This document shows positions 1-64,000 of a DNA stretch of 64,000 nt, in pieces. The notes beneath the pieces were generated by a model. That model did no database searches. It was not told where the DNA came from and was given only the letters and a program-made list of their open reading frames with translations. The stretch lies in NCBI GenBank assembly GCA_002631855.1, contig NTLF01000004.1, forward strand, positions 1-64,000, in the 5' to 3' direction. Made by a program: the position numbers and the translations under genes. Within the stretch, counting starts at the first letter, position 1, and each line of letters starts with the position of its first letter. The stretch comes from Zunongwangia sp. ESRF-bin46 (GTDB taxonomy: Bacteria; Bacteroidota; Bacteroidia; Flavobacteriales; Flavobacteriaceae).

Positions 1-558
1 TTATGTTGTATTACACCCGTTTTGGCTTTAATCGCGGGAACAAGTGGAATTGCCTCAACATTTTCTTGGCTTGAGCCTTTTAGACCTTATCTAATCGGGC
101 TAACAATTTTAGTGCTCGGCTTTGCTTGGTATCAAAAACTAAAACCTCAAAAAGAAATCGATTGTGAATGCGATACGGACGACCTGCCTGCCGGTAAGGA
201 AGGAAAATCAAAATTTATACAGTCAAAAACCTTTTTGGGAATAGTAACAGCATTTGCAATTATAATGCTGGCATTTCCATATTATTCATTCATTTTTTAT
301 CCGGATAATAAAAAAGAAGTGGTCATTGTAAACCAATCAAATATTCAAACTGTAAACTTTAATGTTCAAGGAATGACTTGTGCTGGCTGTGAAGAAAGCA
401 TAAAACACGCTGTAAATGAATTGGACGGTATTATAAATGTAACCCCTTCGTATGAAAAGGGAAATGCCATCGTAGAGTTTGATAAGTCTAAAACCTCTAA
501 AGTGGCTATTGAAAAGGCAATTAATTCAACAGGATACAAAGTTATAAAAGATAAATAA
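1..558 (+). CDS. merTP: MerT-MerP fusion mercuric transport protein, 5'-truncated by window edge
   Basis: Frame is open to base 1 (LCCITPVLALIAG...); N-terminal TM segments with Cys pair, C-terminal HMA domain (GMTCAGCEESI). Confidence 0.8.
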   Translation, partial: LCCITPVLALIAGTSGIASTFSWLEPFRPYLIGLTILVLGFAWYQKLKPQKEIDCECDTDDLPAGKEGKSKFIQSKTFLGIVTAFAIIMLAFPYYSFIFYPDNKKEVVIVNQSNIQTVNFNVQGMTCAGCEESIKHAVNELDGIINVTPSYEKGNAIVEFDKSKTSKVAIEKAINSTGYKVIKDK

Positions 559-575
559 ACGCAAAATTACCCATT

Positions 576-911
576 ATGAAAAAACTATCAATAGTGCCTA
601 TTTTGGCTTTAATGCTGTTTTCTTTTCAGGCCAAATCACAAAGTAAGGAGGTTACAAATCAAGTTGTGGAAGTAGCTTCAAAGAAACATAATGCAATCAC
701 GGTGAAATTTAAAATTACAGGCATTACTTGTGCTGGATGTTCCAATGCTATTTATAATGCATTAAAGGAAGTAGATGGTGTTTTGGAACATTCGGTTGAA
801 TACCCTGGAGATATTGCTGTTATTGAGTTTGATGGTTCAAAAACAAGTATCAAAGCCCTAAAACTTATCATAGAAAAGAAAGGGTTTAAGGCCGAAGTAA
901 TTAAAGGGTAG
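576..911 (+). CDS. Secreted heavy-metal-associated (HMA/MerP-like) protein
   Basis: Signal peptide then ITGITCAGCSNAIYNALKEVDGV HMA motif. Confidence 0.8.
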   Translation: MKKLSIVPILALMLFSFQAKSQSKEVTNQVVEVASKKHNAITVKFKITGITCAGCSNAIYNALKEVDGVLEHSVEYPGDIAVIEFDGSKTSIKALKLIIEKKGFKAEVIKG

Positions 912-946
912 GTCTAATTTTTAATAAGTAAACAGTACCGATTTCA

Positions 947-2653
947 ATGAAAAATACAGCTAAAATGAAAATCAAAATGCCTCAAAATAGAGAAATCATT
1001 ACATTGGAAATCGAGGGTATGACCTGTGAAGGTTGTGCAACACATATCGAAAAGGATATGAACGCAACTGAAGGAGTTTTAAGTTCCACAGTTAACCACG
1101 AAACCGGAAAAGGCGAATTTAATTTTGATGCTGATAAGATGAGTAAGGCAAATGTAATAGATGCTATAAACAGCGTTGGTGATTATTCGGTTGTAAATAA
1201 TGTCGACGAGGAAGAGGTTTCCGCTGTAAATTCCAAAGGCCAAAATCAATTCGATTTAATAATTATTGGTGGTGGTTCAGCTGCATTTTCAGCAGCCATT
1301 AAAGCTGAAGGTTTAGGGCTCACAACACTTATGGTAAATGCAGGATTAGATTTTGGTGGCACTTGCGTAAATGTGGGTTGTGTACCGTCTAAAAACCTTA
1401 TTCGGGCTGCCGAAACGGTACGTCTCGCTACGCATTCCAATTTTAAGGGTATAAAACCTAAAGGAGCAGACATTGATTTTACACAAACCATAAAAGATAA
1501 AAAAGCATTGGTTGCTTCACTTCAGCAACAAAAATATATGGATGTGGTAAGTGATTTTGAAAACCTGATAATGCGTACAGGTTGGGCTGAACTTGTTGAT
1601 AATAAAACAATCCTTGTGGATGGAAAAGACACCTACACAGCAACCAACATTCTAATGGCAACAGGAGCAACTACCAATATTCCAAATATTGAAGGACTGA
1701 ATGAGGTTGGTTATTTAACCAATGTGACCTTGTTCGATTTAGAGGAAAAACCTGAAAGTTTGACCATTATGGGAGCTGGTTATATTGGTTTGGAAATTGC
1801 GATGGCTTACAACAGATTGGGTGTAAAAGTATGTATCATTGAATTCACCGACAGGCCATTACGCAGTCAAACAAAAGATATTACAGATGTTTTGGTAGAA
1901 CAAATGAAAAGTGAAGGGATTGAAATCCTTCCAAACTTTAGAGCGTTTAAATTTGAAAAGAAAGGTAACGATACAATTATTCATTGTAATTGTCCTGATG
2001 GTTCCACAACTCAAATTGTTGAAAAAGGACATATTGTGGTGGCTACAGGGACGAAGCCTAACACCTCTAAATTAGGGCTTGAGAATATTGGCCTAAAGTT
2101 AACAGAAAGCGGCCATATTATTGTAAATGAAAAAATGGAAACCAATATTTCCAATATTTATGCAGCAGGAGATGTCACCATTACACCGGCATTTGTTTAT
2201 ACAGCAGCAACCGAAGGTAGTACAGCAGTGAACAATGCGTTTTCATCAACAAAAACAAGTATTGATTATTCATCATTACCTTGGGTAGTATTTACAGACC
2301 CTCAAATCGCAGGAGCAGGTATAGATGAAATTGAAGCAGAAAAAAAGGGAATTCCTTTTGAAGTCAGTAAACTTGATTTAATTTACGTTCCAAGAGCCTT
2401 GGCAGCTCAAGATACCAGAGGGTTCATAAAACTGATACGCAACACTGAAACCGATAAATTAATAGGTGCAAGAGTAGTTGCACCTGAAGGTGGTGAACTG
2501 ATACAACAATTGAGTATGGCTATTAAATTTGGAATCACTGTAAAAGATTTAGCAGAAAGCTTTTATCCATATTTAACTTTAGGAGAATCTGTTAAACTGG
2601 CAGCGATTACCTTTGGGAAAGATGTTTCCAAATTAAGTTGCTGCGCGAGTTAA
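947..2653 (+). CDS. merA: Mercury(II) reductase with N-terminal HMA domain
   Basis: GMTCEGC HMA, FAD motif GGGSAAFSAAIKA, redox site GGTCVNVGCVPSK, C-terminal Cys pair (SCCAS). Confidence 0.93.
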   Translation: MKNTAKMKIKMPQNREIITLEIEGMTCEGCATHIEKDMNATEGVLSSTVNHETGKGEFNFDADKMSKANVIDAINSVGDYSVVNNVDEEEVSAVNSKGQNQFDLIIIGGGSAAFSAAIKAEGLGLTTLMVNAGLDFGGTCVNVGCVPSKNLIRAAETVRLATHSNFKGIKPKGADIDFTQTIKDKKALVASLQQQKYMDVVSDFENLIMRTGWAELVDNKTILVDGKDTYTATNILMATGATTNIPNIEGLNEVGYLTNVTLFDLEEKPESLTIMGAGYIGLEIAMAYNRLGVKVCIIEFTDRPLRSQTKDITDVLVEQMKSEGIEILPNFRAFKFEKKGNDTIIHCNCPDGSTTQIVEKGHIVVATGTKPNTSKLGLENIGLKLTESGHIIVNEKMETNISNIYAAGDVTITPAFVYTAATEGSTAVNNAFSSTKTSIDYSSLPWVVFTDPQIAGAGIDEIEAEKKGIPFEVSKLDLIYVPRALAAQDTRGFIKLIRNTETDKLIGARVVAPEGGELIQQLSMAIKFGITVKDLAESFYPYLTLGESVKLAAITFGKDVSKLSCCAS

Positions 2654-2662
2654 GTTTGAGTT

Positions 2663-3049
2663 ATGAAAGGAGAACAGCATAAATTACCTACTGATTTAAT
2701 CTTGGATATTAAATCCAGATTAAAAACTTTGAGTGGTCAATTAAACGGCATTGTTAAAATGCTTGATGAAGGAAAGGACCCCGAGCAAATCAACATTCAG
2801 TTCAAATCTATTGATAAAGGCATTCAAAAAGCACATTACTTACTGCTGGATGAAGTCTATCGAAAAGCGCTTGCTATTGGAATTGTAAAGGCTGTGGACT
2901 CTTGCCCAGGCAATTGTGGCAATGAAGATAAAATTGAATATTTAAAAAGTGAATTCCCTAACTTGGAATTATCTGATTTGACCAATCGCTTAAAAGAAAT
3001 CCAAACCATTGAAACCAGATTAAAAGACTACAACGAAAAAAAAGGTTAA
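2663..3049 (+). CDS. CsoR/RcnR-like (DUF156) metal-sensing transcriptional regulator
   Basis: Helical RLKTLSGQLNGIVKMLDEGKDPEQI pattern typical of the family; located in metal operon. Confidence 0.65.
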   Translation: MKGEQHKLPTDLILDIKSRLKTLSGQLNGIVKMLDEGKDPEQINIQFKSIDKGIQKAHYLLLDEVYRKALAIGIVKAVDSCPGNCGNEDKIEYLKSEFPNLELSDLTNRLKEIQTIETRLKDYNEKKG

Positions 3050-3117
3050 AAAATTTTGGTGACCCCCTACCTCACGTTCTCATCTTTGTTCCATTATTAA
3101 TTCAAACTTTAAATAAG

Positions 3118-3387
3118 ATGAAACGACAAATCGAGATTTTTACAGCAGGTTGCCCAGTATGCGAGCCTGTGGTGCAATTAGTAAATGAGACAGCAGGAAA
3201 GGACTGCGAAATCACACTTCATAATCTGTCCGAGCAATGCGAAAGTAAAATCTGTGTTTCAAAAATGAAGGAATATGGGGTTACAAGAGTTCCCGCCATT
3301 GCTGTGGACGGAAAACTACTGAATTGCTGCACCAAAATCGAAATCACAAAAGAGGATTTGGTAAACGCGGGAATAGGAAGTTGTTAG
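3118..3387 (+). CDS. Cys-rich thioredoxin/glutaredoxin-like protein
   Basis: IEIFTAGCPVCEPVV (CxxC) and VTRVPAIAVDGK cis-Pro motif. Confidence 0.75.
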   Translation: MKRQIEIFTAGCPVCEPVVQLVNETAGKDCEITLHNLSEQCESKICVSKMKEYGVTRVPAIAVDGKLLNCCTKIEITKEDLVNAGIGSC

Positions 3388-3389
3388 GT

Positions 3390-4004
3390 ATGGCAATTAC
3401 TAAATGGAACAAAAAAGCATCTATGGGGACTGCTGTATTTTCAGCAGTTTCCCTTAAACTATGCTGCTGGGGTCCTTTACTACTTACAAGTGTAGTTGGT
3501 ATTAGTGGGAGTTCTGTCTATTTTTCTTGGCTTATTGCATTGAAACCTTATCTATTGGCCATAGCATTTTTGTCATTGGGATTGGCTTTTTATCAAGTTT
3601 ATAAAAAAAAGAGAGTGGACGATTGTGACAACTGTGAAACTGATAAACCATCATTTTTTAAGTCGAAATTCTACTTGTGGTTGGTTACAGCGTTTGTTGT
3701 TGTAATGACATTGGTTTCTTATTATCCGCAAATATTTCACCCAATGGCCACAAAAGGAATTGTTGCAACAAACAATACACATATTCAAACTGTAAAGTTG
3801 AATATTGAAGGGATGGTATGCTCTGGTTGTGAAGAAAATATCAACCATTCTGTAAATAAAATTGACGGGGTTACAAATGTATCTACGTCTTTTGAAGAAG
3901 GGATTTCAATTATTGAATTTGATACCACTAAAACGAATGTCGATGAGATAAAAAAGGCCATTGAGTCAAAAGGGTATTTGATTACAAATACTAAAGACCG
4001 ATAG
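3390..4004 (+). CDS. merTP: Second MerT-MerP fusion mercuric transport protein
   Basis: MAITKWNKKASMG..LKLCCWGPLLL plus C-terminal HMA (GMVCSGCEENI); ATG 3390 lies just after the preceding stop; upstream in-frame extension to 3324 is unlikely. Confidence 0.8.
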   Translation: MAITKWNKKASMGTAVFSAVSLKLCCWGPLLLTSVVGISGSSVYFSWLIALKPYLLAIAFLSLGLAFYQVYKKKRVDDCDNCETDKPSFFKSKFYLWLVTAFVVVMTLVSYYPQIFHPMATKGIVATNNTHIQTVKLNIEGMVCSGCEENINHSVNKIDGVTNVSTSFEEGISIIEFDTTKTNVDEIKKAIESKGYLITNTKDR

Positions 4005-4169
4005 ACACGTTCCCATTGTGATGATAAGAGACATAAATCGTAAATGACCTATTCCAATTGGTTAGTAATAATTTGTGAAGAGCAAATTCTACAAATCATT
4101 CAGCATATTACGTAACATATTAAAGTCTTTAAATCCTGAAATTTGTAACATACAATTAAGAATGGGTTT

Positions 4170-6428
4170 ATGGAGACAATCAACATATTTGAAACCAAAG
4201 AAAAGAATACTAAAAAAGGAATAAAGGAATCATTCCCTGTTACGGGAATGACTTGTGCATCTTGTGCAGCGAGTGTTGAATCTGTATTAAAACACACAGA
4301 AGGTGTGTTTGATGCAAACGTCAATTTCGCGAACAGTTCTGTTTTGGTAGAGTATGATGAGGGGTTAAACCCTAATCAACTTCAAAACGCGCTTCGTGAG
4401 GTCGGTTACGACATTATAATTGATGCAGAAGACCCTTCGGAAATACAACAAGAACTTCAGCAAAAGCATTATCAGGATATAAAAAGACGTACCATCTGGT
4501 CGGCAATACTTACGCTGCCCATTTTTGTGCTGGGAATGTTCTATATGCAATGGGAACCGGGCAAATGGATTTCTTTGGTATTGGCCTTTCCCATTCTTTT
4601 TTGGTTCGGGCGTAGCTTTTTCATCAATGCCTTCAAGCAGGCCAAATACGGAAAAGCAAATATGGATACTTTGGTCGCGTTGAGTACCGGAATCGCTTTC
4701 CTCTTTAGTGTGTTCAACACCTTTTTTCCTGAATTTTGGTTAAGTCGTGGCATCGAGCCTCACGTATATTACGAAGCGGCTACGGTGATTATCACCTTTA
4801 TTTCCTTGGGGAAACTATTGGAAGAAAAGGCTAAATCAAATACCTCTTCAGCCATAAAAAAACTGATGGGTCTTCAGCCTAAAACCCTTAAAATTATTGA
4901 GAACGGGGAAGAAAAGGAAATTCCTATTGCATCCGTACAAGTGGGTCAGACCATTTTGGTGCGTCCCGGAGAAAAGATTCCTGTAGATGGCGAAGTTTCC
5001 AAGGGAAGTTCGTATGTAGACGAAAGTATGATTACGGGAGAACCCGTTCCAGTTCAAAAATCCCAAGGGGAAAAGGTGTTCGCTGGCACCGTTAATCAAA
5101 AAGGAAGTTTTCAATTTACCGCTGAAAAAGTAGGTGGAGAAACCCTGCTTTCCCAAATCATAAAAATGGTTCAGCAAGCGCAAGGGAGTAAGGCACCCGT
5201 TCAAAAACTGGTCGATAAGATTGCCGGTATTTTCGTTCCTGTGGTATTGGGTATTTCCATTATAACTTTCATAGTCTGGATGTCAATAGGAGGCGATAAT
5301 GCCTTTTCACAAGCCCTATTGACCTCTGTAGCCGTGTTGGTTATCGCTTGTCCGTGTGCCTTGGGCTTGGCAACACCTACCGCCATAATGGTAGGTATCG
5401 GCAAGGGAGCCGAAAATAATATTCTGATAAAGGATGCCGAAAGTTTAGAACTCGGCCATAAAGTGAATTCAGTAATCCTTGATAAAACAGGTACGATTAC
5501 AGAAGGAAAACCACTGGTAACCGATATACTCTGGAAGGATAAACTTCAAAATCAAAAGGAATACAAGGAAATTCTTTTGGCTATCGAAGCACAATCAGAA
5601 CATCCTTTGGCAGAAGCGGTCGTCAATCATTTGAAAGAAGAAAATATTGAACAAGCAGAAATTACTTCTTTCGAAAGCATTACAGGAAAAGGTGTAAAGG
5701 CGCAATCAGAGAAAGGTTCAAAATATTATGTAGGCAACCATAAACTAATGGTCGAAAAAGATATTCAAATAGACGCTTCTTTAATGCAAACAGCGGAAAG
5801 TCTCGAAGAAATGGCAAAAACGGTCATATTCTTTGCTAACGAACATCAAGTGCTTGCGATACTGGCCATTTCAGACAAGATTAAAGAAACTTCAAAAAAA
5901 GCCATAGCTACGCTTCAAGAAAGAGGCATCGAAGTTTTTATGCTCACGGGAGATAACAATAAAACGGCTTCTGCCGTGGCACATCAGGTAGGAATAACAA
6001 ATTATCAAGGCGAAGTAATGCCTTCGGACAAAGCGGCTTTTGTCGAAAATTTACAGACGGATGGGAAGATAGTAGCAATGGTTGGCGATGGTATCAACGA
6101 TTCGCACGCATTGGCGCAAGCCAATGTAAGTATTGCAATGGGTAAAGGTTCGGATATAGCAATGGATGTAGCAAAAATGACCTTGATAACATCAGATTTA
6201 CAATCCATCCCCAAAGCATTGGAACTATCAAAAAGAACCGTGTTGGGCATACGCCAGAATTTGTTCTGGGCGTTCATTTACAACATCATTGGCATTCCAA
6301 TTGCAGCAGGAGTTTTGTATCCCGTAAACGGTTTTTTATTGGATCCGATGATAGCAGGTGCTGCAATGGCATTCAGTAGTGTGTCTGTAGTTGCAAATAG
6401 CTTAAGACTTAAACGAGTAAAACTTTAA
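4170..6428 (+). CDS. copA: Copper-translocating P1B-type ATPase
   Basis: [18 protein letters not shown] motif ([17 protein letters not shown]), [17 protein letters not shown]. Confidence 0.93.
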
Positions 6429-6448
6429 TAATAAATAAATTCAATACT

Positions 6449-6661
6449 ATGAAAACTTTAAAATTTAAAACAAATATCAATTGTGGTGGGTGCGTATCAA
6501 AAGTCACCCCTTTTTTAAACAAACAAGAAGGTGTAGAAAGTTGGGAAGTAGATACCGCCAATCCTAATAAAATCCTAACTATCGAAAGCGATGGTGCAAC
6601 CGAAGAAGATGTAAAGGCGACTTTGCAAAAAGTGGGATTTAAGGCCGAACCTGTAGATTAA
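6449..6661 (+). CDS. Small HMA-domain copper chaperone-like protein
   Basis: 70 aa, INCGGCVSKV HMA-type motif, directly after copA. Confidence 0.75.
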   Translation: MKTLKFKTNINCGGCVSKVTPFLNKQEGVESWEVDTANPNKILTIESDGATEEDVKATLQKVGFKAEPVD

Positions 6662-6673
6662 TACGTTTTTAAT

Positions 6674-7459
6674 ATGGCTTATATTTTTATTTCGGTTGTG
6701 ATTGTTCTTTTTGCTGTTCATTTTTATAGAAAAGCAAAACGTAATAGTGTAAAGCCATTTCCAGAACATTGGCATAAATTATTGACGGATAATGTGCTGT
6801 TTTATAGAAATCTATCAAAAGACGCACAGCTAATTTTTCAGCAAAAAATGATGCTATTTTTAAGTGAGGTCTATATCGATGCTGTGCAGTTTGAACTGGA
6901 AGAGTTGGATAAGGTTTTAATTGCAGCAAGTGCCGTCATTCCAGTTTTTGGCTTCAAGGAATGGCACTACACAAATTTAAGTGGTATCCTTTTATATCCT
7001 GATAATTTTAATGAGGATATGCAATTCAGCAGTAAGGATAACTCACGGAATATTGGTGGAATAGTTGGAAATGGAAGGTTCGAGAAACAGATGATACTTT
7101 CCAAAAAAGCATTGTACCACGGCTTTAAAAACACAACTGATAAAAGTAATACTGGCATACACGAATTTGTACATCTTATAGATAAGTTGGATGATAGAAC
7201 AGACGGTGTGCCAGAACGGCTAATGGAACATCAATATGCAATACCTTGGTTAAATTTAATCCATAAAGAAATGGAAGCGATAAATGATAACCACTCTGAT
7301 ATCAGAAAATATGGTGGCACCAATCAAGCTGAATTCTTTGCCGTTGCTTCAGAGTATTTTTTTGAACGTCCGGACTTGCTTAAAAAGAAACATCCCGAAT
7401 TATACAAGATGTTGGTTAAATGTTTTAATCAGAAACTTATAGGTTCAATTGAAGTATAG
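6674..7459 (+). CDS. MtfA-like zinc-dependent peptidase (M90 family)
   Basis: HEFVHLIDKLDDRTDGVPE motif; N-terminal TM segment. Confidence 0.8.
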   Translation: MAYIFISVVIVLFAVHFYRKAKRNSVKPFPEHWHKLLTDNVLFYRNLSKDAQLIFQQKMMLFLSEVYIDAVQFELEELDKVLIAASAVIPVFGFKEWHYTNLSGILLYPDNFNEDMQFSSKDNSRNIGGIVGNGRFEKQMILSKKALYHGFKNTTDKSNTGIHEFVHLIDKLDDRTDGVPERLMEHQYAIPWLNLIHKEMEAINDNHSDIRKYGGTNQAEFFAVASEYFFERPDLLKKKHPELYKMLVKCFNQKLIGSIEV

Positions 7460-7494
7460 TACACCTTAAGAGGTACAGTTTGCTGTAGGACAAT

Positions 7495-8709
7495 TCAAAA
7501 GTTAACAACGCTATCTAAAGCATCATCTGCTTCTTTATGGATAAAATTTGCCTGATAATTCAGTGTAGTTTTCAAGTCACTATGCCTATATAGTTTTTGT
7601 AACATTAAAGGATGAATAGAATCACTGGCAATATTGCCAAAAGTATGTCTGGCAATGTGCATTGTAATCTTCTTGTCAATTTTTGCTTTTTTGGCAATGG
7701 ATTTTAAGTTATCGTTAAATTTTTTGGTTGCCGTTTTTCTTTTATTATAAATGTCTTTTGCATCATCCAGATTGGCCTTTTTCAATTCAGGAAAAACAAA
7801 ATCGGTAGCGTGTTTTTTATCATCTCTGTAGAAATCTAAAATACTTAGAACCTTATCTGGAATTTTTAAGGACAGTAGTTTTGAGTTTTTATTCATTCTA
7901 TAATGAAGCCTATTGTCGTATATGTCTGACCACTTTGTCCAGAGTACATCAGTAACCCGCATTCCTGCAAAATTGAAGCTAAATAGCCAAACATTTCTTG
8001 TATGAATTTCATTGTAGGTTAGATTATCTAAAGCTTCAATAGCTCTTACCTCAATAATATTCAACCCTATTTTTGTAGTCTCAGGAAACTTGATTTTAAT
8101 TTTGTCACCACCGAAAGGATATAGTTCCCTACTGACTATTTTTAGCTTTATAGCTCTGTTGAATAATAAGCGGATTAGGACAAGTATATTCATTATTGAA
8201 GTCTCAGCTAGGCTGTGCTTAACCTTGAGGTATATCATCAATTTTTTAAGAAATCGTTCATCAATTTCTTGAAATGAAAGCTGTTTAGATTTGTGATATT
8301 TTACAATATAACTAATCAATGCGCTGTCCGTAGATAGACGGTTTAACTTTTCTGCAACTTCCAGTTCGTCCAGATGTTCTTGTGCCAGTTCAAAGAAAGT
8401 TGAGGAATTCCCTGAGGCATAAATTTCTTTTTTAATCTGGTTTGCTGAAGCATCTTTATATTCGGACTGTAAATCGATAAGTGCTTTATTGGCATCAGAA
8501 AGTTGTTGTGATAATAACTTGTTTAGGCTATCGGCATTTGAATTTGATTTTTTTACCCGAAGGTTTTTCTCGTCCCATTCCTCAATATCAATATAATGAC
8601 CTACATATTGATAGGTGGAACGACGGTTTTTTGTAATTCGAATAGCCAACGGATATTGCCCCTTGGTGTTCGGTTTTTTGCGTAGAACTATTTTTGCATT
8701 TGATGACAT
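7495..8709 (-). CDS. Tyrosine-type site-specific recombinase/integrase
   Basis: Catalytic motifs GMRVTDVLW, HIARHTFGN, LYRHSDLKTTLNY; Bacteroidetes-type N-terminal arm and SAM-like domains. Confidence 0.92.
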   Translation of the reverse strand: MSSNAKIVLRKKPNTKGQYPLAIRITKNRRSTYQYVGHYIDIEEWDEKNLRVKKSNSNADSLNKLLSQQLSDANKALIDLQSEYKDASANQIKKEIYASGNSSTFFELAQEHLDELEVAEKLNRLSTDSALISYIVKYHKSKQLSFQEIDERFLKKLMIYLKVKHSLAETSIMNILVLIRLLFNRAIKLKIVSRELYPFGGDKIKIKFPETTKIGLNIIEVRAIEALDNLTYNEIHTRNVWLFSFNFAGMRVTDVLWTKWSDIYDNRLHYRMNKNSKLLSLKIPDKVLSILDFYRDDKKHATDFVFPELKKANLDDAKDIYNKRKTATKKFNDNLKSIAKKAKIDKKITMHIARHTFGNIASDSIHPLMLQKLYRHSDLKTTLNYQANFIHKEADDALDSVVNF

Positions 8710-8742
8710 AATTGACCTGTTTTGAGTACGAAAGTCAAATCA

Positions 8743-8761
8743 GGTACAACATAGGTACAAC
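8743..8761. repeat. Copy 1 of 19-bp direct repeat GGTACAACATAGGTACAAC
   Basis: Identical to 8828-8846; internal GGTACAAC tandem; candidate integrase arm site. Confidence 0.75.
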
Positions 8762-8827
8762 ATTGTGTTTTTTGCTCAATTTTTGTTGTACACTTTCTAT
8801 AAAGATACGTCTTTATTAGAACTTTTG

Positions 8828-8846
8828 GGTACAACATAGGTACAAC
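8828..8846. repeat. Copy 2 of 19-bp direct repeat GGTACAACATAGGTACAAC
   Basis: Identical to 8743-8761; an inverted GTTGTAC half-site lies between at 8785-8791. Confidence 0.75.
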
Positions 8847-8944
8847 AAATGCTGAAATCAACTGATATTAAATGACTTTAAAGAAAATGAAAAAATGACT
8901 AACTCATTGAAAATGAGTATTTTTGTGTTTCTTTGGTGCAATAT

Positions 8945-9002
8945 ACGCTAGACTTAGGATCTAGTGCCGCGAGGTGTGAGAGTTCGAGTCTCTCCGCCCG
9001 CA
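8945..9002 (+). pseudogene. 3' half of tRNA-Leu(UAG) (attachment-site remnant)
   Basis: Anticodon arm CTAGA-CTTAGGA-TCTAG (anticodon TAG), variable arm, T-arm GAGAGTTCGAGTCTCTC, acceptor CGCCCGCA; no matching 5' acceptor/D-arm upstream. Confidence 0.8.
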
Positions 9003-9004
9003 CT

Positions 9005-9032
9005 AAAAGCCTCTCAGAAATGAGGGGCTTTT
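9005..9032 (+). terminator. Rho-independent terminator after tRNA remnant
   Basis: AAAAGCCTCTC-AGAAAT-GAGGGGCTTTT hairpin. Confidence 0.65.
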
Positions 9033-9085
9033 ATTATATATAAGTTTGAAAAAATATAAAAAGAAATGAAAACTTAATAAGAAAA

Positions 9086-10117
9086 TTACTTCCCTTCCTC
9101 AATCTTTTCTTCTACCTCTTCTTTTTCATCACCATTTAAGTTTCCTTTTGTTTTGGGTTTTTTGCCATTTTTATGGTGTATTTCATAATACATGGCAAAA
9201 TGATCACTTCCAAAATTTTTGGTCCGTACCATGGTTTTTACAAACAGATCTTTAGTATGGAATAGATGGTCTAAAGGAAATCGCATTAACCAATATTTAG
9301 CATGATATGTTGGGAAAAAACCACGTCCTATACGCGGGTCTATCATAGCCGTCATTTTTTTGAACAGCCGTGTGGTTCGGCTCCAAACCACATCGTTCAT
9401 ATCGCCACAGACTACTACTGGTTTATCTAATTTTCGTATTTTTTTTCCTACAATCATTAGTTCAGCATCCCGTTCTTTTGATGTTTCATTTTCGGTAGGG
9501 CTTGGTGGTGCCGGATGTAAACAGGCAAAGAAAACTTCACGGGTTTTTGAAAGTGGATATTCAAAAAAGATAGAAGGCACGCCTTCTTCCACATGGTAAT
9601 TAACTTCAACATTTTTTAACTCGATTTTGGAGTATAGATGCATTCCGTAGTAATTATCCAATGGTATTTTAACTGTATAAGGATATGTTTGTTCTATTTC
9701 TGAAAGGCCTTTTTCCCAGTTTTTATCACTTTCCATAGTAAGTATTAAGTCTGGATTATACCGTTTTATTTCTTCCTTTAGCAAATTATACTGAGTATTA
9801 TCCTGCAATACATTCCCGGCCAATATGGAAACACACCCATCACTAGGAAAATCTGGTTTCTTTCTTGGGTACAAAGAACTATAAGGGAATACTTTCACCG
9901 CTTGGTAAGTAATGGACCCAACAAGTGCAATGAGCAAAATCCAACTAAAAAGAGTAAACGTATTCTCGAAAATTAAAAATAAGACAAGGAGTGCAATTTG
10001 TATTGTTATAGATTGCAACCGTATAAAGTCTGGAGTTCTAAAAAACCAATGTGGATTTTCAGTAGCTGGAAAAAAGGGACTTACAATAAAAATAACAATT
10101 GCAATATATAAAACCAT
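9086..10117 (-). CDS. Membrane endonuclease/exonuclease/phosphatase family protein
   Basis: N-terminal TMs; CGDMNDVVWS and GSDHFAM motifs. Confidence 0.8.
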   Translation of the reverse strand: MVLYIAIVIFIVSPFFPATENPHWFFRTPDFIRLQSITIQIALLVLFLIFENTFTLFSWILLIALVGSITYQAVKVFPYSSLYPRKKPDFPSDGCVSILAGNVLQDNTQYNLLKEEIKRYNPDLILTMESDKNWEKGLSEIEQTYPYTVKIPLDNYYGMHLYSKIELKNVEVNYHVEEGVPSIFFEYPLSKTREVFFACLHPAPPSPTENETSKERDAELMIVGKKIRKLDKPVVVCGDMNDVVWSRTTRLFKKMTAMIDPRIGRGFFPTYHAKYWLMRFPLDHLFHTKDLFVKTMVRTKNFGSDHFAMYYEIHHKNGKKPKTKGNLNGDEKEEVEEKIEEGK

Positions 10118-10251
10118 ACTATAAAAATAGTATTTTAAATAGTGCCTTGGTTAAAAAATTAAATGAATTTATAGCGATTGAAACCAGCGCAATTTTTTTC
10201 ACTGAGTGCTTATGTGTATTTTTGAAAAAAAATAAATAACCCCCTATTATT

Positions 10252-11730
10252 ATGAAAAACATTACCCTTTCAATTTTATTTACCATCTGTTCTTTTGGTA
10301 TATTAGTTGCTCAAACGTATACTACCCCAAATGACGGTGGAACATATACACTTGATGATATTGCAGCACTAAGTCCTTCAACAATTACTGTTTCTGGAAG
10401 TGATTATACGCTGTTGGAGAATCTTGAAGTTGCTGAAAATGATAACGTGTTAATAGACACGGACCTTACACTATCTATAGATGCTGATCTATTGATTACT
10501 GTTTTTGGTACTCTTTCAGTAAACTCAAACGAAATAACAATAACGGCATTAGATCAAAATATGCCATATGCTGGTTTTAGATTTGAGCAAGAATCATCTG
10601 TAGACTTTAGCAACACCACTATAGAGTATGGTGGAGGCCTGCGGGTTTTAACCGAAAACTTTGAAATTGACAACTGTACAATTACAAACAATGTAGAAGG
10701 TGGTGCCACAACAGGTGCTGTAATTTCTCTATCAAGAGGAACACCACAAATTACAAATAACACGATTACTTTTAATGAGCTGCCAGCTATTAGCTCGGGC
10801 GCCAATATTGAAGTATCCCCTTATATTTTTAATAACTACATTGAAGGAAACAATCAATTAAACAGTAACAGACCACAAATAAACCTAGGAATTACAAGAC
10901 CAGCAGATACCTTAAAAATTATTCAAAATACTATTATTGGTGACCGAAGTCTCGATATGGTAGGCGGAATTGCAATCGCTAACTTCCTTGGGGAAGCAGG
11001 AAACATATTAGCTCGAATAGATGACAACACCATCGTGGACAACCGCTACGGAATGACAATGCTTGGAAGTAGCTCTTTTGCTTACGTTACCAACAACATA
11101 ATTGAAGATAATGACACCCAAGGAGAACCTAATCTAGGCGGAAGCGGCATCAACTTAAACAGCTCAACCGCTGGGATGGAAATAATTGCTTCTGGAAATG
11201 AACTTAGAAGAAACCTTTGGGGTATAACAGTGGTTGGAGAAGCATCTATTAACTTAGGTGATGATGAAGATAACCCAGGTGAAAATGTTTTTTCCGAAAA
11301 CGGAAATGGCGGCGAAATCTATGCTTTATATAACAATACCGCTAACACATTACAAGCTAAGAACAACTGCTGGATTGAAGGACAAGAAAGTGACGAACAA
11401 CAAGTAGAAGATGTGATTTTTCACGTTGTAGACGATTCTACTTTAGGTGAAGTAATTTTCAACCCATTCTTGTGTGCAGTTTTAAGCACTGAAGATAATA
11501 CAATCGAAAGCTTCAGTTTTTACCCAAACCCAGCAAACGACAAGATTACGTTTAACAACCGTTACTCTTTTACCGAATTAAACATTTACAATGTTACTGG
11601 AAAACTGGTTTCTACAAAATCGATTTCTGAAGGAAAAAACACAGTACAAACCAATTTACCTTCTGGGGTTTATTTTGCTCGTTTCAGCAATGAAAATTCC
11701 TCAACTGTTGAAAAATTAATCATAAAGTAA
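10252..11730 (+). CDS. Right-handed parallel beta-helix protein with T9SS type A sorting domain
   Basis: Signal peptide; repeated NNTI/NNYIE-type beta-helix repeats; C-terminal FYPNPANDKITF...LPSGVYFARF..EKLIIK. Confidence 0.8.
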   Translation: MKNITLSILFTICSFGILVAQTYTTPNDGGTYTLDDIAALSPSTITVSGSDYTLLENLEVAENDNVLIDTDLTLSIDADLLITVFGTLSVNSNEITITALDQNMPYAGFRFEQESSVDFSNTTIEYGGGLRVLTENFEIDNCTITNNVEGGATTGAVISLSRGTPQITNNTITFNELPAISSGANIEVSPYIFNNYIEGNNQLNSNRPQINLGITRPADTLKIIQNTIIGDRSLDMVGGIAIANFLGEAGNILARIDDNTIVDNRYGMTMLGSSSFAYVTNNIIEDNDTQGEPNLGGSGINLNSSTAGMEIIASGNELRRNLWGITVVGEASINLGDDEDNPGENVFSENGNGGEIYALYNNTANTLQAKNNCWIEGQESDEQQVEDVIFHVVDDSTLGEVIFNPFLCAVLSTEDNTIESFSFYPNPANDKITFNNRYSFTELNIYNVTGKLVSTKSISEGKNTVQTNLPSGVYFARFSNENSSTVEKLIIK

Positions 11731-11755
11731 TATTTCACTTTTTATAATTTAAAAA

Positions 11756-11787
11756 AACACGCTGTTTATCTAACAGCGTGTTTTTTT
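11756..11787 (+). terminator. Rho-independent terminator
   Basis: AACACGCTGTT-tatct-AACAGCGTGTT followed by T tract. Confidence 0.75.
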
Positions 11788-11879
11788 GTTTAATGTTCTT
11801 TATCTATTGCTAAAACCGTAATTTTGCACCTGCCTGCCATTTTTGGATAGGCTTTTAAAAACCTCCAAACTAAAAAGAA

Positions 11880-13319
11880 GTGAAGCTGGATAAAAATGCA
11901 AAATTAGAGTTGAATAAAGCCGAAATGAAAAAATATGGCTACGAAGTTGTAGATGCCATTATCGATCATTTTGACACACAGAAAGAAAAACATCCAGTGG
12001 CATTGGCTTCTCGCGAAGAAATGGATACAATGTTTCTTGAAAAAGCCCCTGAAAGCCCAGAAGATGCCCATAAAGTGCTCGATTTTGTATTAGAAAATGT
12101 GATGACAAAAAGTAATATTGTCTCGCACCCAAAATCATTTTCCTTTGTACCAGGTCCTAGTAATTACATTAGTGCGATGGCCGATACATTAGCTACGGGT
12201 TTTAATGTATTTTCCGGTGGCTGGGCAGCTTCTCCTGCTGCAGCAGAACTTGAAATCGTAACATTAAACTGGCTGTTAAAAATATTCGGTTTCCCTGAAA
12301 AAAAAGGAGGTGGTATTTTCACTAGCGGTGGTTCTATGGCTAATTTAACAGCAATTGTAACCGCACGGCGCATTAAATGTGGAGATGATTTTTCTAAAGC
12401 TGTCATCTACTTGTCAGACCAAGCGCATTCTTCTAACATTAAAGCCATTCGCATTTTAGGGTTTAAAAAAGAACAAATACGCATTATCCCCACTGATATT
12501 GAATTTAAATTATCCTTAAATAAACTTCGAAACGCCATTGCAAAAGACCGCTTAGAAGGATTACAACCTTTTTGTATGGTTGCAACTGCAGGAACAACGA
12601 ACACAGGAACCGTAGATCCACTTTCTGAACTTTCAAAAATCTGTAAAAAAGAAAAAATATGGTTTCATATTGATGGGGCTTACGGCGGGGCGGCCATTCT
12701 TGCTAAAAATGGCAAAAAACTGCTTAAAGGAATTGAAAAAGCCGATTCGTTGACCGTAGACCCACATAAATGGTTTTTCCAGCCTTACGAAATGGGCTGT
12801 TTATTGGTGCGCAATAGTAAATGGCTTAAAAATACCTTTACCGAAACACCTGAGTACCTTCGAGATGTTGAAGGAAATGAAAGTGAGATCAATTTTTACG
12901 ATCACGGGGTGCAATTAACACGTCGTTTTAGAGCATTGAAATTTTATATGTCCATTAAAACGTTCGGCTTAAAAGCATTTCGGGATGCGATAACATACAA
13001 CATTCAGTTAGCAGAAAAAGTAGAAGATCTACTTCGGAAAAGTGCTAACTGGGAAATTATTTCACCTGCAACACTTGCTGTAATCAATTTTCGGTATAAT
13101 CCAATTGGTAACAAGCTTTCTGAAAAAGAATTGGATGAATTAAACCAGTACATTTCAGAAAAAGTAGTGGGATCGCGCGAAGCCTTATTGGTTACCACTA
13201 TTTTAAACGGACAAACCGTTTTGCGCATGTGCTTAATTAATCCTCGAACTACGTTGGAAGATGCAAAAGAGACTATTTTGCTTTGTAATAAATTTGCTAA
13301 AGAAAAATATCCTAATTAA
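11880..13319 (+). CDS. PLP-dependent group II amino acid decarboxylase (GTG start)
   Basis: TSGGSMANLTAIV, HIDGAYGG, DPHKWFFQPYEMGCLLVR motifs. Confidence 0.85.
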   Translation: MKLDKNAKLELNKAEMKKYGYEVVDAIIDHFDTQKEKHPVALASREEMDTMFLEKAPESPEDAHKVLDFVLENVMTKSNIVSHPKSFSFVPGPSNYISAMADTLATGFNVFSGGWAASPAAAELEIVTLNWLLKIFGFPEKKGGGIFTSGGSMANLTAIVTARRIKCGDDFSKAVIYLSDQAHSSNIKAIRILGFKKEQIRIIPTDIEFKLSLNKLRNAIAKDRLEGLQPFCMVATAGTTNTGTVDPLSELSKICKKEKIWFHIDGAYGGAAILAKNGKKLLKGIEKADSLTVDPHKWFFQPYEMGCLLVRNSKWLKNTFTETPEYLRDVEGNESEINFYDHGVQLTRRFRALKFYMSIKTFGLKAFRDAITYNIQLAEKVEDLLRKSANWEIISPATLAVINFRYNPIGNKLSEKELDELNQYISEKVVGSREALLVTTILNGQTVLRMCLINPRTTLEDAKETILLCNKFAKEKYPN

Positions 13320-13358
13320 AAATTATTATATTAAGATATAATTCTGAAATTCAAGGTT

Positions 13359-14102
13359 ATGAAGACAACAATAAATCTAAAATTGCTATTGGGCTTTGTA
13401 TTTATATTCAATCTACAAGCTACAATCACAAATGAGCAATCATATACTCTTTACGCCCAAAATCCAGATCTTTTTGAAAACACATGGTACCTTCATAATC
13501 TTGTTATTGATGGAGATAGTAATATCCCTCCAATAAATGATGAAATACCATTTGTCCCTGCCGATTTTTATGAAAATGGGGTTATTAACACAGGTATGTG
13601 TGAAGAAACTGGCACAGGAGAGTTGGAATATATAGGCACAACAGAGTTTGATGTTCTAACCATAAACTTTTTGACAGGTGGATGTGAAGAAAATCAACCC
13701 CACAATCAACAATATAGTAGTTTATATCAAAGTTTTTGGAGCAATCTTTTGTATAGCTATGAAATTACTAAAGACGGACAAAATCGAACGCTGATTATTA
13801 CAAGTCCAAATGGTGATTATGCAATCTTTGGAAATGAAGCACCCTTATCCATAGATGATTTTACTGATTCTAAATTTTTGATATACCCAAATCCCGTTAA
13901 AGAAACCGTAAACATAAACAACTCCTCAAATCAAACAGTAACAGTAACCATCTATGATGTAAGTGGTAAAAAACTACAAAGCCATGTTCTTGAAAGCAGC
14001 AAGGAAACTATAAATGTAAAGCCTTTAAAAGCAGGTTTGTATTTTGTTGTTTTTGAAAATGAGGCTGGAGAGCGGTCGAGTGAAAGGTTTGTGAAACAAT
14101 AA
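13359..14102 (+). CDS. T9SS type A sorting domain-containing protein (paralog A)
   Basis: Signal peptide; C-terminal FLIYPNPVKETVNINN...LKAGLYFVVFENEAGERSSERFVKQ. Confidence 0.75.
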   Translation: MKTTINLKLLLGFVFIFNLQATITNEQSYTLYAQNPDLFENTWYLHNLVIDGDSNIPPINDEIPFVPADFYENGVINTGMCEETGTGELEYIGTTEFDVLTINFLTGGCEENQPHNQQYSSLYQSFWSNLLYSYEITKDGQNRTLIITSPNGDYAIFGNEAPLSIDDFTDSKFLIYPNPVKETVNINNSSNQTVTVTIYDVSGKKLQSHVLESSKETINVKPLKAGLYFVVFENEAGERSSERFVKQ

Positions 14103-14113
14103 AAACTATTGTT

Positions 14114-14866
14114 ATGAAAACAAGTATAAATCTAAAATTGCTATTGGGCTTTGTATTTATATTTAACCTACACACTTTTGTTATAAACCAGCAATCAAGT
14201 ACACTTTATGGCCAAAATCCTGAGCTTTTTGAGCATACTTGGTATTTTGTAACCGGTGAATTGGATGGAGAAATATTTTTTCAACCCCCAGAAGAGCACA
14301 ATATAGAAGTAACTTTTAGTAATGAAGAAATTTTTTTATGCTACCCTGAATGTGAAGAATGCCATAGTAATTATGTAGAAATAACAGCAGATGATTTTAT
14401 TGTGTCAGAGGATGATCCATGGATAGAGCTAATAGGTGATTGTCTTCCACCACAAAACGATTTTATAGACGTACATAATTCAGTTTATTTTTATAGTCAT
14501 GAAAACTCAAAGAATCCATTTACCTACACCATAGAACCTGTTGACAACTATCAACAGCTTACCATAACAAATGTCGAAAGCGATTGGGCGGTATATAACA
14601 GTGTATTATTGTCTACCCCAGGTTTTAATGACACAAGTTTTAGTATGTACCCAAATCCTGTTAAAGAGACCCTAAACATAAACAACCCCTTAAACCAAAC
14701 AGCGACAGTAACCATCTATAATGTAAGTGGTAAAAAGCTACAAAGCCACACTCTCAAAAACAGCCTATCAACTATAAATGTAAAAGCATTACGTGCAGGT
14801 CTATATTTTGTGATTTTTGAAAGTGAAGCTGGAAAGCGGGTAAGTAAAAGGTTTATTAAAAAGTAG
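14114..14866 (+). CDS. T9SS type A sorting domain-containing protein (paralog B)
   Basis: Near-identical N-terminus and sorting domain to 13359-14102. Confidence 0.75.
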   Translation: MKTSINLKLLLGFVFIFNLHTFVINQQSSTLYGQNPELFEHTWYFVTGELDGEIFFQPPEEHNIEVTFSNEEIFLCYPECEECHSNYVEITADDFIVSEDDPWIELIGDCLPPQNDFIDVHNSVYFYSHENSKNPFTYTIEPVDNYQQLTITNVESDWAVYNSVLLSTPGFNDTSFSMYPNPVKETLNINNPLNQTATVTIYNVSGKKLQSHTLKNSLSTINVKALRAGLYFVIFESEAGKRVSKRFIKK

Positions 14867-14931
14867 GTTTTATAAAGCGGTATCCTTCCTATTTCTTACT
14901 TTTATGGGTTTGAACACCAAACCATCTTTGA

Positions 14932-16158
14932 ATGCCAGATAATTGTGACATCCTAATCATCGGCGGCGGAGCTGCCGGCTTTTTTACTGCAATCAATACA
15001 GCAGAAAAAAACCCGCAGTTAAAAATTATCCTTTTAGAACGAGGTAAAGAAGTACTAACAAAAGTAAAGGTTTCCGGTGGCGGGCGCTGCAATGTAACTC
15101 ACGCTGAGTTTTTACCAAAAGAGCTTACCCAAAACTATCCGCGGGGCGAAAAAGAATTGTTGGGGCCTTTCCATAGTTTTATGACAGGTGACACGATTGA
15201 GTGGTTTTCAAAACGTGGTATAGAGCTGAAAATTGAAGAAGACGGCCGGATGTTCCCAATAACGAATAGCTCACAAACCATTATAGATTGTTTTGTTTCT
15301 GAAACCGAACGGTTGGGGGTTGACGTATTAAAAAGTCAGTCTGTAAAAACCATTAAAAAGGAAGATGAATTTTGGAAAATAAAAACTGCTTCTGAAGAGT
15401 TTTCAGCAGAAAAACTGGTGATTGCAACGGGCAGTAACCCTAAAATTTGGAAGTTGTTAGAAGGATTAGAGCATACTATAATTCCGCCTGTTCCCTCTTT
15501 ATTTACGTTTAACATTGATGATAATCGAATAAATGATCTACCTGGTCTTAGCACCGAAGCTTCGGTAAAAGTTTTAAATGAAAACAGAAAAACAATACTT
15601 GAAAGCGAAGGTCCGCTACTCATTACCCATTGGGGCATGAGCGGTCCCGCTATTTTAAAATTATCAGCTTGGGGCGCTAGATTACTTGAACCTACCAAGT
15701 ATCATTTTAGTATTCAGGTAAATTGGTTGTTAGACTTTTCTTCTTCTGAAATAATTGAACAGTTTAAAAACCTTAAAATTGAGCTTGCAAAAAAGTTAGT
15801 TACAAAAAACGCACAATTTGACCTTCCAAAACGGTTATGGAAAAGTTTGGTTGAAGCTTCAAATATTTCTGAAAAAACCACTTGGGCTGATATTTCAAAA
15901 GAACAAATAGTGGCTTTGGCATCTCAACTTACCGAAGGGATTTTTGATGTCCATGGAAAAAGCACGTTTAAAGAAGAGTTTGTCACTGCCGGGGGTGTTA
16001 AACTGAAAGAAGTAGATTTTAAAACTTTTGAAAGCAAAAAACACAAAAACCTCTATTTTGCAGGCGAAGTGCTAAATATTGATGCCATTACTGGCGGCTT
16101 TAACTTTCAAAATGCTTGGACCGGAGGATATTTAGTGGCACAATCTATTGCGAAATAA
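14932..16158 (+). CDS. NAD(P)/FAD-dependent oxidoreductase, YhiN/HI0933 family
   Basis: ILIIGGGAAGFFTAI, VSGGGRCNVTHAE, ITGGFNFQNAWTGGYLVAQSI. Confidence 0.85.
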   Translation: MPDNCDILIIGGGAAGFFTAINTAEKNPQLKIILLERGKEVLTKVKVSGGGRCNVTHAEFLPKELTQNYPRGEKELLGPFHSFMTGDTIEWFSKRGIELKIEEDGRMFPITNSSQTIIDCFVSETERLGVDVLKSQSVKTIKKEDEFWKIKTASEEFSAEKLVIATGSNPKIWKLLEGLEHTIIPPVPSLFTFNIDDNRINDLPGLSTEASVKVLNENRKTILESEGPLLITHWGMSGPAILKLSAWGARLLEPTKYHFSIQVNWLLDFSSSEIIEQFKNLKIELAKKLVTKNAQFDLPKRLWKSLVEASNISEKTTWADISKEQIVALASQLTEGIFDVHGKSTFKEEFVTAGGVKLKEVDFKTFESKKHKNLYFAGEVLNIDAITGGFNFQNAWTGGYLVAQSIAK

Positions 16159-16159
16159 T

Positions 16160-16693
16160 ATGACAAAATACATTGCTTTACTAAGAGGCATAAATGTTGG
16201 CGGGCATAAAAAATTTACCAAAGCCCAACAGCTTGAAATGTTATCAAGTTTAGGCTATGAGAATACTAATGTGTACTTACATACAGGGAATTGGTTCTTT
16301 GAAACTTCGGAAAACAAAGAAGAAATAACCCAAAATATTTCTGAAGCCATACAAATCAAATTTGGTTGGGAGCTACCCATACTAGTTTTAACACCTTCAG
16401 AAATTGAGAACATTTTAGAAAACTGTCCTTTTTCAGAAGAAAAGAAAGTAAAAAGTTATTTTGTAATCCTTTCAGAAAAACCTAGTGATCGTTTACTTAA
16501 AGAAGTAAGTTCCATACAATATCCTAACGAAGAAATTATCATAATAGATAATTGTATCTACTTTTATGCTTCCAAGGGATACGGGCGTACCAAATTTAAT
16601 ATGAATACTTTTGAAAAGAAACTAAACGTAAAAGCTACCTCCCGAAATTATAGGACTATGACCAAACTACTTGAATTGAGCACTACCTTGTAA
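16160..16693 (+). CDS. DUF1697 family protein
   Basis: MTKYIALLRGINVGGHKK N-terminus typical of the family; ATG at 16160. Confidence 0.8.
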   Translation: MTKYIALLRGINVGGHKKFTKAQQLEMLSSLGYENTNVYLHTGNWFFETSENKEEITQNISEAIQIKFGWELPILVLTPSEIENILENCPFSEEKKVKSYFVILSEKPSDRLLKEVSSIQYPNEEIIIIDNCIYFYASKGYGRTKFNMNTFEKKLNVKATSRNYRTMTKLLELSTTL

Positions 16694-19600
16694 TCAACCT
16701 TTCAGAAAAGTTTTTCTTCTAATAAAGAAATAAACCAAGCTACTTACCAATAAAAAGATGATGGCATATACGTACCACGGAAAACTATCTTGTGAAAGGT
16801 CAATAGGCGCCTGATCACCCATAATTGCCAGGCCGCCCCAATAAAGTGGTGCTAAGGTTCGCCCCTCTGCATTAGAAAGATAGGTTAGTTTTGCTTCTTT
16901 TAAAGCTTGGTCTTTTGGTAAACCGTTTTGTAAATTATCATAAAAAGCCGCAATAATTTTGACACTTGATTGTTCGTCAATTTTCCAAAGACTCGTCAAA
17001 ATACTTTCACTACCGGCATAAGCAAAAGCATGAGCCAAGGAGATCATCCCTTCACCAGCTTGATACGAAGGTTTACCTGTTTCGCAAGCGGTTAGAATGG
17101 CTAGATCTGATGACAGATCGCAATTATAAATTTGGTACGTATATAAAAAGTTTTCATCTCTCTTTTCTTCCGAAGCGTTTTTAGCAAAAATCAGTCGGGA
17201 CAGTTCTGGGCTTATATTGTTTGACTCTGCGTGCGTACCAATGTGAATTATTTTATGGTTTTTAGCATGGTTTATAAATGCATGTTTAGAAGCATTTTCA
17301 TTAAGGTACGAAATGCCCTTAAATTTTTTCGAATAAGCATCAACCAAGCTAATACTGAAAGGTTGTGGCAACAGGGTTAGGTATTCTTGGTCTAACAAAA
17401 GTGAGTCCTTTAAAGCAGTTTTATAAGTGGTTTTCATTTCTGAAGAAAACTCTGGTGCGAACGCTATAAAATTTTCAGTAAAATTAGATTTTGTATTTTG
17501 ATTTTTCAGAATTAAAAAACTGAAATTATATGAAATAGTATGCTTTGCCAATAGACTGTTTGTTGTTAACTCTTTAAAAGAAGTAATACGTTTTGGTGTT
17601 AAGGTTTCAAAACTAACATTGTATAATTCGCCATCTGGAATAATAATTACTTTTTCAGTGTCTATTTCATTTTCAAAAGGCTTCCATAAAAAATTATAGA
17701 GCTTTTCAAGTTTAGGGGCTACTTCGTCAACATTGAAAGGGTATTCATTTATTTTTGCAATGTCTTGTTGCACGTTTTTAAAGGATAATCTGTGAAGGTT
17801 TTTTTTAGTTTCTGTTAAAATTAAGGCGTACAAATTATCTTCTATAAACACATAACGGACAACCGTTGTATTGGCAGGAATGTAGTCTTTCAAATTCTTT
17901 AAGGAAGGTGCTATTTTTGCATAGCGCATTCGGTAATATTTAGGATAGTTTGCTCTTAGGGAATCTTTAAATACCTTCCATTGATCTGAAATTTCAAAAT
18001 AATTGTTCAATCCTTCTTTTGAAAGGGCTGTTGACAATCTTTCTTTCAACTTTTTCTCCCGAATTAAAACAGACTTCGGGACATTAGGCACCTCAATTTC
18101 ACTTCGAAGATTCAGTCGGGAACGTATTCTATTATACAGTGCTGTTTCGTGCAGCGAAAGTACGTTTGTCAAATAAATTTCATTTCCGGTCTTTTCATAA
18201 AGTTCTACATTTAATTGCTTCGCAAAACCGTATAATTGGTTGTTTTCCTTAATAAGTGCTTTCACATTTTCGGCGTCAGCAACAAATTGTTTTCTTCGAT
18301 TTAATATGAAGATAGCTTCTTGCAATTTGGTAAGAAGTTCTTTTAAAAAAGCAGTATCCTTTTCTTTTTTTAACAAATATTGAGAACGGGTTTGTAACAA
18401 AATAGCTACTGGCTTGTTAAATTCTACCTGAATAGAATCTAGTGCATTTTCCCTTTGAAAAGCTTGGTCTTGAAACGTTTTTAATGCATTGGCACTGTAC
18501 TCTAAAGCTTTTTCTGTTTCCCCTATTTCAAGATAAACACTTGCTAAATTAACGGTTTGTAAAAAGGCCGGAAGGGTATTTTTCCCTTGGTGTTTAACAA
18601 CATAGCTATATGCCTTTTCAGCCAATTGTAAGGCTTTTTCTCTTTGGTTATTTTTGACATAAAACTGAGAGGCGTCTTCAAAAAAAGCAAGTATTATGGG
18701 GTCGTAGTACTCTTGAGATGAAAGACTGAAGTTCGCTGCTGCTTTTTCATAAAATTGTTTTGCCTTTTCCATATGCTTATGCTCTGCGTACACCTTTGCT
18801 AATCCATAATGAGCACTTGCATTCCAATCGTAAAAAGTGCCGGGCAGTTTTTTTATAGCAGCAATGCTTTGAGTAAAGTTTTTCTCAGCATCTTCAAAAT
18901 TTAAAAGGTTTAAATGAGCATTCCCTAACAGGACTTTAGACTTAAACAATTCAGGGTGTCCAGCTTCAAAGGTTTGCTGTTTTCCTCGGTTAGAATAAAT
19001 CAATAAGTCCAATGTTTTGTTATAATTACCTAGTTTTTCATAAATACCAGCCAGATTATCTATGTATTGAAAATGAGCTCGTTGGGCATCATCCTTTTTA
19101 TAGGCTTCAGCATCAGATTCCAGAAATTTTTTATTGTATTCTATACATTTCTTCATCGCTTCGAGGCTTTGTGTAGTTTCACCTTGAAAACTATAAAGAC
19201 CTGCAATATTATTAAGCAACAAAGCGGGACGGTAATAAGAGTTCAAGGGCGAGTCTTCCAATTGTGCCACATTATCAACCGCTTTTTCATAAAAATAAAT
19301 AGCACTATCAATTTTTGAAGCATAATACATTGAAGTGCCCATACCTGAGTAACTGAAATAATAATCCAAAAAATTGGTTTCAGGGTCACTTTTGTAAGAT
19401 TGTAATGCTTTTTTGTAATTATCAATAGCTTGGCTTACGTTTCCTTCTCGTAATTGCCCGGTTCCTAAATTATAGTATCCTTTCCCTATTTTTTTTCCAG
19501 GCTTTCCAGGAATTTTCAGAGCATATTCCAATGCCGTTTTATGGCTTTTGGTTTCTTCTTTATGAAGACCAATAGATTGATAAAAAGAAGCTATTTCGGC

Positions 19601-19921
19601 ATATAAATCTTGTAAGTAAATAGGGTTTAAAGTGTGTTCTTTAAAATCACTTACAAAGGCATTCATTTCTTTAATCGCCTGTTGCTTGTTGGAGTTTTCC
19701 AACATTATTTTACCTACATAATAGGGGTAACCAGAGAGGGAGTCGTATCTTTTATTGGTTTTATAACGCTCAACTTGAGCATACAGCTCGGTTTGTGCCG
19801 TTTTATGTTTTTTTTCTGAAAGTAAACTATCCAGAAGGGATGTTCCAATCTTTTGTTGTGCCAACCCGAATTGCGATATAAAAATCACGAAAACGATGAA
19901 TGGTACGACAAAAGTTTTCAT
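16694..19921 (-). CDS. TPR-repeat CHAT-domain (caspase-like) protein with signal peptide and C-terminal TM
   Basis: Multiple TPRs; CHAT motifs KIIHIGTHAESN and AILTACETGKPSYQAGEGMISLAHAFAYAG. Confidence 0.88.
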   Translation of the reverse strand: MKTFVVPFIVFVIFISQFGLAQQKIGTSLLDSLLSEKKHKTAQTELYAQVERYKTNKRYDSLSGYPYYVGKIMLENSNKQQAIKEMNAFVSDFKEHTLNPIYLQDLYAEIASFYQSIGLHKEETKSHKTALEYALKIPGKPGKKIGKGYYNLGTGQLREGNVSQAIDNYKKALQSYKSDPETNFLDYYFSYSGMGTSMYYASKIDSAIYFYEKAVDNVAQLEDSPLNSYYRPALLLNNIAGLYSFQGETTQSLEAMKKCIEYNKKFLESDAEAYKKDDAQRAHFQYIDNLAGIYEKLGNYNKTLDLLIYSNRGKQQTFEAGHPELFKSKVLLGNAHLNLLNFEDAEKNFTQSIAAIKKLPGTFYDWNASAHYGLAKVYAEHKHMEKAKQFYEKAAANFSLSSQEYYDPIILAFFEDASQFYVKNNQREKALQLAEKAYSYVVKHQGKNTLPAFLQTVNLASVYLEIGETEKALEYSANALKTFQDQAFQRENALDSIQVEFNKPVAILLQTRSQYLLKKEKDTAFLKELLTKLQEAIFILNRRKQFVADAENVKALIKENNQLYGFAKQLNVELYEKTGNEIYLTNVLSLHETALYNRIRSRLNLRSEIEVPNVPKSVLIREKKLKERLSTALSKEGLNNYFEISDQWKVFKDSLRANYPKYYRMRYAKIAPSLKNLKDYIPANTTVVRYVFIEDNLYALILTETKKNLHRLSFKNVQQDIAKINEYPFNVDEVAPKLEKLYNFLWKPFENEIDTEKVIIIPDGELYNVSFETLTPKRITSFKELTTNSLLAKHTISYNFSFLILKNQNTKSNFTENFIAFAPEFSSEMKTTYKTALKDSLLLDQEYLTLLPQPFSISLVDAYSKKFKGISYLNENASKHAFINHAKNHKIIHIGTHAESNNISPELSRLIFAKNASEEKRDENFLYTYQIYNCDLSSDLAILTACETGKPSYQAGEGMISLAHAFAYAGSESILTSLWKIDEQSSVKIIAAFYDNLQNGLPKDQALKEAKLTYLSNAEGRTLAPLYWGGLAIMGDQAPIDLSQDSFPWYVYAIIFLLVSSLVYFFIRRKTFLKG

Positions 19922-19922
19922 C

Positions 19923-20675
19923 TTATTTGTTTAGTTCTTTTAATATTGCTTGACTTTCGTCATTGTTACTTTTTTTGAAATTTGTTTTTGCTTTTTCTAT
20001 TTCACCGCTCTTTAAAAGTGCCAATCCTAAATAATAATAGCTTTCTTGAAGAAACATACTAGATTGGTTGTTAGACACTTCACTAAGGTAATCAATGGCT
20101 TCTCTATCTTTTTTTTCAGCAAGGTAGGCTACACCCAAAAAATAATTCAACGTATCATTTTCTGGTTTTTCACTTAGCAAAGGTTTCCATTTTTCAATGG
20201 CTGCTTGATAGTTTTCCTGCTTGTAATCTACCATTCCCTCAAAAAAAGTATAGTTATTGGTTGTACTCATAGTGGTGGGCAAACCAGGATCAGGCCTAAA
20301 ATGTTCGGCAAATAACCTTTGGTTGGAATCAGCTGAATTAAAAAACCACAATATACCAAACACCACAACCAGAACGGCAGCAATAGCATATAAAGGGATT
20401 TTAGATCGTTTAGGCTTTTGTATTAGCTTCGCTTTGTTCACCACTTTTGAATGCGTCTGTGGAAGCTCTTTATGAAAATCGTCCAATTTATTTTTTAAAG
20501 CCGAAGCTTCTATGCCGTCAATAAGCGTCCTCACCTCATTTACTTTTTGTTGTAATGATGGGTCGCTGGAAATTTTATCAATAAATGCTTTCTGTTCTTC
20601 AGCAGTCATAGCATTATTGATATACTTTTCTATGATTTCAAATTCTTCTTTTGTTATGCTCTGTTTCTCTTTCAT
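19923..20675 (-). CDS. Single-pass membrane protein: anti-sigma-like N-terminus, periplasmic TPRs
   Basis: NNAMTAEEQKAFIDKISSDPSLQQKV region, TM IPLYAIAAVLVVVFGILWFF, C-terminal TPRs; overlaps sigma factor gene. Confidence 0.65.
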   Translation of the reverse strand: MKEKQSITKEEFEIIEKYINNAMTAEEQKAFIDKISSDPSLQQKVNEVRTLIDGIEASALKNKLDDFHKELPQTHSKVVNKAKLIQKPKRSKIPLYAIAAVLVVVFGILWFFNSADSNQRLFAEHFRPDPGLPTTMSTTNNYTFFEGMVDYKQENYQAAIEKWKPLLSEKPENDTLNYFLGVAYLAEKKDREAIDYLSEVSNNQSSMFLQESYYYLGLALLKSGEIEKAKTNFKKSNNDESQAILKELNK

Positions 20676-21247
20676 GATTTTGTTGGGGATAATGTCAGTT
20701 CTCTTAATTTATTGATGCATCGGTATTTTTTGTTTCGAGCTGAAGTCTCTTCAATTTCAAATTCCGAAGCAATCTCTCGCATAGATTTTTTGTTGTAATA
20801 AAAGTCGGCTAACAGTTTTTTACATTCCACACCTAATCTTTCAAAAGCTTTCATGGTTTGTTTTTGTTTCTTTTCAGTTTCTACATCTATCTCTTTTGAA
20901 ATATCTACTTCCAAGTTATTCTCTATAGGCTCAAAAGAAGTTGTCTTTTTAAATCGTGACGAACGTAAAAAATCCAGCCACTTATATTTCGCTATTTGAT
21001 ATAAATAACCTTGCACGGCCGTTTCATTTTCAGGAACAAATTTCCCATCTTTTATATTTCGCCAAACCGTAATAAATGCCTCCTGGTATATATCTTTTGC
21101 TTGGGGCATCGTACCGTTATTTTTTAAAATATACTGTTCGGTTTTATAAAAATTTTCGGTGTATAGTTTATGCAAAGCCCGTTCATTATTGGCTTTTATG
21201 GCAGTTACTAATTCAAACTGCCTTTCTATGTGTCTGATTTCCCCCAT
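20672..21247 (-). CDS. RNA polymerase sigma-70 family (ECF-like) sigma factor
   Basis: Region 2 (AKDIYQEAFITVWRNI...YLYQIAKYKWLDFLR) and region 4 helix-turn-helix. Confidence 0.85.
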   Translation of the reverse strand: MGEIRHIERQFELVTAIKANNERALHKLYTENFYKTEQYILKNNGTMPQAKDIYQEAFITVWRNIKDGKFVPENETAVQGYLYQIAKYKWLDFLRSSRFKKTTSFEPIENNLEVDISKEIDVETEKKQKQTMKAFERLGVECKKLLADFYYNKKSMREIASEFEIEETSARNKKYRCINKLRELTLSPTKS

Positions 21248-21285
21248 CTTGTAGATAAAGGAAAGTTACACATTTTTTTAATTTT

Positions 21286-22449
21286 TTAATTTTCTTTTTC
21301 AAACTTCACCCATTCGCTTCCATTAATTTTATTGTCTATTCGAGGGTCGTATAACGAATTGTCCGTGCCAAAATATTCACCATTGTTGTTAACCCAATAA
21401 TACTTGTTTCCAGATTGCACATTGTAATGTTCATTGGTTTCATGGTTGGCTATCACAGTCCGTTCGCCAATCATATTTACTGTTTTTGAATGTCCAGCAT
21501 TGTTGATGTCATTCCGTTTTAAATAGCCTGCATGACTAATATCTGAAATTTCACTATATGTTTTGGCAATAGAGCGTGACGCATTGCCTCGAGCATTAAT
21601 GGCCGCCATACGTTGTTGGTGAGCTTGAGCACTTTCAGCAGTTTTTATGGCCCAAAATTGTTCGTTTTGTTGTATTTGCCCCATTAACTTTCCATTCATC
21701 ATCTGTTGCCATTGTGGGTTTATTTCAGTATTGGCGGCGCCATGCAAATATGCTTTTGTCGCCTTTTCAAAATAAGCTTGCGGCGCTTCTAATTCCGTTG
21801 TTTGCAACGTCCAATGGACAATTTGGTTTTTGGTTATAATATTCTGCAAAATGATAATAAACGACCGGTTGCCTTTGCTGTCTTTCCATTCGGTTCCCAA
21901 GGTTTTATACTGCCGTTGCGAGCCGGTTTGTGGCATTCCGGCAGAAAAACGTTGCCAGAAGGCTTCCACCTTTGGTAATGGATACGACTTTATAAAACTA
22001 AAGTCTTCTGCTTGGGCAGCAGGTTGAATAAATTGTTGCACGACTTGCTCCAATGTGTATACTGGTGCGATTTGTTGACCTGTCATCTGTAGGGTTTGTT
22101 GTGTATAAGGGTCATTGGAATACGCAAAAGTCACGCTTTCCGTTTTGTTTACCTTTATATTATTGGGTGCCGTAATAAAGTATTGAGCATTGGGTTCTTG
22201 ATGTATTAGCCAATCAGCTGGTAAAGGCATTTTATATTGCACCATTCCTGATTTTACATCTTTTACATATTGAAATTTAATTATTTTTTCTTGTTGTGTT
22301 TTTACGCCTATTTTTCTACTCAATGTAGTTTTATTGGATATATCTTGTTTATCATAAGCAACCTCATCAATAGGTTCTTCAAGTTTAGAAGTACCCATCA
22401 CACAAGATGTAAGAAATATAGTTACGGAAACCAGTAGTATCGTTTTCAT
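21286..22449 (-). CDS. Predicted lipoprotein of unknown function
   Basis: Lipobox MKTILLVSVTIFLTSCVMG; long intact ORF. Confidence 0.65.
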   Translation of the reverse strand: MKTILLVSVTIFLTSCVMGTSKLEEPIDEVAYDKQDISNKTTLSRKIGVKTQQEKIIKFQYVKDVKSGMVQYKMPLPADWLIHQEPNAQYFITAPNNIKVNKTESVTFAYSNDPYTQQTLQMTGQQIAPVYTLEQVVQQFIQPAAQAEDFSFIKSYPLPKVEAFWQRFSAGMPQTGSQRQYKTLGTEWKDSKGNRSFIIILQNIITKNQIVHWTLQTTELEAPQAYFEKATKAYLHGAANTEINPQWQQMMNGKLMGQIQQNEQFWAIKTAESAQAHQQRMAAINARGNASRSIAKTYSEISDISHAGYLKRNDINNAGHSKTVNMIGERTVIANHETNEHYNVQSGNKYYWVNNNGEYFGTDNSLYDPRIDNKINGSEWVKFEKEN

Positions 22450-22539
22450 AAAAAAAGTATTTAAGTTTCTTATCTATTGCTTCATCGTAATTTATTTGAA
22501 ATGTCATCATAAAAACCTTCACCCCTTTTTAAATAAAAA

Positions 22540-22560
22540 AACGCCCTACACTAGGGCGTT
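22540..22560. terminator. Bidirectional-type hairpin
   Basis: AACGCCCTA-cac-TAGGGCGTT with A/T flank. Confidence 0.6.
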
Positions 22561-22709
22561 AAACAAACCACTCCAATCCTCCTCAAAACAGGAATTGATT
22601 TTTTACTTATTATCGAAACATCGGTTTGTTTAAAATATGTCATCATGTTTTTTAAATCTTTTATCGCATATAGCAATTCCCTATATTTGCTCCATTGAAA
22701 ATCCAACTC

Positions 22710-23792
22710 ATGACGGAAGCAAATTTAATCCCAAAACCTTACTCCAAAACCCTTGAAAACGGTAGCGTATCTTGGCAAAGCCCTAGCAATATTGCTTTGG
22801 TAAAGTATTGGGGAAAATATGGCGAGCAACTGCCTAAAAATGCTTCCATCAGTTTTACGTTGAGTAATTGTTATACAAAAACAACTCTTTCTTTTGAAAG
22901 AATAACCTCTACAGAAGACTTTCAATTTGAAGTGTATTTGGACGGAAAAAGAGAAGAAGGTTTTGAGCCAAAAATTCAAAAATTCTTTGAACGGATTGAA
23001 ACATACGTTCCTTTTCTGAAGGATTACAAATTTACAATTGAAACCACCAACAGCTTTCCTCACAGTAGCGGGATTGCTTCTTCAGCTAGCGGGATGAGCG
23101 CATTGGCGCTATGCTTACTTTCAATTGAAAAGCAATTAGCTTCAGAAGAAATATCAGAAGAGTTTTTTAATAAAAAAGCTTCTTTTTTAGCACGATTAGG
23201 TTCTGGAAGTGCCTGTAGAAGTATTGAAGGGCCACTTATTGTTTGGGGGAAACATGAAGATATCGAAGGAAGCAGTAATTTATTTGGAACAGAATATTCG
23301 TATGAAGTTCACGATAATTTCAAAGACTACCAAGACACTATTTTGTTAGTCGATAAAGGTGAAAAACAAGTGAGCAGCTCGGTTGGACATAATTTAATGC
23401 ACGACCATCCTTTTTCCGAACAACGATTTCAGCAAGCTAATGACAATCTTTCAAAACTAATCCCAGTTTTAAAAGAAGGGAATATTTTAGAATTCATAAA
23501 AATCATCGAAAGCGAAGCCTTGTCACTGCACGCAATGATGATGACGTCTATGCCTTATTTCATATTAATGAAGCCTAATACATTGGAAATTATTAACCGT
23601 ATTTGGAATTTCAGAAAAGAAACTGGAAGCAACCTTTGCTTTACATTGGACGCTGGTGCCAATGTACATGTGTTGTACCCCGAAACCGAAAAAGAAACAG
23701 TTTCTGCCTTTATTGAAGCTAATTTGAAGCTGTTTTGTAAAAATGGTGAATATATTCATGACCAAACAGGTAACGGAGCTATCCCGCTTTAA
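22710..23792 (+). CDS. mvaD: Diphosphomevalonate decarboxylase
   Basis: WQSPSNIALVKYWGK, SFPHSSGIASSASGMSALA, GSGSACRSIEG; ATG 22710 preferred over TTG 22695. Confidence 0.9.
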   Translation: MTEANLIPKPYSKTLENGSVSWQSPSNIALVKYWGKYGEQLPKNASISFTLSNCYTKTTLSFERITSTEDFQFEVYLDGKREEGFEPKIQKFFERIETYVPFLKDYKFTIETTNSFPHSSGIASSASGMSALALCLLSIEKQLASEEISEEFFNKKASFLARLGSGSACRSIEGPLIVWGKHEDIEGSSNLFGTEYSYEVHDNFKDYQDTILLVDKGEKQVSSSVGHNLMHDHPFSEQRFQQANDNLSKLIPVLKEGNILEFIKIIESEALSLHAMMMTSMPYFILMKPNTLEIINRIWNFRKETGSNLCFTLDAGANVHVLYPETEKETVSAFIEANLKLFCKNGEYIHDQTGNGAIPL

Positions 23793-23918
23793 AACTGCCC
23801 CTAACTGTTTGAAAAGGTATAATTTATGTCAATTTTCAGAAAAAATTAGAGTTGTAATACTATCTTTGCAGTACTGAAGGAAAATCAGTACATTTAAAAA
23901 ACCATTAACCATTACTTT

Positions 23919-24857
23919 ATGCGCGGCCCTTTATTTTATTCAAAAATCCTATTGTTTGGTGAATATGGAATTATAAAAGATTCCAAAGGATTATCGATTC
24001 CGTATAACTTTTATAACGGAGCGTTAAAGATTGATGAGCACAAAACCATCAACACCAAAAAAAGTAATGATAGCTTATTGCGTTTTGCAAAGTATTTAGC
24101 TACGCTTCAAAACGAAAAGCCAGAATTGGTAACTTTTGATATTGAAACATTAAAAGCTGATGTCGATAAAGGATTGTATTTTGACAGTAGTATTCCACAA
24201 GGGTACGGTGTAGGTAGTAGTGGTGCTTTGGTCGCAGCTATTTATGATAAGTACGCCACTCAAAAAATTACGGTTCTTGAAAATTTAACCCGTGAAAAAC
24301 TGCTTCAACTAAAAGCAATTTTTGCCGAAATGGAATCTTTTTTCCACGGAAAATCTTCAGGTTTAGATCCCCTGAACAGTTATTTAAGCTTACCTATTTT
24401 AATCAATAGCAAAGATAATATTGAACCTGCCGGAATTCCCTCGCAAACTGAAGATGGAAAAGGAGCAGTATTCTTATTAGATAGTGGTAGTACTGGAGAA
24501 ACAGCGCCAATGGTTCATATTTTTATGGAAAACATGAAGCAAGAAGGGTTTAGAAGCATGGTAAAAGACCAGTTTGTAAAACATACCGATGCTTGTGTTC
24601 ACGACTTTTTAAAAGGTGATGTGAAATCGCTCTTCGGAAACGTAAAACAACTTTCAAAAGTAGTTTTAGACAACTTTAAACCGATGATCCCGAAACAATT
24701 CCACACCCTATGGAAAAAAGGAATTGAGACCAACGCTTACTACTTAAAGTTATGTGGTTCTGGCGGTGGCGGTTATATGTTAGGGTTTACCGAAGATATT
24801 GATAAAGCTCGCGAAGCCTTAAAAGATTATAGACTGGAAGTGGTTTATAACTTCTAA
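23919..24857 (+). CDS. GHMP kinase, likely mevalonate kinase
   Basis: ILLFGEYGII, PQGYGVGSSGALVAAI, CGSGGGGYMLGF; adjacent to mvaD. Confidence 0.8.
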   Translation: MRGPLFYSKILLFGEYGIIKDSKGLSIPYNFYNGALKIDEHKTINTKKSNDSLLRFAKYLATLQNEKPELVTFDIETLKADVDKGLYFDSSIPQGYGVGSSGALVAAIYDKYATQKITVLENLTREKLLQLKAIFAEMESFFHGKSSGLDPLNSYLSLPILINSKDNIEPAGIPSQTEDGKGAVFLLDSGSTGETAPMVHIFMENMKQEGFRSMVKDQFVKHTDACVHDFLKGDVKSLFGNVKQLSKVVLDNFKPMIPKQFHTLWKKGIETNAYYLKLCGSGGGGYMLGFTEDIDKAREALKDYRLEVVYNF

Positions 24858-24880
24858 ATATTTTCAACTCAACATAGATT

Positions 24881-25795
24881 ATGCTAAGTCGGAAACAAAA
24901 ACATTTTCTACTAAAGGTTTTCAGCTTGTTTTCGGTGGTTCGTGGTTATAATATTCTTATAATCATTATTGCACAATACTTAACTTCTATCTACATTTTA
25001 GCACCAGATTTGCCTGTAAAAAAGGTTTTGCTGGATGTTAATTTATTAATGTTGGTATTAGCTTCGGCCGCTGCTATTGCGTCTGGATATATCATCAACA
25101 GTTTTTACGACAGCGAAAAAGATTTAATCAATCGTCCTCGCAAAACCATGCTCGATCGGTTGGTGAGCCAGCGTACTAAACTTTCGGTCTATTTTATCCT
25201 GAATTTCCTTTCGGTCATTTTTGCTAGTTATGTTTCGTTTAGGGCCGTGCTCTTTTTTTCAGTGTATATTTTTGTGCTTTGGCTGTATTCACATAAACTT
25301 AAAAAGTATCCTTTTATTGGGAATATCACGGCAGCAATTCTGGCAGTAATCCCCTTCTTTGCTGTGTTTATTTATTACAGTAATTTCGATTTGGTGATTT
25401 TCGTACACGCTACGTTCTTATTTCTTCTAATCTCTATGCGGGAATTAGTGAAAGACCTTGAAAACATTAAAGGAGACCTCGCACAGGACTACCACACTAT
25501 TCCTGTTGTTTATGGTGAAAAGGTTTCAAAACGCATGTTAACTCTCATGTGTTTCGTTGCTTTTATACCAGCTTTACTACTAATATTCAAATTCCCAATT
25601 GGGTATATGAATTACTTTTTCTTCGGAAGTATTTTCGCCCTATTGATTTTCCTATTCGTCCTTTGGAAATCAAAACGGAAACTACATTACATCTTACTGC
25701 ATAACATTCTAAAATTTATTATCGTTTTAGGGGTTTTTAGCATTGTTTTAATTGATTTTGATTTGTTACTGAATCGATTTCTTCTAAAAATATAA
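24881..25795 (+). CDS. UbiA-family prenyltransferase (geranylgeranylglycerol-phosphate geranylgeranyltransferase-like)
   Basis: Polytopic; NSFYDSEKDLINRPRK (Asp-rich motif) and DLENIKGDLAQDYHTIPVVYG. Confidence 0.8.
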   Translation: MLSRKQKHFLLKVFSLFSVVRGYNILIIIIAQYLTSIYILAPDLPVKKVLLDVNLLMLVLASAAAIASGYIINSFYDSEKDLINRPRKTMLDRLVSQRTKLSVYFILNFLSVIFASYVSFRAVLFFSVYIFVLWLYSHKLKKYPFIGNITAAILAVIPFFAVFIYYSNFDLVIFVHATFLFLLISMRELVKDLENIKGDLAQDYHTIPVVYGEKVSKRMLTLMCFVAFIPALLLIFKFPIGYMNYFFFGSIFALLIFLFVLWKSKRKLHYILLHNILKFIIVLGVFSIVLIDFDLLLNRFLLKI

Positions 25796-25919
25796 ATAAC
25801 GGATTTTCAGCTATTGCTATTTGAAAACCAAAGGCTTTGCCTACCTTTGCAAAAAATTTTAGAAATTTGCTTTATCACAAAGCATAAAAAAGATTCCGAA
25901 TTGAGTTCGGAAAATAAAT

Positions 25920-26780
25920 ATGAGCAGAAAAGACAATAGCGGAAAAGGAAAACCTTCTGGGCGTGGTGCTGGTAACACCCGAAAAGGAAGCAATGCACGA
26001 GGAAATGCTCCTTTAAGTAGAAAAAAACCTACTACTAAGAAACCTAACAAGGGTGGCAAAACCAACCACCAAGAAAACCCAAATGGAATTCGGTTAAACA
26101 AATACATTGCTAACAGCGGTATTTGCTCTCGTAGAGAAGCAGACACCTACATAAAAACCGGTTTAGTTTCGGTAAATGGGGAAATCATCAACGAAATGGG
26201 TTATAAAGTTCAGTTAGCAGATGATGTGCGTTTTGATGGTCGCCGTATCAACCCAGAACCAGACACCTATGTTTTATTGAACAAACCTAAATCTGTTGCA
26301 ACTACTACCAGTGAAAGCAAAGGACTAACTGTAATGGATTTAATCTCGAACGCAACTACTGCCGATGTTAAACCCATTGGTCGTTTAGGCAGAAATGCAA
26401 CGGGACTGTTGTTGTTTACCAACGATGATAAATTAGTGAAAAAACTTCATAGTAAAGGAATGCCTAGGTTATTTCACATAGAGTTGGATAAAAACCTAAA
26501 GGCTTCTGATCTTCAAAAAATAGAAGAAGGCTTAACCATTAATGGTAAAACGGTTGAAGTAGAAGAAATTAGCTACGTAGAAAATTCTCCTAAAAAAGAA
26601 ATAGGATTGAAAATTAAAAACATGGGGAACAGCATTATCCGTGATATTTTTGATCATTTAGGATACGATGTGGTAAAAGTAGATTGTGTTACAATCGCAC
26701 ACCTAACTAAAAAAGACCTGCCGAGAGGTCGCTGGAAAATATTGACTAAAAGAGAAGTTGAGCTTTTTAGCATGATGTAA
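25920..26780 (+). CDS. RsuA/RluB-type pseudouridine synthase with basic N-terminal extension
   Basis: S4 region RLNKYIANSGICSRREAD; catalytic PIGRLGRNATGLLLFTND. Confidence 0.88.
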   Translation: MSRKDNSGKGKPSGRGAGNTRKGSNARGNAPLSRKKPTTKKPNKGGKTNHQENPNGIRLNKYIANSGICSRREADTYIKTGLVSVNGEIINEMGYKVQLADDVRFDGRRINPEPDTYVLLNKPKSVATTTSESKGLTVMDLISNATTADVKPIGRLGRNATGLLLFTNDDKLVKKLHSKGMPRLFHIELDKNLKASDLQKIEEGLTINGKTVEVEEISYVENSPKKEIGLKIKNMGNSIIRDIFDHLGYDVVKVDCVTIAHLTKKDLPRGRWKILTKREVELFSMM

Positions 26781-26804
26781 TTACATCACTAATAATCAAA
26801 GCAT

Positions 26805-26833
26805 AACACCTCTTTTTACAGAGGTGTTTTTTT
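26805..26833 (+). terminator. Rho-independent terminator
   Basis: AACACCTCT-tttttac-AGAGGTGTT then T tract. Confidence 0.7.
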
Positions 26834-26878
26834 GTGTTAAATTTTTACTGAAATAATTTTACATATCGAAAAATAAAT

Positions 26879-26886
26879 TACATTTG
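26879..26886 (+). promoter_or_regulatory. Candidate flavobacterial -7 element TACATTTG
   Basis: Matches TAnnTTTG consensus; -33 element not clear. Confidence 0.4.
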
Positions 26887-26889
26887 CTG

Positions 26890-27080
26890 CGCATTTAGCT
26901 GAACAATTGAACCGTGTTTCTGTGTTTGGGTTTTTGAAGATTAGGAAGTCATATTCAAAAACAGGTTGCCAGGCAACCAGCCAAAATTTAAAGCTAGCTT
27001 CCGCTCTACCCTTAGAACCTACAACAGGTTTCTCACAACGTTTGGCCTACTGGCTTAACCCTATCCGTATTTGAAATTAT
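26890..27080 (+). ncRNA. Candidate structured RNA (no family assigned)
   Basis: No ORF; 9-bp hairpin 26930-26938/26954-26962; nested helices 26964-26972/27050-27060 and 26980-26985/27041-27046; inner hairpin 27016-27020/27026-27030. Confidence 0.45.
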
Positions 27081-27162
27081 CGTTAATTTCTTGTTATATC
27101 ACTCATTTTAAGAGTATTTCAAATAATTGATTTATAATTTTCATGTTCAAACTTCATAAAAA

Positions 27163-28563
27163 ATGAATACTAAATATATTGATCTTATTGATCAAACTTA
27201 TTATTTTCCACAGGAAGAGTTTACTTTAAACGAAAACAAAACACTTAATTTTCACGATATTGACTTAATGAAGTTGGTTTCAGAATACGGAGCACCTTTA
27301 AAGTTTACCTATCTTCCTAAAATTTCAGATAATATACAACGCGCCAAAAAGTGGTTTGGCAATGCTATTGAAAAACATAAGTATCAAGGTAATTACAATT
27401 ATTGTTATTGTACTAAAAGTTCTCACTTTAAACACGTGTTACATGAGGCGTTGAAAAATGATGTCCATATTGAAACCTCATCGGCTTTCGATATTAATAT
27501 TGTTGAAAATTTAAAAGCGGAAGGAAAAATCAACGACAATACCTATGTGATCTGCAACGGTTTTAAGCGGGAGCAATACATCCTGAACATTGCGCGATTA
27601 ATCAACGAAGGCCATAAAAACTGTATTCCTGTAATCGATAATTATGAAGAAATCGGGTTGCTTTCCGAACAAATTGATGGCAATTACAAAGTAGGGATTA
27701 GAATCGCTTCGGAAGAAGAACCAAAGTTTGAATTTTACACCTCTCGTTTAGGAATTGGTTATAAAAACATTGTTCCTTTTTACGAAAAACAGATTAAGGA
27801 CAACAAGCAGGTTGAACTTAAAATGCTTCACTTTTTCATTAACACTGGTATTCGCGACAATGCTTATTACTGGAACGAATTGGTTAAGTGTTTAAACGTG
27901 TACACCAAACTGAAAAAAGTTTGCCCAACATTAGATAGCTTAAATATTGGCGGTGGGTTTCCTATAAAAAACTCATTGGCTTTTGAGTACGATTATCAAT
28001 ATATGATTGATGAAATAATCAACCAAATAAATATCACTTGTGCAGAAGCCGATGTGCCTGTACCTAATATTTTTACAGAATTTGGTAGCTTTACGGTAGG
28101 AGAAAGTGGCGGTGCTATTTATGAGGTTTTATACCAAAAACAACAAAACGATCGTGAAAAGTGGAATATGATTAATTCTTCTTTTATTACTACTTTGCCC
28201 GATACGTGGGCTATTAGCAAACGTTTTATCATGCTGGCCATAAACCGCTGGAATGATGAATACGAACGCGTGTTACTAGGTGGTTTGACTTGTGATAGCG
28301 ATGATTATTACAACAGCGAGCAACATATGAACGCTATTTATCTACCCAAATTTAAAAAAGAAAAACCGTTGTATATCGGCTTTTTCAACACGGGAGCATA
28401 TCAAGAAACCATTGGTGGGTTTGGTGGATTACAACACTGTTTAATTCCTTCGCCAAAACATATATTAATTGATAAAGACGAAGATGGAAACATCTCAAGC
28501 AAAATATTTTCACAACAACAAACAAGCGAGCAATTGCTAAACATTTTAGGTTATGAGCACTAA
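27163..28563 (+). CDS. speA: Arginine decarboxylase, PLP-dependent
   Basis: YCTKSSHFKHVL PLP-Lys region, LNIGGGFPIKNS; followed by agmatinase. Confidence 0.85.
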   Translation: MNTKYIDLIDQTYYFPQEEFTLNENKTLNFHDIDLMKLVSEYGAPLKFTYLPKISDNIQRAKKWFGNAIEKHKYQGNYNYCYCTKSSHFKHVLHEALKNDVHIETSSAFDINIVENLKAEGKINDNTYVICNGFKREQYILNIARLINEGHKNCIPVIDNYEEIGLLSEQIDGNYKVGIRIASEEEPKFEFYTSRLGIGYKNIVPFYEKQIKDNKQVELKMLHFFINTGIRDNAYYWNELVKCLNVYTKLKKVCPTLDSLNIGGGFPIKNSLAFEYDYQYMIDEIINQINITCAEADVPVPNIFTEFGSFTVGESGGAIYEVLYQKQQNDREKWNMINSSFITTLPDTWAISKRFIMLAINRWNDEYERVLLGGLTCDSDDYYNSEQHMNAIYLPKFKKEKPLYIGFFNTGAYQETIGGFGGLQHCLIPSPKHILIDKDEDGNISSKIFSQQQTSEQLLNILGYEH

Positions 28564-29488
28564 AACGTACGCCGGAATCCCGCAGAAATACGCGGCTCTG
28601 GAAACTTCAAAAATTGTATTAATCCCAGTTCCTTACGATGGTACCAGTACCTGGCAAAAAGGAGCCGATAAAGGGCCTGAAGCTTTTTTACACGCTTCAG
28701 AAAATATGGAATTGTACGATATTGAAACCGAAACCGAAGTTTACAAACAAGGTATTTACCTAAGCGAACCTATTACTGAAAACGCTTCACCTGAAGCAAT
28801 GGTAGAAGCGGTTCATAAACAAACAAAAGATTATATTCTTCGGAATAAATTTGTAACGGTTTTTGGTGGCGAACATAGTATTTCTATTGGTACAATTCGT
28901 GCCTTTAACGAATGTTTTGACGATTTAACCGTACTTCATATCGATGCGCACGCCGACCTTCGGAAAGAGTATGACGGTTCTTCTTGTAATCACGCTTGTG
29001 CAGTCTATGAAGCCAGCCAAACGACCAATTTAGTGCAAGTAGGTGTTCGTAGTATGGACGTTGCTGAAACAACGGTAATGGACCGTGAAAAAACGTGGTT
29101 TGCTCACGAAATGGCAACCGATGAATATTGGATGGACAATGTAATTGAAGCGCTAGGTGAAAAAGTATTTATTACGTTCGATCTAGATGCTTTCGATCCT
29201 TCTATTTTACCTTCAACCGGAACACCAGAACCTGGCGGATTGTTTTTCTACGAAACCATGGAGTTTTTAAAACAAGTATTTGCCGAACGCAATGTAGTTG
29301 GGTTTGATATTGTAGAACTATGCCCAAACCCAGCAGAGAAATCTTCCGACTTTTTAGCTGCTAAATTATATTACAAAATGTTGAGCTACAAGTTTGAAGG
29401 GATTGATGGAGAAGACGAATTTGAAAGCAATTTCACAGATTCAAAAAAAGGAATTTCAAAATTTAACAACAACGAAGATGAGTACTAA
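28553..29488 (+). CDS. speB: Agmatinase (ureohydrolase)
   Basis: GGEHSIS, HIDAHADLR, TFDLDAFDPS motifs. Confidence 0.9.
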   Translation: MSTKTYAGIPQKYAALETSKIVLIPVPYDGTSTWQKGADKGPEAFLHASENMELYDIETETEVYKQGIYLSEPITENASPEAMVEAVHKQTKDYILRNKFVTVFGGEHSISIGTIRAFNECFDDLTVLHIDAHADLRKEYDGSSCNHACAVYEASQTTNLVQVGVRSMDVAETTVMDREKTWFAHEMATDEYWMDNVIEALGEKVFITFDLDAFDPSILPSTGTPEPGGLFFYETMEFLKQVFAERNVVGFDIVELCPNPAEKSSDFLAAKLYYKMLSYKFEGIDGEDEFESNFTDSKKGISKFNNNEDEY

Positions 29489-30455
29489 TAAAGGAGCAAT
29501 TTCAGAATTTATTCAAAAATATTATTTGCACTTCAACGCTGCAGCTTTAGTAGATGCCGCAAAAGGCTACGAAGAGCAGTTGAATAGTGGTTCAAAAATA
29601 TTGGTGTCCTTGGCTGGAGCTATGAGTACAGCGGAATTAGGTAAAATATTTGCCGAAATGATCCGCCAAGATAAAGTGCATATCATTTCATGTACTGGTG
29701 CAAACCTAGAAGAAGATATTATGAATTTAGTGGCCCACAGTCACTATAAACGAGTACCTAACTACCGTGATTTAACCCCAAAAGATGAATGGGAATTGTT
29801 GGAAAAAGGACTGAATCGGGTTACCGATACGTGTATTCCTGAAGAGGAAGCTTTCAGAAGAATACAGGAACACATCGTAAAAATCTGGAAAGAAGCTGAA
29901 GCCAATGGCGAACGCTATTTACCGCACGAATATATGTACAAACTACTGTTGAGTGGCGTTTTAGAAGAACATTATGAAATCGATTTGAAAGATTCGTGGA
30001 TGTACGCTGCCGCAGAGAAAAACCTTCCTATTGTTTGCCCAGGTTGGGAAGACAGCACGATGGGGAACATTTTTGCGAGCTATGTTCTAAAAGGTGAGCT
30101 GAAAGCTTCAACCATAAAAAGTGGTATTGAATATATGACCTTTTTGGCAGATTGGTACACTGATAATTCAGAAAAAGGGATTGGTTTCTTTCAAATTGGA
30201 GGCGGTATTGCTGGCGATTTCCCAATTTGTGTAGTACCGATGTTGTATCAAGATATGGAACGCACCGATACGCCTTTCTGGAGTTATTTTTGTCAGATTT
30301 CAGATTCGACAACAAGCTACGGAAGCTATTCAGGTGCTGTCCCTAATGAAAAAATTACGTGGGGAAAACTGGATATTGACACACCAAAATTCATCATAGA
30401 AAGTGACGCTACCATCGTCGCACCTTTAATTTTTGCATATCTGCTAGATATGTAG
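29478..30455 (+). CDS. Deoxyhypusine synthase-like protein
   Basis: ISCTGANLEEDIMNL; C-terminal PNEKITWGKLDID retains the catalytic-Lys context; ATG 29478 overlaps speB end. Confidence 0.85.
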   Translation: MSTNKGAISEFIQKYYLHFNAAALVDAAKGYEEQLNSGSKILVSLAGAMSTAELGKIFAEMIRQDKVHIISCTGANLEEDIMNLVAHSHYKRVPNYRDLTPKDEWELLEKGLNRVTDTCIPEEEAFRRIQEHIVKIWKEAEANGERYLPHEYMYKLLLSGVLEEHYEIDLKDSWMYAAAEKNLPIVCPGWEDSTMGNIFASYVLKGELKASTIKSGIEYMTFLADWYTDNSEKGIGFFQIGGGIAGDFPICVVPMLYQDMERTDTPFWSYFCQISDSTTSYGSYSGAVPNEKITWGKLDIDTPKFIIESDATIVAPLIFAYLLDM

Positions 30456-30458
30456 CCC

Positions 30459-31985
30459 ATGGAAAACAAAATAGAAAATATAGAATTAAAGTTCTTGACG
30501 CTTAAAGATTACGAAGCGTTAAAAAAAGCGACCCTTCAGTCATATGGAGGGTTGCCAAATTCCTATTGGAAAATTGAAGAGATTGGTAATTTAATTTCTC
30601 TGTTTCCAGAAGGTCAAGTGGTGATTATGGCCGATGGCGAAATTGCAGGTTGTGCCCTATCGATTATTGTAGATTATGATAAAATTGAAGACAACCATAC
30701 CTACGATGATATTACGCGCGACCCATCGTTTAAAATTCACGACCCCAACGGTGATGTGCTCTACGGAATCGATGTATTTATACATCCTGATTACCGCGGA
30801 CTTCGGTTAGGACGTAGACTGTACGACTATCGAAAAGAATTATGTGAAAACCTAAATCTGAAAAGCATTGTTTTTGGTGGAAGAATGCCTAATTACCACA
30901 AACATGCCGATACTATTTCACCTAAAAAATACTTAGAAAAAGTACGAAGTAAGGAAATTGAAGACCCCGTATTGAATTTTCAATTATCGAATGATTTTCA
31001 CCCGCTTCGGGTATTAAAAGGCTATTTGGAAGGCGATGCTGCTTCGGGTGAATACGCCGTTTTAATGGAATGGGATAATATTTACTACACCAAACCGGAT
31101 AAAAAGCCAACTGCTACCAAAAGTGTCGTTCGCTTGGGGCTCATTCAATGGCAAATGCGTTCGTATAAAGGAATAGAAGATTTAATGCAGCAAGCTGAAT
31201 ATTTTATTGACAGTGTTGCAGGGTACCGAAGTGATTTCGCTGTGTTTCCGGAATTTTTCAACGCTCCGCTTATGGCAGAATATAACCATATGAGCGAGCC
31301 GGAAGCCATAAGAGAACTCGCCACGCACACTGCCGAAATTACCGAACGGTTGTCCAAACTTTCCATTTCGTATAACATCAATATCATTTCGGGAAGTATG
31401 CCCGAAGTGGTAAATGACAAGCTATACAATGTAGGTTATTTATGCCGTCGCGACGGAAGTGTAGAACGGTACGAAAAATTACACGTGACACCAGATGAAG
31501 CAAAAGTTTGGGGCATGCAACAGGGTAACACATTAAAAACTTTTGATACCGATTGTGGTAAAGTAGGAATATTAATTTGTTACGATTCTGAATTTCCTGA
31601 GCTTTCCAGACTTTTATCTGATGAAGGAATGGACATTCTGTTTGTTCCTTTTTTAACGGACACCCAAAATGGATATTCCAGAGTTCGGTTGTGTGCACAA
31701 GCGCGTGCCATTGAAAACGAATGTTATGTTGCCATTGCTGGCAGCGTGGGCAACTTACCGAAAGTTCATAATATGGATATTCAATATGCGCAATCAGCTG
31801 TGTTTACACCTTGCGATTTTGCTTTCCCCAATAACGGTGTAAAAGCTGAAACGACCCCAAATACCGAAATGATATTGGTGGCCGATGTAGATTTAGATTT
31901 GTTACGGGAATTACACACGTTCGGCGCCGTGAGAAACTTAAAGGACAGACGAAAAGATTTTTACTCACTTAAACGAGTGAAGTAA
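30459..31985 (+). CDS. Bifunctional GNAT N-acetyltransferase / carbon-nitrogen hydrolase
   Basis: N-terminal GNAT (DVFIHPDYRGLRLGRRLYDYR); C-terminal nitrilase triad region (FPEFFN, YEKLHVTP, ILICYDSEFPE). Confidence 0.87.
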   Translation: MENKIENIELKFLTLKDYEALKKATLQSYGGLPNSYWKIEEIGNLISLFPEGQVVIMADGEIAGCALSIIVDYDKIEDNHTYDDITRDPSFKIHDPNGDVLYGIDVFIHPDYRGLRLGRRLYDYRKELCENLNLKSIVFGGRMPNYHKHADTISPKKYLEKVRSKEIEDPVLNFQLSNDFHPLRVLKGYLEGDAASGEYAVLMEWDNIYYTKPDKKPTATKSVVRLGLIQWQMRSYKGIEDLMQQAEYFIDSVAGYRSDFAVFPEFFNAPLMAEYNHMSEPEAIRELATHTAEITERLSKLSISYNINIISGSMPEVVNDKLYNVGYLCRRDGSVERYEKLHVTPDEAKVWGMQQGNTLKTFDTDCGKVGILICYDSEFPELSRLLSDEGMDILFVPFLTDTQNGYSRVRLCAQARAIENECYVAIAGSVGNLPKVHNMDIQYAQSAVFTPCDFAFPNNGVKAETTPNTEMILVADVDLDLLRELHTFGAVRNLKDRRKDFYSLKRVK

Positions 31986-31993
31986 TCCAACAT

Positions 31994-32031
31994 AATTCCT
32001 CTTTTACGTAAAGCTAAGAGAGGAATTCTTT
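31994..32031. terminator. Convergent hairpin terminator
   Basis: AATTCCTCT...AGAGGAATT between converging genes, T-rich flank. Confidence 0.55.
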
Positions 32032-33425
32032 TCAGAAATATTCTTTCTAATTTCCCAAATCGCATATCCAATTACCACCAAATATTCCACAGCTACTAAC
32101 CAAAGGTTTTCATTAAAACCATTAGCTCCATAAGCACTATAACTTAATATTACTACAGCACTCCAAACTATAGGAAAACGGTATTTGGTAAACAAGCACA
32201 ACAGTAAAGGCGTAGCAACATACCAAGGATGTACCGTGGTAGAAAGCAAGAAATAAAACGAAACTCCAAAGAGCATCGCAGTGATTAATTTGGGTAGTGT
32301 TTCATTTCTTCTGAAAAAGGTAAGTATCAATATAAAAGCAATGACAATTAGTGGCAATACCTTACCAACCGTAGCAATAATATTCCATCCTACTGTTTGA
32401 AAACCTATCCATCTTATGATGTAATACACACTCGCATTAAACTCGAAATTCTGAAACCACAAACCAATGGTTGTAGTGAAATTCTGAAGAAACTCCGAAG
32501 AAAAAAATGGTGAGAATGTTACAATAACCGTTAGTAAACAAACCGTATAAAACAGAATCAGTTTCTTTATTCCTAGTGAAGTGAATTCCAATGAAGAATC
32601 ACTTTCTCCTTTCTTATTTTTCAAAAAGTAGTTAAAGAATAGTGGCAAAAATAACAACGGTAATAGTTTTACTGAAACAGAAACCCCCAACAATACAGCA
32701 GCCCAAACCCATTTTCTTTTTTGCAATAAGTAAAGTGCCCAAACTAGAAAGAAAAGCATCACGCCTTCAAAATGTAGGTTTCCTGTTAATTCAATAATGA
32801 TAAAAGGGTTTAGGAAATACCAAAAAATAGTATGTGGATTCAGATTAAGGTTCTTCAACAATTTTCTTCCGAAGTAAAAGACACCTACATCTGCAAGAAT
32901 CATAATCAATCGTAACACCACTACCGAACCCAGAATACTGTTTTTAGCAAACAAAGCAGCTATTGCAAAAAATAATTGATTGATAGGTGGATAATTACTG
33001 TAATGGCTAGCGTTGAGAGCACCCATTCCATTTATTAGTTTAGTTGCTTCCGCTCCGCTAAGCCACCTTAAACTATTCAGTATTTCAGATGTTTTATTTA
33101 CATATTGCTCTGGCGTAAAAAGATATGGGTTTTCCCCTTGCAGCAACAACTTGCCATCCCAGATAAAACGATAAAAATCTTGTGACAAATTGGGGATTGC
33201 AACTAAAAAGACTAATCGAAAAACAATCCCAAATCCGAAAAGAACCCAAAAATTACCCTTTGTAACTTTAATTAATTTGTAGGTTAAAAAAAATAAAGCC
33301 CCGTATAAAGGTAGAAGTTTGGCTAGGTCACTTCTATGTAAATCGTATCCAAAGCTTGCGTACAACCCAATACATATTAACGCAAAAATTAATGGAATTC
33401 GATACAAGTTGAAGAAATCTCTCAT
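32004..33425 (-). CDS. Polytopic glycosyltransferase (GT87/mannosyltransferase-like)
   Basis: Many TMs; YRFIWDGKLLLQGENPYLFTPEQY, YPPINQLFFAIAA. Confidence 0.7.
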   Translation of the reverse strand: MRDFFNLYRIPLIFALICIGLYASFGYDLHRSDLAKLLPLYGALFFLTYKLIKVTKGNFWVLFGFGIVFRLVFLVAIPNLSQDFYRFIWDGKLLLQGENPYLFTPEQYVNKTSEILNSLRWLSGAEATKLINGMGALNASHYSNYPPINQLFFAIAALFAKNSILGSVVVLRLIMILADVGVFYFGRKLLKNLNLNPHTIFWYFLNPFIIIELTGNLHFEGVMLFFLVWALYLLQKRKWVWAAVLLGVSVSVKLLPLLFLPLFFNYFLKNKKGESDSSLEFTSLGIKKLILFYTVCLLTVIVTFSPFFSSEFLQNFTTTIGLWFQNFEFNASVYYIIRWIGFQTVGWNIIATVGKVLPLIVIAFILILTFFRRNETLPKLITAMLFGVSFYFLLSTTVHPWYVATPLLLCLFTKYRFPIVWSAVVILSYSAYGANGFNENLWLVAVEYLVVIGYAIWEIRKNISEKNSSLSFT

Positions 33426-33504
33426 ACGGTTTTAATTTTGGGAAAATCACAAGATATAAAACCTTTAAGTCTTTTTAAAATCTAAGAAATTTTAACAACA
33501 CCGA

Positions 33505-34629
33505 TTAATCCTGCCACTCTGCAATAAATAAATTAGTGTCTCGGGTACCGCCGTTATTCCTGTTGGATGAAAAGACTAATTTTTTTCCATCGTTTGAAAA
33601 TACCGGAAAAGCATCGAACGTTTCACCGTGAGTAACGCGTTCTAGATTCTTTCCGTCAATATCAATTAAATATAAATTGAACGGAAAACCGCGTTCAGCT
33701 TCAAAATTACTACTAAAGAGTACTTTTTCACCACTTGGATGAAAAAATGGGGCCCAATTGGCGTTTCCTAAATTGGTCAGTTGGCGCAATTCACTTCCAT
33801 CTGCATTACAGATATAAAGTTCCATTTCGGTGGGTTGCACGAGACCTTTAGCTAATAAATCTTTGTATTCCTTTATTTCGTTATCAGTTTTTGGGCGAGA
33901 AGAGCGAAAAATCAATTTAGATCCGTCTGGTGAGAAAAAAGCCCCTCCATCATAACCTAATTCGTCTGTAATTTGCTTTACACCTGTTCCATCAAGGTTC
34001 ATAGTGTATAATTCCAAATCACCACTTCTATCACTTGTAAAAACAATTTTATCTCCTTTTGGTGACACCGTTGCTTCGGCATCATAACCAGGTTCGTCTG
34101 TTAATTGAGCGGTGATATTTCCTTCCAGATCTGCCACGAAGATGTCAAAACTATCATACACTGGCCAAACGTATTTTCCGTTGTTACGAAGTGGAACTTC
34201 TGGACATGCTTCATCTTTTAAATGTGTAGAAGCATAAACAATATGCTTATTGTCTGGCATAAAATAAGCACAAGTAGTACGGCCTTTTCCGGTACTGACC
34301 ATAGGTGGTTGTTTATCCTTGAATGTTTCATCTGCATTCATCAAAAACATTTGGTCACAACCAACACCCCAATTCTCATAGTTGGACTGGAACACCAATT
34401 GCTTGTCATCAAAACTCCAGTACGCCTCGGCATTGTCACCGCCAAAAGTTACTTGCCGGATAGATTTAAAATGTTTTTCCTCTGGATAGATTAAACTATC
34501 TTTTTGATTTGAAACGTTATTTTCAACGGTTTTATCAGTTGCTATCGCTTTAACTTCTTTTTTTTCTTCAGAAGTATTTTTACACGAAATAAGCAAGACA
34601 GTAGTCAACAAAAGGGCAAAAATTCTCAT
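33505..34629 (-). CDS. TolB-like PD40 beta-propeller lipoprotein
   Basis: Lipobox LLISCKN; repeats KIVFTSDRSGDLELYTMNLDG, KLIFRSSRPK. Confidence 0.82.
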   Translation of the reverse strand: MRIFALLLTTVLLISCKNTSEEKKEVKAIATDKTVENNVSNQKDSLIYPEEKHFKSIRQVTFGGDNAEAYWSFDDKQLVFQSNYENWGVGCDQMFLMNADETFKDKQPPMVSTGKGRTTCAYFMPDNKHIVYASTHLKDEACPEVPLRNNGKYVWPVYDSFDIFVADLEGNITAQLTDEPGYDAEATVSPKGDKIVFTSDRSGDLELYTMNLDGTGVKQITDELGYDGGAFFSPDGSKLIFRSSRPKTDNEIKEYKDLLAKGLVQPTEMELYICNADGSELRQLTNLGNANWAPFFHPSGEKVLFSSNFEAERGFPFNLYLIDIDGKNLERVTHGETFDAFPVFSNDGKKLVFSSNRNNGGTRDTNLFIAEWQD

Positions 34630-34661
34630 ATTTCAATTACTTTTGTTGCAAAAATAAGGAT

Positions 34662-35900
34662 ATGCGCTCATTTATAATACTATTTCTGTCTTCAATACTG
34701 CTAATTTCTTGTAAGGAAGAAAAACCCAAAGCTGTATCTATGAAAGAGGATGTAACCATTTTAGCCGATGATACATTTAACGGTCGAAAAACTGGTACGG
34801 AAGGGGAACAAAAAGCCGCTGAATATATTATAAAACGATTTAAAGCAATTGGATTATCGCCAAAAGGATATAAAGGCAACTATACACAGACCTTCAGTTT
34901 TCGGGGCAGTAAAGATCCTCATAAAGAGGCTGAATTCGCTTCGAAATCTGACAGTGCGACAACTGGAACCAACGTCATTGGATATATAAACAACGAAGCA
35001 GAAACTACTGTAGTTATCGGCGCCCATTACGATCATTTAGGGATGGGTGGTGAAGGTTCGTTGTATCGCGAAGGAAAAGCCATCCACAACGGTGCAGATG
35101 ACAATGCCAGTGGTGTTGCAGTTATGCTGAAACTTGCCGATTCGTTAATTGCCTCTGCTCCACTCAATAATGAGAACAATTATCTTTTTATTGCTTTTTC
35201 TGGGGAAGAAGAAGGACTGTTAGGTTCTAACTACTTTGTAAAAAACCCAACCATCGACACTAAAAAAGTGAGCTATATGATCAATATGGATATGGTGGGC
35301 AGGTTAAATGAGGAAAAAACACTAGCTGTTCACGGTGTAGGTACTTCGCCTGTTTTTAAGCAAACGCTTTTTGCAAATAATGATGCTAATTTAAACATAG
35401 TAGAACACGAAAGCGGTGTTGGCCCAAGCGACCACACTTCTTTTTATTTGGCCGATATTCCGGTGCTTCATTTTTTTACGGGTCAACACGAGGATTATCA
35501 CAAACCCGGTGACGATGCCGAAAAGTTAAATTACGAAGGAATGCAGCAAATTTCAAAATATATTTTTTCTATTATTTCAGACTTAAACGATAACGGGCAG
35601 TTGGCTTTCACCAAAACCAAAAACGAAAGCGAAGTAGTACCCGACTTTAAAGTAACTTTAGGTGTAGTTCCCGACTATTTATTTGATGGTGAAGGTATGC
35701 GAATTGACGGTATTAGTGAAGACCGTCCCGCACAAAAAGCAGGGTTGCAAAAAGGTGATGTGGTTAAAAAAATGGGCGAACACGAAGTAACCGATATGAT
35801 GAGCTATATGAAATCACTTTCAAAATTTGAAAAAGGACAGACTACTACTGTTACTGTTGAAAGAGATGGTAAATTAATTGAAACTGAAGTCACTTTTTAG
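34662..35900 (+). CDS. M28 family metallopeptidase lipoprotein with C-terminal PDZ
   Basis: VVIGAHYDHLGMGG, HNGADDNASGVAVML, FSGEEEGLLGS; PDZ RPAQKAGLQKGDVV. Confidence 0.88.
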   Translation: MRSFIILFLSSILLISCKEEKPKAVSMKEDVTILADDTFNGRKTGTEGEQKAAEYIIKRFKAIGLSPKGYKGNYTQTFSFRGSKDPHKEAEFASKSDSATTGTNVIGYINNEAETTVVIGAHYDHLGMGGEGSLYREGKAIHNGADDNASGVAVMLKLADSLIASAPLNNENNYLFIAFSGEEEGLLGSNYFVKNPTIDTKKVSYMINMDMVGRLNEEKTLAVHGVGTSPVFKQTLFANNDANLNIVEHESGVGPSDHTSFYLADIPVLHFFTGQHEDYHKPGDDAEKLNYEGMQQISKYIFSIISDLNDNGQLAFTKTKNESEVVPDFKVTLGVVPDYLFDGEGMRIDGISEDRPAQKAGLQKGDVVKKMGEHEVTDMMSYMKSLSKFEKGQTTTVTVERDGKLIETEVTF

Positions 35901-36286
35901 GGTAAGGATTCATTTTTTTCGGCTTCCATTTTTCTGAAATGTTCATTCTCTGCTTCGGTTAATAATCTTGATTTTATTACAAATCGAAGGCCTAAAGGAA
36001 TTTCTACCGAAAAACTTGAACCGCGACCTTTGGTAATATCTACAGTTAAATGCGTGTGTTTCCAGTATTCATATTGGTCTTGATTCATATAAAATGAAAC
36101 TCCAGTAACTTCACCCAATAGAATATCACTTTCATCTAAATAAAAATCCTCTTTTGAAATTAACATAGGTGACGAGCCATCACAACAACCCCCACTTTGA
36201 TGAAAAATAAGGGAACCGTGCTGTTCTTTCATTTGTTCAACAATTTTCTTTGCTTCATCTGTTATTGCTACTCTACTATTTTTCAT
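35897..36286 (-). CDS. DUF779 family protein
   Basis: SLIFHQSGGCCDGSSPM motif; next to aldehyde dehydrogenase. Confidence 0.82.
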   Translation of the reverse strand: MKNSRVAITDEAKKIVEQMKEQHGSLIFHQSGGCCDGSSPMLISKEDFYLDESDILLGEVTGVSFYMNQDQYEYWKHTHLTVDITKGRGSSFSVEIPLGLRFVIKSRLLTEAENEHFRKMEAEKNESLP

Positions 36287-36306
36287 ACTCTAAATTTAGA
36301 AATAAA

Positions 36307-36327
36307 GGCCGGAAGTTAATTCCGGCC
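36307..36327. terminator. Hairpin between ALDH and DUF779 genes
   Basis: GGCCGGAA-gttaa-TTCCGGCC. Confidence 0.5.
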
Positions 36328-36347
36328 ATTTTAAAACCAATTAAATT

Positions 36348-37871
36348 CTAAAAGAAACCTAACTTTTTCTTATCATAGGAAATCAGCATATTTTTAGTTT
36401 GTCGATAATGATCGAGCATCATTTTATGGTTTTCACGACCAATCCCAGATTTTTTATACCCTCCGAAAGGTGCGTGTGCCGGATATGCATGATAGTTGTT
36501 CACCCATACTCTACCCGCTTTCACTTCTCTTGAAATTTGATATGCTTGATGCATATCGCGTGTCCAAACACCAGCTCCTAGACCATACAATGTGTCATTT
36601 GCAATTTCGATAGCATCTGCTTCATTTTTAAAACTTGTAACACATACTACAGGACCGAAAATTTCTTCTTGAAATACGCGCATCTTATTATTTCCTTTAA
36701 AAATAGTGGGCTTTATATAGTACCCACCTTCTAAGCCTTCGTTATAGGCAGACTCACCTCCGGTAAGTACTTCACAACCTTCTTCTTTACCAATATCTAA
36801 ATAGTTTAAAATTTTCTCGTATTGATCATTAGAGGCTTGCGCTCCCATCATCGTTTCTGGATCTAAAGGATGACCAATTTTAATAGCTTTGGTACGTTCT
36901 ACAACGCGCTCCATAAATTCATCGAAAATACTTTCTTCAACTAAAATTCGTGATGGACAGGTACATACTTCACCTTGATTAAAGGCAAAAAGAACAGCTC
37001 CTTCAATAGCTTTATCAAGAAAATCATCATCTTGATCCATCACACTTTTAAAGAATATATTTGGTGATTTGCCTCCTAATTCCAATGTAACAGGAATTAT
37101 GTTCTTGGAAGCATACTGCATAATCATTTGGCCTGTGGTAGTTTCACCCGTAAAAGCAATTTTATTAATGCGCGAACTAGAAGCCAGTGGTTTTCCTGCC
37201 TCAAGACCAAATCCATTTATAATATTTAAAACGCCATCTGGAACGACATCTTGAATTAATTCTGCTAAAATTATAATCCCCACTGGGGTTTGTTCGGCTG
37301 GTTTTAGTATTACACAATTACCAGCTGCCAAAGCAGGAGCTAACTTCCAAGCTGCCATTAAAATTGGAAAATTCCAAGGGATAATTTGACCAACAACTCC
37401 AAGAGGCTCCCAAATATTTAATGAAACAGTGTTTTCATCTAATTCACTAGCCCCACCTTCTTCCGCTCTAATTACGCCCGCAAAATACCTAAAGTGATCT
37501 ACCGCCAATGGCAAATCTGCATTGGTTGTTTCACGAATAGGCTTTCCGTTATCCCAGGTTTCGGCTCGTGCTAATGTTTCAATATTTGCTTCAATAATGT
37601 CGGCAATTTTTAAAAGTACATTGCTTCGTTCGGTTGCAGAGGTTCTATTCCAAGTTTTAGCGGCTTCCCAAGCAGCATCTAACGCTTTATCCACATCTTC
37701 TTTTGTAGATCGCGCTACTTTTGTAAATGAATTTCCATCTACGGGGGAAATACTTTCAAAATATTCTCCCTTTACAGGTTTTTCCCACTTTCCACCAATA
37801 AAATTATCGTATGTATCTTTAAATTGTGGTCGTTCAATGGCTTTTCCTTTTTCAGTTTTTATATCGCTCAT
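36348..37871 (-). CDS. NAD-dependent aldehyde dehydrogenase
   Basis: [46 protein letters not shown]. Confidence 0.92.
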
Positions 37872-38014
37872 AATGATAAACTTTTAGATATTATTTTGTG
37901 AATTACTTAATTTTAATAAAGATATTTTATTATATTATCAGTTAATTGAACAATTCTATTGAAGACTAACACATTTCTATTTTTTACGATTTTTACTGAT
38001 ATTTTTGTGTAATA

Positions 38015-38938
38015 TTGATTATGAATCATTCCTTAGCAAGACATAAAGAGAGTCGGAAAATTTTCACCTTGGTTGAAAACAGAACAACTTATAATGCCGA
38101 ATATTCTGAATTAAATATTTTTGAAACACACAAAGTAGCAGAACGTGTTTCGCTTACATTCGATTTTCCTGTTATTGCCAGTATGCTTACAGGGAAAAAA
38201 ATAATGCACCTTAGTGATATTCCTGAATTCGACTTTCTTCCCGGCGAGTCAGTGGTTATGCCGGCTAATAAGGAAATGGTTATTGACTTTCCCATTGCTA
38301 CTAAAAGCAGTCCTACACAGTGTTTAGCACTCGGGATTGACCCTGAAAAAATAAACGAAGTTGCCTTAAAGTTTAACCAACAAGTTGAAATTGAAAACGA
38401 AAACAACAACTGGAACCTGGAAGAAGGTATCGCTTCTCACCTTACCAATCAAATTGAAGTAAATTACCTTATTGATAGATTGGTGAATACATTTACTGAA
38501 AATTCTTCATCTAAAGATGTGTTGTTAGATTTAATGATTCAAGAGCTGATTATCCGTCTGCTTCAAACAAAAGCCAAATTCAGTATTTTAAATGACCACT
38601 TAGAAATTTTTAGCGATACTCGTATTGGCTCTGTAGTAAAATACATCAAGGAAAACTTAACCAACAAAAACATTAGCGTGGACACCTTAGCCGAAAAGGC
38701 ATATATGAGTACGTCTAATTTTCACAAAAAGTTCAAAAATACTTTAGGCGTTTCGCCAATAGATTTTATGAATTCAGAAAAGATAAAGTTTGCAAAAAGG
38801 CTAATGAAAAAAAATAAGACTATGCTTATTTCAGAAATTGCTTTTAAATCTGGATTTAATAATGTGAGTTACTTTAACCGGCAGTTTAAAAAATTAGAGC
38901 TGATGACCCCGCAGCAATTTCGACTTTCTATTCACTAA
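38015..38938 (+). CDS. AraC-family transcriptional regulator
   Basis: C-terminal double HTH (VDTLAEKAYMSTSNFHKKFKNTLGVSPIDFM...ISEIAFKSGFNNVSYFNRQFKK). Confidence 0.9.
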   Translation: MIMNHSLARHKESRKIFTLVENRTTYNAEYSELNIFETHKVAERVSLTFDFPVIASMLTGKKIMHLSDIPEFDFLPGESVVMPANKEMVIDFPIATKSSPTQCLALGIDPEKINEVALKFNQQVEIENENNNWNLEEGIASHLTNQIEVNYLIDRLVNTFTENSSSKDVLLDLMIQELIIRLLQTKAKFSILNDHLEIFSDTRIGSVVKYIKENLTNKNISVDTLAEKAYMSTSNFHKKFKNTLGVSPIDFMNSEKIKFAKRLMKKNKTMLISEIAFKSGFNNVSYFNRQFKKLELMTPQQFRLSIH

Positions 38939-38939
38939 A

Positions 38940-40427
38940 TTAAGCCCTACTTAACAAGCTCTTAAAAAACACAAAGCCAAAGCCCACAAAAAGCATCAAG
39001 TGAAACGGAAATAGACCAAAGTCGCCGTCTTCCTTTCCTACCACAAAAGCACTGTACATTCCAAATGCAAAGTAGAGCATTAAAATGCCTTCAATAATCG
39101 TGTTTGCTGAAAAGTTTTTAGTCAAGTATTTATTTTCTTTCCAACTTTCTTTTAGGGAAATATTGAATTTTGGTGTTCTTATAAAGTCGCTTTTCTTACC
39201 AAAATGCCCTTCCAACACAGCAAGTGAGTTATGAACCGAAAAACCCATTGCCACCGAAAAGAAGGTGAAAAACATCCCAATATATTTCAGGAAGTTTTTA
39301 AATCCGCCGCCATGGATTTTTGAATATGTGAGCCAATAACACATAAAAAAGATAACCGTACTAAAGGCAAATCCCGCCAACACATAAAATACAATCGCCC
39401 ATTCGGGGTGTGCTGCCTTTATGTACAACATCGGCACACTTAAAATGGCCACAGTCAATATCAATAAAAACATGCTGCTGTTCAACAAATGAAAGAAGCT
39501 ATGAAACTTTGTTTTCCAAGAAACGGAAGGGTCTTTTAATAATCTCAAATAGAGTTTCTGAAAGTTTTCAGCAGCACCTTTATTCCATCGAAATTGCTGT
39601 GATTTGGCAGCACTGATCACCACAGGAAGCTCAGCCGGCGTTTCTACATCTTCCAAGTATTTAAACTTCCATTTTTTAAGTTGAGCACGGTAACTTAGAT
39701 CCAAGTCTTCAGTCAAGGTGTCGCCTTCCCAGTTTCCGGCATCGATGATGCAAGCCTTTCGCCATACACCGGCAGTACCGTTAAAGTTGATAAAGTGGTT
39801 TCCAAAATTTCGCCCTACTTGTTCTAAAACAAAGTGAAAATCGAGCGCAAAGGCTTGTATTTTTGTAAGTAGCGAATAGTCTCTATTAATATGGCCCCAA
39901 CGGGTTTGCACCACACCAATTTTTTCATCTTTAAAATAAGGAACTGTTTTTTTCAACCAGTCTTTCTTCGGAAGGAAATCGGCATCAAAAATTGCAATAA
40001 ACTCGCCTTTTGCGGTCTTCAACCCTTCTTTTAATGCTCCCGCCTTAAAACCAGAACGGTCTTCCCTGCTCATTTGTTTAATATCCAACCCTGAAGCTTG
40101 CAGTTTTTTTATGTGAGCAGCAGTAGCTTGAAAAGATTCGTCGGTAGAGTCGTCTAACACTTGAATCTCTAACTTATCTTTTGGGTATTCTAATTCCGCA
40201 ATATTATTCAGTAAACGTTCCATTACATACAACTCGTTATAAACGGGCAATTGAATGGTTACAAACGGAATTTCTTCAGGGTTTGAAAAATCGAAAGTGG
40301 GGTCCGTATCCTTTTTGTTTCTAGCTTTTAGGTAATTGACAAACAAATTGAGTTGTGCCAAAGCATACAGAAAAATAAGTAGCAATGCTATGGAATAAAT
40401 TACAACGATGCTTATTTCGAATATCAT
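38940..40427 (-). CDS. Membrane GT2 glycosyltransferase (cellulose-synthase-like)
   Basis: VTIQLPVYNE, IFDADFLPKKDWL, LTEDLDLSYRAQ, QQFRWNKG; C-terminal TMs. Confidence 0.88.
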   Translation of the reverse strand: MIFEISIVVIYSIALLLIFLYALAQLNLFVNYLKARNKKDTDPTFDFSNPEEIPFVTIQLPVYNELYVMERLLNNIAELEYPKDKLEIQVLDDSTDESFQATAAHIKKLQASGLDIKQMSREDRSGFKAGALKEGLKTAKGEFIAIFDADFLPKKDWLKKTVPYFKDEKIGVVQTRWGHINRDYSLLTKIQAFALDFHFVLEQVGRNFGNHFINFNGTAGVWRKACIIDAGNWEGDTLTEDLDLSYRAQLKKWKFKYLEDVETPAELPVVISAAKSQQFRWNKGAAENFQKLYLRLLKDPSVSWKTKFHSFFHLLNSSMFLLILTVAILSVPMLYIKAAHPEWAIVFYVLAGFAFSTVIFFMCYWLTYSKIHGGGFKNFLKYIGMFFTFFSVAMGFSVHNSLAVLEGHFGKKSDFIRTPKFNISLKESWKENKYLTKNFSANTIIEGILMLYFAFGMYSAFVVGKEDGDFGLFPFHLMLFVGFGFVFFKSLLSRA

Positions 40428-41119
40428 TTTTTAAAACTATATTTAAAGATCCAACTTAGGATTTTTACGCCGGCAAAGATAGCACCTTTTACGGTTCCTG
40501 AAACTTTTGAAACACCTATTCTATTCCTATAATTTACTGGTATTTCTTTATAAGAATAGTTTCGTTTTAAAGCCTTTAATTGCATCTCTACGGTCCATCC
40601 ATATGTTTTATCTTCCATATTTAGAAGAAGCAATTTATCATACTTTATAGCCCGAAACGGCCCAAGATCTGTAAATTTTGAGTTAAAGAAAAGCCGCATT
40701 AACGAAGTTGCTAACCAATTTCCAAACTTCTGCGGAAATGTCATAGAACCATCTTCTCTCAATTCTTTTACACGTGCCCCGATTACAAAATCGATATTTT
40801 CTTCAATAATAGGTGCAACAATTTTTGAAAGCTCTTCTGGATAGTCACTATAGTCGCCGTCCAAAAAAACAACAATATTAGGTTTAGGGTTTTGTCGGGC
40901 TATGTGGTCCATTCCTTTCAAGCAAGCGTAACCATATCCTCTTTTTTCTTCTGAAAGAACTGTGGCACCGGCTTTTTTTGCAACCGTTTCAGTTTCATCG
41001 GTAGAGTTATTACTAACAACAATGATTTCTGAAACTTGTTTAGGAACATCACCAATTACCTTGGCAATAGAACCGGCTTCGTTAAAAGCCGGAATAATAA
41101 CTTTTATAATTGGAGGCAT
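40424..41119 (-). CDS. GT2 glycosyltransferase (dolichyl-phosphate mannose synthase-like)
   Basis: VIIPAFNEAGSIAKVI, VVFLDGDYSDYPEEL. Confidence 0.86.
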   Translation of the reverse strand: MPPIIKVIIPAFNEAGSIAKVIGDVPKQVSEIIVVSNNSTDETETVAKKAGATVLSEEKRGYGYACLKGMDHIARQNPKPNIVVFLDGDYSDYPEELSKIVAPIIEENIDFVIGARVKELREDGSMTFPQKFGNWLATSLMRLFFNSKFTDLGPFRAIKYDKLLLLNMEDKTYGWTVEMQLKALKRNYSYKEIPVNYRNRIGVSKVSGTVKGAIFAGVKILSWIFKYSFKK

Positions 41120-41186
41120 GTAGATTTTAGGTTGAAAAAGGGTTTCTTTTAAGATTTGTAGCTGATTTTAATTTGTGTCAAAATTT

Positions 41187-43088
41187 TTATTTCCCATTTA
41201 CATATTCCATTAAATCTACATCATTCCCTAATAGGACTTCATTTCCTTCAATACGGCCTTTTCGTGGACCGTCTTCCAGTTTTAAAACACCACGTGGACA
41301 TACTGCAGAACAAATACCGCAGCCCACACACGAGCTTCGCACAATGTTTTCACCTTTTTGAGCGTAGGCTTTTACATCGATTCCCATTTCGCAATAGGTA
41401 GAACAGTTTCCGCAAGAGATACATTGTCCGCCATTTGTGGTAATTCTAAAACGTGAAAATAAACGTTGCTGAAATCCTAAAATCGCAGCCATCGGGCATC
41501 CAAAACGACACCAAACACGGCTTCCGAAGATAGGATAAAAACCAACCCCAATAACACCGCTAAACATGGCACCAATTAAAAAACCATAGGTTTGGCGCAA
41601 TTCATACGCATTAAAGAAAAATAGTTTTCCAGGTGTACTGAAATACGTGAACAATAAAATAGATGTTACCACTACAAAATATCCAATAGCACCATATTTA
41701 GCATCTTTTGCTAATTGTTCTCTTCTAAAAAGCATAACACCGCCAAAAACTAAGGTTAGCAACCCGATCACAAACCAAATGAAAAACTCTTTTGATATCC
41801 ACAAATTATCGAAAAATGAAGTTTCTACTCCATCATTAATTGTCAGGTATTCTTTTGAAGCAGAATCTACTAATAATGAAGCACTCAATCCGTTTTTTAA
41901 TCGAGTAAGGGCGATTTCATTTTCAGTTTCAGAAATAATATGAAAAGGAATATTAATTCCTTCAGTGGTTTCTAAAACTGGTGCTTTTTTCGAATCGGCT
42001 TTATTGATAAAAACCACCTGACTTGCGTTGGCTTTTTGTGCCGCCAAAATACGTTCGTTAATGGGTTTTCCATCTGGATCACTCATAAAAACGGTTTTGT
42101 TTTCCAGTCCGCTCCATTCACTTATAGATTGTGATTCGTTCCCCTGTAAATAACTAAACACAACCGCTGTAGTCATTACCGTAACAAATACCACTACACT
42201 GTGAACTACCCAGCGTTCCACCTTCCATGCGACCATGCGTTTGTCTGATAAATGACGAAAAGGGTCTCCAGCAGTTTCGGCCAAACCACCACAACCACAT
42301 ACCCATGAGCAATACCATCGTTTTCCGTATTTATAGGTTAAAATAGGTGTGATTACAAAAATGGAAAGGATTCCGAAGATGATCATAATCAACCCAACAT
42401 CGCCAGCACTTAAAAATTCATCTATCTTATAACCAGCAAAAAGCTCATAGTTAAGCGGCCAAATATTTTTAAAATCGTAATACGGTTGATTAAGGCGAAC
42501 TAAGATTTCAGGAATAATAAATGCAAAACTCAACTGAAAGAACATTACCGAAAAGGTTCTAATAACTTCATATCGGTTATGACGGTATTTCCAGATAAAC
42601 TTTATTCCGAAAGCTAAAATCGCCAAGGTATAAAGCGTTCCGTATAAAAACCATTGACTAGCTGGATTGCCACTTAAAAATTTACTCAAGGGATCGAATA
42701 ATGAAATCACCCCTGTGTTATCACCGTCTTTAACCAAACCTAGATACTGCGGAAACCAATACAACGCCACATAAAACAAGGTTAATGTCATACCTAATAT
42801 CCAACCCCAAAAACCACGTGATGATAGTGATTTAAAGTATACACCATTATTGCTTATCCCTTCGTGTTTACTTAAGTATTCTGCCCTAGAAAACCATATA
42901 GTACCTACTGCCATAGACAATAATGAAACACTCAACCACAACGTTTTATTCGGAAAATTGACATTAAATAATGCTACAAATAACACTAACAGACCAGCTA
43001 AACCTATAAAGCTTGCTATTTTTTGTTGGGTATTAATTGTTTTTGGTGGTTCGCCTGTTAGGCTCATATTACGTTGAAAAGTACTCAT
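41187..43088 (-). CDS. Membrane 4Fe-4S polyferredoxin (NapH/NosR C-terminal-like)
   Basis: YCSWVCGCGG, WCRFGCPMAAILG, CISCGNCSTYCEMG, CVGCGICSAVCPRG; several TMs. Confidence 0.82.
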   Translation of the reverse strand: MSTFQRNMSLTGEPPKTINTQQKIASFIGLAGLLVLFVALFNVNFPNKTLWLSVSLLSMAVGTIWFSRAEYLSKHEGISNNGVYFKSLSSRGFWGWILGMTLTLFYVALYWFPQYLGLVKDGDNTGVISLFDPLSKFLSGNPASQWFLYGTLYTLAILAFGIKFIWKYRHNRYEVIRTFSVMFFQLSFAFIIPEILVRLNQPYYDFKNIWPLNYELFAGYKIDEFLSAGDVGLIMIIFGILSIFVITPILTYKYGKRWYCSWVCGCGGLAETAGDPFRHLSDKRMVAWKVERWVVHSVVVFVTVMTTAVVFSYLQGNESQSISEWSGLENKTVFMSDPDGKPINERILAAQKANASQVVFINKADSKKAPVLETTEGINIPFHIISETENEIALTRLKNGLSASLLVDSASKEYLTINDGVETSFFDNLWISKEFFIWFVIGLLTLVFGGVMLFRREQLAKDAKYGAIGYFVVVTSILLFTYFSTPGKLFFFNAYELRQTYGFLIGAMFSGVIGVGFYPIFGSRVWCRFGCPMAAILGFQQRLFSRFRITTNGGQCISCGNCSTYCEMGIDVKAYAQKGENIVRSSCVGCGICSAVCPRGVLKLEDGPRKGRIEGNEVLLGNDVDLMEYVNGK

Positions 43089-43092
43089 AAGG

Positions 43093-44400
43093 TTATGCAG
43101 TTACAGGTTGTTGATTTTTATAAGCTGAAAGAATTTCTTTTTCATATTTTCTATAAAATTCAGGATCAAAATTGGCTTGTTTTAAATGTTTTATCACATA
43201 ATCGACGTCTCTATTTTCATTAAGCCAACGGTCAAAAACTTCGTGACGCATTCGTATTCCGAAGGTGTTTATTCCTAAAAATTGTTTGTTTTCTGTATGG
43301 TAAGAAACGGTAATACATCTAAGATCGCTCTTACACTTCCAATGAAATTGCGCTTCAGAATCTTTTCGTCTATCTTTGGGTTGCACCCAACCATAGGTTT
43401 GATATTCTATGTCGAAAAATTTGGCACTGTTAAACCAGTTCCCAGGGTTATACTCCCAAGGGTTACCACAAATAGTTTGTGCAAGCGTTTCGCCCATAAT
43501 CCGACCTGTGTACCATACTGCTTCAACTGGTGGGCGGTTTCCAATTGGTTCACGTTGTTGAGCACAATCACCGATTGCATAGACGTCTTTTACACTGGTT
43601 TCCAATTTCCGGTTAACTAAAACACCTTTATCGGTTTCAATCCCTGAATCTTTTAAAAATGTGATATTCGGTTTTACTCCGGTTGTAATCCCAACCACCT
43701 TGCATGGAATTTCTTCACCAGTTTCTTTTATAACAACGGCTCGTACGTTTCCGTTTTCATCATCTAAAATTTTATCGAGATTAGTTTCGTGACGGATATC
43801 AACGCCATGTGATTGAATGTGGCGTGATAACATTTCTGCTTCAGGTTTTGGTAAAGCGCTAGTCCAAAAAGCATCTTCGCGAACCAGCATAGTCACTTCA
43901 ATTCCCCGGGTGCGAAGCATTTCAGCCATTTCTACACCTATTAATCCGCCGCCTACTATAACCGCATTAGGGCACTCTTTTTTATTGGGTGCGTTTTTTT
44001 CTAATTTTTCTAAATCTTGCTTGGTCACTAAACCTTGCACACCGTTTAAATCGAGCCCTTCCCACCCAAATGTATTGGTAGTAGAACCAGAAGCGATAAT
44101 CAATTTATCGTAATGCATAGCATCTCCTTCAGCAAAATGAAGTGTTTTAGCATCTGTATCAACTTTTTCTACGTAAGCATTTTTGAGGTTTAAATCATTT
44201 TTCTTCCAGAAATAGCTTTCGTATGGTTCAATATCCCACCAGCGCATATGGCCCATATACACATACATGAGAGCCGTTCGGGAAAAAAAATAATCTGCTT
44301 CAGCAGAAATAAGTGTGATTTTTTTATCAGATTCTTTTCGGATATGTCGAGCCGCCGTAACGCCCGCAATGCCATTTCCAATAATAACGATATGTTCCAT
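43093..44400 (-). CDS. NAD(P)/FAD-dependent oxidoreductase (NirB/rubredoxin reductase-like)
   Basis: IVIIGNGIAGVTAARHIR, AVIVGGGLIGVEMAEMLR, DVYAIGDCAQ. Confidence 0.87.
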   Translation of the reverse strand: MEHIVIIGNGIAGVTAARHIRKESDKKITLISAEADYFFSRTALMYVYMGHMRWWDIEPYESYFWKKNDLNLKNAYVEKVDTDAKTLHFAEGDAMHYDKLIIASGSTTNTFGWEGLDLNGVQGLVTKQDLEKLEKNAPNKKECPNAVIVGGGLIGVEMAEMLRTRGIEVTMLVREDAFWTSALPKPEAEMLSRHIQSHGVDIRHETNLDKILDDENGNVRAVVIKETGEEIPCKVVGITTGVKPNITFLKDSGIETDKGVLVNRKLETSVKDVYAIGDCAQQREPIGNRPPVEAVWYTGRIMGETLAQTICGNPWEYNPGNWFNSAKFFDIEYQTYGWVQPKDRRKDSEAQFHWKCKSDLRCITVSYHTENKQFLGINTFGIRMRHEVFDRWLNENRDVDYVIKHLKQANFDPEFYRKYEKEILSAYKNQQPVTA

Positions 44401-44545
44401 AGAAAGAGAAGTATTGCTTTTATGTCGTACTTAAATGTACGCAATTACATGCAAAACAGATTACAAATTAAAATAAGGGACAAATTAACTTGTGCTATTT
44501 GTAAGTTTTACTGAAACCAAGACGACTTAGAATGCGTAAATTATT

Positions 44546-45265
44546 ATGATGAAACATTTTATATTCCTTTTTGCAACGATACTGTTATTCAATACATCAA
44601 CTGGGTTTTCACAATCGACAGAGGCCTTCTTCAATGAAGCTGATATGTTTTTTAAAACCTATGTTTCCAACGGAAAAGTTGATTATAAAAGCATTGAAAA
44701 AAATCCTGAAAAATTAAATCGCTTACTTGATCAAGCTGCAAAGATTTCTGTTTCTACTTCTGAAGAAAAAAACTATCAAGCTTTTTGGATTAATACTTAC
44801 AATCTTGCGGTGATAAAAGGAATAGTTGACAATTACCCTATTGAATCACCATTAGATAAAGACGGTTTTTTTGAAAGGATAAAATACAACTTAGGCGGAA
44901 CATCGCTAACCTTAAACGATATTGAAAACAAAAAGCTTCGCGCTAATTTTGACGAACCGCGCTTTCATTTTGTGTTGGTCTGTGGTGCAAAAGGATGCCC
45001 GCCCATTATTGCTAAAGCCTATAAACCTTCAAAATTAGAGGAACAATTACAGAAACAGACTGTAAAAGCTTTGAATAATCCTTCATTCATTAAAGTTTCA
45101 GAAAATGAAGTCGCTATTTCTGAAATTTTTAAGTGGTACAAAGAAGATTTTGTGAAAAATGGACAAACAGAAATTGACTTTTTAAACCACTTCCGAAAAG
45201 AAAAGATTCCTTCCAATTTTAAAGTCTCTTATTACCCTTACAATTGGCAATTAAACCAAAAGTAA
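44546..45265 (+). CDS. DUF547 domain secreted protein
   Basis: Signal peptide; KNYQAFWINTYNLAVIKGIVDNYP, EPRFHFVLVCGAKGCPPI. Confidence 0.82.
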   Translation: MMKHFIFLFATILLFNTSTGFSQSTEAFFNEADMFFKTYVSNGKVDYKSIEKNPEKLNRLLDQAAKISVSTSEEKNYQAFWINTYNLAVIKGIVDNYPIESPLDKDGFFERIKYNLGGTSLTLNDIENKKLRANFDEPRFHFVLVCGAKGCPPIIAKAYKPSKLEEQLQKQTVKALNNPSFIKVSENEVAISEIFKWYKEDFVKNGQTEIDFLNHFRKEKIPSNFKVSYYPYNWQLNQK

Positions 45266-45323
45266 TTAGTACGGTCTAATTTTTTAAACTATTTTCAGTT
45301 TTGAAATAGTTGTCAATCACTCT

Positions 45324-46325
45324 ATGAAAAATTACTTGTTAGTTCTAATTCTGTTATTTGTCGTAGCCAGCCATGCGCAAGACACTAAAATTAATGGCAT
45401 TAGCTTTGTTGCATCTCGTGATTCAGTATCCCTTAAACACACAGCTCCACTTTTGCAAATAAACGCTAATTATGCAGCGGTAATGCCTTTTGGGTTTATT
45501 GAAAGTTTGGACCACCCTGAACTATTATACAGTACAGACCGACAATGGTATGGCGAGACAATTAAAGGTGCCAAACAATACATTAACAAGCTACAGCAAA
45601 ATAATATTAACGTCATGCTGAAGCCACAAATTTGGATTAGAAAAGGTGAGTTTACCGGGCATCTTGCTATGTCTTCGGAAAAAGATTGGAAAATATTAGA
45701 AACTTCATACCGCAATTTTATACTCGATTTTGCTCGTCTTGCTGAAGAAACCAATGTGCCCATTTTATGTATTGGCACAGAACTGGAACAGTTTATAATG
45801 CAACGTCCAACATTTTGGAATCAATTGATTTCTGAGATAAAACGTATCTATAGTGGTAAGTTGACCTATGCCGCCAATTGGGATGAATATACCAAGGTTC
45901 CATTCTGGGATCAATTAGATTTTATTGGTGTAGATGCGTATTTTCCTATTTCTAAAGTAAAAACTCCAACATTACAAGAAGCCAAAAAAGGATGGCAAAA
46001 GTGGAAGAATGAAATGAAAACTGTTTCAGAAAAACACAATAAAAAAATACTGTTTACTGAATACGGTTACAGAAACACAGACTTTGCCGGAAAAGAGCCT
46101 TGGCACAGTGGCAGAGAGCAGAAAAGTATAAATCACGACAACCAAGGCACGTTGCTAACCGCCCTTTTTGAAGAGGTTTGGCAAGAACCATGGATGGCCG
46201 GTGGTTTTTTATGGAAATGGTTTATTGACCATGAAAATTCTGGTGGTGGATTGAACAATCAATTTACCGTTCAAAACAAACCGTCTCAATTAGTGCTGCA
46301 ATATTATTATTCTATTTACGAATAA
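45324..46325 (+). CDS. Secreted TIM-barrel glycoside hydrolase-like protein (GH113-like)
   Basis: Signal peptide; VMLKPQIWIRKGEF, ILCIGTELEQF, FIGVDAYFPIS, ILFTEYGYR. Confidence 0.72.
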   Translation: MKNYLLVLILLFVVASHAQDTKINGISFVASRDSVSLKHTAPLLQINANYAAVMPFGFIESLDHPELLYSTDRQWYGETIKGAKQYINKLQQNNINVMLKPQIWIRKGEFTGHLAMSSEKDWKILETSYRNFILDFARLAEETNVPILCIGTELEQFIMQRPTFWNQLISEIKRIYSGKLTYAANWDEYTKVPFWDQLDFIGVDAYFPISKVKTPTLQEAKKGWQKWKNEMKTVSEKHNKKILFTEYGYRNTDFAGKEPWHSGREQKSINHDNQGTLLTALFEEVWQEPWMAGGFLWKWFIDHENSGGGLNNQFTVQNKPSQLVLQYYYSIYE

Positions 46326-46327
46326 TA

Positions 46328-46762
46328 TTACCGCTTTTCTTTCATCACTTTTAAGTATTCTTCGGCAATAGAAATTTTTTGCTTCTCTGTAAAAACTTTA
46401 CCCGCTAATTGAAAAAAGGTGTGCTCTTCATCCTCTAAATGGTGTTCTACTTTCTCGCAAAGTTGTTTGGCGTGCACTAACCAACCAGGCGAATCTAAAT
46501 CGGTATCATCGATTTTTTCAATTAACTCGTCCATTTCATGATGCTCTGCTATTCCATGGCGAGCATGTTCTTGCATCATATCGTTTTGAATAAGTGGGGT
46601 ATAAAAAGTACGCTCCTCAGCGTCTGCATGAACTTGCAGTTCGTGTTTCAGTTTTTCCCACATTTCTTTTCGGCCCTTACTGTCGCCAGATGTGGAAGTA
46701 ACTAGTTTGCACAATTCACGTTGTTTGTCGTGGTCTTTTCTAATCGCTTCAAAAATGTTCAT
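46328..46762 (-). CDS. Hemerythrin-like HHE domain protein
   Basis: IRKDHDKQRELC, HADAEERTFYTPL, HHEMDELI, HHLEDEEHTFF; Met at 46762 preferred. Confidence 0.82.
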   Translation of the reverse strand: MNIFEAIRKDHDKQRELCKLVTSTSGDSKGRKEMWEKLKHELQVHADAEERTFYTPLIQNDMMQEHARHGIAEHHEMDELIEKIDDTDLDSPGWLVHAKQLCEKVEHHLEDEEHTFFQLAGKVFTEKQKISIAEEYLKVMKEKR

Positions 46763-46882
46763 AGTTGTTTTTTTTGGTTTTGTATCCTCAAAATACAACC
46801 AACTAAAATGTTTCAGTGTTTAGAAAATCATAAAATTTTTAGTGAATACGCTTGAAAGGGTAAAGCAAACATTTTAGAAAAG

Positions 46883-47650
46883 TTACTTTTCTATAAACGC
46901 TTCTCTTGGCGACTCGATAGTGACATTCTCGTTCTGCTTCTTTTTATTGTTCCGTAAGTGTTTACAATAGTAAGCAAACAGTTGATCTGCATCGGCACCC
47001 AACCATTTTTTAATGTAGATGGTCCAAAAGTGATATTGTACATACCAAACGCCTTTTTCGCGGTACAATCGTGCTGAGGAAGTCAGTTTTTTATTGATGA
47101 CTACAAACGTGTTGCGTTCGTACAACTCATTTATAAGGATGTTGTCTTCGTAAATAATATAAGTTTCATCGTAGCCCCCTATTTCATCGAACAATTCACG
47201 GGTAATAAATTGGCTTTGGTCACCACCTCGGCATGCGCGCCAACTGAATTTTGTGAGCCAACTAGCCAAACGCAACCACCAATGGTTACTGTCAAATTGC
47301 ATCCTAAAACACCCTGCAGGATTTCCTTTTTCTACTTCGGAAATAATTAATTCGTCAAAATTTTTAGGGGGAAAGGAATCTGCGTGTAAGAAGTAAAGGA
47401 TTGACCCCGTAGCGTTTTTTGCTCCGGCGTTTAACTGTTTTCCGCGTCCTTTTTCCGAAGAAATAAGCTGTATTCCTATTTCAGGTTTAACTTCAAAATT
47501 TTTTATCAATTGTTGTGTACCATCTGTGCTTCCACCATCTACGACGGTAATTTCAGCAAGATTTTTAGGCGTAACATTTTCTACTAAATGCTGTAACAGC
47601 TTTTCAATGGAAGACGCTTCGTTTAATACGGGGATAACAATACTAATCAT
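46883..47650 (-). CDS. GT2 glycosyltransferase resembling the TIGR04283 (arsenosugar-associated) family
   Basis: ISIVIPVLNEASSIEKLL, VVDGGSTDGT, SSEKGRGKQLNAGAKNATGSILYFLHADS, RACRGGDQSQFI. Confidence 0.8.
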   Translation of the reverse strand: MISIVIPVLNEASSIEKLLQHLVENVTPKNLAEITVVDGGSTDGTQQLIKNFEVKPEIGIQLISSEKGRGKQLNAGAKNATGSILYFLHADSFPPKNFDELIISEVEKGNPAGCFRMQFDSNHWWLRLASWLTKFSWRACRGGDQSQFITRELFDEIGGYDETYIIYEDNILINELYERNTFVVINKKLTSSARLYREKGVWYVQYHFWTIYIKKWLGADADQLFAYYCKHLRNNKKKQNENVTIESPREAFIEK

Positions 47651-47674
47651 ACGCTAAACTTACGAAATAAATAA

Positions 47675-47693
47675 CCCGGAAGTTTTATCCGGG
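47675..47693 (-). terminator. Hairpin downstream of DUF547 gene
   Basis: CCCGGA-agtttta-TCCGGG. Confidence 0.45.
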
Positions 47694-47713
47694 CTATATT
47701 CCTTTAAAAAATA

Positions 47714-48517
47714 TTATTTCTGTTCGTTTAGCTTCCAGTTGTAATCTTTGTACTGTAACTCAACCCTAGGGTTGATTTCAGTATCGCTATATTTATTTAT
47801 AAATCCAATAACATCTTTATTTCCATTAACGGTATAATCTTTTGCATACCATTTAAAAATAGAAGACACTTTTGGGGTATTTGCAGTGATTTCGTTTTTA
47901 TCGCTGTTTATAAATTCGCGAGTTACTTCATCTAACTGTTCATTTATTTTTGAAGCAGTAAAAGCCTCATCCAATAGTTTTGGGCACGAAATTGAAGCAC
48001 AGTTAATAGCAAAATGAATACGAGGTTCATCCATTTTACGAAGGATGCCGTTTTCAATTCCTCCTAATGACAATTCACGATCTCCAACAGGTACAAACCC
48101 TTTCGTAAAGGCGCCATCAATATCTTGTATGCTTTCAGTTGGGTAATTATTTAAAATTAAATCTACCGTATAAGCGTTGTATAAATTAATGTAAAACGCT
48201 AATAGTTCTTGAACGCTCCAAGCATCGGTTGGTTCTGTAGAAGATAATTTCTGAAGGTATTTATTCAATGCTTCTCTATCATTTTTAAAGCCTTTGTAAT
48301 CGACCATCCCTTTTGAATCTACATGCTTTTTCAACAATTTGTCCCAAGCAGAGTGATCAAAATTAACTGCAGAATTTGCCGTGGTTGAAGTTAAATCACC
48401 TTCCACTTTTTTAGTGGGTTGGCCTTGGCTGGTCAATCCTGCTGCTGAAGTTAAGTTGCAGCTTACCAATGAAACAGAAATAAATAATAGTGTAAAAACT
48501 TTAAGTATAGATTTCAT
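47714..48517 (-). CDS. DUF547 domain lipoprotein
   Basis: Lipobox SLVSCNL; ELLAFYINLYNAYTVDLILNNYPTESI, EPRIHFAINCASISCPKL. Confidence 0.83.
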   Translation of the reverse strand: MKSILKVFTLLFISVSLVSCNLTSAAGLTSQGQPTKKVEGDLTSTTANSAVNFDHSAWDKLLKKHVDSKGMVDYKGFKNDREALNKYLQKLSSTEPTDAWSVQELLAFYINLYNAYTVDLILNNYPTESIQDIDGAFTKGFVPVGDRELSLGGIENGILRKMDEPRIHFAINCASISCPKLLDEAFTASKINEQLDEVTREFINSDKNEITANTPKVSSIFKWYAKDYTVNGNKDVIGFINKYSDTEINPRVELQYKDYNWKLNEQK

Positions 48518-48553
48518 AATCTTTTGTGTTTATACCCATATATACGGGCTATA

Positions 48554-49438
48554 TTATTTTTTGGTTTTTATAGGATATATACTTTGATGAATGAATTGTT
48601 GAGGAAAGTGTTCATCACCGTCAAAGCCTAATTCAATATCCCTTCCGTCGTGCGGAATGTGGTTTGTACCAAAAAGATAATCCCAAATACTTAAACTAAG
48701 CCCGTAATTAACACCGTATTTAGTATGTTTTGGCAAAATTTTAGCGTGATGCCAAATATGCATCTTCGGGTTATTAAGCACATATTTTAAAATTCCGTAG
48801 TTCCATCCTAGGTTGGCGTGGTTAAGATGACCAATGGTCAAAGCAGTGAAATGGACAATTGCAACATCGGTTACATCAAACCCACCGATAATAGCCAATG
48901 GAATGTACAAAATGGACTTATAGACTACCGGTTCCATCCAATGGTAGCGCAAATGAGCCGCAAAACCCATTTCTTTTACGGAATGATGTACTTGATGGAA
49001 TTTCCAAAGTATAGGCACTCTATGCAGCAATCTATGGGTATTCCATTGCACAAAATCTGACACCAAGAAAAACACTAATAATCCTAATCCGTATGGTAAA
49101 GCATCAACGTTTAGTAATTCGAAGTCTGAAACTTGCAGCCCAATTAAACCGAGGATGTCATTAAAAAAAGCTTCGGCAGTGTTTGAGAGGAAGATGAGTA
49201 CAATCAGGTTCAACAAAAAGAAGTTGAAGAACATATAGAATGTATCCAGCCAAAAGTCTTTACGGAATACTTTCTGGTTTTTTCGCCACGGAAATAGCAA
49301 TTCTAACAACCAAACAACTACCGACACGATGATAAGTCCATAGAAATAGTTTTCCCAATGAAAACGGGTGATTTCATCCAACAAATAGTTGAAATACCCA
49401 ACATAAGAATCTTTAAATATCTGAATATATTTTTCCAT
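48554..49438 (-). CDS. Sterol desaturase/fatty acid hydroxylase family protein
   Basis: His boxes HRLLH, HQVHH, HIWHHAK; several TMs. Confidence 0.88.
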   Translation of the reverse strand: MEKYIQIFKDSYVGYFNYLLDEITRFHWENYFYGLIIVSVVVWLLELLFPWRKNQKVFRKDFWLDTFYMFFNFFLLNLIVLIFLSNTAEAFFNDILGLIGLQVSDFELLNVDALPYGLGLLVFFLVSDFVQWNTHRLLHRVPILWKFHQVHHSVKEMGFAAHLRYHWMEPVVYKSILYIPLAIIGGFDVTDVAIVHFTALTIGHLNHANLGWNYGILKYVLNNPKMHIWHHAKILPKHTKYGVNYGLSLSIWDYLFGTNHIPHDGRDIELGFDGDEHFPQQFIHQSIYPIKTKK

Positions 49439-49534
49439 AGCAATCTATCCTACTTGTCGGATTTGTGGGTGCAAAATTACAGATTGTAAAAGTAAATTGG
49501 GGATTGTGTATCTTTATATTTCTTTTCAATTCTT

Positions 49535-50251
49535 ATGAAAGAATATTATGTCTATATCCATCTAAACCCGAAAACCAATGAAATTTTTTACGTTGGTAAA
49601 GGAAAAGGAAATAGAAAATCATCTAAAGTTGGTCGAAATGAAAAGTGGAAAAAATATGTCTCTAATCTCACTGAACAATTTAAAATATTAATATTAAAAG
49701 AAAACTTAAGCGAGAAAGAAGCTCTTGAACTGGAAAGAAAAGTAATTAGCAAAATCGATTGGCATTATGATGATTTAACAACAAACATAACTGACTCCCT
49801 GCCTAATTTTGAAGGTGGGCCGGCAATTCAAATAGTTTTTAAAGATTCAAAAGAACTAATAAAATCAGAGGAATTTAAACCAAATTTTAAATTCCAAAAC
49901 TTAAGCGATTCAGAAATAATTTCAACTTTATTAAACTTTCCAAATGAGTTATCACTTAATAAAATAATTATAGAATTTGAAAATCAATGTGAGTTTTTCC
50001 ACGATAATTACGATGAATTAGAGAATGCTGACGAAGACATATTTTATGACATCGAATGTATAATTGACTCAATTGAGGATTTATTGGTAGAATATAAAAG
50101 CTCGAATAAAAGCAATATCATTGAATTTATTACGGAACTAAAACGTGAAAGAGTTGAGATAGAAATGATTCAAGAAGAAAAACCAAAAGGAAAACAAAAA
50201 CAATTTTTAAGTAATTTAACCAAATGGATTGATAGTTTGGTCGAAAATTAA
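49535..50251 (+). CDS. GIY-YIG nuclease domain-like protein
   Basis: N-terminal YYVYIHLNPKTNEIFYVGKGKGNRK. Confidence 0.7.
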   Translation: MKEYYVYIHLNPKTNEIFYVGKGKGNRKSSKVGRNEKWKKYVSNLTEQFKILILKENLSEKEALELERKVISKIDWHYDDLTTNITDSLPNFEGGPAIQIVFKDSKELIKSEEFKPNFKFQNLSDSEIISTLLNFPNELSLNKIIIEFENQCEFFHDNYDELENADEDIFYDIECIIDSIEDLLVEYKSSNKSNIIEFITELKRERVEIEMIQEEKPKGKQKQFLSNLTKWIDSLVEN

Positions 50252-50301
50252 CTACTCAAAAAAATATCAACACTGAATTTATTACCATTAAACCCTATCC
50301 A

Positions 50302-50730
50302 ATGAAAAAGTTACTATTCCTAATTACTATATTCACCCTAACCGCATCCTTTGCCCAAACCGAAGCCGAAGACAAAGCCGCTATTTTAAACGTCATGAAA
50401 GCCCAAGAAAAAGCATGGTCCAATAACGACCTAGAAGGTTTTATGCAAGGCTATTGGAAAAGTGATTCTTTAAAATTTTATGGCAGTAACGGACTCACCA
50501 AAGGTTGGCAACAAACGCTAGACAACTATAAAAAAGGATATCCAACGAAAGAACATTCTGGTACGTTGAACTTTAAAATCAATGACATTTCAAAAATTAG
50601 TGACGACAGTTATTGGGTAATGGGCGAATACTTTCTAAAACGAAACGTAGGCGATGCCAATGGGGTGTTTATGATCATCTTTAAAAAAATAAATGGTGAA
50701 TGGAAAATTGTAGCAGATACGAGTTGTTGA
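50302..50730 (+). CDS. SnoaL/NTF2-like secreted protein (DUF4440-like)
   Basis: Signal peptide; ILNVMKAQEKAWSNNDLEGFMQGYW. Confidence 0.75.
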   Translation: MKKLLFLITIFTLTASFAQTEAEDKAAILNVMKAQEKAWSNNDLEGFMQGYWKSDSLKFYGSNGLTKGWQQTLDNYKKGYPTKEHSGTLNFKINDISKISDDSYWVMGEYFLKRNVGDANGVFMIIFKKINGEWKIVADTSC

Positions 50731-50731
50731 T

Positions 50732-51727
50732 TTAATTTCCTAGCATCCTTTCCCAAAGATCGGCTAATAATTTTTTAGCATCATCTCTGTTTTTAGGTTC
50801 TTCAATCACATTCAACCCTTCTGAAGTTTGCTGTAACTGATAACTAAACGCATATTTATCGGTTTGCGGATCTACGCTTAACAAACCAAAACGCAAATCA
50901 TTGAAATAAGTGGCATCATTTTTTTCTGAAATGGCGTACCACCCATTAGATATTGCAATAAGGCGTTGTATTTTATCATCGTTCTTTAAGTCTCCCAACG
51001 CCGCATGATTTTTAGGGTGCCTATAAAACTGAATGGGTTTACTATCAAAAAAAGAATAATCCCCAATTAAAAAAGCATCGTCCACCTCAACATTGGCCGT
51101 CCAAAGAATAGTATTAAACGGACTCGGTTTGGTTTCAATTGCTTTGTAGGCGATATCTTGTTCGTCTAAGGCGTTAGTAAACGTATGATAGGTAATTCCT
51201 TTTAAAATCAACGTAATCACTATATAACTACTACTGATTAGCAAGCCTGCGTTATTGATTCTACGTCGTTTTTCAGTTCCTCGTTTTAGGAAAGCTGCCC
51301 AGATTACGCACACTAAAAACGGTAACGTATATAAAGGATCAATCACGAAAATGTTTTTGTAAGCAAGGCGAAGATCAAAAGGCCAAAAAAGCTGTGTCCC
51401 CCAAGTGGTATGCGCATCGAGAAACGGATGGGTTATAAAACACATAAACCACAACCAATACCATTGTTTAAACGTAGCACGCTTTTCGTATAACGAAGTA
51501 AGCCAAGCAAAGAAACCTCCAAAAACTACCGAAAACACAATAGAATGCGTAAAACCACGGTGTATTTCCAACGCGGTAACCGTATCTACAAAATTACTGG
51601 ACAGCACATCCAAATCTGGAATGGTTCCGGCGATAGCGCCGTACAACATAGCTTTATTGCCCATGGTTTTTCCAAGGGTGGCTTCGCCTACGGCAGCGCC
51701 TAATACTATTTGGGTTAATGAATCCAT
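50732..51727 (-). CDS. YdjM/YbcI-like membrane metal-dependent hydrolase
   Basis: MDSLTQIVLGAAVGEATLG, IPDLDVL, HRGFTHS, HPFLDAHTTWG. Confidence 0.85.
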   Translation of the reverse strand: MDSLTQIVLGAAVGEATLGKTMGNKAMLYGAIAGTIPDLDVLSSNFVDTVTALEIHRGFTHSIVFSVVFGGFFAWLTSLYEKRATFKQWYWLWFMCFITHPFLDAHTTWGTQLFWPFDLRLAYKNIFVIDPLYTLPFLVCVIWAAFLKRGTEKRRRINNAGLLISSSYIVITLILKGITYHTFTNALDEQDIAYKAIETKPSPFNTILWTANVEVDDAFLIGDYSFFDSKPIQFYRHPKNHAALGDLKNDDKIQRLIAISNGWYAISEKNDATYFNDLRFGLLSVDPQTDKYAFSYQLQQTSEGLNVIEEPKNRDDAKKLLADLWERMLGN

Positions 51728-53499
51728 TAATCAACAATTTCCATTTTCTTGAGTAGAAAAGAGGCGTTCATATTTTGACAAATTCCAGGTTGAAACGTAT
51801 AATCGAAGTATAATTCGTCGTCTTCTATTCGGGCATCAAAAAAGTAATTTTTTACCTTCGGAATGCTTTCAGAAACTTCACATAAACTTAAATCGTGCGT
51901 GGCAATGATTCCCGTAGCATTTCCGCCGACCAATTTTTCAACAAACTTTTTAGACCCGATGGCTTTGTCGGTACTGTTCGTCCCTTTTAATATTTCATCT
52001 AGAATAATAAAATAGCGGTCCGTTTTAATTTCTTCAACGATAAACTTTAATCGCTTCAGCTCACTGAAAAAATACGATTCATCATCCGTTAAACTATCCG
52101 TGGTACGCATGCTAGTGATTAGTTTAATAGGTTGATAGGTTGATTTTGTAGCACACACCGGAAGCCCAACATTCGCCATCACAATTTGTAGGGCAACGGT
52201 ACGCAAAAACGTACTTTTCCCGGCCATATTGGCACCGGTGACAATGAAAAACTCTTCCGAAGCTATCTTAAAATCATTGCGCACCAACTTTTCAGGATCT
52301 AACAAAGGATGTCCAACGCCATCAGCTTGTAACTGTGTAGTCGAGGTTACAATTGATGGAAACACATGATGCGGATGGTTAAAAACATAATTTGCTAGCG
52401 TGTTGTAGGCATCAAAGAAAACAATGCTGTCTATCCATTTTGAAACGTGCTCGCTATGCTCTGAAATCCATTTTTCGATATTGTACGATTGTCGAAGATC
52501 GCGTAACATAAAGCCATTCGCCACAACGCCCACTAATAAATTGCTTCGTTGATCTAGCGAATCGAGATGTTTTGCAAATTGCTTTAATATGGTAGATGCT
52601 TTTTCGGTTTCACTTACAACCGTTTTCTTTTTTTCTGAAAGTAAGTCACTGCTGAAATCTTCTGTTTCAATTTCTAATAACAACTTATGAAACTGCTCAA
52701 ACGTACTCTGAATTTTAGCCGTATGTTGCGATAAATCGTTTACTTTTTTCAAATAGCGTCCGCTAATAATGAGTCCGACTAAAAACCAGCCAAACACAAT
52801 ATAACCGGATATAAATCCTGAAAAATAGGTGATTAAAAGCCCTAATGAAATAATAGAAAAGACAGTAGAACCCACTTTTATCCAATTAGGCACAAAGCTT
52901 TTATAACTGTTCAACCAGTTTAAGACGGTATTTGCTGAAACTTCGGTTTTCACCAACGAAGCAACCGCCGAAAAATGCTGCCGCCACGTTGCTTTTTTAG
53001 CCAATTCTTGAATGGCTTCTTGTTTCTTGGTGATGTTATCTATATCATTTTCAGTGAGCAGATGCGCTAAGTGGTCTGAACCACTTTCTAAAGCCGTCCT
53101 GTTGATGTATTGATAAAAAGAACCTCTCCCGAACAAATCGATATCCTGACTAAAATAATGCTCTGAATTTTTATACTTTTCTCCGTCTGGTAAATGGTGA
53201 AACGCCCTGCTCAATACTTCCAGCTCCACGTTATTGGCTTCAAGCAAGGCTTTTGTTACATCACGTTTGTATTGTAAATTGCTATGTCGGGACACTAAAA
53301 AAACGAACAACGCAATGCCCCCTAATATAATGGCGATGACAAATTTTGTGTTTCCGAAGGTGAAATATACACCAGCACACAATGCCAGAAACACTAGCAA
53401 TCTAAACGTTCCAGAAAGGGCGAGCTGCTTTTTAAGGGTTTTAAGGGTTTCGGTATGTTTGGTAATCTGTTCTTTATAAAACGATTCGGGTTTCTTCAT
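51727..53499 (-). CDS. MutS-family ATPase with predicted transmembrane segments
   Basis: Walker A TGANMAGKSTFLRT, DESYFFSELKRL, FIILDEILKGTNSTDK; hydrophobic segments near the N-terminus and mid-protein. Confidence 0.85.
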   Translation of the reverse strand: MKKPESFYKEQITKHTETLKTLKKQLALSGTFRLLVFLALCAGVYFTFGNTKFVIAIILGGIALFVFLVSRHSNLQYKRDVTKALLEANNVELEVLSRAFHHLPDGEKYKNSEHYFSQDIDLFGRGSFYQYINRTALESGSDHLAHLLTENDIDNITKKQEAIQELAKKATWRQHFSAVASLVKTEVSANTVLNWLNSYKSFVPNWIKVGSTVFSIISLGLLITYFSGFISGYIVFGWFLVGLIISGRYLKKVNDLSQHTAKIQSTFEQFHKLLLEIETEDFSSDLLSEKKKTVVSETEKASTILKQFAKHLDSLDQRSNLLVGVVANGFMLRDLRQSYNIEKWISEHSEHVSKWIDSIVFFDAYNTLANYVFNHPHHVFPSIVTSTTQLQADGVGHPLLDPEKLVRNDFKIASEEFFIVTGANMAGKSTFLRTVALQIVMANVGLPVCATKSTYQPIKLITSMRTTDSLTDDESYFFSELKRLKFIVEEIKTDRYFIILDEILKGTNSTDKAIGSKKFVEKLVGGNATGIIATHDLSLCEVSESIPKVKNYFFDARIEDDELYFDYTFQPGICQNMNASFLLKKMEIVD

Positions 53500-53507
53500 T
53501 TTTCTTT

Positions 53508-53867
53508 TTATAGCTTTTCTAATTCAGCTTGTACTTTTTTTGTCAATCCTTGCACTACCAGATTATAAGAATGGTCAATTAACTCTAGTAGCAAATCGGC
53601 TGGAATGTTGCGTTCCAATTCGACAGTGTTCCAGTGTTTTTTACTCATATGATAACCGGCAGTGATAAGTCCATCGTATTCCTCTCTCAATTCTATGGCG
53701 CGTTCTGGGTCACATTTTAAGTTGGCAGTAGCAGGCATTTTTTCCAAAGCGCATAATGCAAACATTTTATCCATTACTTTAAACACCAACACATCTGGGC
53801 CAAATGGAAGGGATTCAGTCACGCCTTTTTTCGATAAACAATACTCTCGGAATGCTTCAATGTTCAT
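53508..53867 (-). CDS. MmcQ/YjbR family protein
   Basis: FREYCLSKKGVTESLPFGPDVLVFKVMDKMFAL, KKHWNTVEL. Confidence 0.88.
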   Translation of the reverse strand: MNIEAFREYCLSKKGVTESLPFGPDVLVFKVMDKMFALCALEKMPATANLKCDPERAIELREEYDGLITAGYHMSKKHWNTVELERNIPADLLLELIDHSYNLVVQGLTKKVQAELEKL

Positions 53868-53869
53868 AC

Positions 53870-54829
53870 CTAATCAATTTTATAGCCTAATGCTGGTTGG
53901 TCATCAAAATAGATTAAAAGTGTTGAAGCACCTAATTGCAAGGGAATTTTAAATGTAATGACATTCGCTTTTTTTTCTATTTCTGAAATTGCAATCGGTT
54001 CCTTTCCGAAGGAATATGAAATACTTGAAGGGTTACTATTTCGGATTTGAAAATCAATATATCCATCGTCATCTTCCGAAGAAATAACACCGGTTAACGG
54101 CTTCTCCACATCTTCCCTTCGCAGGGTTTCTGGAATAATAATCGGCATATTTGCGAATACTTCTTTTGAAATTACAGCATCAATCAACGCATCTTCATAC
54201 ATCGCCGGATAATGAGTCTTAAAAAACAGTTTAGGTGGCGTTTTGTAATAAAAATAAGTAGGTTCTTTTATAAACTTCCCATTGTATTTTCCCGCTCCCC
54301 ACGTAGGATCAAATAGATATTGCTTTCCATCAATGGTGGCGATATTCCACATATGTGTGTTTTTAAAAGGGCGGCCAATATCATTAAAATTGGCTTTTAT
54401 ATCACCCCTAACCAAATAGTTTTTAATTCCCTGAAGTTCACACAAACGCTCAAAAAGCATCGCATAACCTTCGCAAACGGCGATCCCTTCTTGTAGGGTA
54501 CGTTCGATTATTTTTTTTCGAGTCGCTTCTTCCTTTTGGTTTCGCTCTCTAAAATTTTTAAAGTTATAATTGAATTTTTTGTATTCTGAAGGCTCATAAG
54601 CCACGTTGTTTACAATCCAAGTATAAATGGCACGAACTTTATCTTCTTCGGAAATAAAATCGCGCGAAATAAACTTTGAAAGCTGCTCGGGGTTGTCAAA
54701 CTTTTTAGGGTATAACTGAATAGTGGCATCAACTTGTTCGTAGTTTTGAGCTTTTGCAGAAAACAATCCACTCGCAAAAAGCAAGAAGAAAACCAATACG
54801 TTCACATATGGATACCGTTTACTTCTCAC
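53870..54829 (-). CDS. Secreted transglutaminase-like protein
   Basis: AIYTWIVNNVAYEPSEY, GIAVCEGYAMLFERLC, THMWNIATIDGKQYLFDPTWG. Confidence 0.86.
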   Translation of the reverse strand: MRSKRYPYVNVLVFFLLFASGLFSAKAQNYEQVDATIQLYPKKFDNPEQLSKFISRDFISEEDKVRAIYTWIVNNVAYEPSEYKKFNYNFKNFRERNQKEEATRKKIIERTLQEGIAVCEGYAMLFERLCELQGIKNYLVRGDIKANFNDIGRPFKNTHMWNIATIDGKQYLFDPTWGAGKYNGKFIKEPTYFYYKTPPKLFFKTHYPAMYEDALIDAVISKEVFANMPIIIPETLRREDVEKPLTGVISSEDDDGYIDFQIRNSNPSSISYSFGKEPIAISEIEKKANVITFKIPLQLGASTLLIYFDDQPALGYKID

Positions 54830-55445
54830 TTCTTTCTGAAATTTTTTCCTGAGCGTTGCGATCGGTTTCCAAAGCCGAATAATCCAATTTCCAATTGATG
54901 GTTTCTACCAGTTTTTCCATCAGTTTTATCGTTTCCATCGCTTGGTTAGAAGCTTCTAGTAACAAACCACTGCTTGGTACTTTATCGATAATATGTTGTT
55001 TGGCTTCGCGGTTAATATCGGTTAAGTCGGATGACGTAAACGGGTTTGCCCAACCTTCGCGTTTGTCGTAATATTTAAAGTCGGTTTCGATGGTCATCAG
55101 TTCCGGTTGTGGGAAATTGGTCAACGTGATTGTTTTATTTTTGGTGTCGGCATTCATGTTAATCTTCGTGAGGTCGAACCCCACGTGAGCTTTCGCTTCA
55201 ATTAAAATAAGCGCTTTTTTCTTTCCTAAAATAACATTGAGCCATTTGTCCTTTACACTTTCGTAATGGTAAATTTCAGAAAAATCGCCTTCCACCGTAA
55301 TAAACTTACAGACACTGCGAATGCGCTCCATCAATACCACCGATTGTGAATGTACTTTCTCTTTTTTTCGAGAACCCACAAACCATGAGAAAATAAAGTA
55401 CGCCACTACAGCTCCGACAGCCAGGCCTATAAAAAGTAATTCCAT
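54819..55445 (-). CDS. DUF4230 family protein
   Basis: N-terminal TM; IEAKAHVGFDLTKINM pattern. Confidence 0.7.
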   Translation of the reverse strand: MELLFIGLAVGAVVAYFIFSWFVGSRKKEKVHSQSVVLMERIRSVCKFITVEGDFSEIYHYESVKDKWLNVILGKKKALILIEAKAHVGFDLTKINMNADTKNKTITLTNFPQPELMTIETDFKYYDKREGWANPFTSSDLTDINREAKQHIIDKVPSSGLLLEASNQAMETIKLMEKLVETINWKLDYSALETDRNAQEKISERSEK

Positions 55446-55446
55446 A

Positions 55447-55800
55447 TTAATTGTTTCCTATGCTTCCTAAATGTGTGTTTTTAAAACTGTCTGAATATTT
55501 TAAGCCATACCCAAAAATCCGATCCATTGCAGAATGGGAAAACAGAATAACACCTATTAAAGTACAAATTTCACCAAAATAAAGCATTCCTGCTATAATA
55601 AATAGGATTGCGATTGCTTTATGATGAAACAAATTATAGATGACCGCACCTACTTTTGTATTAAACAGATATCCTAACATACCTATATCGGGCAGCAATA
55701 ATAGGGCGGGAAAAACCCACCAAGAAAATTCTAATTGCGAGAACAACAAGATTCCAAATATAAACTGGGCAAACTCCTCAATTTTTAAAGTTGTTTTCAT
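55447..55800 (-). CDS. DUF4260 family membrane protein
   Basis: LLPDIGMLGYLFNTKVGAVIYNLFHHKA, HSAMDRIFGYGLKY. Confidence 0.75.
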   Translation of the reverse strand: MKTTLKIEEFAQFIFGILLFSQLEFSWWVFPALLLLPDIGMLGYLFNTKVGAVIYNLFHHKAIAILFIIAGMLYFGEICTLIGVILFSHSAMDRIFGYGLKYSDSFKNTHLGSIGNN

Positions 55801-56547
55801 CTAGATAAAAGTATATAAAACCGGTTTACTTGGCGCTGCATCGTTATGAAACGAAGCAATTTGCAGGTTTAACAAATAACTGCCGTCTTTCACTTGGTTG
55901 GGCACGTAAATAAATTCGGTTATGGTTGCTTGGTATCTTGGCTTTTCTGGATAATTCCAAAAAGCTTTGTGTGCCAACAGTTTTCCCTCGTCTTTTTCTT
56001 TATCAACTGAAGGCAAATCTATCAACAGATGCTTCACTCCTTTTTCACGTAACAACAACGCGGCCTCTTCATGTAAATACGGCCAATTGGTGTTTGAATA
56101 GTGTCTTTCTTTTTTTTCTGAAGTATTCGGTAAGGTTCTAATGACAACCGCTTCGGGACTTTTATTTTCTAAAGCCGATTTAATTTCGCAAGCCGGAATT
56201 ATTTGATCTTCCCCTATTTTTTCTGGAACGAGTGAAATTACTTCCGCCGAAAAAAAGAAGGTTTTCAATGCTTCATTCACCGAATGAAATTCTTCTAAAA
56301 TATGCCCCACACATTCCGTATGCGTTCCGTGGGCATGTGGATTAAAAGCAATGTTATTAAAATTAACCGAAGCTCCTTCGCTTACTTTTGCCACCCAATT
56401 GTCCATTTTAACGGGTTTAATTGTAGGCGGTTTTAAATACCAAGCTTCCGGATTCTTTTCTGAAGCCCGTAATGGAATTGAAAGATCTAAAGGTTTTGAA
56501 AGATCGACCGTTTTTAAAATTCCGTCTATGTTAAAAGTGGCGCGCAA
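55801..56547 (-). CDS. Cyclase family protein (kynurenine formamidase-like)
   Basis: NPHAHGTHTECVGHI, LLIDLPSVDKEKDEG. Confidence 0.82.
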   Translation of the reverse strand: MRATFNIDGILKTVDLSKPLDLSIPLRASEKNPEAWYLKPPTIKPVKMDNWVAKVSEGASVNFNNIAFNPHAHGTHTECVGHILEEFHSVNEALKTFFFSAEVISLVPEKIGEDQIIPACEIKSALENKSPEAVVIRTLPNTSEKKERHYSNTNWPYLHEEAALLLREKGVKHLLIDLPSVDKEKDEGKLLAHKAFWNYPEKPRYQATITEFIYVPNQVKDGSYLLNLQIASFHNDAAPSKPVLYTFI

Positions 56548-56590
56548 ATACTTGGTTTTTAAAAATGTAATATACGATTCTATTGTGAGA

Positions 56591-57715
56591 TTAATCTGTT
56601 AAAAACAAATCGGAAGCAATGCCATCACTTAAAAATTTTCCTTTTTTTGAAACTTTAAGCGAGTCTTCTTCTAAAAATAACAAGCCTTTCTCTAAATGCT
56701 GATTCGCTTGTTCTAAGGCGTACTCTTTATATTTTTTTCCGAAGGAGTCTTCCAATGTATTTAAAGAAATCCCCCATTTGGTTCGCAAACCGGTCATAAT
56801 ATATTCGTTGTAGCGATCTTTTACGGATAGCGTTTCCTGCTCTTGCGGAAGTTCTCCAGCAGTAATTGCCTGAATGTATTTGGTATTATTGGCAATATTC
56901 CAACTACGCGTTTTACCGTCAAAACCGTGTGCCGAAGGACCGATGCCCAAATACGGTTTCCCTTGCCAATAAGCGGTGTTGTTTCGGGAATAATACCCGG
57001 GTTTTCCAAAATTTGAAAATTCGTAGTTTTCAAATCCGGCGTTTTCAGTTTCTTTGAACAAGGTCTTATAATGCGTTTCAGCAACGGCATCTTCAACGGG
57101 CGGAACAATTCCTTTCTCAATAAATTTTTTTAAAGCAGTTCTTGGTTCCACAGTTAAGGCATAACACGACAAATGCGGAATATCAAGTGAAATAGCGGTG
57201 TCCAAATTCTGCTTCCAACGTTCATTGGTCATTCCCGGAATTCCGTAAATAAGGTCGATACTTATATTATCAAAGTGTTTTTTTGCCTCTTCAATGCATA
57301 AAAAAGCTTCTTTTTCGTTGTGAGCTCGGTTCATGAGGGTTAAATCTGCTTCAAAAAAGGATTGAACCCCAATGCTTAACCGATTAATCTTACTGTTCGC
57401 TAATGTTTCAATTCGGTCTTTTGTTAAATCGTCTGGGTTGGCTTCTAAGGTAATTTCAGCATTTGAAGCTATTATGAAATGTCTTGATATCGTTTCAAAA
57501 ATCTGCTTTAACTCTTCTGAAGTCAGCAACGACGGGGTTCCGCCTCCAAAATAAATGGTTTCCACGGTTTCAGTTACTTCTTTTTTCCGAAGGATTAATT
57601 CTTCACACAACGCATCGACCATTGCTCCTTTTTTCTTTATAGAAGTTGAAAAATGAAAGTCGCAATAATGACAAGCCTGTTTGCAAAAAGGGATATGTAA
57701 GTAAATTCCGCTCAT
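56591..57715 (-). CDS. hemW: Radical SAM heme chaperone
   Basis: IPFCKQACHYCDFHFS, YFGGGTPSLL, LSIGVQSF. Confidence 0.92.
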   Translation of the reverse strand: MSGIYLHIPFCKQACHYCDFHFSTSIKKKGAMVDALCEELILRKKEVTETVETIYFGGGTPSLLTSEELKQIFETISRHFIIASNAEITLEANPDDLTKDRIETLANSKINRLSIGVQSFFEADLTLMNRAHNEKEAFLCIEEAKKHFDNISIDLIYGIPGMTNERWKQNLDTAISLDIPHLSCYALTVEPRTALKKFIEKGIVPPVEDAVAETHYKTLFKETENAGFENYEFSNFGKPGYYSRNNTAYWQGKPYLGIGPSAHGFDGKTRSWNIANNTKYIQAITAGELPQEQETLSVKDRYNEYIMTGLRTKWGISLNTLEDSFGKKYKEYALEQANQHLEKGLLFLEEDSLKVSKKGKFLSDGIASDLFLTD

Positions 57716-57810
57716 TCAGTACTAAAAAGGGTTCTGTTATTGTTTTTGACAAAAATACGCTATATTTTATGGCAGACCTTACGGTAGTTATATAAACCCA
57801 ATTCATCTTT

Positions 57811-58878
57811 ATGATTAAAAATGCTATTTATCTTTTATTTTTTGCCATTAGCTTTTCAGTTTTAGGACAAACAGCAAAGGATTCTACCTCACTACGGGTG
57901 GGTATTGCTGGCTCTGCTCCTTTCTACATTAATAATGAAAAAACTGAAGGCATTGTACCCGATTTATGGCGAGAAATCGCTTTTAATATCGATAGACAAT
58001 ACACGTATAAAAACTACGCCTCGGTGGAAGAAGGTATGCAAGCAACTACAGATGGTGAAATTGATGTACTTATTGGACCTATAACTATTAACTCGTTACG
58101 AGCAGAAACAGTTAGTTTTTCACATCCCTTTTATGATACCGAATTGGGTATTTTAGCTCCCGTATTAGAACTCACGTTTTGGGATCATTTAAAGCCTTTT
58201 TTCTCAACTACGTTTTTATATGCCGTGGGATTTTTACTCATAGTCCTTACTATTGTAGGCACACTGTTTTGGTTATTAGAAGGCAGGAAGTTTCCTGAAG
58301 AATACAATAAGCACCCTATAAAAGGAATTGGTAGCGGAATCTGGCTAGCCATTGTAACCATGACAACCGTTGGTTATGGTGATTATGCACCTAAAACAAT
58401 ACCGGGACGCTTTTTAATGGGTGCTTGGATGGTTATTTCTTTAATTATGGCAACCTCCTTTGTAGCTGGGATTGCCACCACTTTGACCGTAAGTAGCCAA
58501 CAAGAAAAAACCATAAAATCATTGGGACAATTAGAAGGAAAAAGAATTGCTACGCCAAGTTATGATAAAGTGCTTAATCAAGTACGAAACGTAGGCGGAA
58601 CACCCGTTCCAGTAAAAAATGTAAATGAAGCGTATGATTTGCTTTTAAACGAAGAAGTAGATGCCGTTTTATATGATGTAGTTCCGTTGGAATATGTTTT
58701 CAGTAATAAAGAAAAAGAAAATTTTGAACTGACTAAAAAAAACATTCAACCACAACATTATGGTTTTATTTTTCCGTTAGACAGCCCTTTACGAAGGAAA
58801 GTGGATTTGCAGATTATCCAATTGCGGGAAGACAACGAAATTGAAGATATTGTTACGCAATGGATTAATACGAAATAA
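57811..58878 (+). CDS. GluR0-like ligand-gated potassium channel
   Basis: Signal peptide, solute-binding lobes flanking TMs, selectivity filter TMTTVGYGDYAPKT. Confidence 0.85.
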   Translation: MIKNAIYLLFFAISFSVLGQTAKDSTSLRVGIAGSAPFYINNEKTEGIVPDLWREIAFNIDRQYTYKNYASVEEGMQATTDGEIDVLIGPITINSLRAETVSFSHPFYDTELGILAPVLELTFWDHLKPFFSTTFLYAVGFLLIVLTIVGTLFWLLEGRKFPEEYNKHPIKGIGSGIWLAIVTMTTVGYGDYAPKTIPGRFLMGAWMVISLIMATSFVAGIATTLTVSSQQEKTIKSLGQLEGKRIATPSYDKVLNQVRNVGGTPVPVKNVNEAYDLLLNEEVDAVLYDVVPLEYVFSNKEKENFELTKKNIQPQHYGFIFPLDSPLRRKVDLQIIQLREDNEIEDIVTQWINTK

Positions 58879-58887
58879 TAAACTACA

Positions 58888-59583
58888 TTATTTTTCAAAA
58901 GCGGTACCCATTACTATCAAATCTGCTCCGGCTTTATAAGCTGCTTGTTTTTGAGCTTCGGTTTTAATACCGCCGCCAACAATAAGGGGAATGTTAATGG
59001 CTTTTTTTACTTCGGAAATAATTTCTGGCCTCACCTGATTAATCGCTCCGCTTCCGGCTTCTAAATAAATTAATTTTGCGCCCATAAATTCGCCGGCCAT
59101 TGCCGTATGTACAATTGTTGAAACGGCATCTTGTGAAAGTGGTTTTGTATTGCTAACTCGTGCTACGGCAGATTCGGTCCCGCCATCCACCAAAATATAA
59201 CCGGTAGGAATTACTTCCAATTTTGATTCCTTTAGCTTCTCAACAGCTTTTAATTGTTGGCCTACCAAATATTCTGGATTGCGACCTGAAAGTAGGGAAA
59301 GAAATAAAATAGCATCTGCAAACTTGGTGATTTGTGTATGATCGCCTGGAAACAAGATTACAGGCAACTGAGAATGATTTTTTAGTGCTTTTACTGTAGC
59401 TTCAGTATGACCATTGGCATCTGTACTGCCACCTACAAATAAATGTGTAGTTTCGGTTGGCAGTTGTTGAAGAAAAGAAGCGGTGTCAGACGTTGAAAAT
59501 TTATCAGGGTCTATTAAAATTGCTAAGCTTTTTTTTCCTTCGGAAATATCACTCAATATATTTTGATAATGAAACTGGTTCAT
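58888..59583 (-). CDS. Geranylgeranylglyceryl phosphate synthase
   Basis: LAILIDPDKF, LFVGGSTDANGH, YLEAGSGA, PLIVGGGIKTEAQ. Confidence 0.88.
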   Translation of the reverse strand: MNQFHYQNILSDISEGKKSLAILIDPDKFSTSDTASFLQQLPTETTHLFVGGSTDANGHTEATVKALKNHSQLPVILFPGDHTQITKFADAILFLSLLSGRNPEYLVGQQLKAVEKLKESKLEVIPTGYILVDGGTESAVARVSNTKPLSQDAVSTIVHTAMAGEFMGAKLIYLEAGSGAINQVRPEIISEVKKAINIPLIVGGGIKTEAQKQAAYKAGADLIVMGTAFEK

Positions 59584-60224
59584 TATCTAATTTTTTCAGA
59601 AATTAATGCATAAGCGCAAGTAAACCCTTCAAATTCTAAAAACCATACTTTATAGGTTTCTTCTTTGTCTTCAAAAGAAACTTCGGCAGTAGATTGCAGA
59701 TCGTCCAACCTGAAATCCTCAACATAAATATGTTCTAAAAAACTGACGCCTTTTCGGGCAAAACTTTTATACAACGATTCCTTTGCGCCCCAAACCATGG
59801 TGAGTTTCCGCATCACGGCATCATCGTTAGCGAGGGTTCTATATTCTTCAATCGGGGTAAATTTATGAGCGATTTTTAATATTTTTTGACGTTGTTTTTC
59901 AATATCAATCCCCACTTCTTGGTCACTGATTATAATCGCCGAAAAAATAAAAGAATGCGTAATCGAAATATGTTTATCATCGGTTAAATGTGGCTTGCCT
60001 TTATCATCATAATACAAGTCGTGATCCGTATAACCGGCAGCTGCCAATAAATGACGAACGCTCATAAATCCGCGCCGGTGTAGGTCGCTTTTCATACCAT
60101 CTACACGTTCTTGGCAATGATTGGTTAGTGAAATTCCGTCCGAAAGAAATTCGTACGATTCTTCTATCTTCCAAATCAAGACCTTAGTCGTTTTATTTAC
60201 TGTTATAGTTTTGTAAAGTGGCAT
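59583..60224 (-). CDS. 4'-phosphopantetheinyl transferase superfamily protein
   Basis: KPHLTDDKHISITHSF, VGIDIEKQR, WGAKESLYKSF. Confidence 0.86.
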   Translation of the reverse strand: MPLYKTITVNKTTKVLIWKIEESYEFLSDGISLTNHCQERVDGMKSDLHRRGFMSVRHLLAAAGYTDHDLYYDDKGKPHLTDDKHISITHSFIFSAIIISDQEVGIDIEKQRQKILKIAHKFTPIEEYRTLANDDAVMRKLTMVWGAKESLYKSFARKGVSFLEHIYVEDFRLDDLQSTAEVSFEDKEETYKVWFLEFEGFTCAYALISEKIR

Positions 60225-60316
60225 AAACGTTTACTAGATATTATGTATTTTTGCAACCTGAAAACTGAGCAAAATCAGTTAGCAGATAAAAAAATTGTTA
60301 ATTCAAAGATAAGAAT

Positions 60317-61633
60317 ATGTCAACGAAAACAGTGCCTTACACGGCGTATAAAGTAAAAGATATTTCCCTAGCAGACTGGGGACGTAAAGAAATTCAGCTA
60401 GCTGAAGCAGAAATGCCAGGCTTAATGTCGCTACGTGAAGAATATAAAAACGAGCAGCCGTTAAAAGGTGCCCGTATCGCCGGATGTTTGCACATGACCA
60501 TACAAACTGCGGTTTTAATTGAAACCCTTATTGAATTGGGTGCAGAAGTAACTTGGAGCTCTTGTAACATTTTCTCTACACAAGATCAAGCTGCAGCTGC
60601 AATGGCAGACGCTGGAGTACCAGTGTATGCTTGGAAAGGAATGACCGAAGAAGAATTTAACTGGTGTATTGAGCAAACGCTTTTCTTTGGGGAAGATCGT
60701 AAGCCATTAAATATGATTCTTGATGATGGTGGAGACCTTACCAATATGGTTTTTGATAAATACCCAGAATTAGCTTCTGGTATTAAAGGTCTTTCTGAAG
60801 AAACTACGACTGGCGTGCACCGTTTATACGAACGTATGAAGAACGGAACATTGGTTATGCCAGCAATAAACGTAAACGATAGCGTTACTAAAAGTAAATT
60901 TGACAACAAATATGGATGTCGCGAAAGTGCTGTAGATGCTATTCGTCGTGCTACCGATGTAATGATGGCCGGAAAACGTGTTGTGGTATGTGGCTATGGT
61001 GATGTAGGTAAAGGTACTGCTGCTTCTTTTAAAGGTGCTGGAGCAATTGTTACGGTTACTGAAATTGACCCAATTTGTGCATTACAAGCTGCAATGGACG
61101 GTTTTGAAGTGAAAAAACTGGAAACTGTTGTTGGTAAAGCTGATATTGTAATTACCACAACTGGAAATAAAGATATTGTTCGCGGCGAGCATTTTGAAGC
61201 GATGAAAGACAAAACCATCGTTTGTAATATTGGCCACTTTGATAATGAAATCGCTGTTTCTTGGCTAAAAGAAAACCACGGAAATACACACGTTGAGATT
61301 AAGCCACAAGTAGATAAATATACTATTGACGGTAAAGATATTATTTTATTAGCTGAAGGTCGTCTGGTAAACCTAGGTTGTGCAACCGGACATCCAAGTT
61401 TTGTAATGAGTAACTCATTTACAAATCAAACTTTAGCGCAAATTGAATTGTGGAAAAACACAGATCAATACGAAAACAAAGTGTATATGCTACCAAAGCA
61501 TTTAGATGAAAAAGTAGCTAAATTACACTTAGAGAAAATTGGTGTAGAATTAACTGACCTAAGTGAAGAGCAAGCCAAATACATCGGCGTGGAAGTAGAA
61601 GGGCCATTTAAGCCAGAGTACTACCGTTACTAA
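60317..61633 (+). CDS. ahcY: Adenosylhomocysteinase
   Basis: [53 protein letters not shown]-terminal KPEYYRY. Confidence 0.96.
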
Positions 61634-61680
61634 AGATTAATATTACCGCGCTAAAGCACAAGCGCTAATAAGTTTTAGAA

Positions 61681-61708
61681 AACCCTCACAGAAATTGTGG
61701 GGGTTTTT
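61681..61708. terminator. Rho-independent terminator after ahcY
   Basis: AACCCTCACA-gaaat-TGTGGGGGTTTTT. Confidence 0.7.
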
Positions 61709-62258
61709 ATTTAGAGCTTTTACTCTTTAGGTAAATTTCTATATACTCAGCTGTTGTTAGATATTCAGTTCGCATGGCATCAGCATAAGCTACAATATTT
61801 CGATGACTTTTATAGTTAGGGTTCAAGGCATCTTTTAATTTTTCATCAGTTACTGTGAGTGCTATATACCAATTTCCAGTTCGCGTCACGTGAGCATCTT
61901 CCAACATCGGGCCATACCCTTCTTGATCTAGCTTAGCATCTACCATCATTGGTATTAAATTCACTGTTTGGGTGTTACGCTCTACTTCATAAAAAGTAAG
62001 ATAATAGGTGTTATTTTCAATTTCGATTGGGATGTTTCCTAAGTCATCATCATATACAACTTGAAATTTTGCATTCATGTAATTGAAAAACTCGTTTGCA
62101 TCTTTAGGGTCTTCAAAAACATACACGTAATTATAAGGTAAGTGTTTTTTAAATTTTTTAGGAGCATAGATCTTACCGCCATCAATTTTGGGAGCAATAC
62201 TTAATGGAATGCACGATATAAAAAGGAAAGAAAAAAATGCTATGTAAAGATGCTTCAT
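61707..62258 (-). CDS. Predicted lipoprotein of unknown function
   Basis: Lipobox LFISCIPLS; intact ORF. Confidence 0.6.
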   Translation of the reverse strand: MKHLYIAFFSFLFISCIPLSIAPKIDGGKIYAPKKFKKHLPYNYVYVFEDPKDANEFFNYMNAKFQVVYDDDLGNIPIEIENNTYYLTFYEVERNTQTVNLIPMMVDAKLDQEGYGPMLEDAHVTRTGNWYIALTVTDEKLKDALNPNYKSHRNIVAYADAMRTEYLTTAEYIEIYLKSKSSK

Positions 62259-62341
62259 CTGTATAATGATTAGTTAGTTTAAAAGTGAATATCAAAAATT
62301 ATTCCGAAACCTTAGTGCAATCTCTTATTGAAATATTTAAA

Positions 62342-63031
62342 ATGAAATATCGTTATCAACATATGCGTAATTCATTACTAAAACTATTATTTTTAATAGC
62401 TATATTAACATTTTTTCCTAAGGTTAGCTATGCTCAAATAGGCGATGTAATTAATACACGTGTTTCTTCTGAAAGAGTAAAGGTTTCAAAAAAAGAAATG
62501 CCAATTAATACTAAAAGCCTAGCAAAGCAGATTACTAAATATAGCCAGACAGACTTCGAAAAAGCAAAAGCTATTTTTATATGGATAGCAAGTAATATTG
62601 AATATGATAACGAATTGCGCACCGATGCTAACCTTCAAAAGTCCATTTACACTTCAGAAGAAAACGTACTTAAAAACGTATTCAAACGTAAAAAAGCCCT
62701 TTGTGGTGGGTATGCATTTTTATATAAAGAGCTTTGTAAGCAAGTAGGGATTGAGAGCCAAGTAATTCATGGCTACAGCAAAAAGTATTACAGTACTAGC
62801 TACAGAAAGCAAGTTGACCATACTTGGAATGCAGTAAAGGTTAATGGAAAGTGGCGTTTATTAGATCTTACCTTGGCAAGAAGCCAACGAAAAGCCCAAA
62901 ACCCAAACATGTATTGGTTTGATACAGATCCCAGCTTTTTTATAAAAACACACTATCCAGAAGATTTAAAATGGGCTCTTGTGAAAAATCCAATCTCTAA
63001 ATATGAATTTGAACAACTTCCTGCCAGATAA
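62342..63031 (+). CDS. Secreted transglutaminase-like protein (second in window)
   Basis: AIFIWIASNIEYDNEL, KKALCGGYAFLYKELC, DHTWNAVKVNGKWRLLDLT; start at 62342 or 62363 preferred over 62285. Confidence 0.8.
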   Translation: MKYRYQHMRNSLLKLLFLIAILTFFPKVSYAQIGDVINTRVSSERVKVSKKEMPINTKSLAKQITKYSQTDFEKAKAIFIWIASNIEYDNELRTDANLQKSIYTSEENVLKNVFKRKKALCGGYAFLYKELCKQVGIESQVIHGYSKKYYSTSYRKQVDHTWNAVKVNGKWRLLDLTLARSQRKAQNPNMYWFDTDPSFFIKTHYPEDLKWALVKNPISKYEFEQLPAR

Positions 63032-63055
63032 TAGAATAACACTTATACAGAATGC

Positions 63056-63091
63056 AAAAACCCTTAGTGAATGTTTTAACTAAGGGTTTTT
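63056..63091. terminator. Convergent terminator hairpin
   Basis: AAAAACCCTTAGT-gaatgttttA-ACTAAGGGTTTTT. Confidence 0.75.
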
Positions 63092-63112
63092 AAAATTTGT
63101 AATAACGTTTAC

Positions 63113-63376
63113 TTACGCTTCTGCACTTGGTACAATAGAAACGTATGATTTGTTATTTTTCTTTTTGGTAAATTTCACAACACCATCTACTTGTGCGTGC
63201 AATGTATAATCCTTACCGGCATATACATTATCTGCTGGGTGATGCTCCATACCACGTTGTCTTACGATGATATTTCCTGCGATAGCGGCTTGACCACCAT
63301 AAATCTTCACACCTAAGCGTTTCGATTCTGACTCTCTACCGTTCTTAGAACTACCTACTCCTTTTTTATGTGCCAT
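63113..63376 (-). CDS. rpmA: 50S ribosomal protein L27
   Basis: [42 protein letters not shown]. Confidence 0.97.
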
Positions 63377-63399
63377 AATTCAGGGGTTTTTAAATGTTA

Positions 63400-64000
63400 T
63401 TATTTTCTTCCACCGTCAAGTTCGTCTTGTAACTTTTCTAGTTCGTCCCACTTACCATCTGCAGCTAATTGAGCTTGTTGTGGCCAAGTGTCTGTAACTA
63501 AATGAGCTAATCTTGAACTTGCTTCAGTTAGAATTTCAGTTAATTTTTCAGGTTTTGCCTTTGCTACTTTTGCAAAAGTATCAATTCCTGCGTTAACCAT
63601 CGCTTCCATAGCTTTTGGCCCAACTCCTTCAATCTTCTTAAGGTCATCTGCCTTAGTTGATTTTTTTGGAGCTGCCTTTTTTGGTTCAGTTTTTTTGGTT
63701 TCTGCTTTAGGAGCAGCCGCTTTGGTTGATTTCTTTGGAGCTGCTTTTTTAGTCTCTTCTTTTTTAGCAGAAGATTTCTTTTTAGCTCCAGAAGAAGCAA
63801 TGCTTTCAATTACGATTTCTGAAAGGGCTTGTCTATGACCGTTTTTAACACGGTAACCTTTTCTACGTTTCTTTTTAAAAACTATTACTTTGTCACCTTT
63901 AAGGTGTCTTAAGACTTTTGCTCCAACAAGAGCTCCGTCTATAGCCGGGGCGCCAACAGTTACATTGTCACCATCGCCAATAAGAAGTACGTTGTCAAAA
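63400..64000 (-). CDS. rplU: 50S ribosomal protein L21 with basic linker and C-terminal HhH-like extension, start beyond window
   Basis: Minus-strand frame: DNVLLIGDGDNVTVGAPAIDGALVGAKVLRHLKGDKVIVFKKKRRKGYRVKNGHRQ then Lys/Ala-rich linker and IEGVGPKAMEAMVNAGIDTFAKVAKAKPEKL; open to the window edge. Confidence 0.93.
   Translation of the reverse strand, partial: FDNVLLIGDGDNVTVGAPAIDGALVGAKVLRHLKGDKVIVFKKKRRKGYRVKNGHRQALSEIVIESIASSGAKKKSSAKKEETKKAAPKKSTKAAAPKAETKKTEPKKAAPKKSTKADDLKKIEGVGPKAMEAMVNAGIDTFAKVAKAKPEKLTEILTEASSRLAHLVTDTWPQQAQLAADGKWDELEKLQDELDGGRK

Follow-up and report, generated by a model that had tools for sequence, protein, structure and literature searches.

A conserved leader reading frame with an embedded pseudoknotted RNA junction before speA in Flavobacteriaceae, a candidate cis-regulator of polyamine synthesis

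In the TnaC leader peptide of E. coli a penultimate arginine stands before a proline and a UGA stop codon, and it is at this point that RF2 is blocked (PMC8429421). In Salmonella, translation of orf34 keeps Rho from terminating transcription and opens up a structure that covers the start of speF (PMC6386406). Nearer to the organisms of interest, structured 5' regions and leader-peptide attenuation have been proposed for amino-acid operons of Flavobacterium psychrophilum, in a report whose main text names no speA (PMC9723704).

The locus described here lies in a 64,000 nucleotide stretch of Zunongwangia sp. ESRF-bin46 (contig NTLF01000004.1), the whole of which is referred to as the window and whose closest named locus is that of an uncultured Marixanthomonas. 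It is preceded by a pseudouridine-synthase gene and that gene's terminator and followed by an operon of speA, agmatinase and a deoxyhypusine-synthase-like (dhs-like) gene, with these features:

26805..26828, + strand: intrinsic terminator of the upstream pseudouridine-synthase gene
26879..26886, + strand: TACATTTG, candidate -7 element of the leader transcript, assigned by sequence; a TTTG element is similarly placed in most relatives
26907..27074, + strand: leader ORF, TTG start, 55 codons and TGA, (M)NRVSVFGFLKIRKSYSKTGCQATSQNLKLASALPLEPTTGFSQRLAYWLNPIRI; start codon in 55/55 homologues, 3' part under purifying selection
27163..28563, + strand: speA-like PLP decarboxylase, probably an arginine decarboxylase, putatively regulated by the leader
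28553..29488, + strand: agmatinase, the operon gene after speA
29478..30455, + strand: deoxyhypusine-synthase-like gene, same operon as speA

Both the terminator and the TACATTTG element had been noticed in the original prediction and are present, the leader transcript would begin near 26891, and TANNTTTG taken alone is not enriched in the window (107 occurrences, 99 by chance). The speA product matches solved arginine decarboxylases; its score against TIGR01273 is 152 bits, far below the NCBIfam arginine decarboxylase threshold of 624 bits, and because of this we infer the substrate from the family and from the adjoining agmatinase gene.

The stretch before speA had been labelled non-coding, which is wrong because the ORF from TTG 26907 to TGA 27074 spans it. 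A start codon (ATG, TTG or GTG) is found at this one position, six codons before the first helix of the RNA described below, in all 55 homologues, and as it occurs in every one of them only there, TTG 26907 replaces GTG 26922 as the leader start. The 90 complete cases have an open frame of 54-60 codons, with its stop lying 58-205 nt before speA where this was measured. Between close pairs the 3' part of the leader has a pN/pS of 0.22 and is therefore read as protein; pS is 0.091 in the structured codons, against 0.301 elsewhere in the leader and 0.453 in speA, so that synonymous divergence in the structured codons is about one fifth of that in speA (the speA of one locus in this comparison, L015, is apparently broken into two pieces, which inflates mainly speA pN). 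From these comparisons it follows that the bases of the structured codons are constrained twice, as peptide and as RNA. The leader matches nothing in Pfam up to E = 1, PF10940 included, and holds no run of a single codon. This last observation bears on classical attenuation, in which amino-acid codons are counted and an intrinsic terminator is formed: such attenuation has a precedent in the proposal for flavobacterial amino-acid operons (PMC9723704), but with no single-codon run in the leader and no intrinsic terminator found between leader and speA when the window was scanned, we regard it as very improbable.

The sequences for comparison came from 80 named speA loci of Flavobacteriaceae and seven genomes of the window's genus, of which 55 leaders can be aligned from the start codon to the end of the element, 115 nt, with zero indels. 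Judged from this alignment, the leader RNA is a three-way junction of P1, P2 and a local P3, in which the P2 loop forms a pseudoknot with the 3' side and a closing helix, PA, reaches back into the 5' UTR:

26896..26900, + strand: PA 5' strand UAGCU, in the 5' UTR, partner 26992-26996, 95.5% of cells paired
26925..26929, + strand: P1 5' strand, partner 26981-26985
26930..26938, + strand: P2 5' strand, partner 26954-26962, 8/9 pairs changed on both sides
26944..26949, + strand: pseudoknot 5' strand GGAAGU, in the P2 loop, partner 26997-27002, 99.4% of cells paired
26954..26962, + strand: P2 3' strand
26964..26969, + strand: P3 5' strand GGUUGC, partner 26973-26978, 6/6 pairs changed on both sides
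26973..26978, + strand: P3 3' strand GCAACC
26981..26985, + strand: P1 3' strand
26992..26996, + strand: PA 3' strand AGCUA
26997..27002, + strand: pseudoknot 3' strand GCUUCC

Across 54 distinct rows 94.2% of the cells of the consensus structure are paired, and 19 of its 31 pairs have changed on both sides; the cells so changed number 114, against 32 +/- 5 in shuffled and at most 42 in slid controls, and the score reaches 0.278, with a maximum of 0.109 for slid partners. P1 is UUUGG/CCAAA in the window and UUCGG/CCGAA in most relatives, whilst the pseudoknot occurs among them as AGAAGU/ACUUCU and GAAAGU/ACUUUC. A covariance model built without the pseudoknot gave 23 matches in further regions, many of them divergent, and in the resulting alignment, the weakest rows of which may be chance, the structure scored 0.370 against at most 0.171 slid, four of the five PA pairs had changed on both sides, and the pseudoknot, having been left out of the fitting, had 83% of its cells paired, its first pair also appearing as UA, AU and CG. 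The folding energy of the window sequence alone is no better than that of shuffles (z 0.13 and -0.72), and hence the case for an RNA structure is a comparative one. That energy is also what would speak for chance pairing in a functionless intergenic region, a reading refuted by the covariation, the conservation and the distribution and left with practically no probability.

The original prediction of a structured RNA upstream of speA is thus borne out in Flavobacteriaceae leaders, the covariation check on homologous speA-upstream regions having been run with a strong result, and its 9-bp hairpin at 26930-26938/26954-26962 is the conserved P2. Its remaining helices are not conserved in relatives. 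The one proposed between 26964-26972 and 27050-27060 can pair in the window sequence, but only 4-6 of its nine pairs can form in three relatives (L018, L020 and L022), where the 5' bases of 26964-26972 pair locally with 26973-26978, as P3, with compensatory changes; likewise 26980-26985 can pair with 27041-27046 in the window, but 26981-26985 forms the 3' side of P1 and has its partner at 26925-26929. A non-coding RNA of ~190 nt finds no support: a conserved leader ORF runs through the structure, which occupies its first ~33 codons. No RNA family had been named for it, and rightly so, as Rfam gave no match at gathering or permissive thresholds and no credible sub-threshold match in the window. 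What is found is a conserved, covarying structure in a 5' leader, as is characteristic of the riboswitch class, with ligand binding by it putative.

The covariance model detects the element in 121 of 251 Flavobacteriaceae genomes, and in the loci examined it stands directly before speA. Sampling the order and the phylum again brought up matches from Flavobacteriaceae alone, under strict filters that may miss distant forms. One match (G502, E = 0.005), itself from a member of the Flavobacteriaceae, fell in an apparently unrelated coding region and was rejected on its sequence. No second copy of the element was found in the window's own genome. Three other genomes do carry a second copy, before a gene for a small protein of ~100 residues (L127:3839-3953, L128:4058-4167 and L129:3577-3687, all on the - strand). 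The product of this gene is signal-peptide-like and of unassigned function (DGYEDGTYYFTD), and relatives of the gene are often found directly behind the speA operon; in L127 two genes lie behind the second copy (743-3177, - strand), one for a glutathione-synthetase-like ATP-grasp protein and one of 475 aa that has no Pfam match. Second copies that precede another gene end in UAA or UAG: that of L128 keeps the RNA with the ORF broken, and another ends ..IPVRI. In one genus (G025, G255) speA was not detected though the element is present, and here the leader has lost its usual end and retains its first half, together with the RNA. The element of this genus (L184:5949-6063, - strand; L185:2532-2646, + strand) precedes a gene for a ~92-aa protein (VDYQKLN), which in L129 comes after the dhs-like member of the speA operon.

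The end of the leader is conserved in its own right, and in the window reads:

27066..27074, + strand: Arg-Ile-UGA, conserved putative arrest end

Among the leaders the last three residues are I/F/L, then R/Q (or M/L/I), then I/V, with the third-last being I, F or L in 90/90 and the last I or V in 87/90. The stop codon is UGA in 51/55, against 28/358 (8%) among background ORFs, that is the long ORFs of the same speA loci, and in 14/17 of the divergent relatives. There are exceptions, a few leaders having other end residues or stops such as the UAA of one Arenibacter. The same ending recurs where the RNA is absent: in 40 speA upstream regions from Flavobacteriaceae genomes without the element, 14 contain an ORF with such an ending and nine of these have UGA, where shuffles expect 0.39 and 0.11, and in additional Flavobacterium species all eight upstream regions have it (..ANIRV or SNIRV; 0.07 in shuffles). 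The Flavobacterium leaders (L274-L281, L237) form a 58-59-aa family of their own with these two endings. In speA upstream regions of other families the ending occurred in 1/32, which is near the shuffle expectation of 0.35. Since RNA-less relatives often share the LRI/IRV ending whilst their N-termini are mostly unrelated to that of the window leader, the leader end looks like the wider feature, to which the pseudoknotted junction would be an addition in part of the family, or of which it would be a survivor there. Conserved C-terminal residues and a conserved identity of the stop codon are two characteristics of the termination-arrest class, with ligand-dependent arrest putative.

Two other explanations have to be weighed against this pattern. 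The ORF might encode a small protein with a function of its own, such as regulating SpeA, with the RNA only tuning its synthesis or the stability of the mRNA; selection on the ORF at the amino-acid level is what such a protein would show. However, it has no Pfam match, and its last residues and stop are conserved even where unrelated N-termini share them. A conserved end behind a variable N-terminus is typical of cis-acting leader peptides and not of a folded protein, and we consider this explanation quite unlikely. The junction might instead be a metabolite riboswitch for polyamine, agmatine or arginine that controls ribosome entry at the leader start, the peptide mattering only through coupling of its translation to that of speA. 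The compact junction and pseudoknot, the PA helix closing onto the transcript 5' end and the low synonymous divergence would all agree with this, as would the second copy in L128, which has retained its RNA in spite of a broken ORF; but it leaves unexplained the conserved C-terminus, the preference for UGA and the RNA-less leaders ending in LRI or IRV, and in Arenibacter there are leaders in which the peptide end has been kept and no RNA can be recognised. A riboswitch acting in this way is rather unlikely.

Behind the leader stop a further structure may form:

27073..27141, + strand: predicted imperfect stem-loop, its 5' arm beginning at the leader stop and its 3' arm ending 21 nt before speA

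The 16 nt after the leader stop have 8.5 expected pairs with the speA start region against 3.8 when shuffled (Wilcoxon p 4e-8), where p-values are descriptive because the sequences share ancestry and independence is thereby overstated. The excess of pairing is concentrated in the first ~12 nt past the stop, and it is absent from some speA loci, namely the Flagellimonas group, L045/L046 and L052. The predicted stem fits with being opened by a ribosome that rests at the leader stop.

Taken together, the comparisons make it fairly probable that the leader is a cis-regulator of the speA polyamine operon which combines an arrest-type peptide with an RNA junction gating the start. Transcription from a promoter at about 26879 would give an mRNA that opens with the leader ORF, and given a signal, for which arginine, agmatine and polyamine are candidates, a nascent end of the form [I/F/L]-[R/Q]-[I/V] would slow or block release at UGA. 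The ribosome held at the leader stop would then cover the 5' arm of the downstream stem, the start region of speA would be left open, or Rho blocked, and speA would be expressed; without arrest the stem would form and speA expression would be low. By analogy this would be a cis-acting switch of the TnaC and SpeFL kind, in which an arrested ribosome at the leader stop controls speA. The RNA junction encloses the leader start codon, connecting that codon with the transcript's 5' end, and most likely gates how often the leader is translated. Leader peptide and the structure of its own mRNA would thus together probably switch flavobacterial polyamine synthesis. More tentatively, and with rather little confidence, one may picture two sensors on the same nucleotides, a ligand-binding pseudoknotted RNA gating initiation and an arrest peptide sensing a second signal at UGA, which would jointly control entry into polyamine synthesis in Flavobacteriaceae.

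To our knowledge no cis-regulator of polyamine synthesis has been described in Bacteroidota, and a literature search for such a regulator, or for a known speA leader in flavobacteria, found none; the leader is a candidate for this role that allows precise and cheap tests. It also contributes an RNA family that Rfam lacks and offers a natural case of a single sequence under two constraints, those of a leader peptide and those of a pseudoknotted RNA. The Arg/Gln-Ile-UGA end could be used to test how arrest at termination evolves when the N-terminus can be exchanged.

The orphan cis-regulatory motifs and riboswitches of Bacteroidetes in Rfam resemble the speA leader RNA in having a compact, covarying junction and pseudoknot before a metabolic operon, but the leader RNA matches none of these families and sits inside a translated ORF. 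With TnaC the leader shares the UGA stop, the penultimate arginine and a candidate termination arrest (PMC8429421); unlike TnaC, it is longer, contains an embedded structured RNA and has no known Trp motif. The resemblance to SpeFL/ORF34 of enterobacteria lies in a short ORF near the 5' end before a decarboxylase gene of the polyamine pathway and in mRNA structure around the decarboxylase start, and in Salmonella the stop of orf34 is also UGA, according to the sections of that study drawn on here, in which no conserved pseudoknotted junction inside orf34 is encountered (PMC6386406). On its sequence, however, the flavobacterial leader falls outside the SpeFL family: the peptide is unrelated and does not match PF10940, and the enzyme and the phylum are different ones, SpeFL/ORF34 preceding the ornithine decarboxylase gene speF whereas the flavobacterial leader precedes a speA-like gene with its agmatinase.
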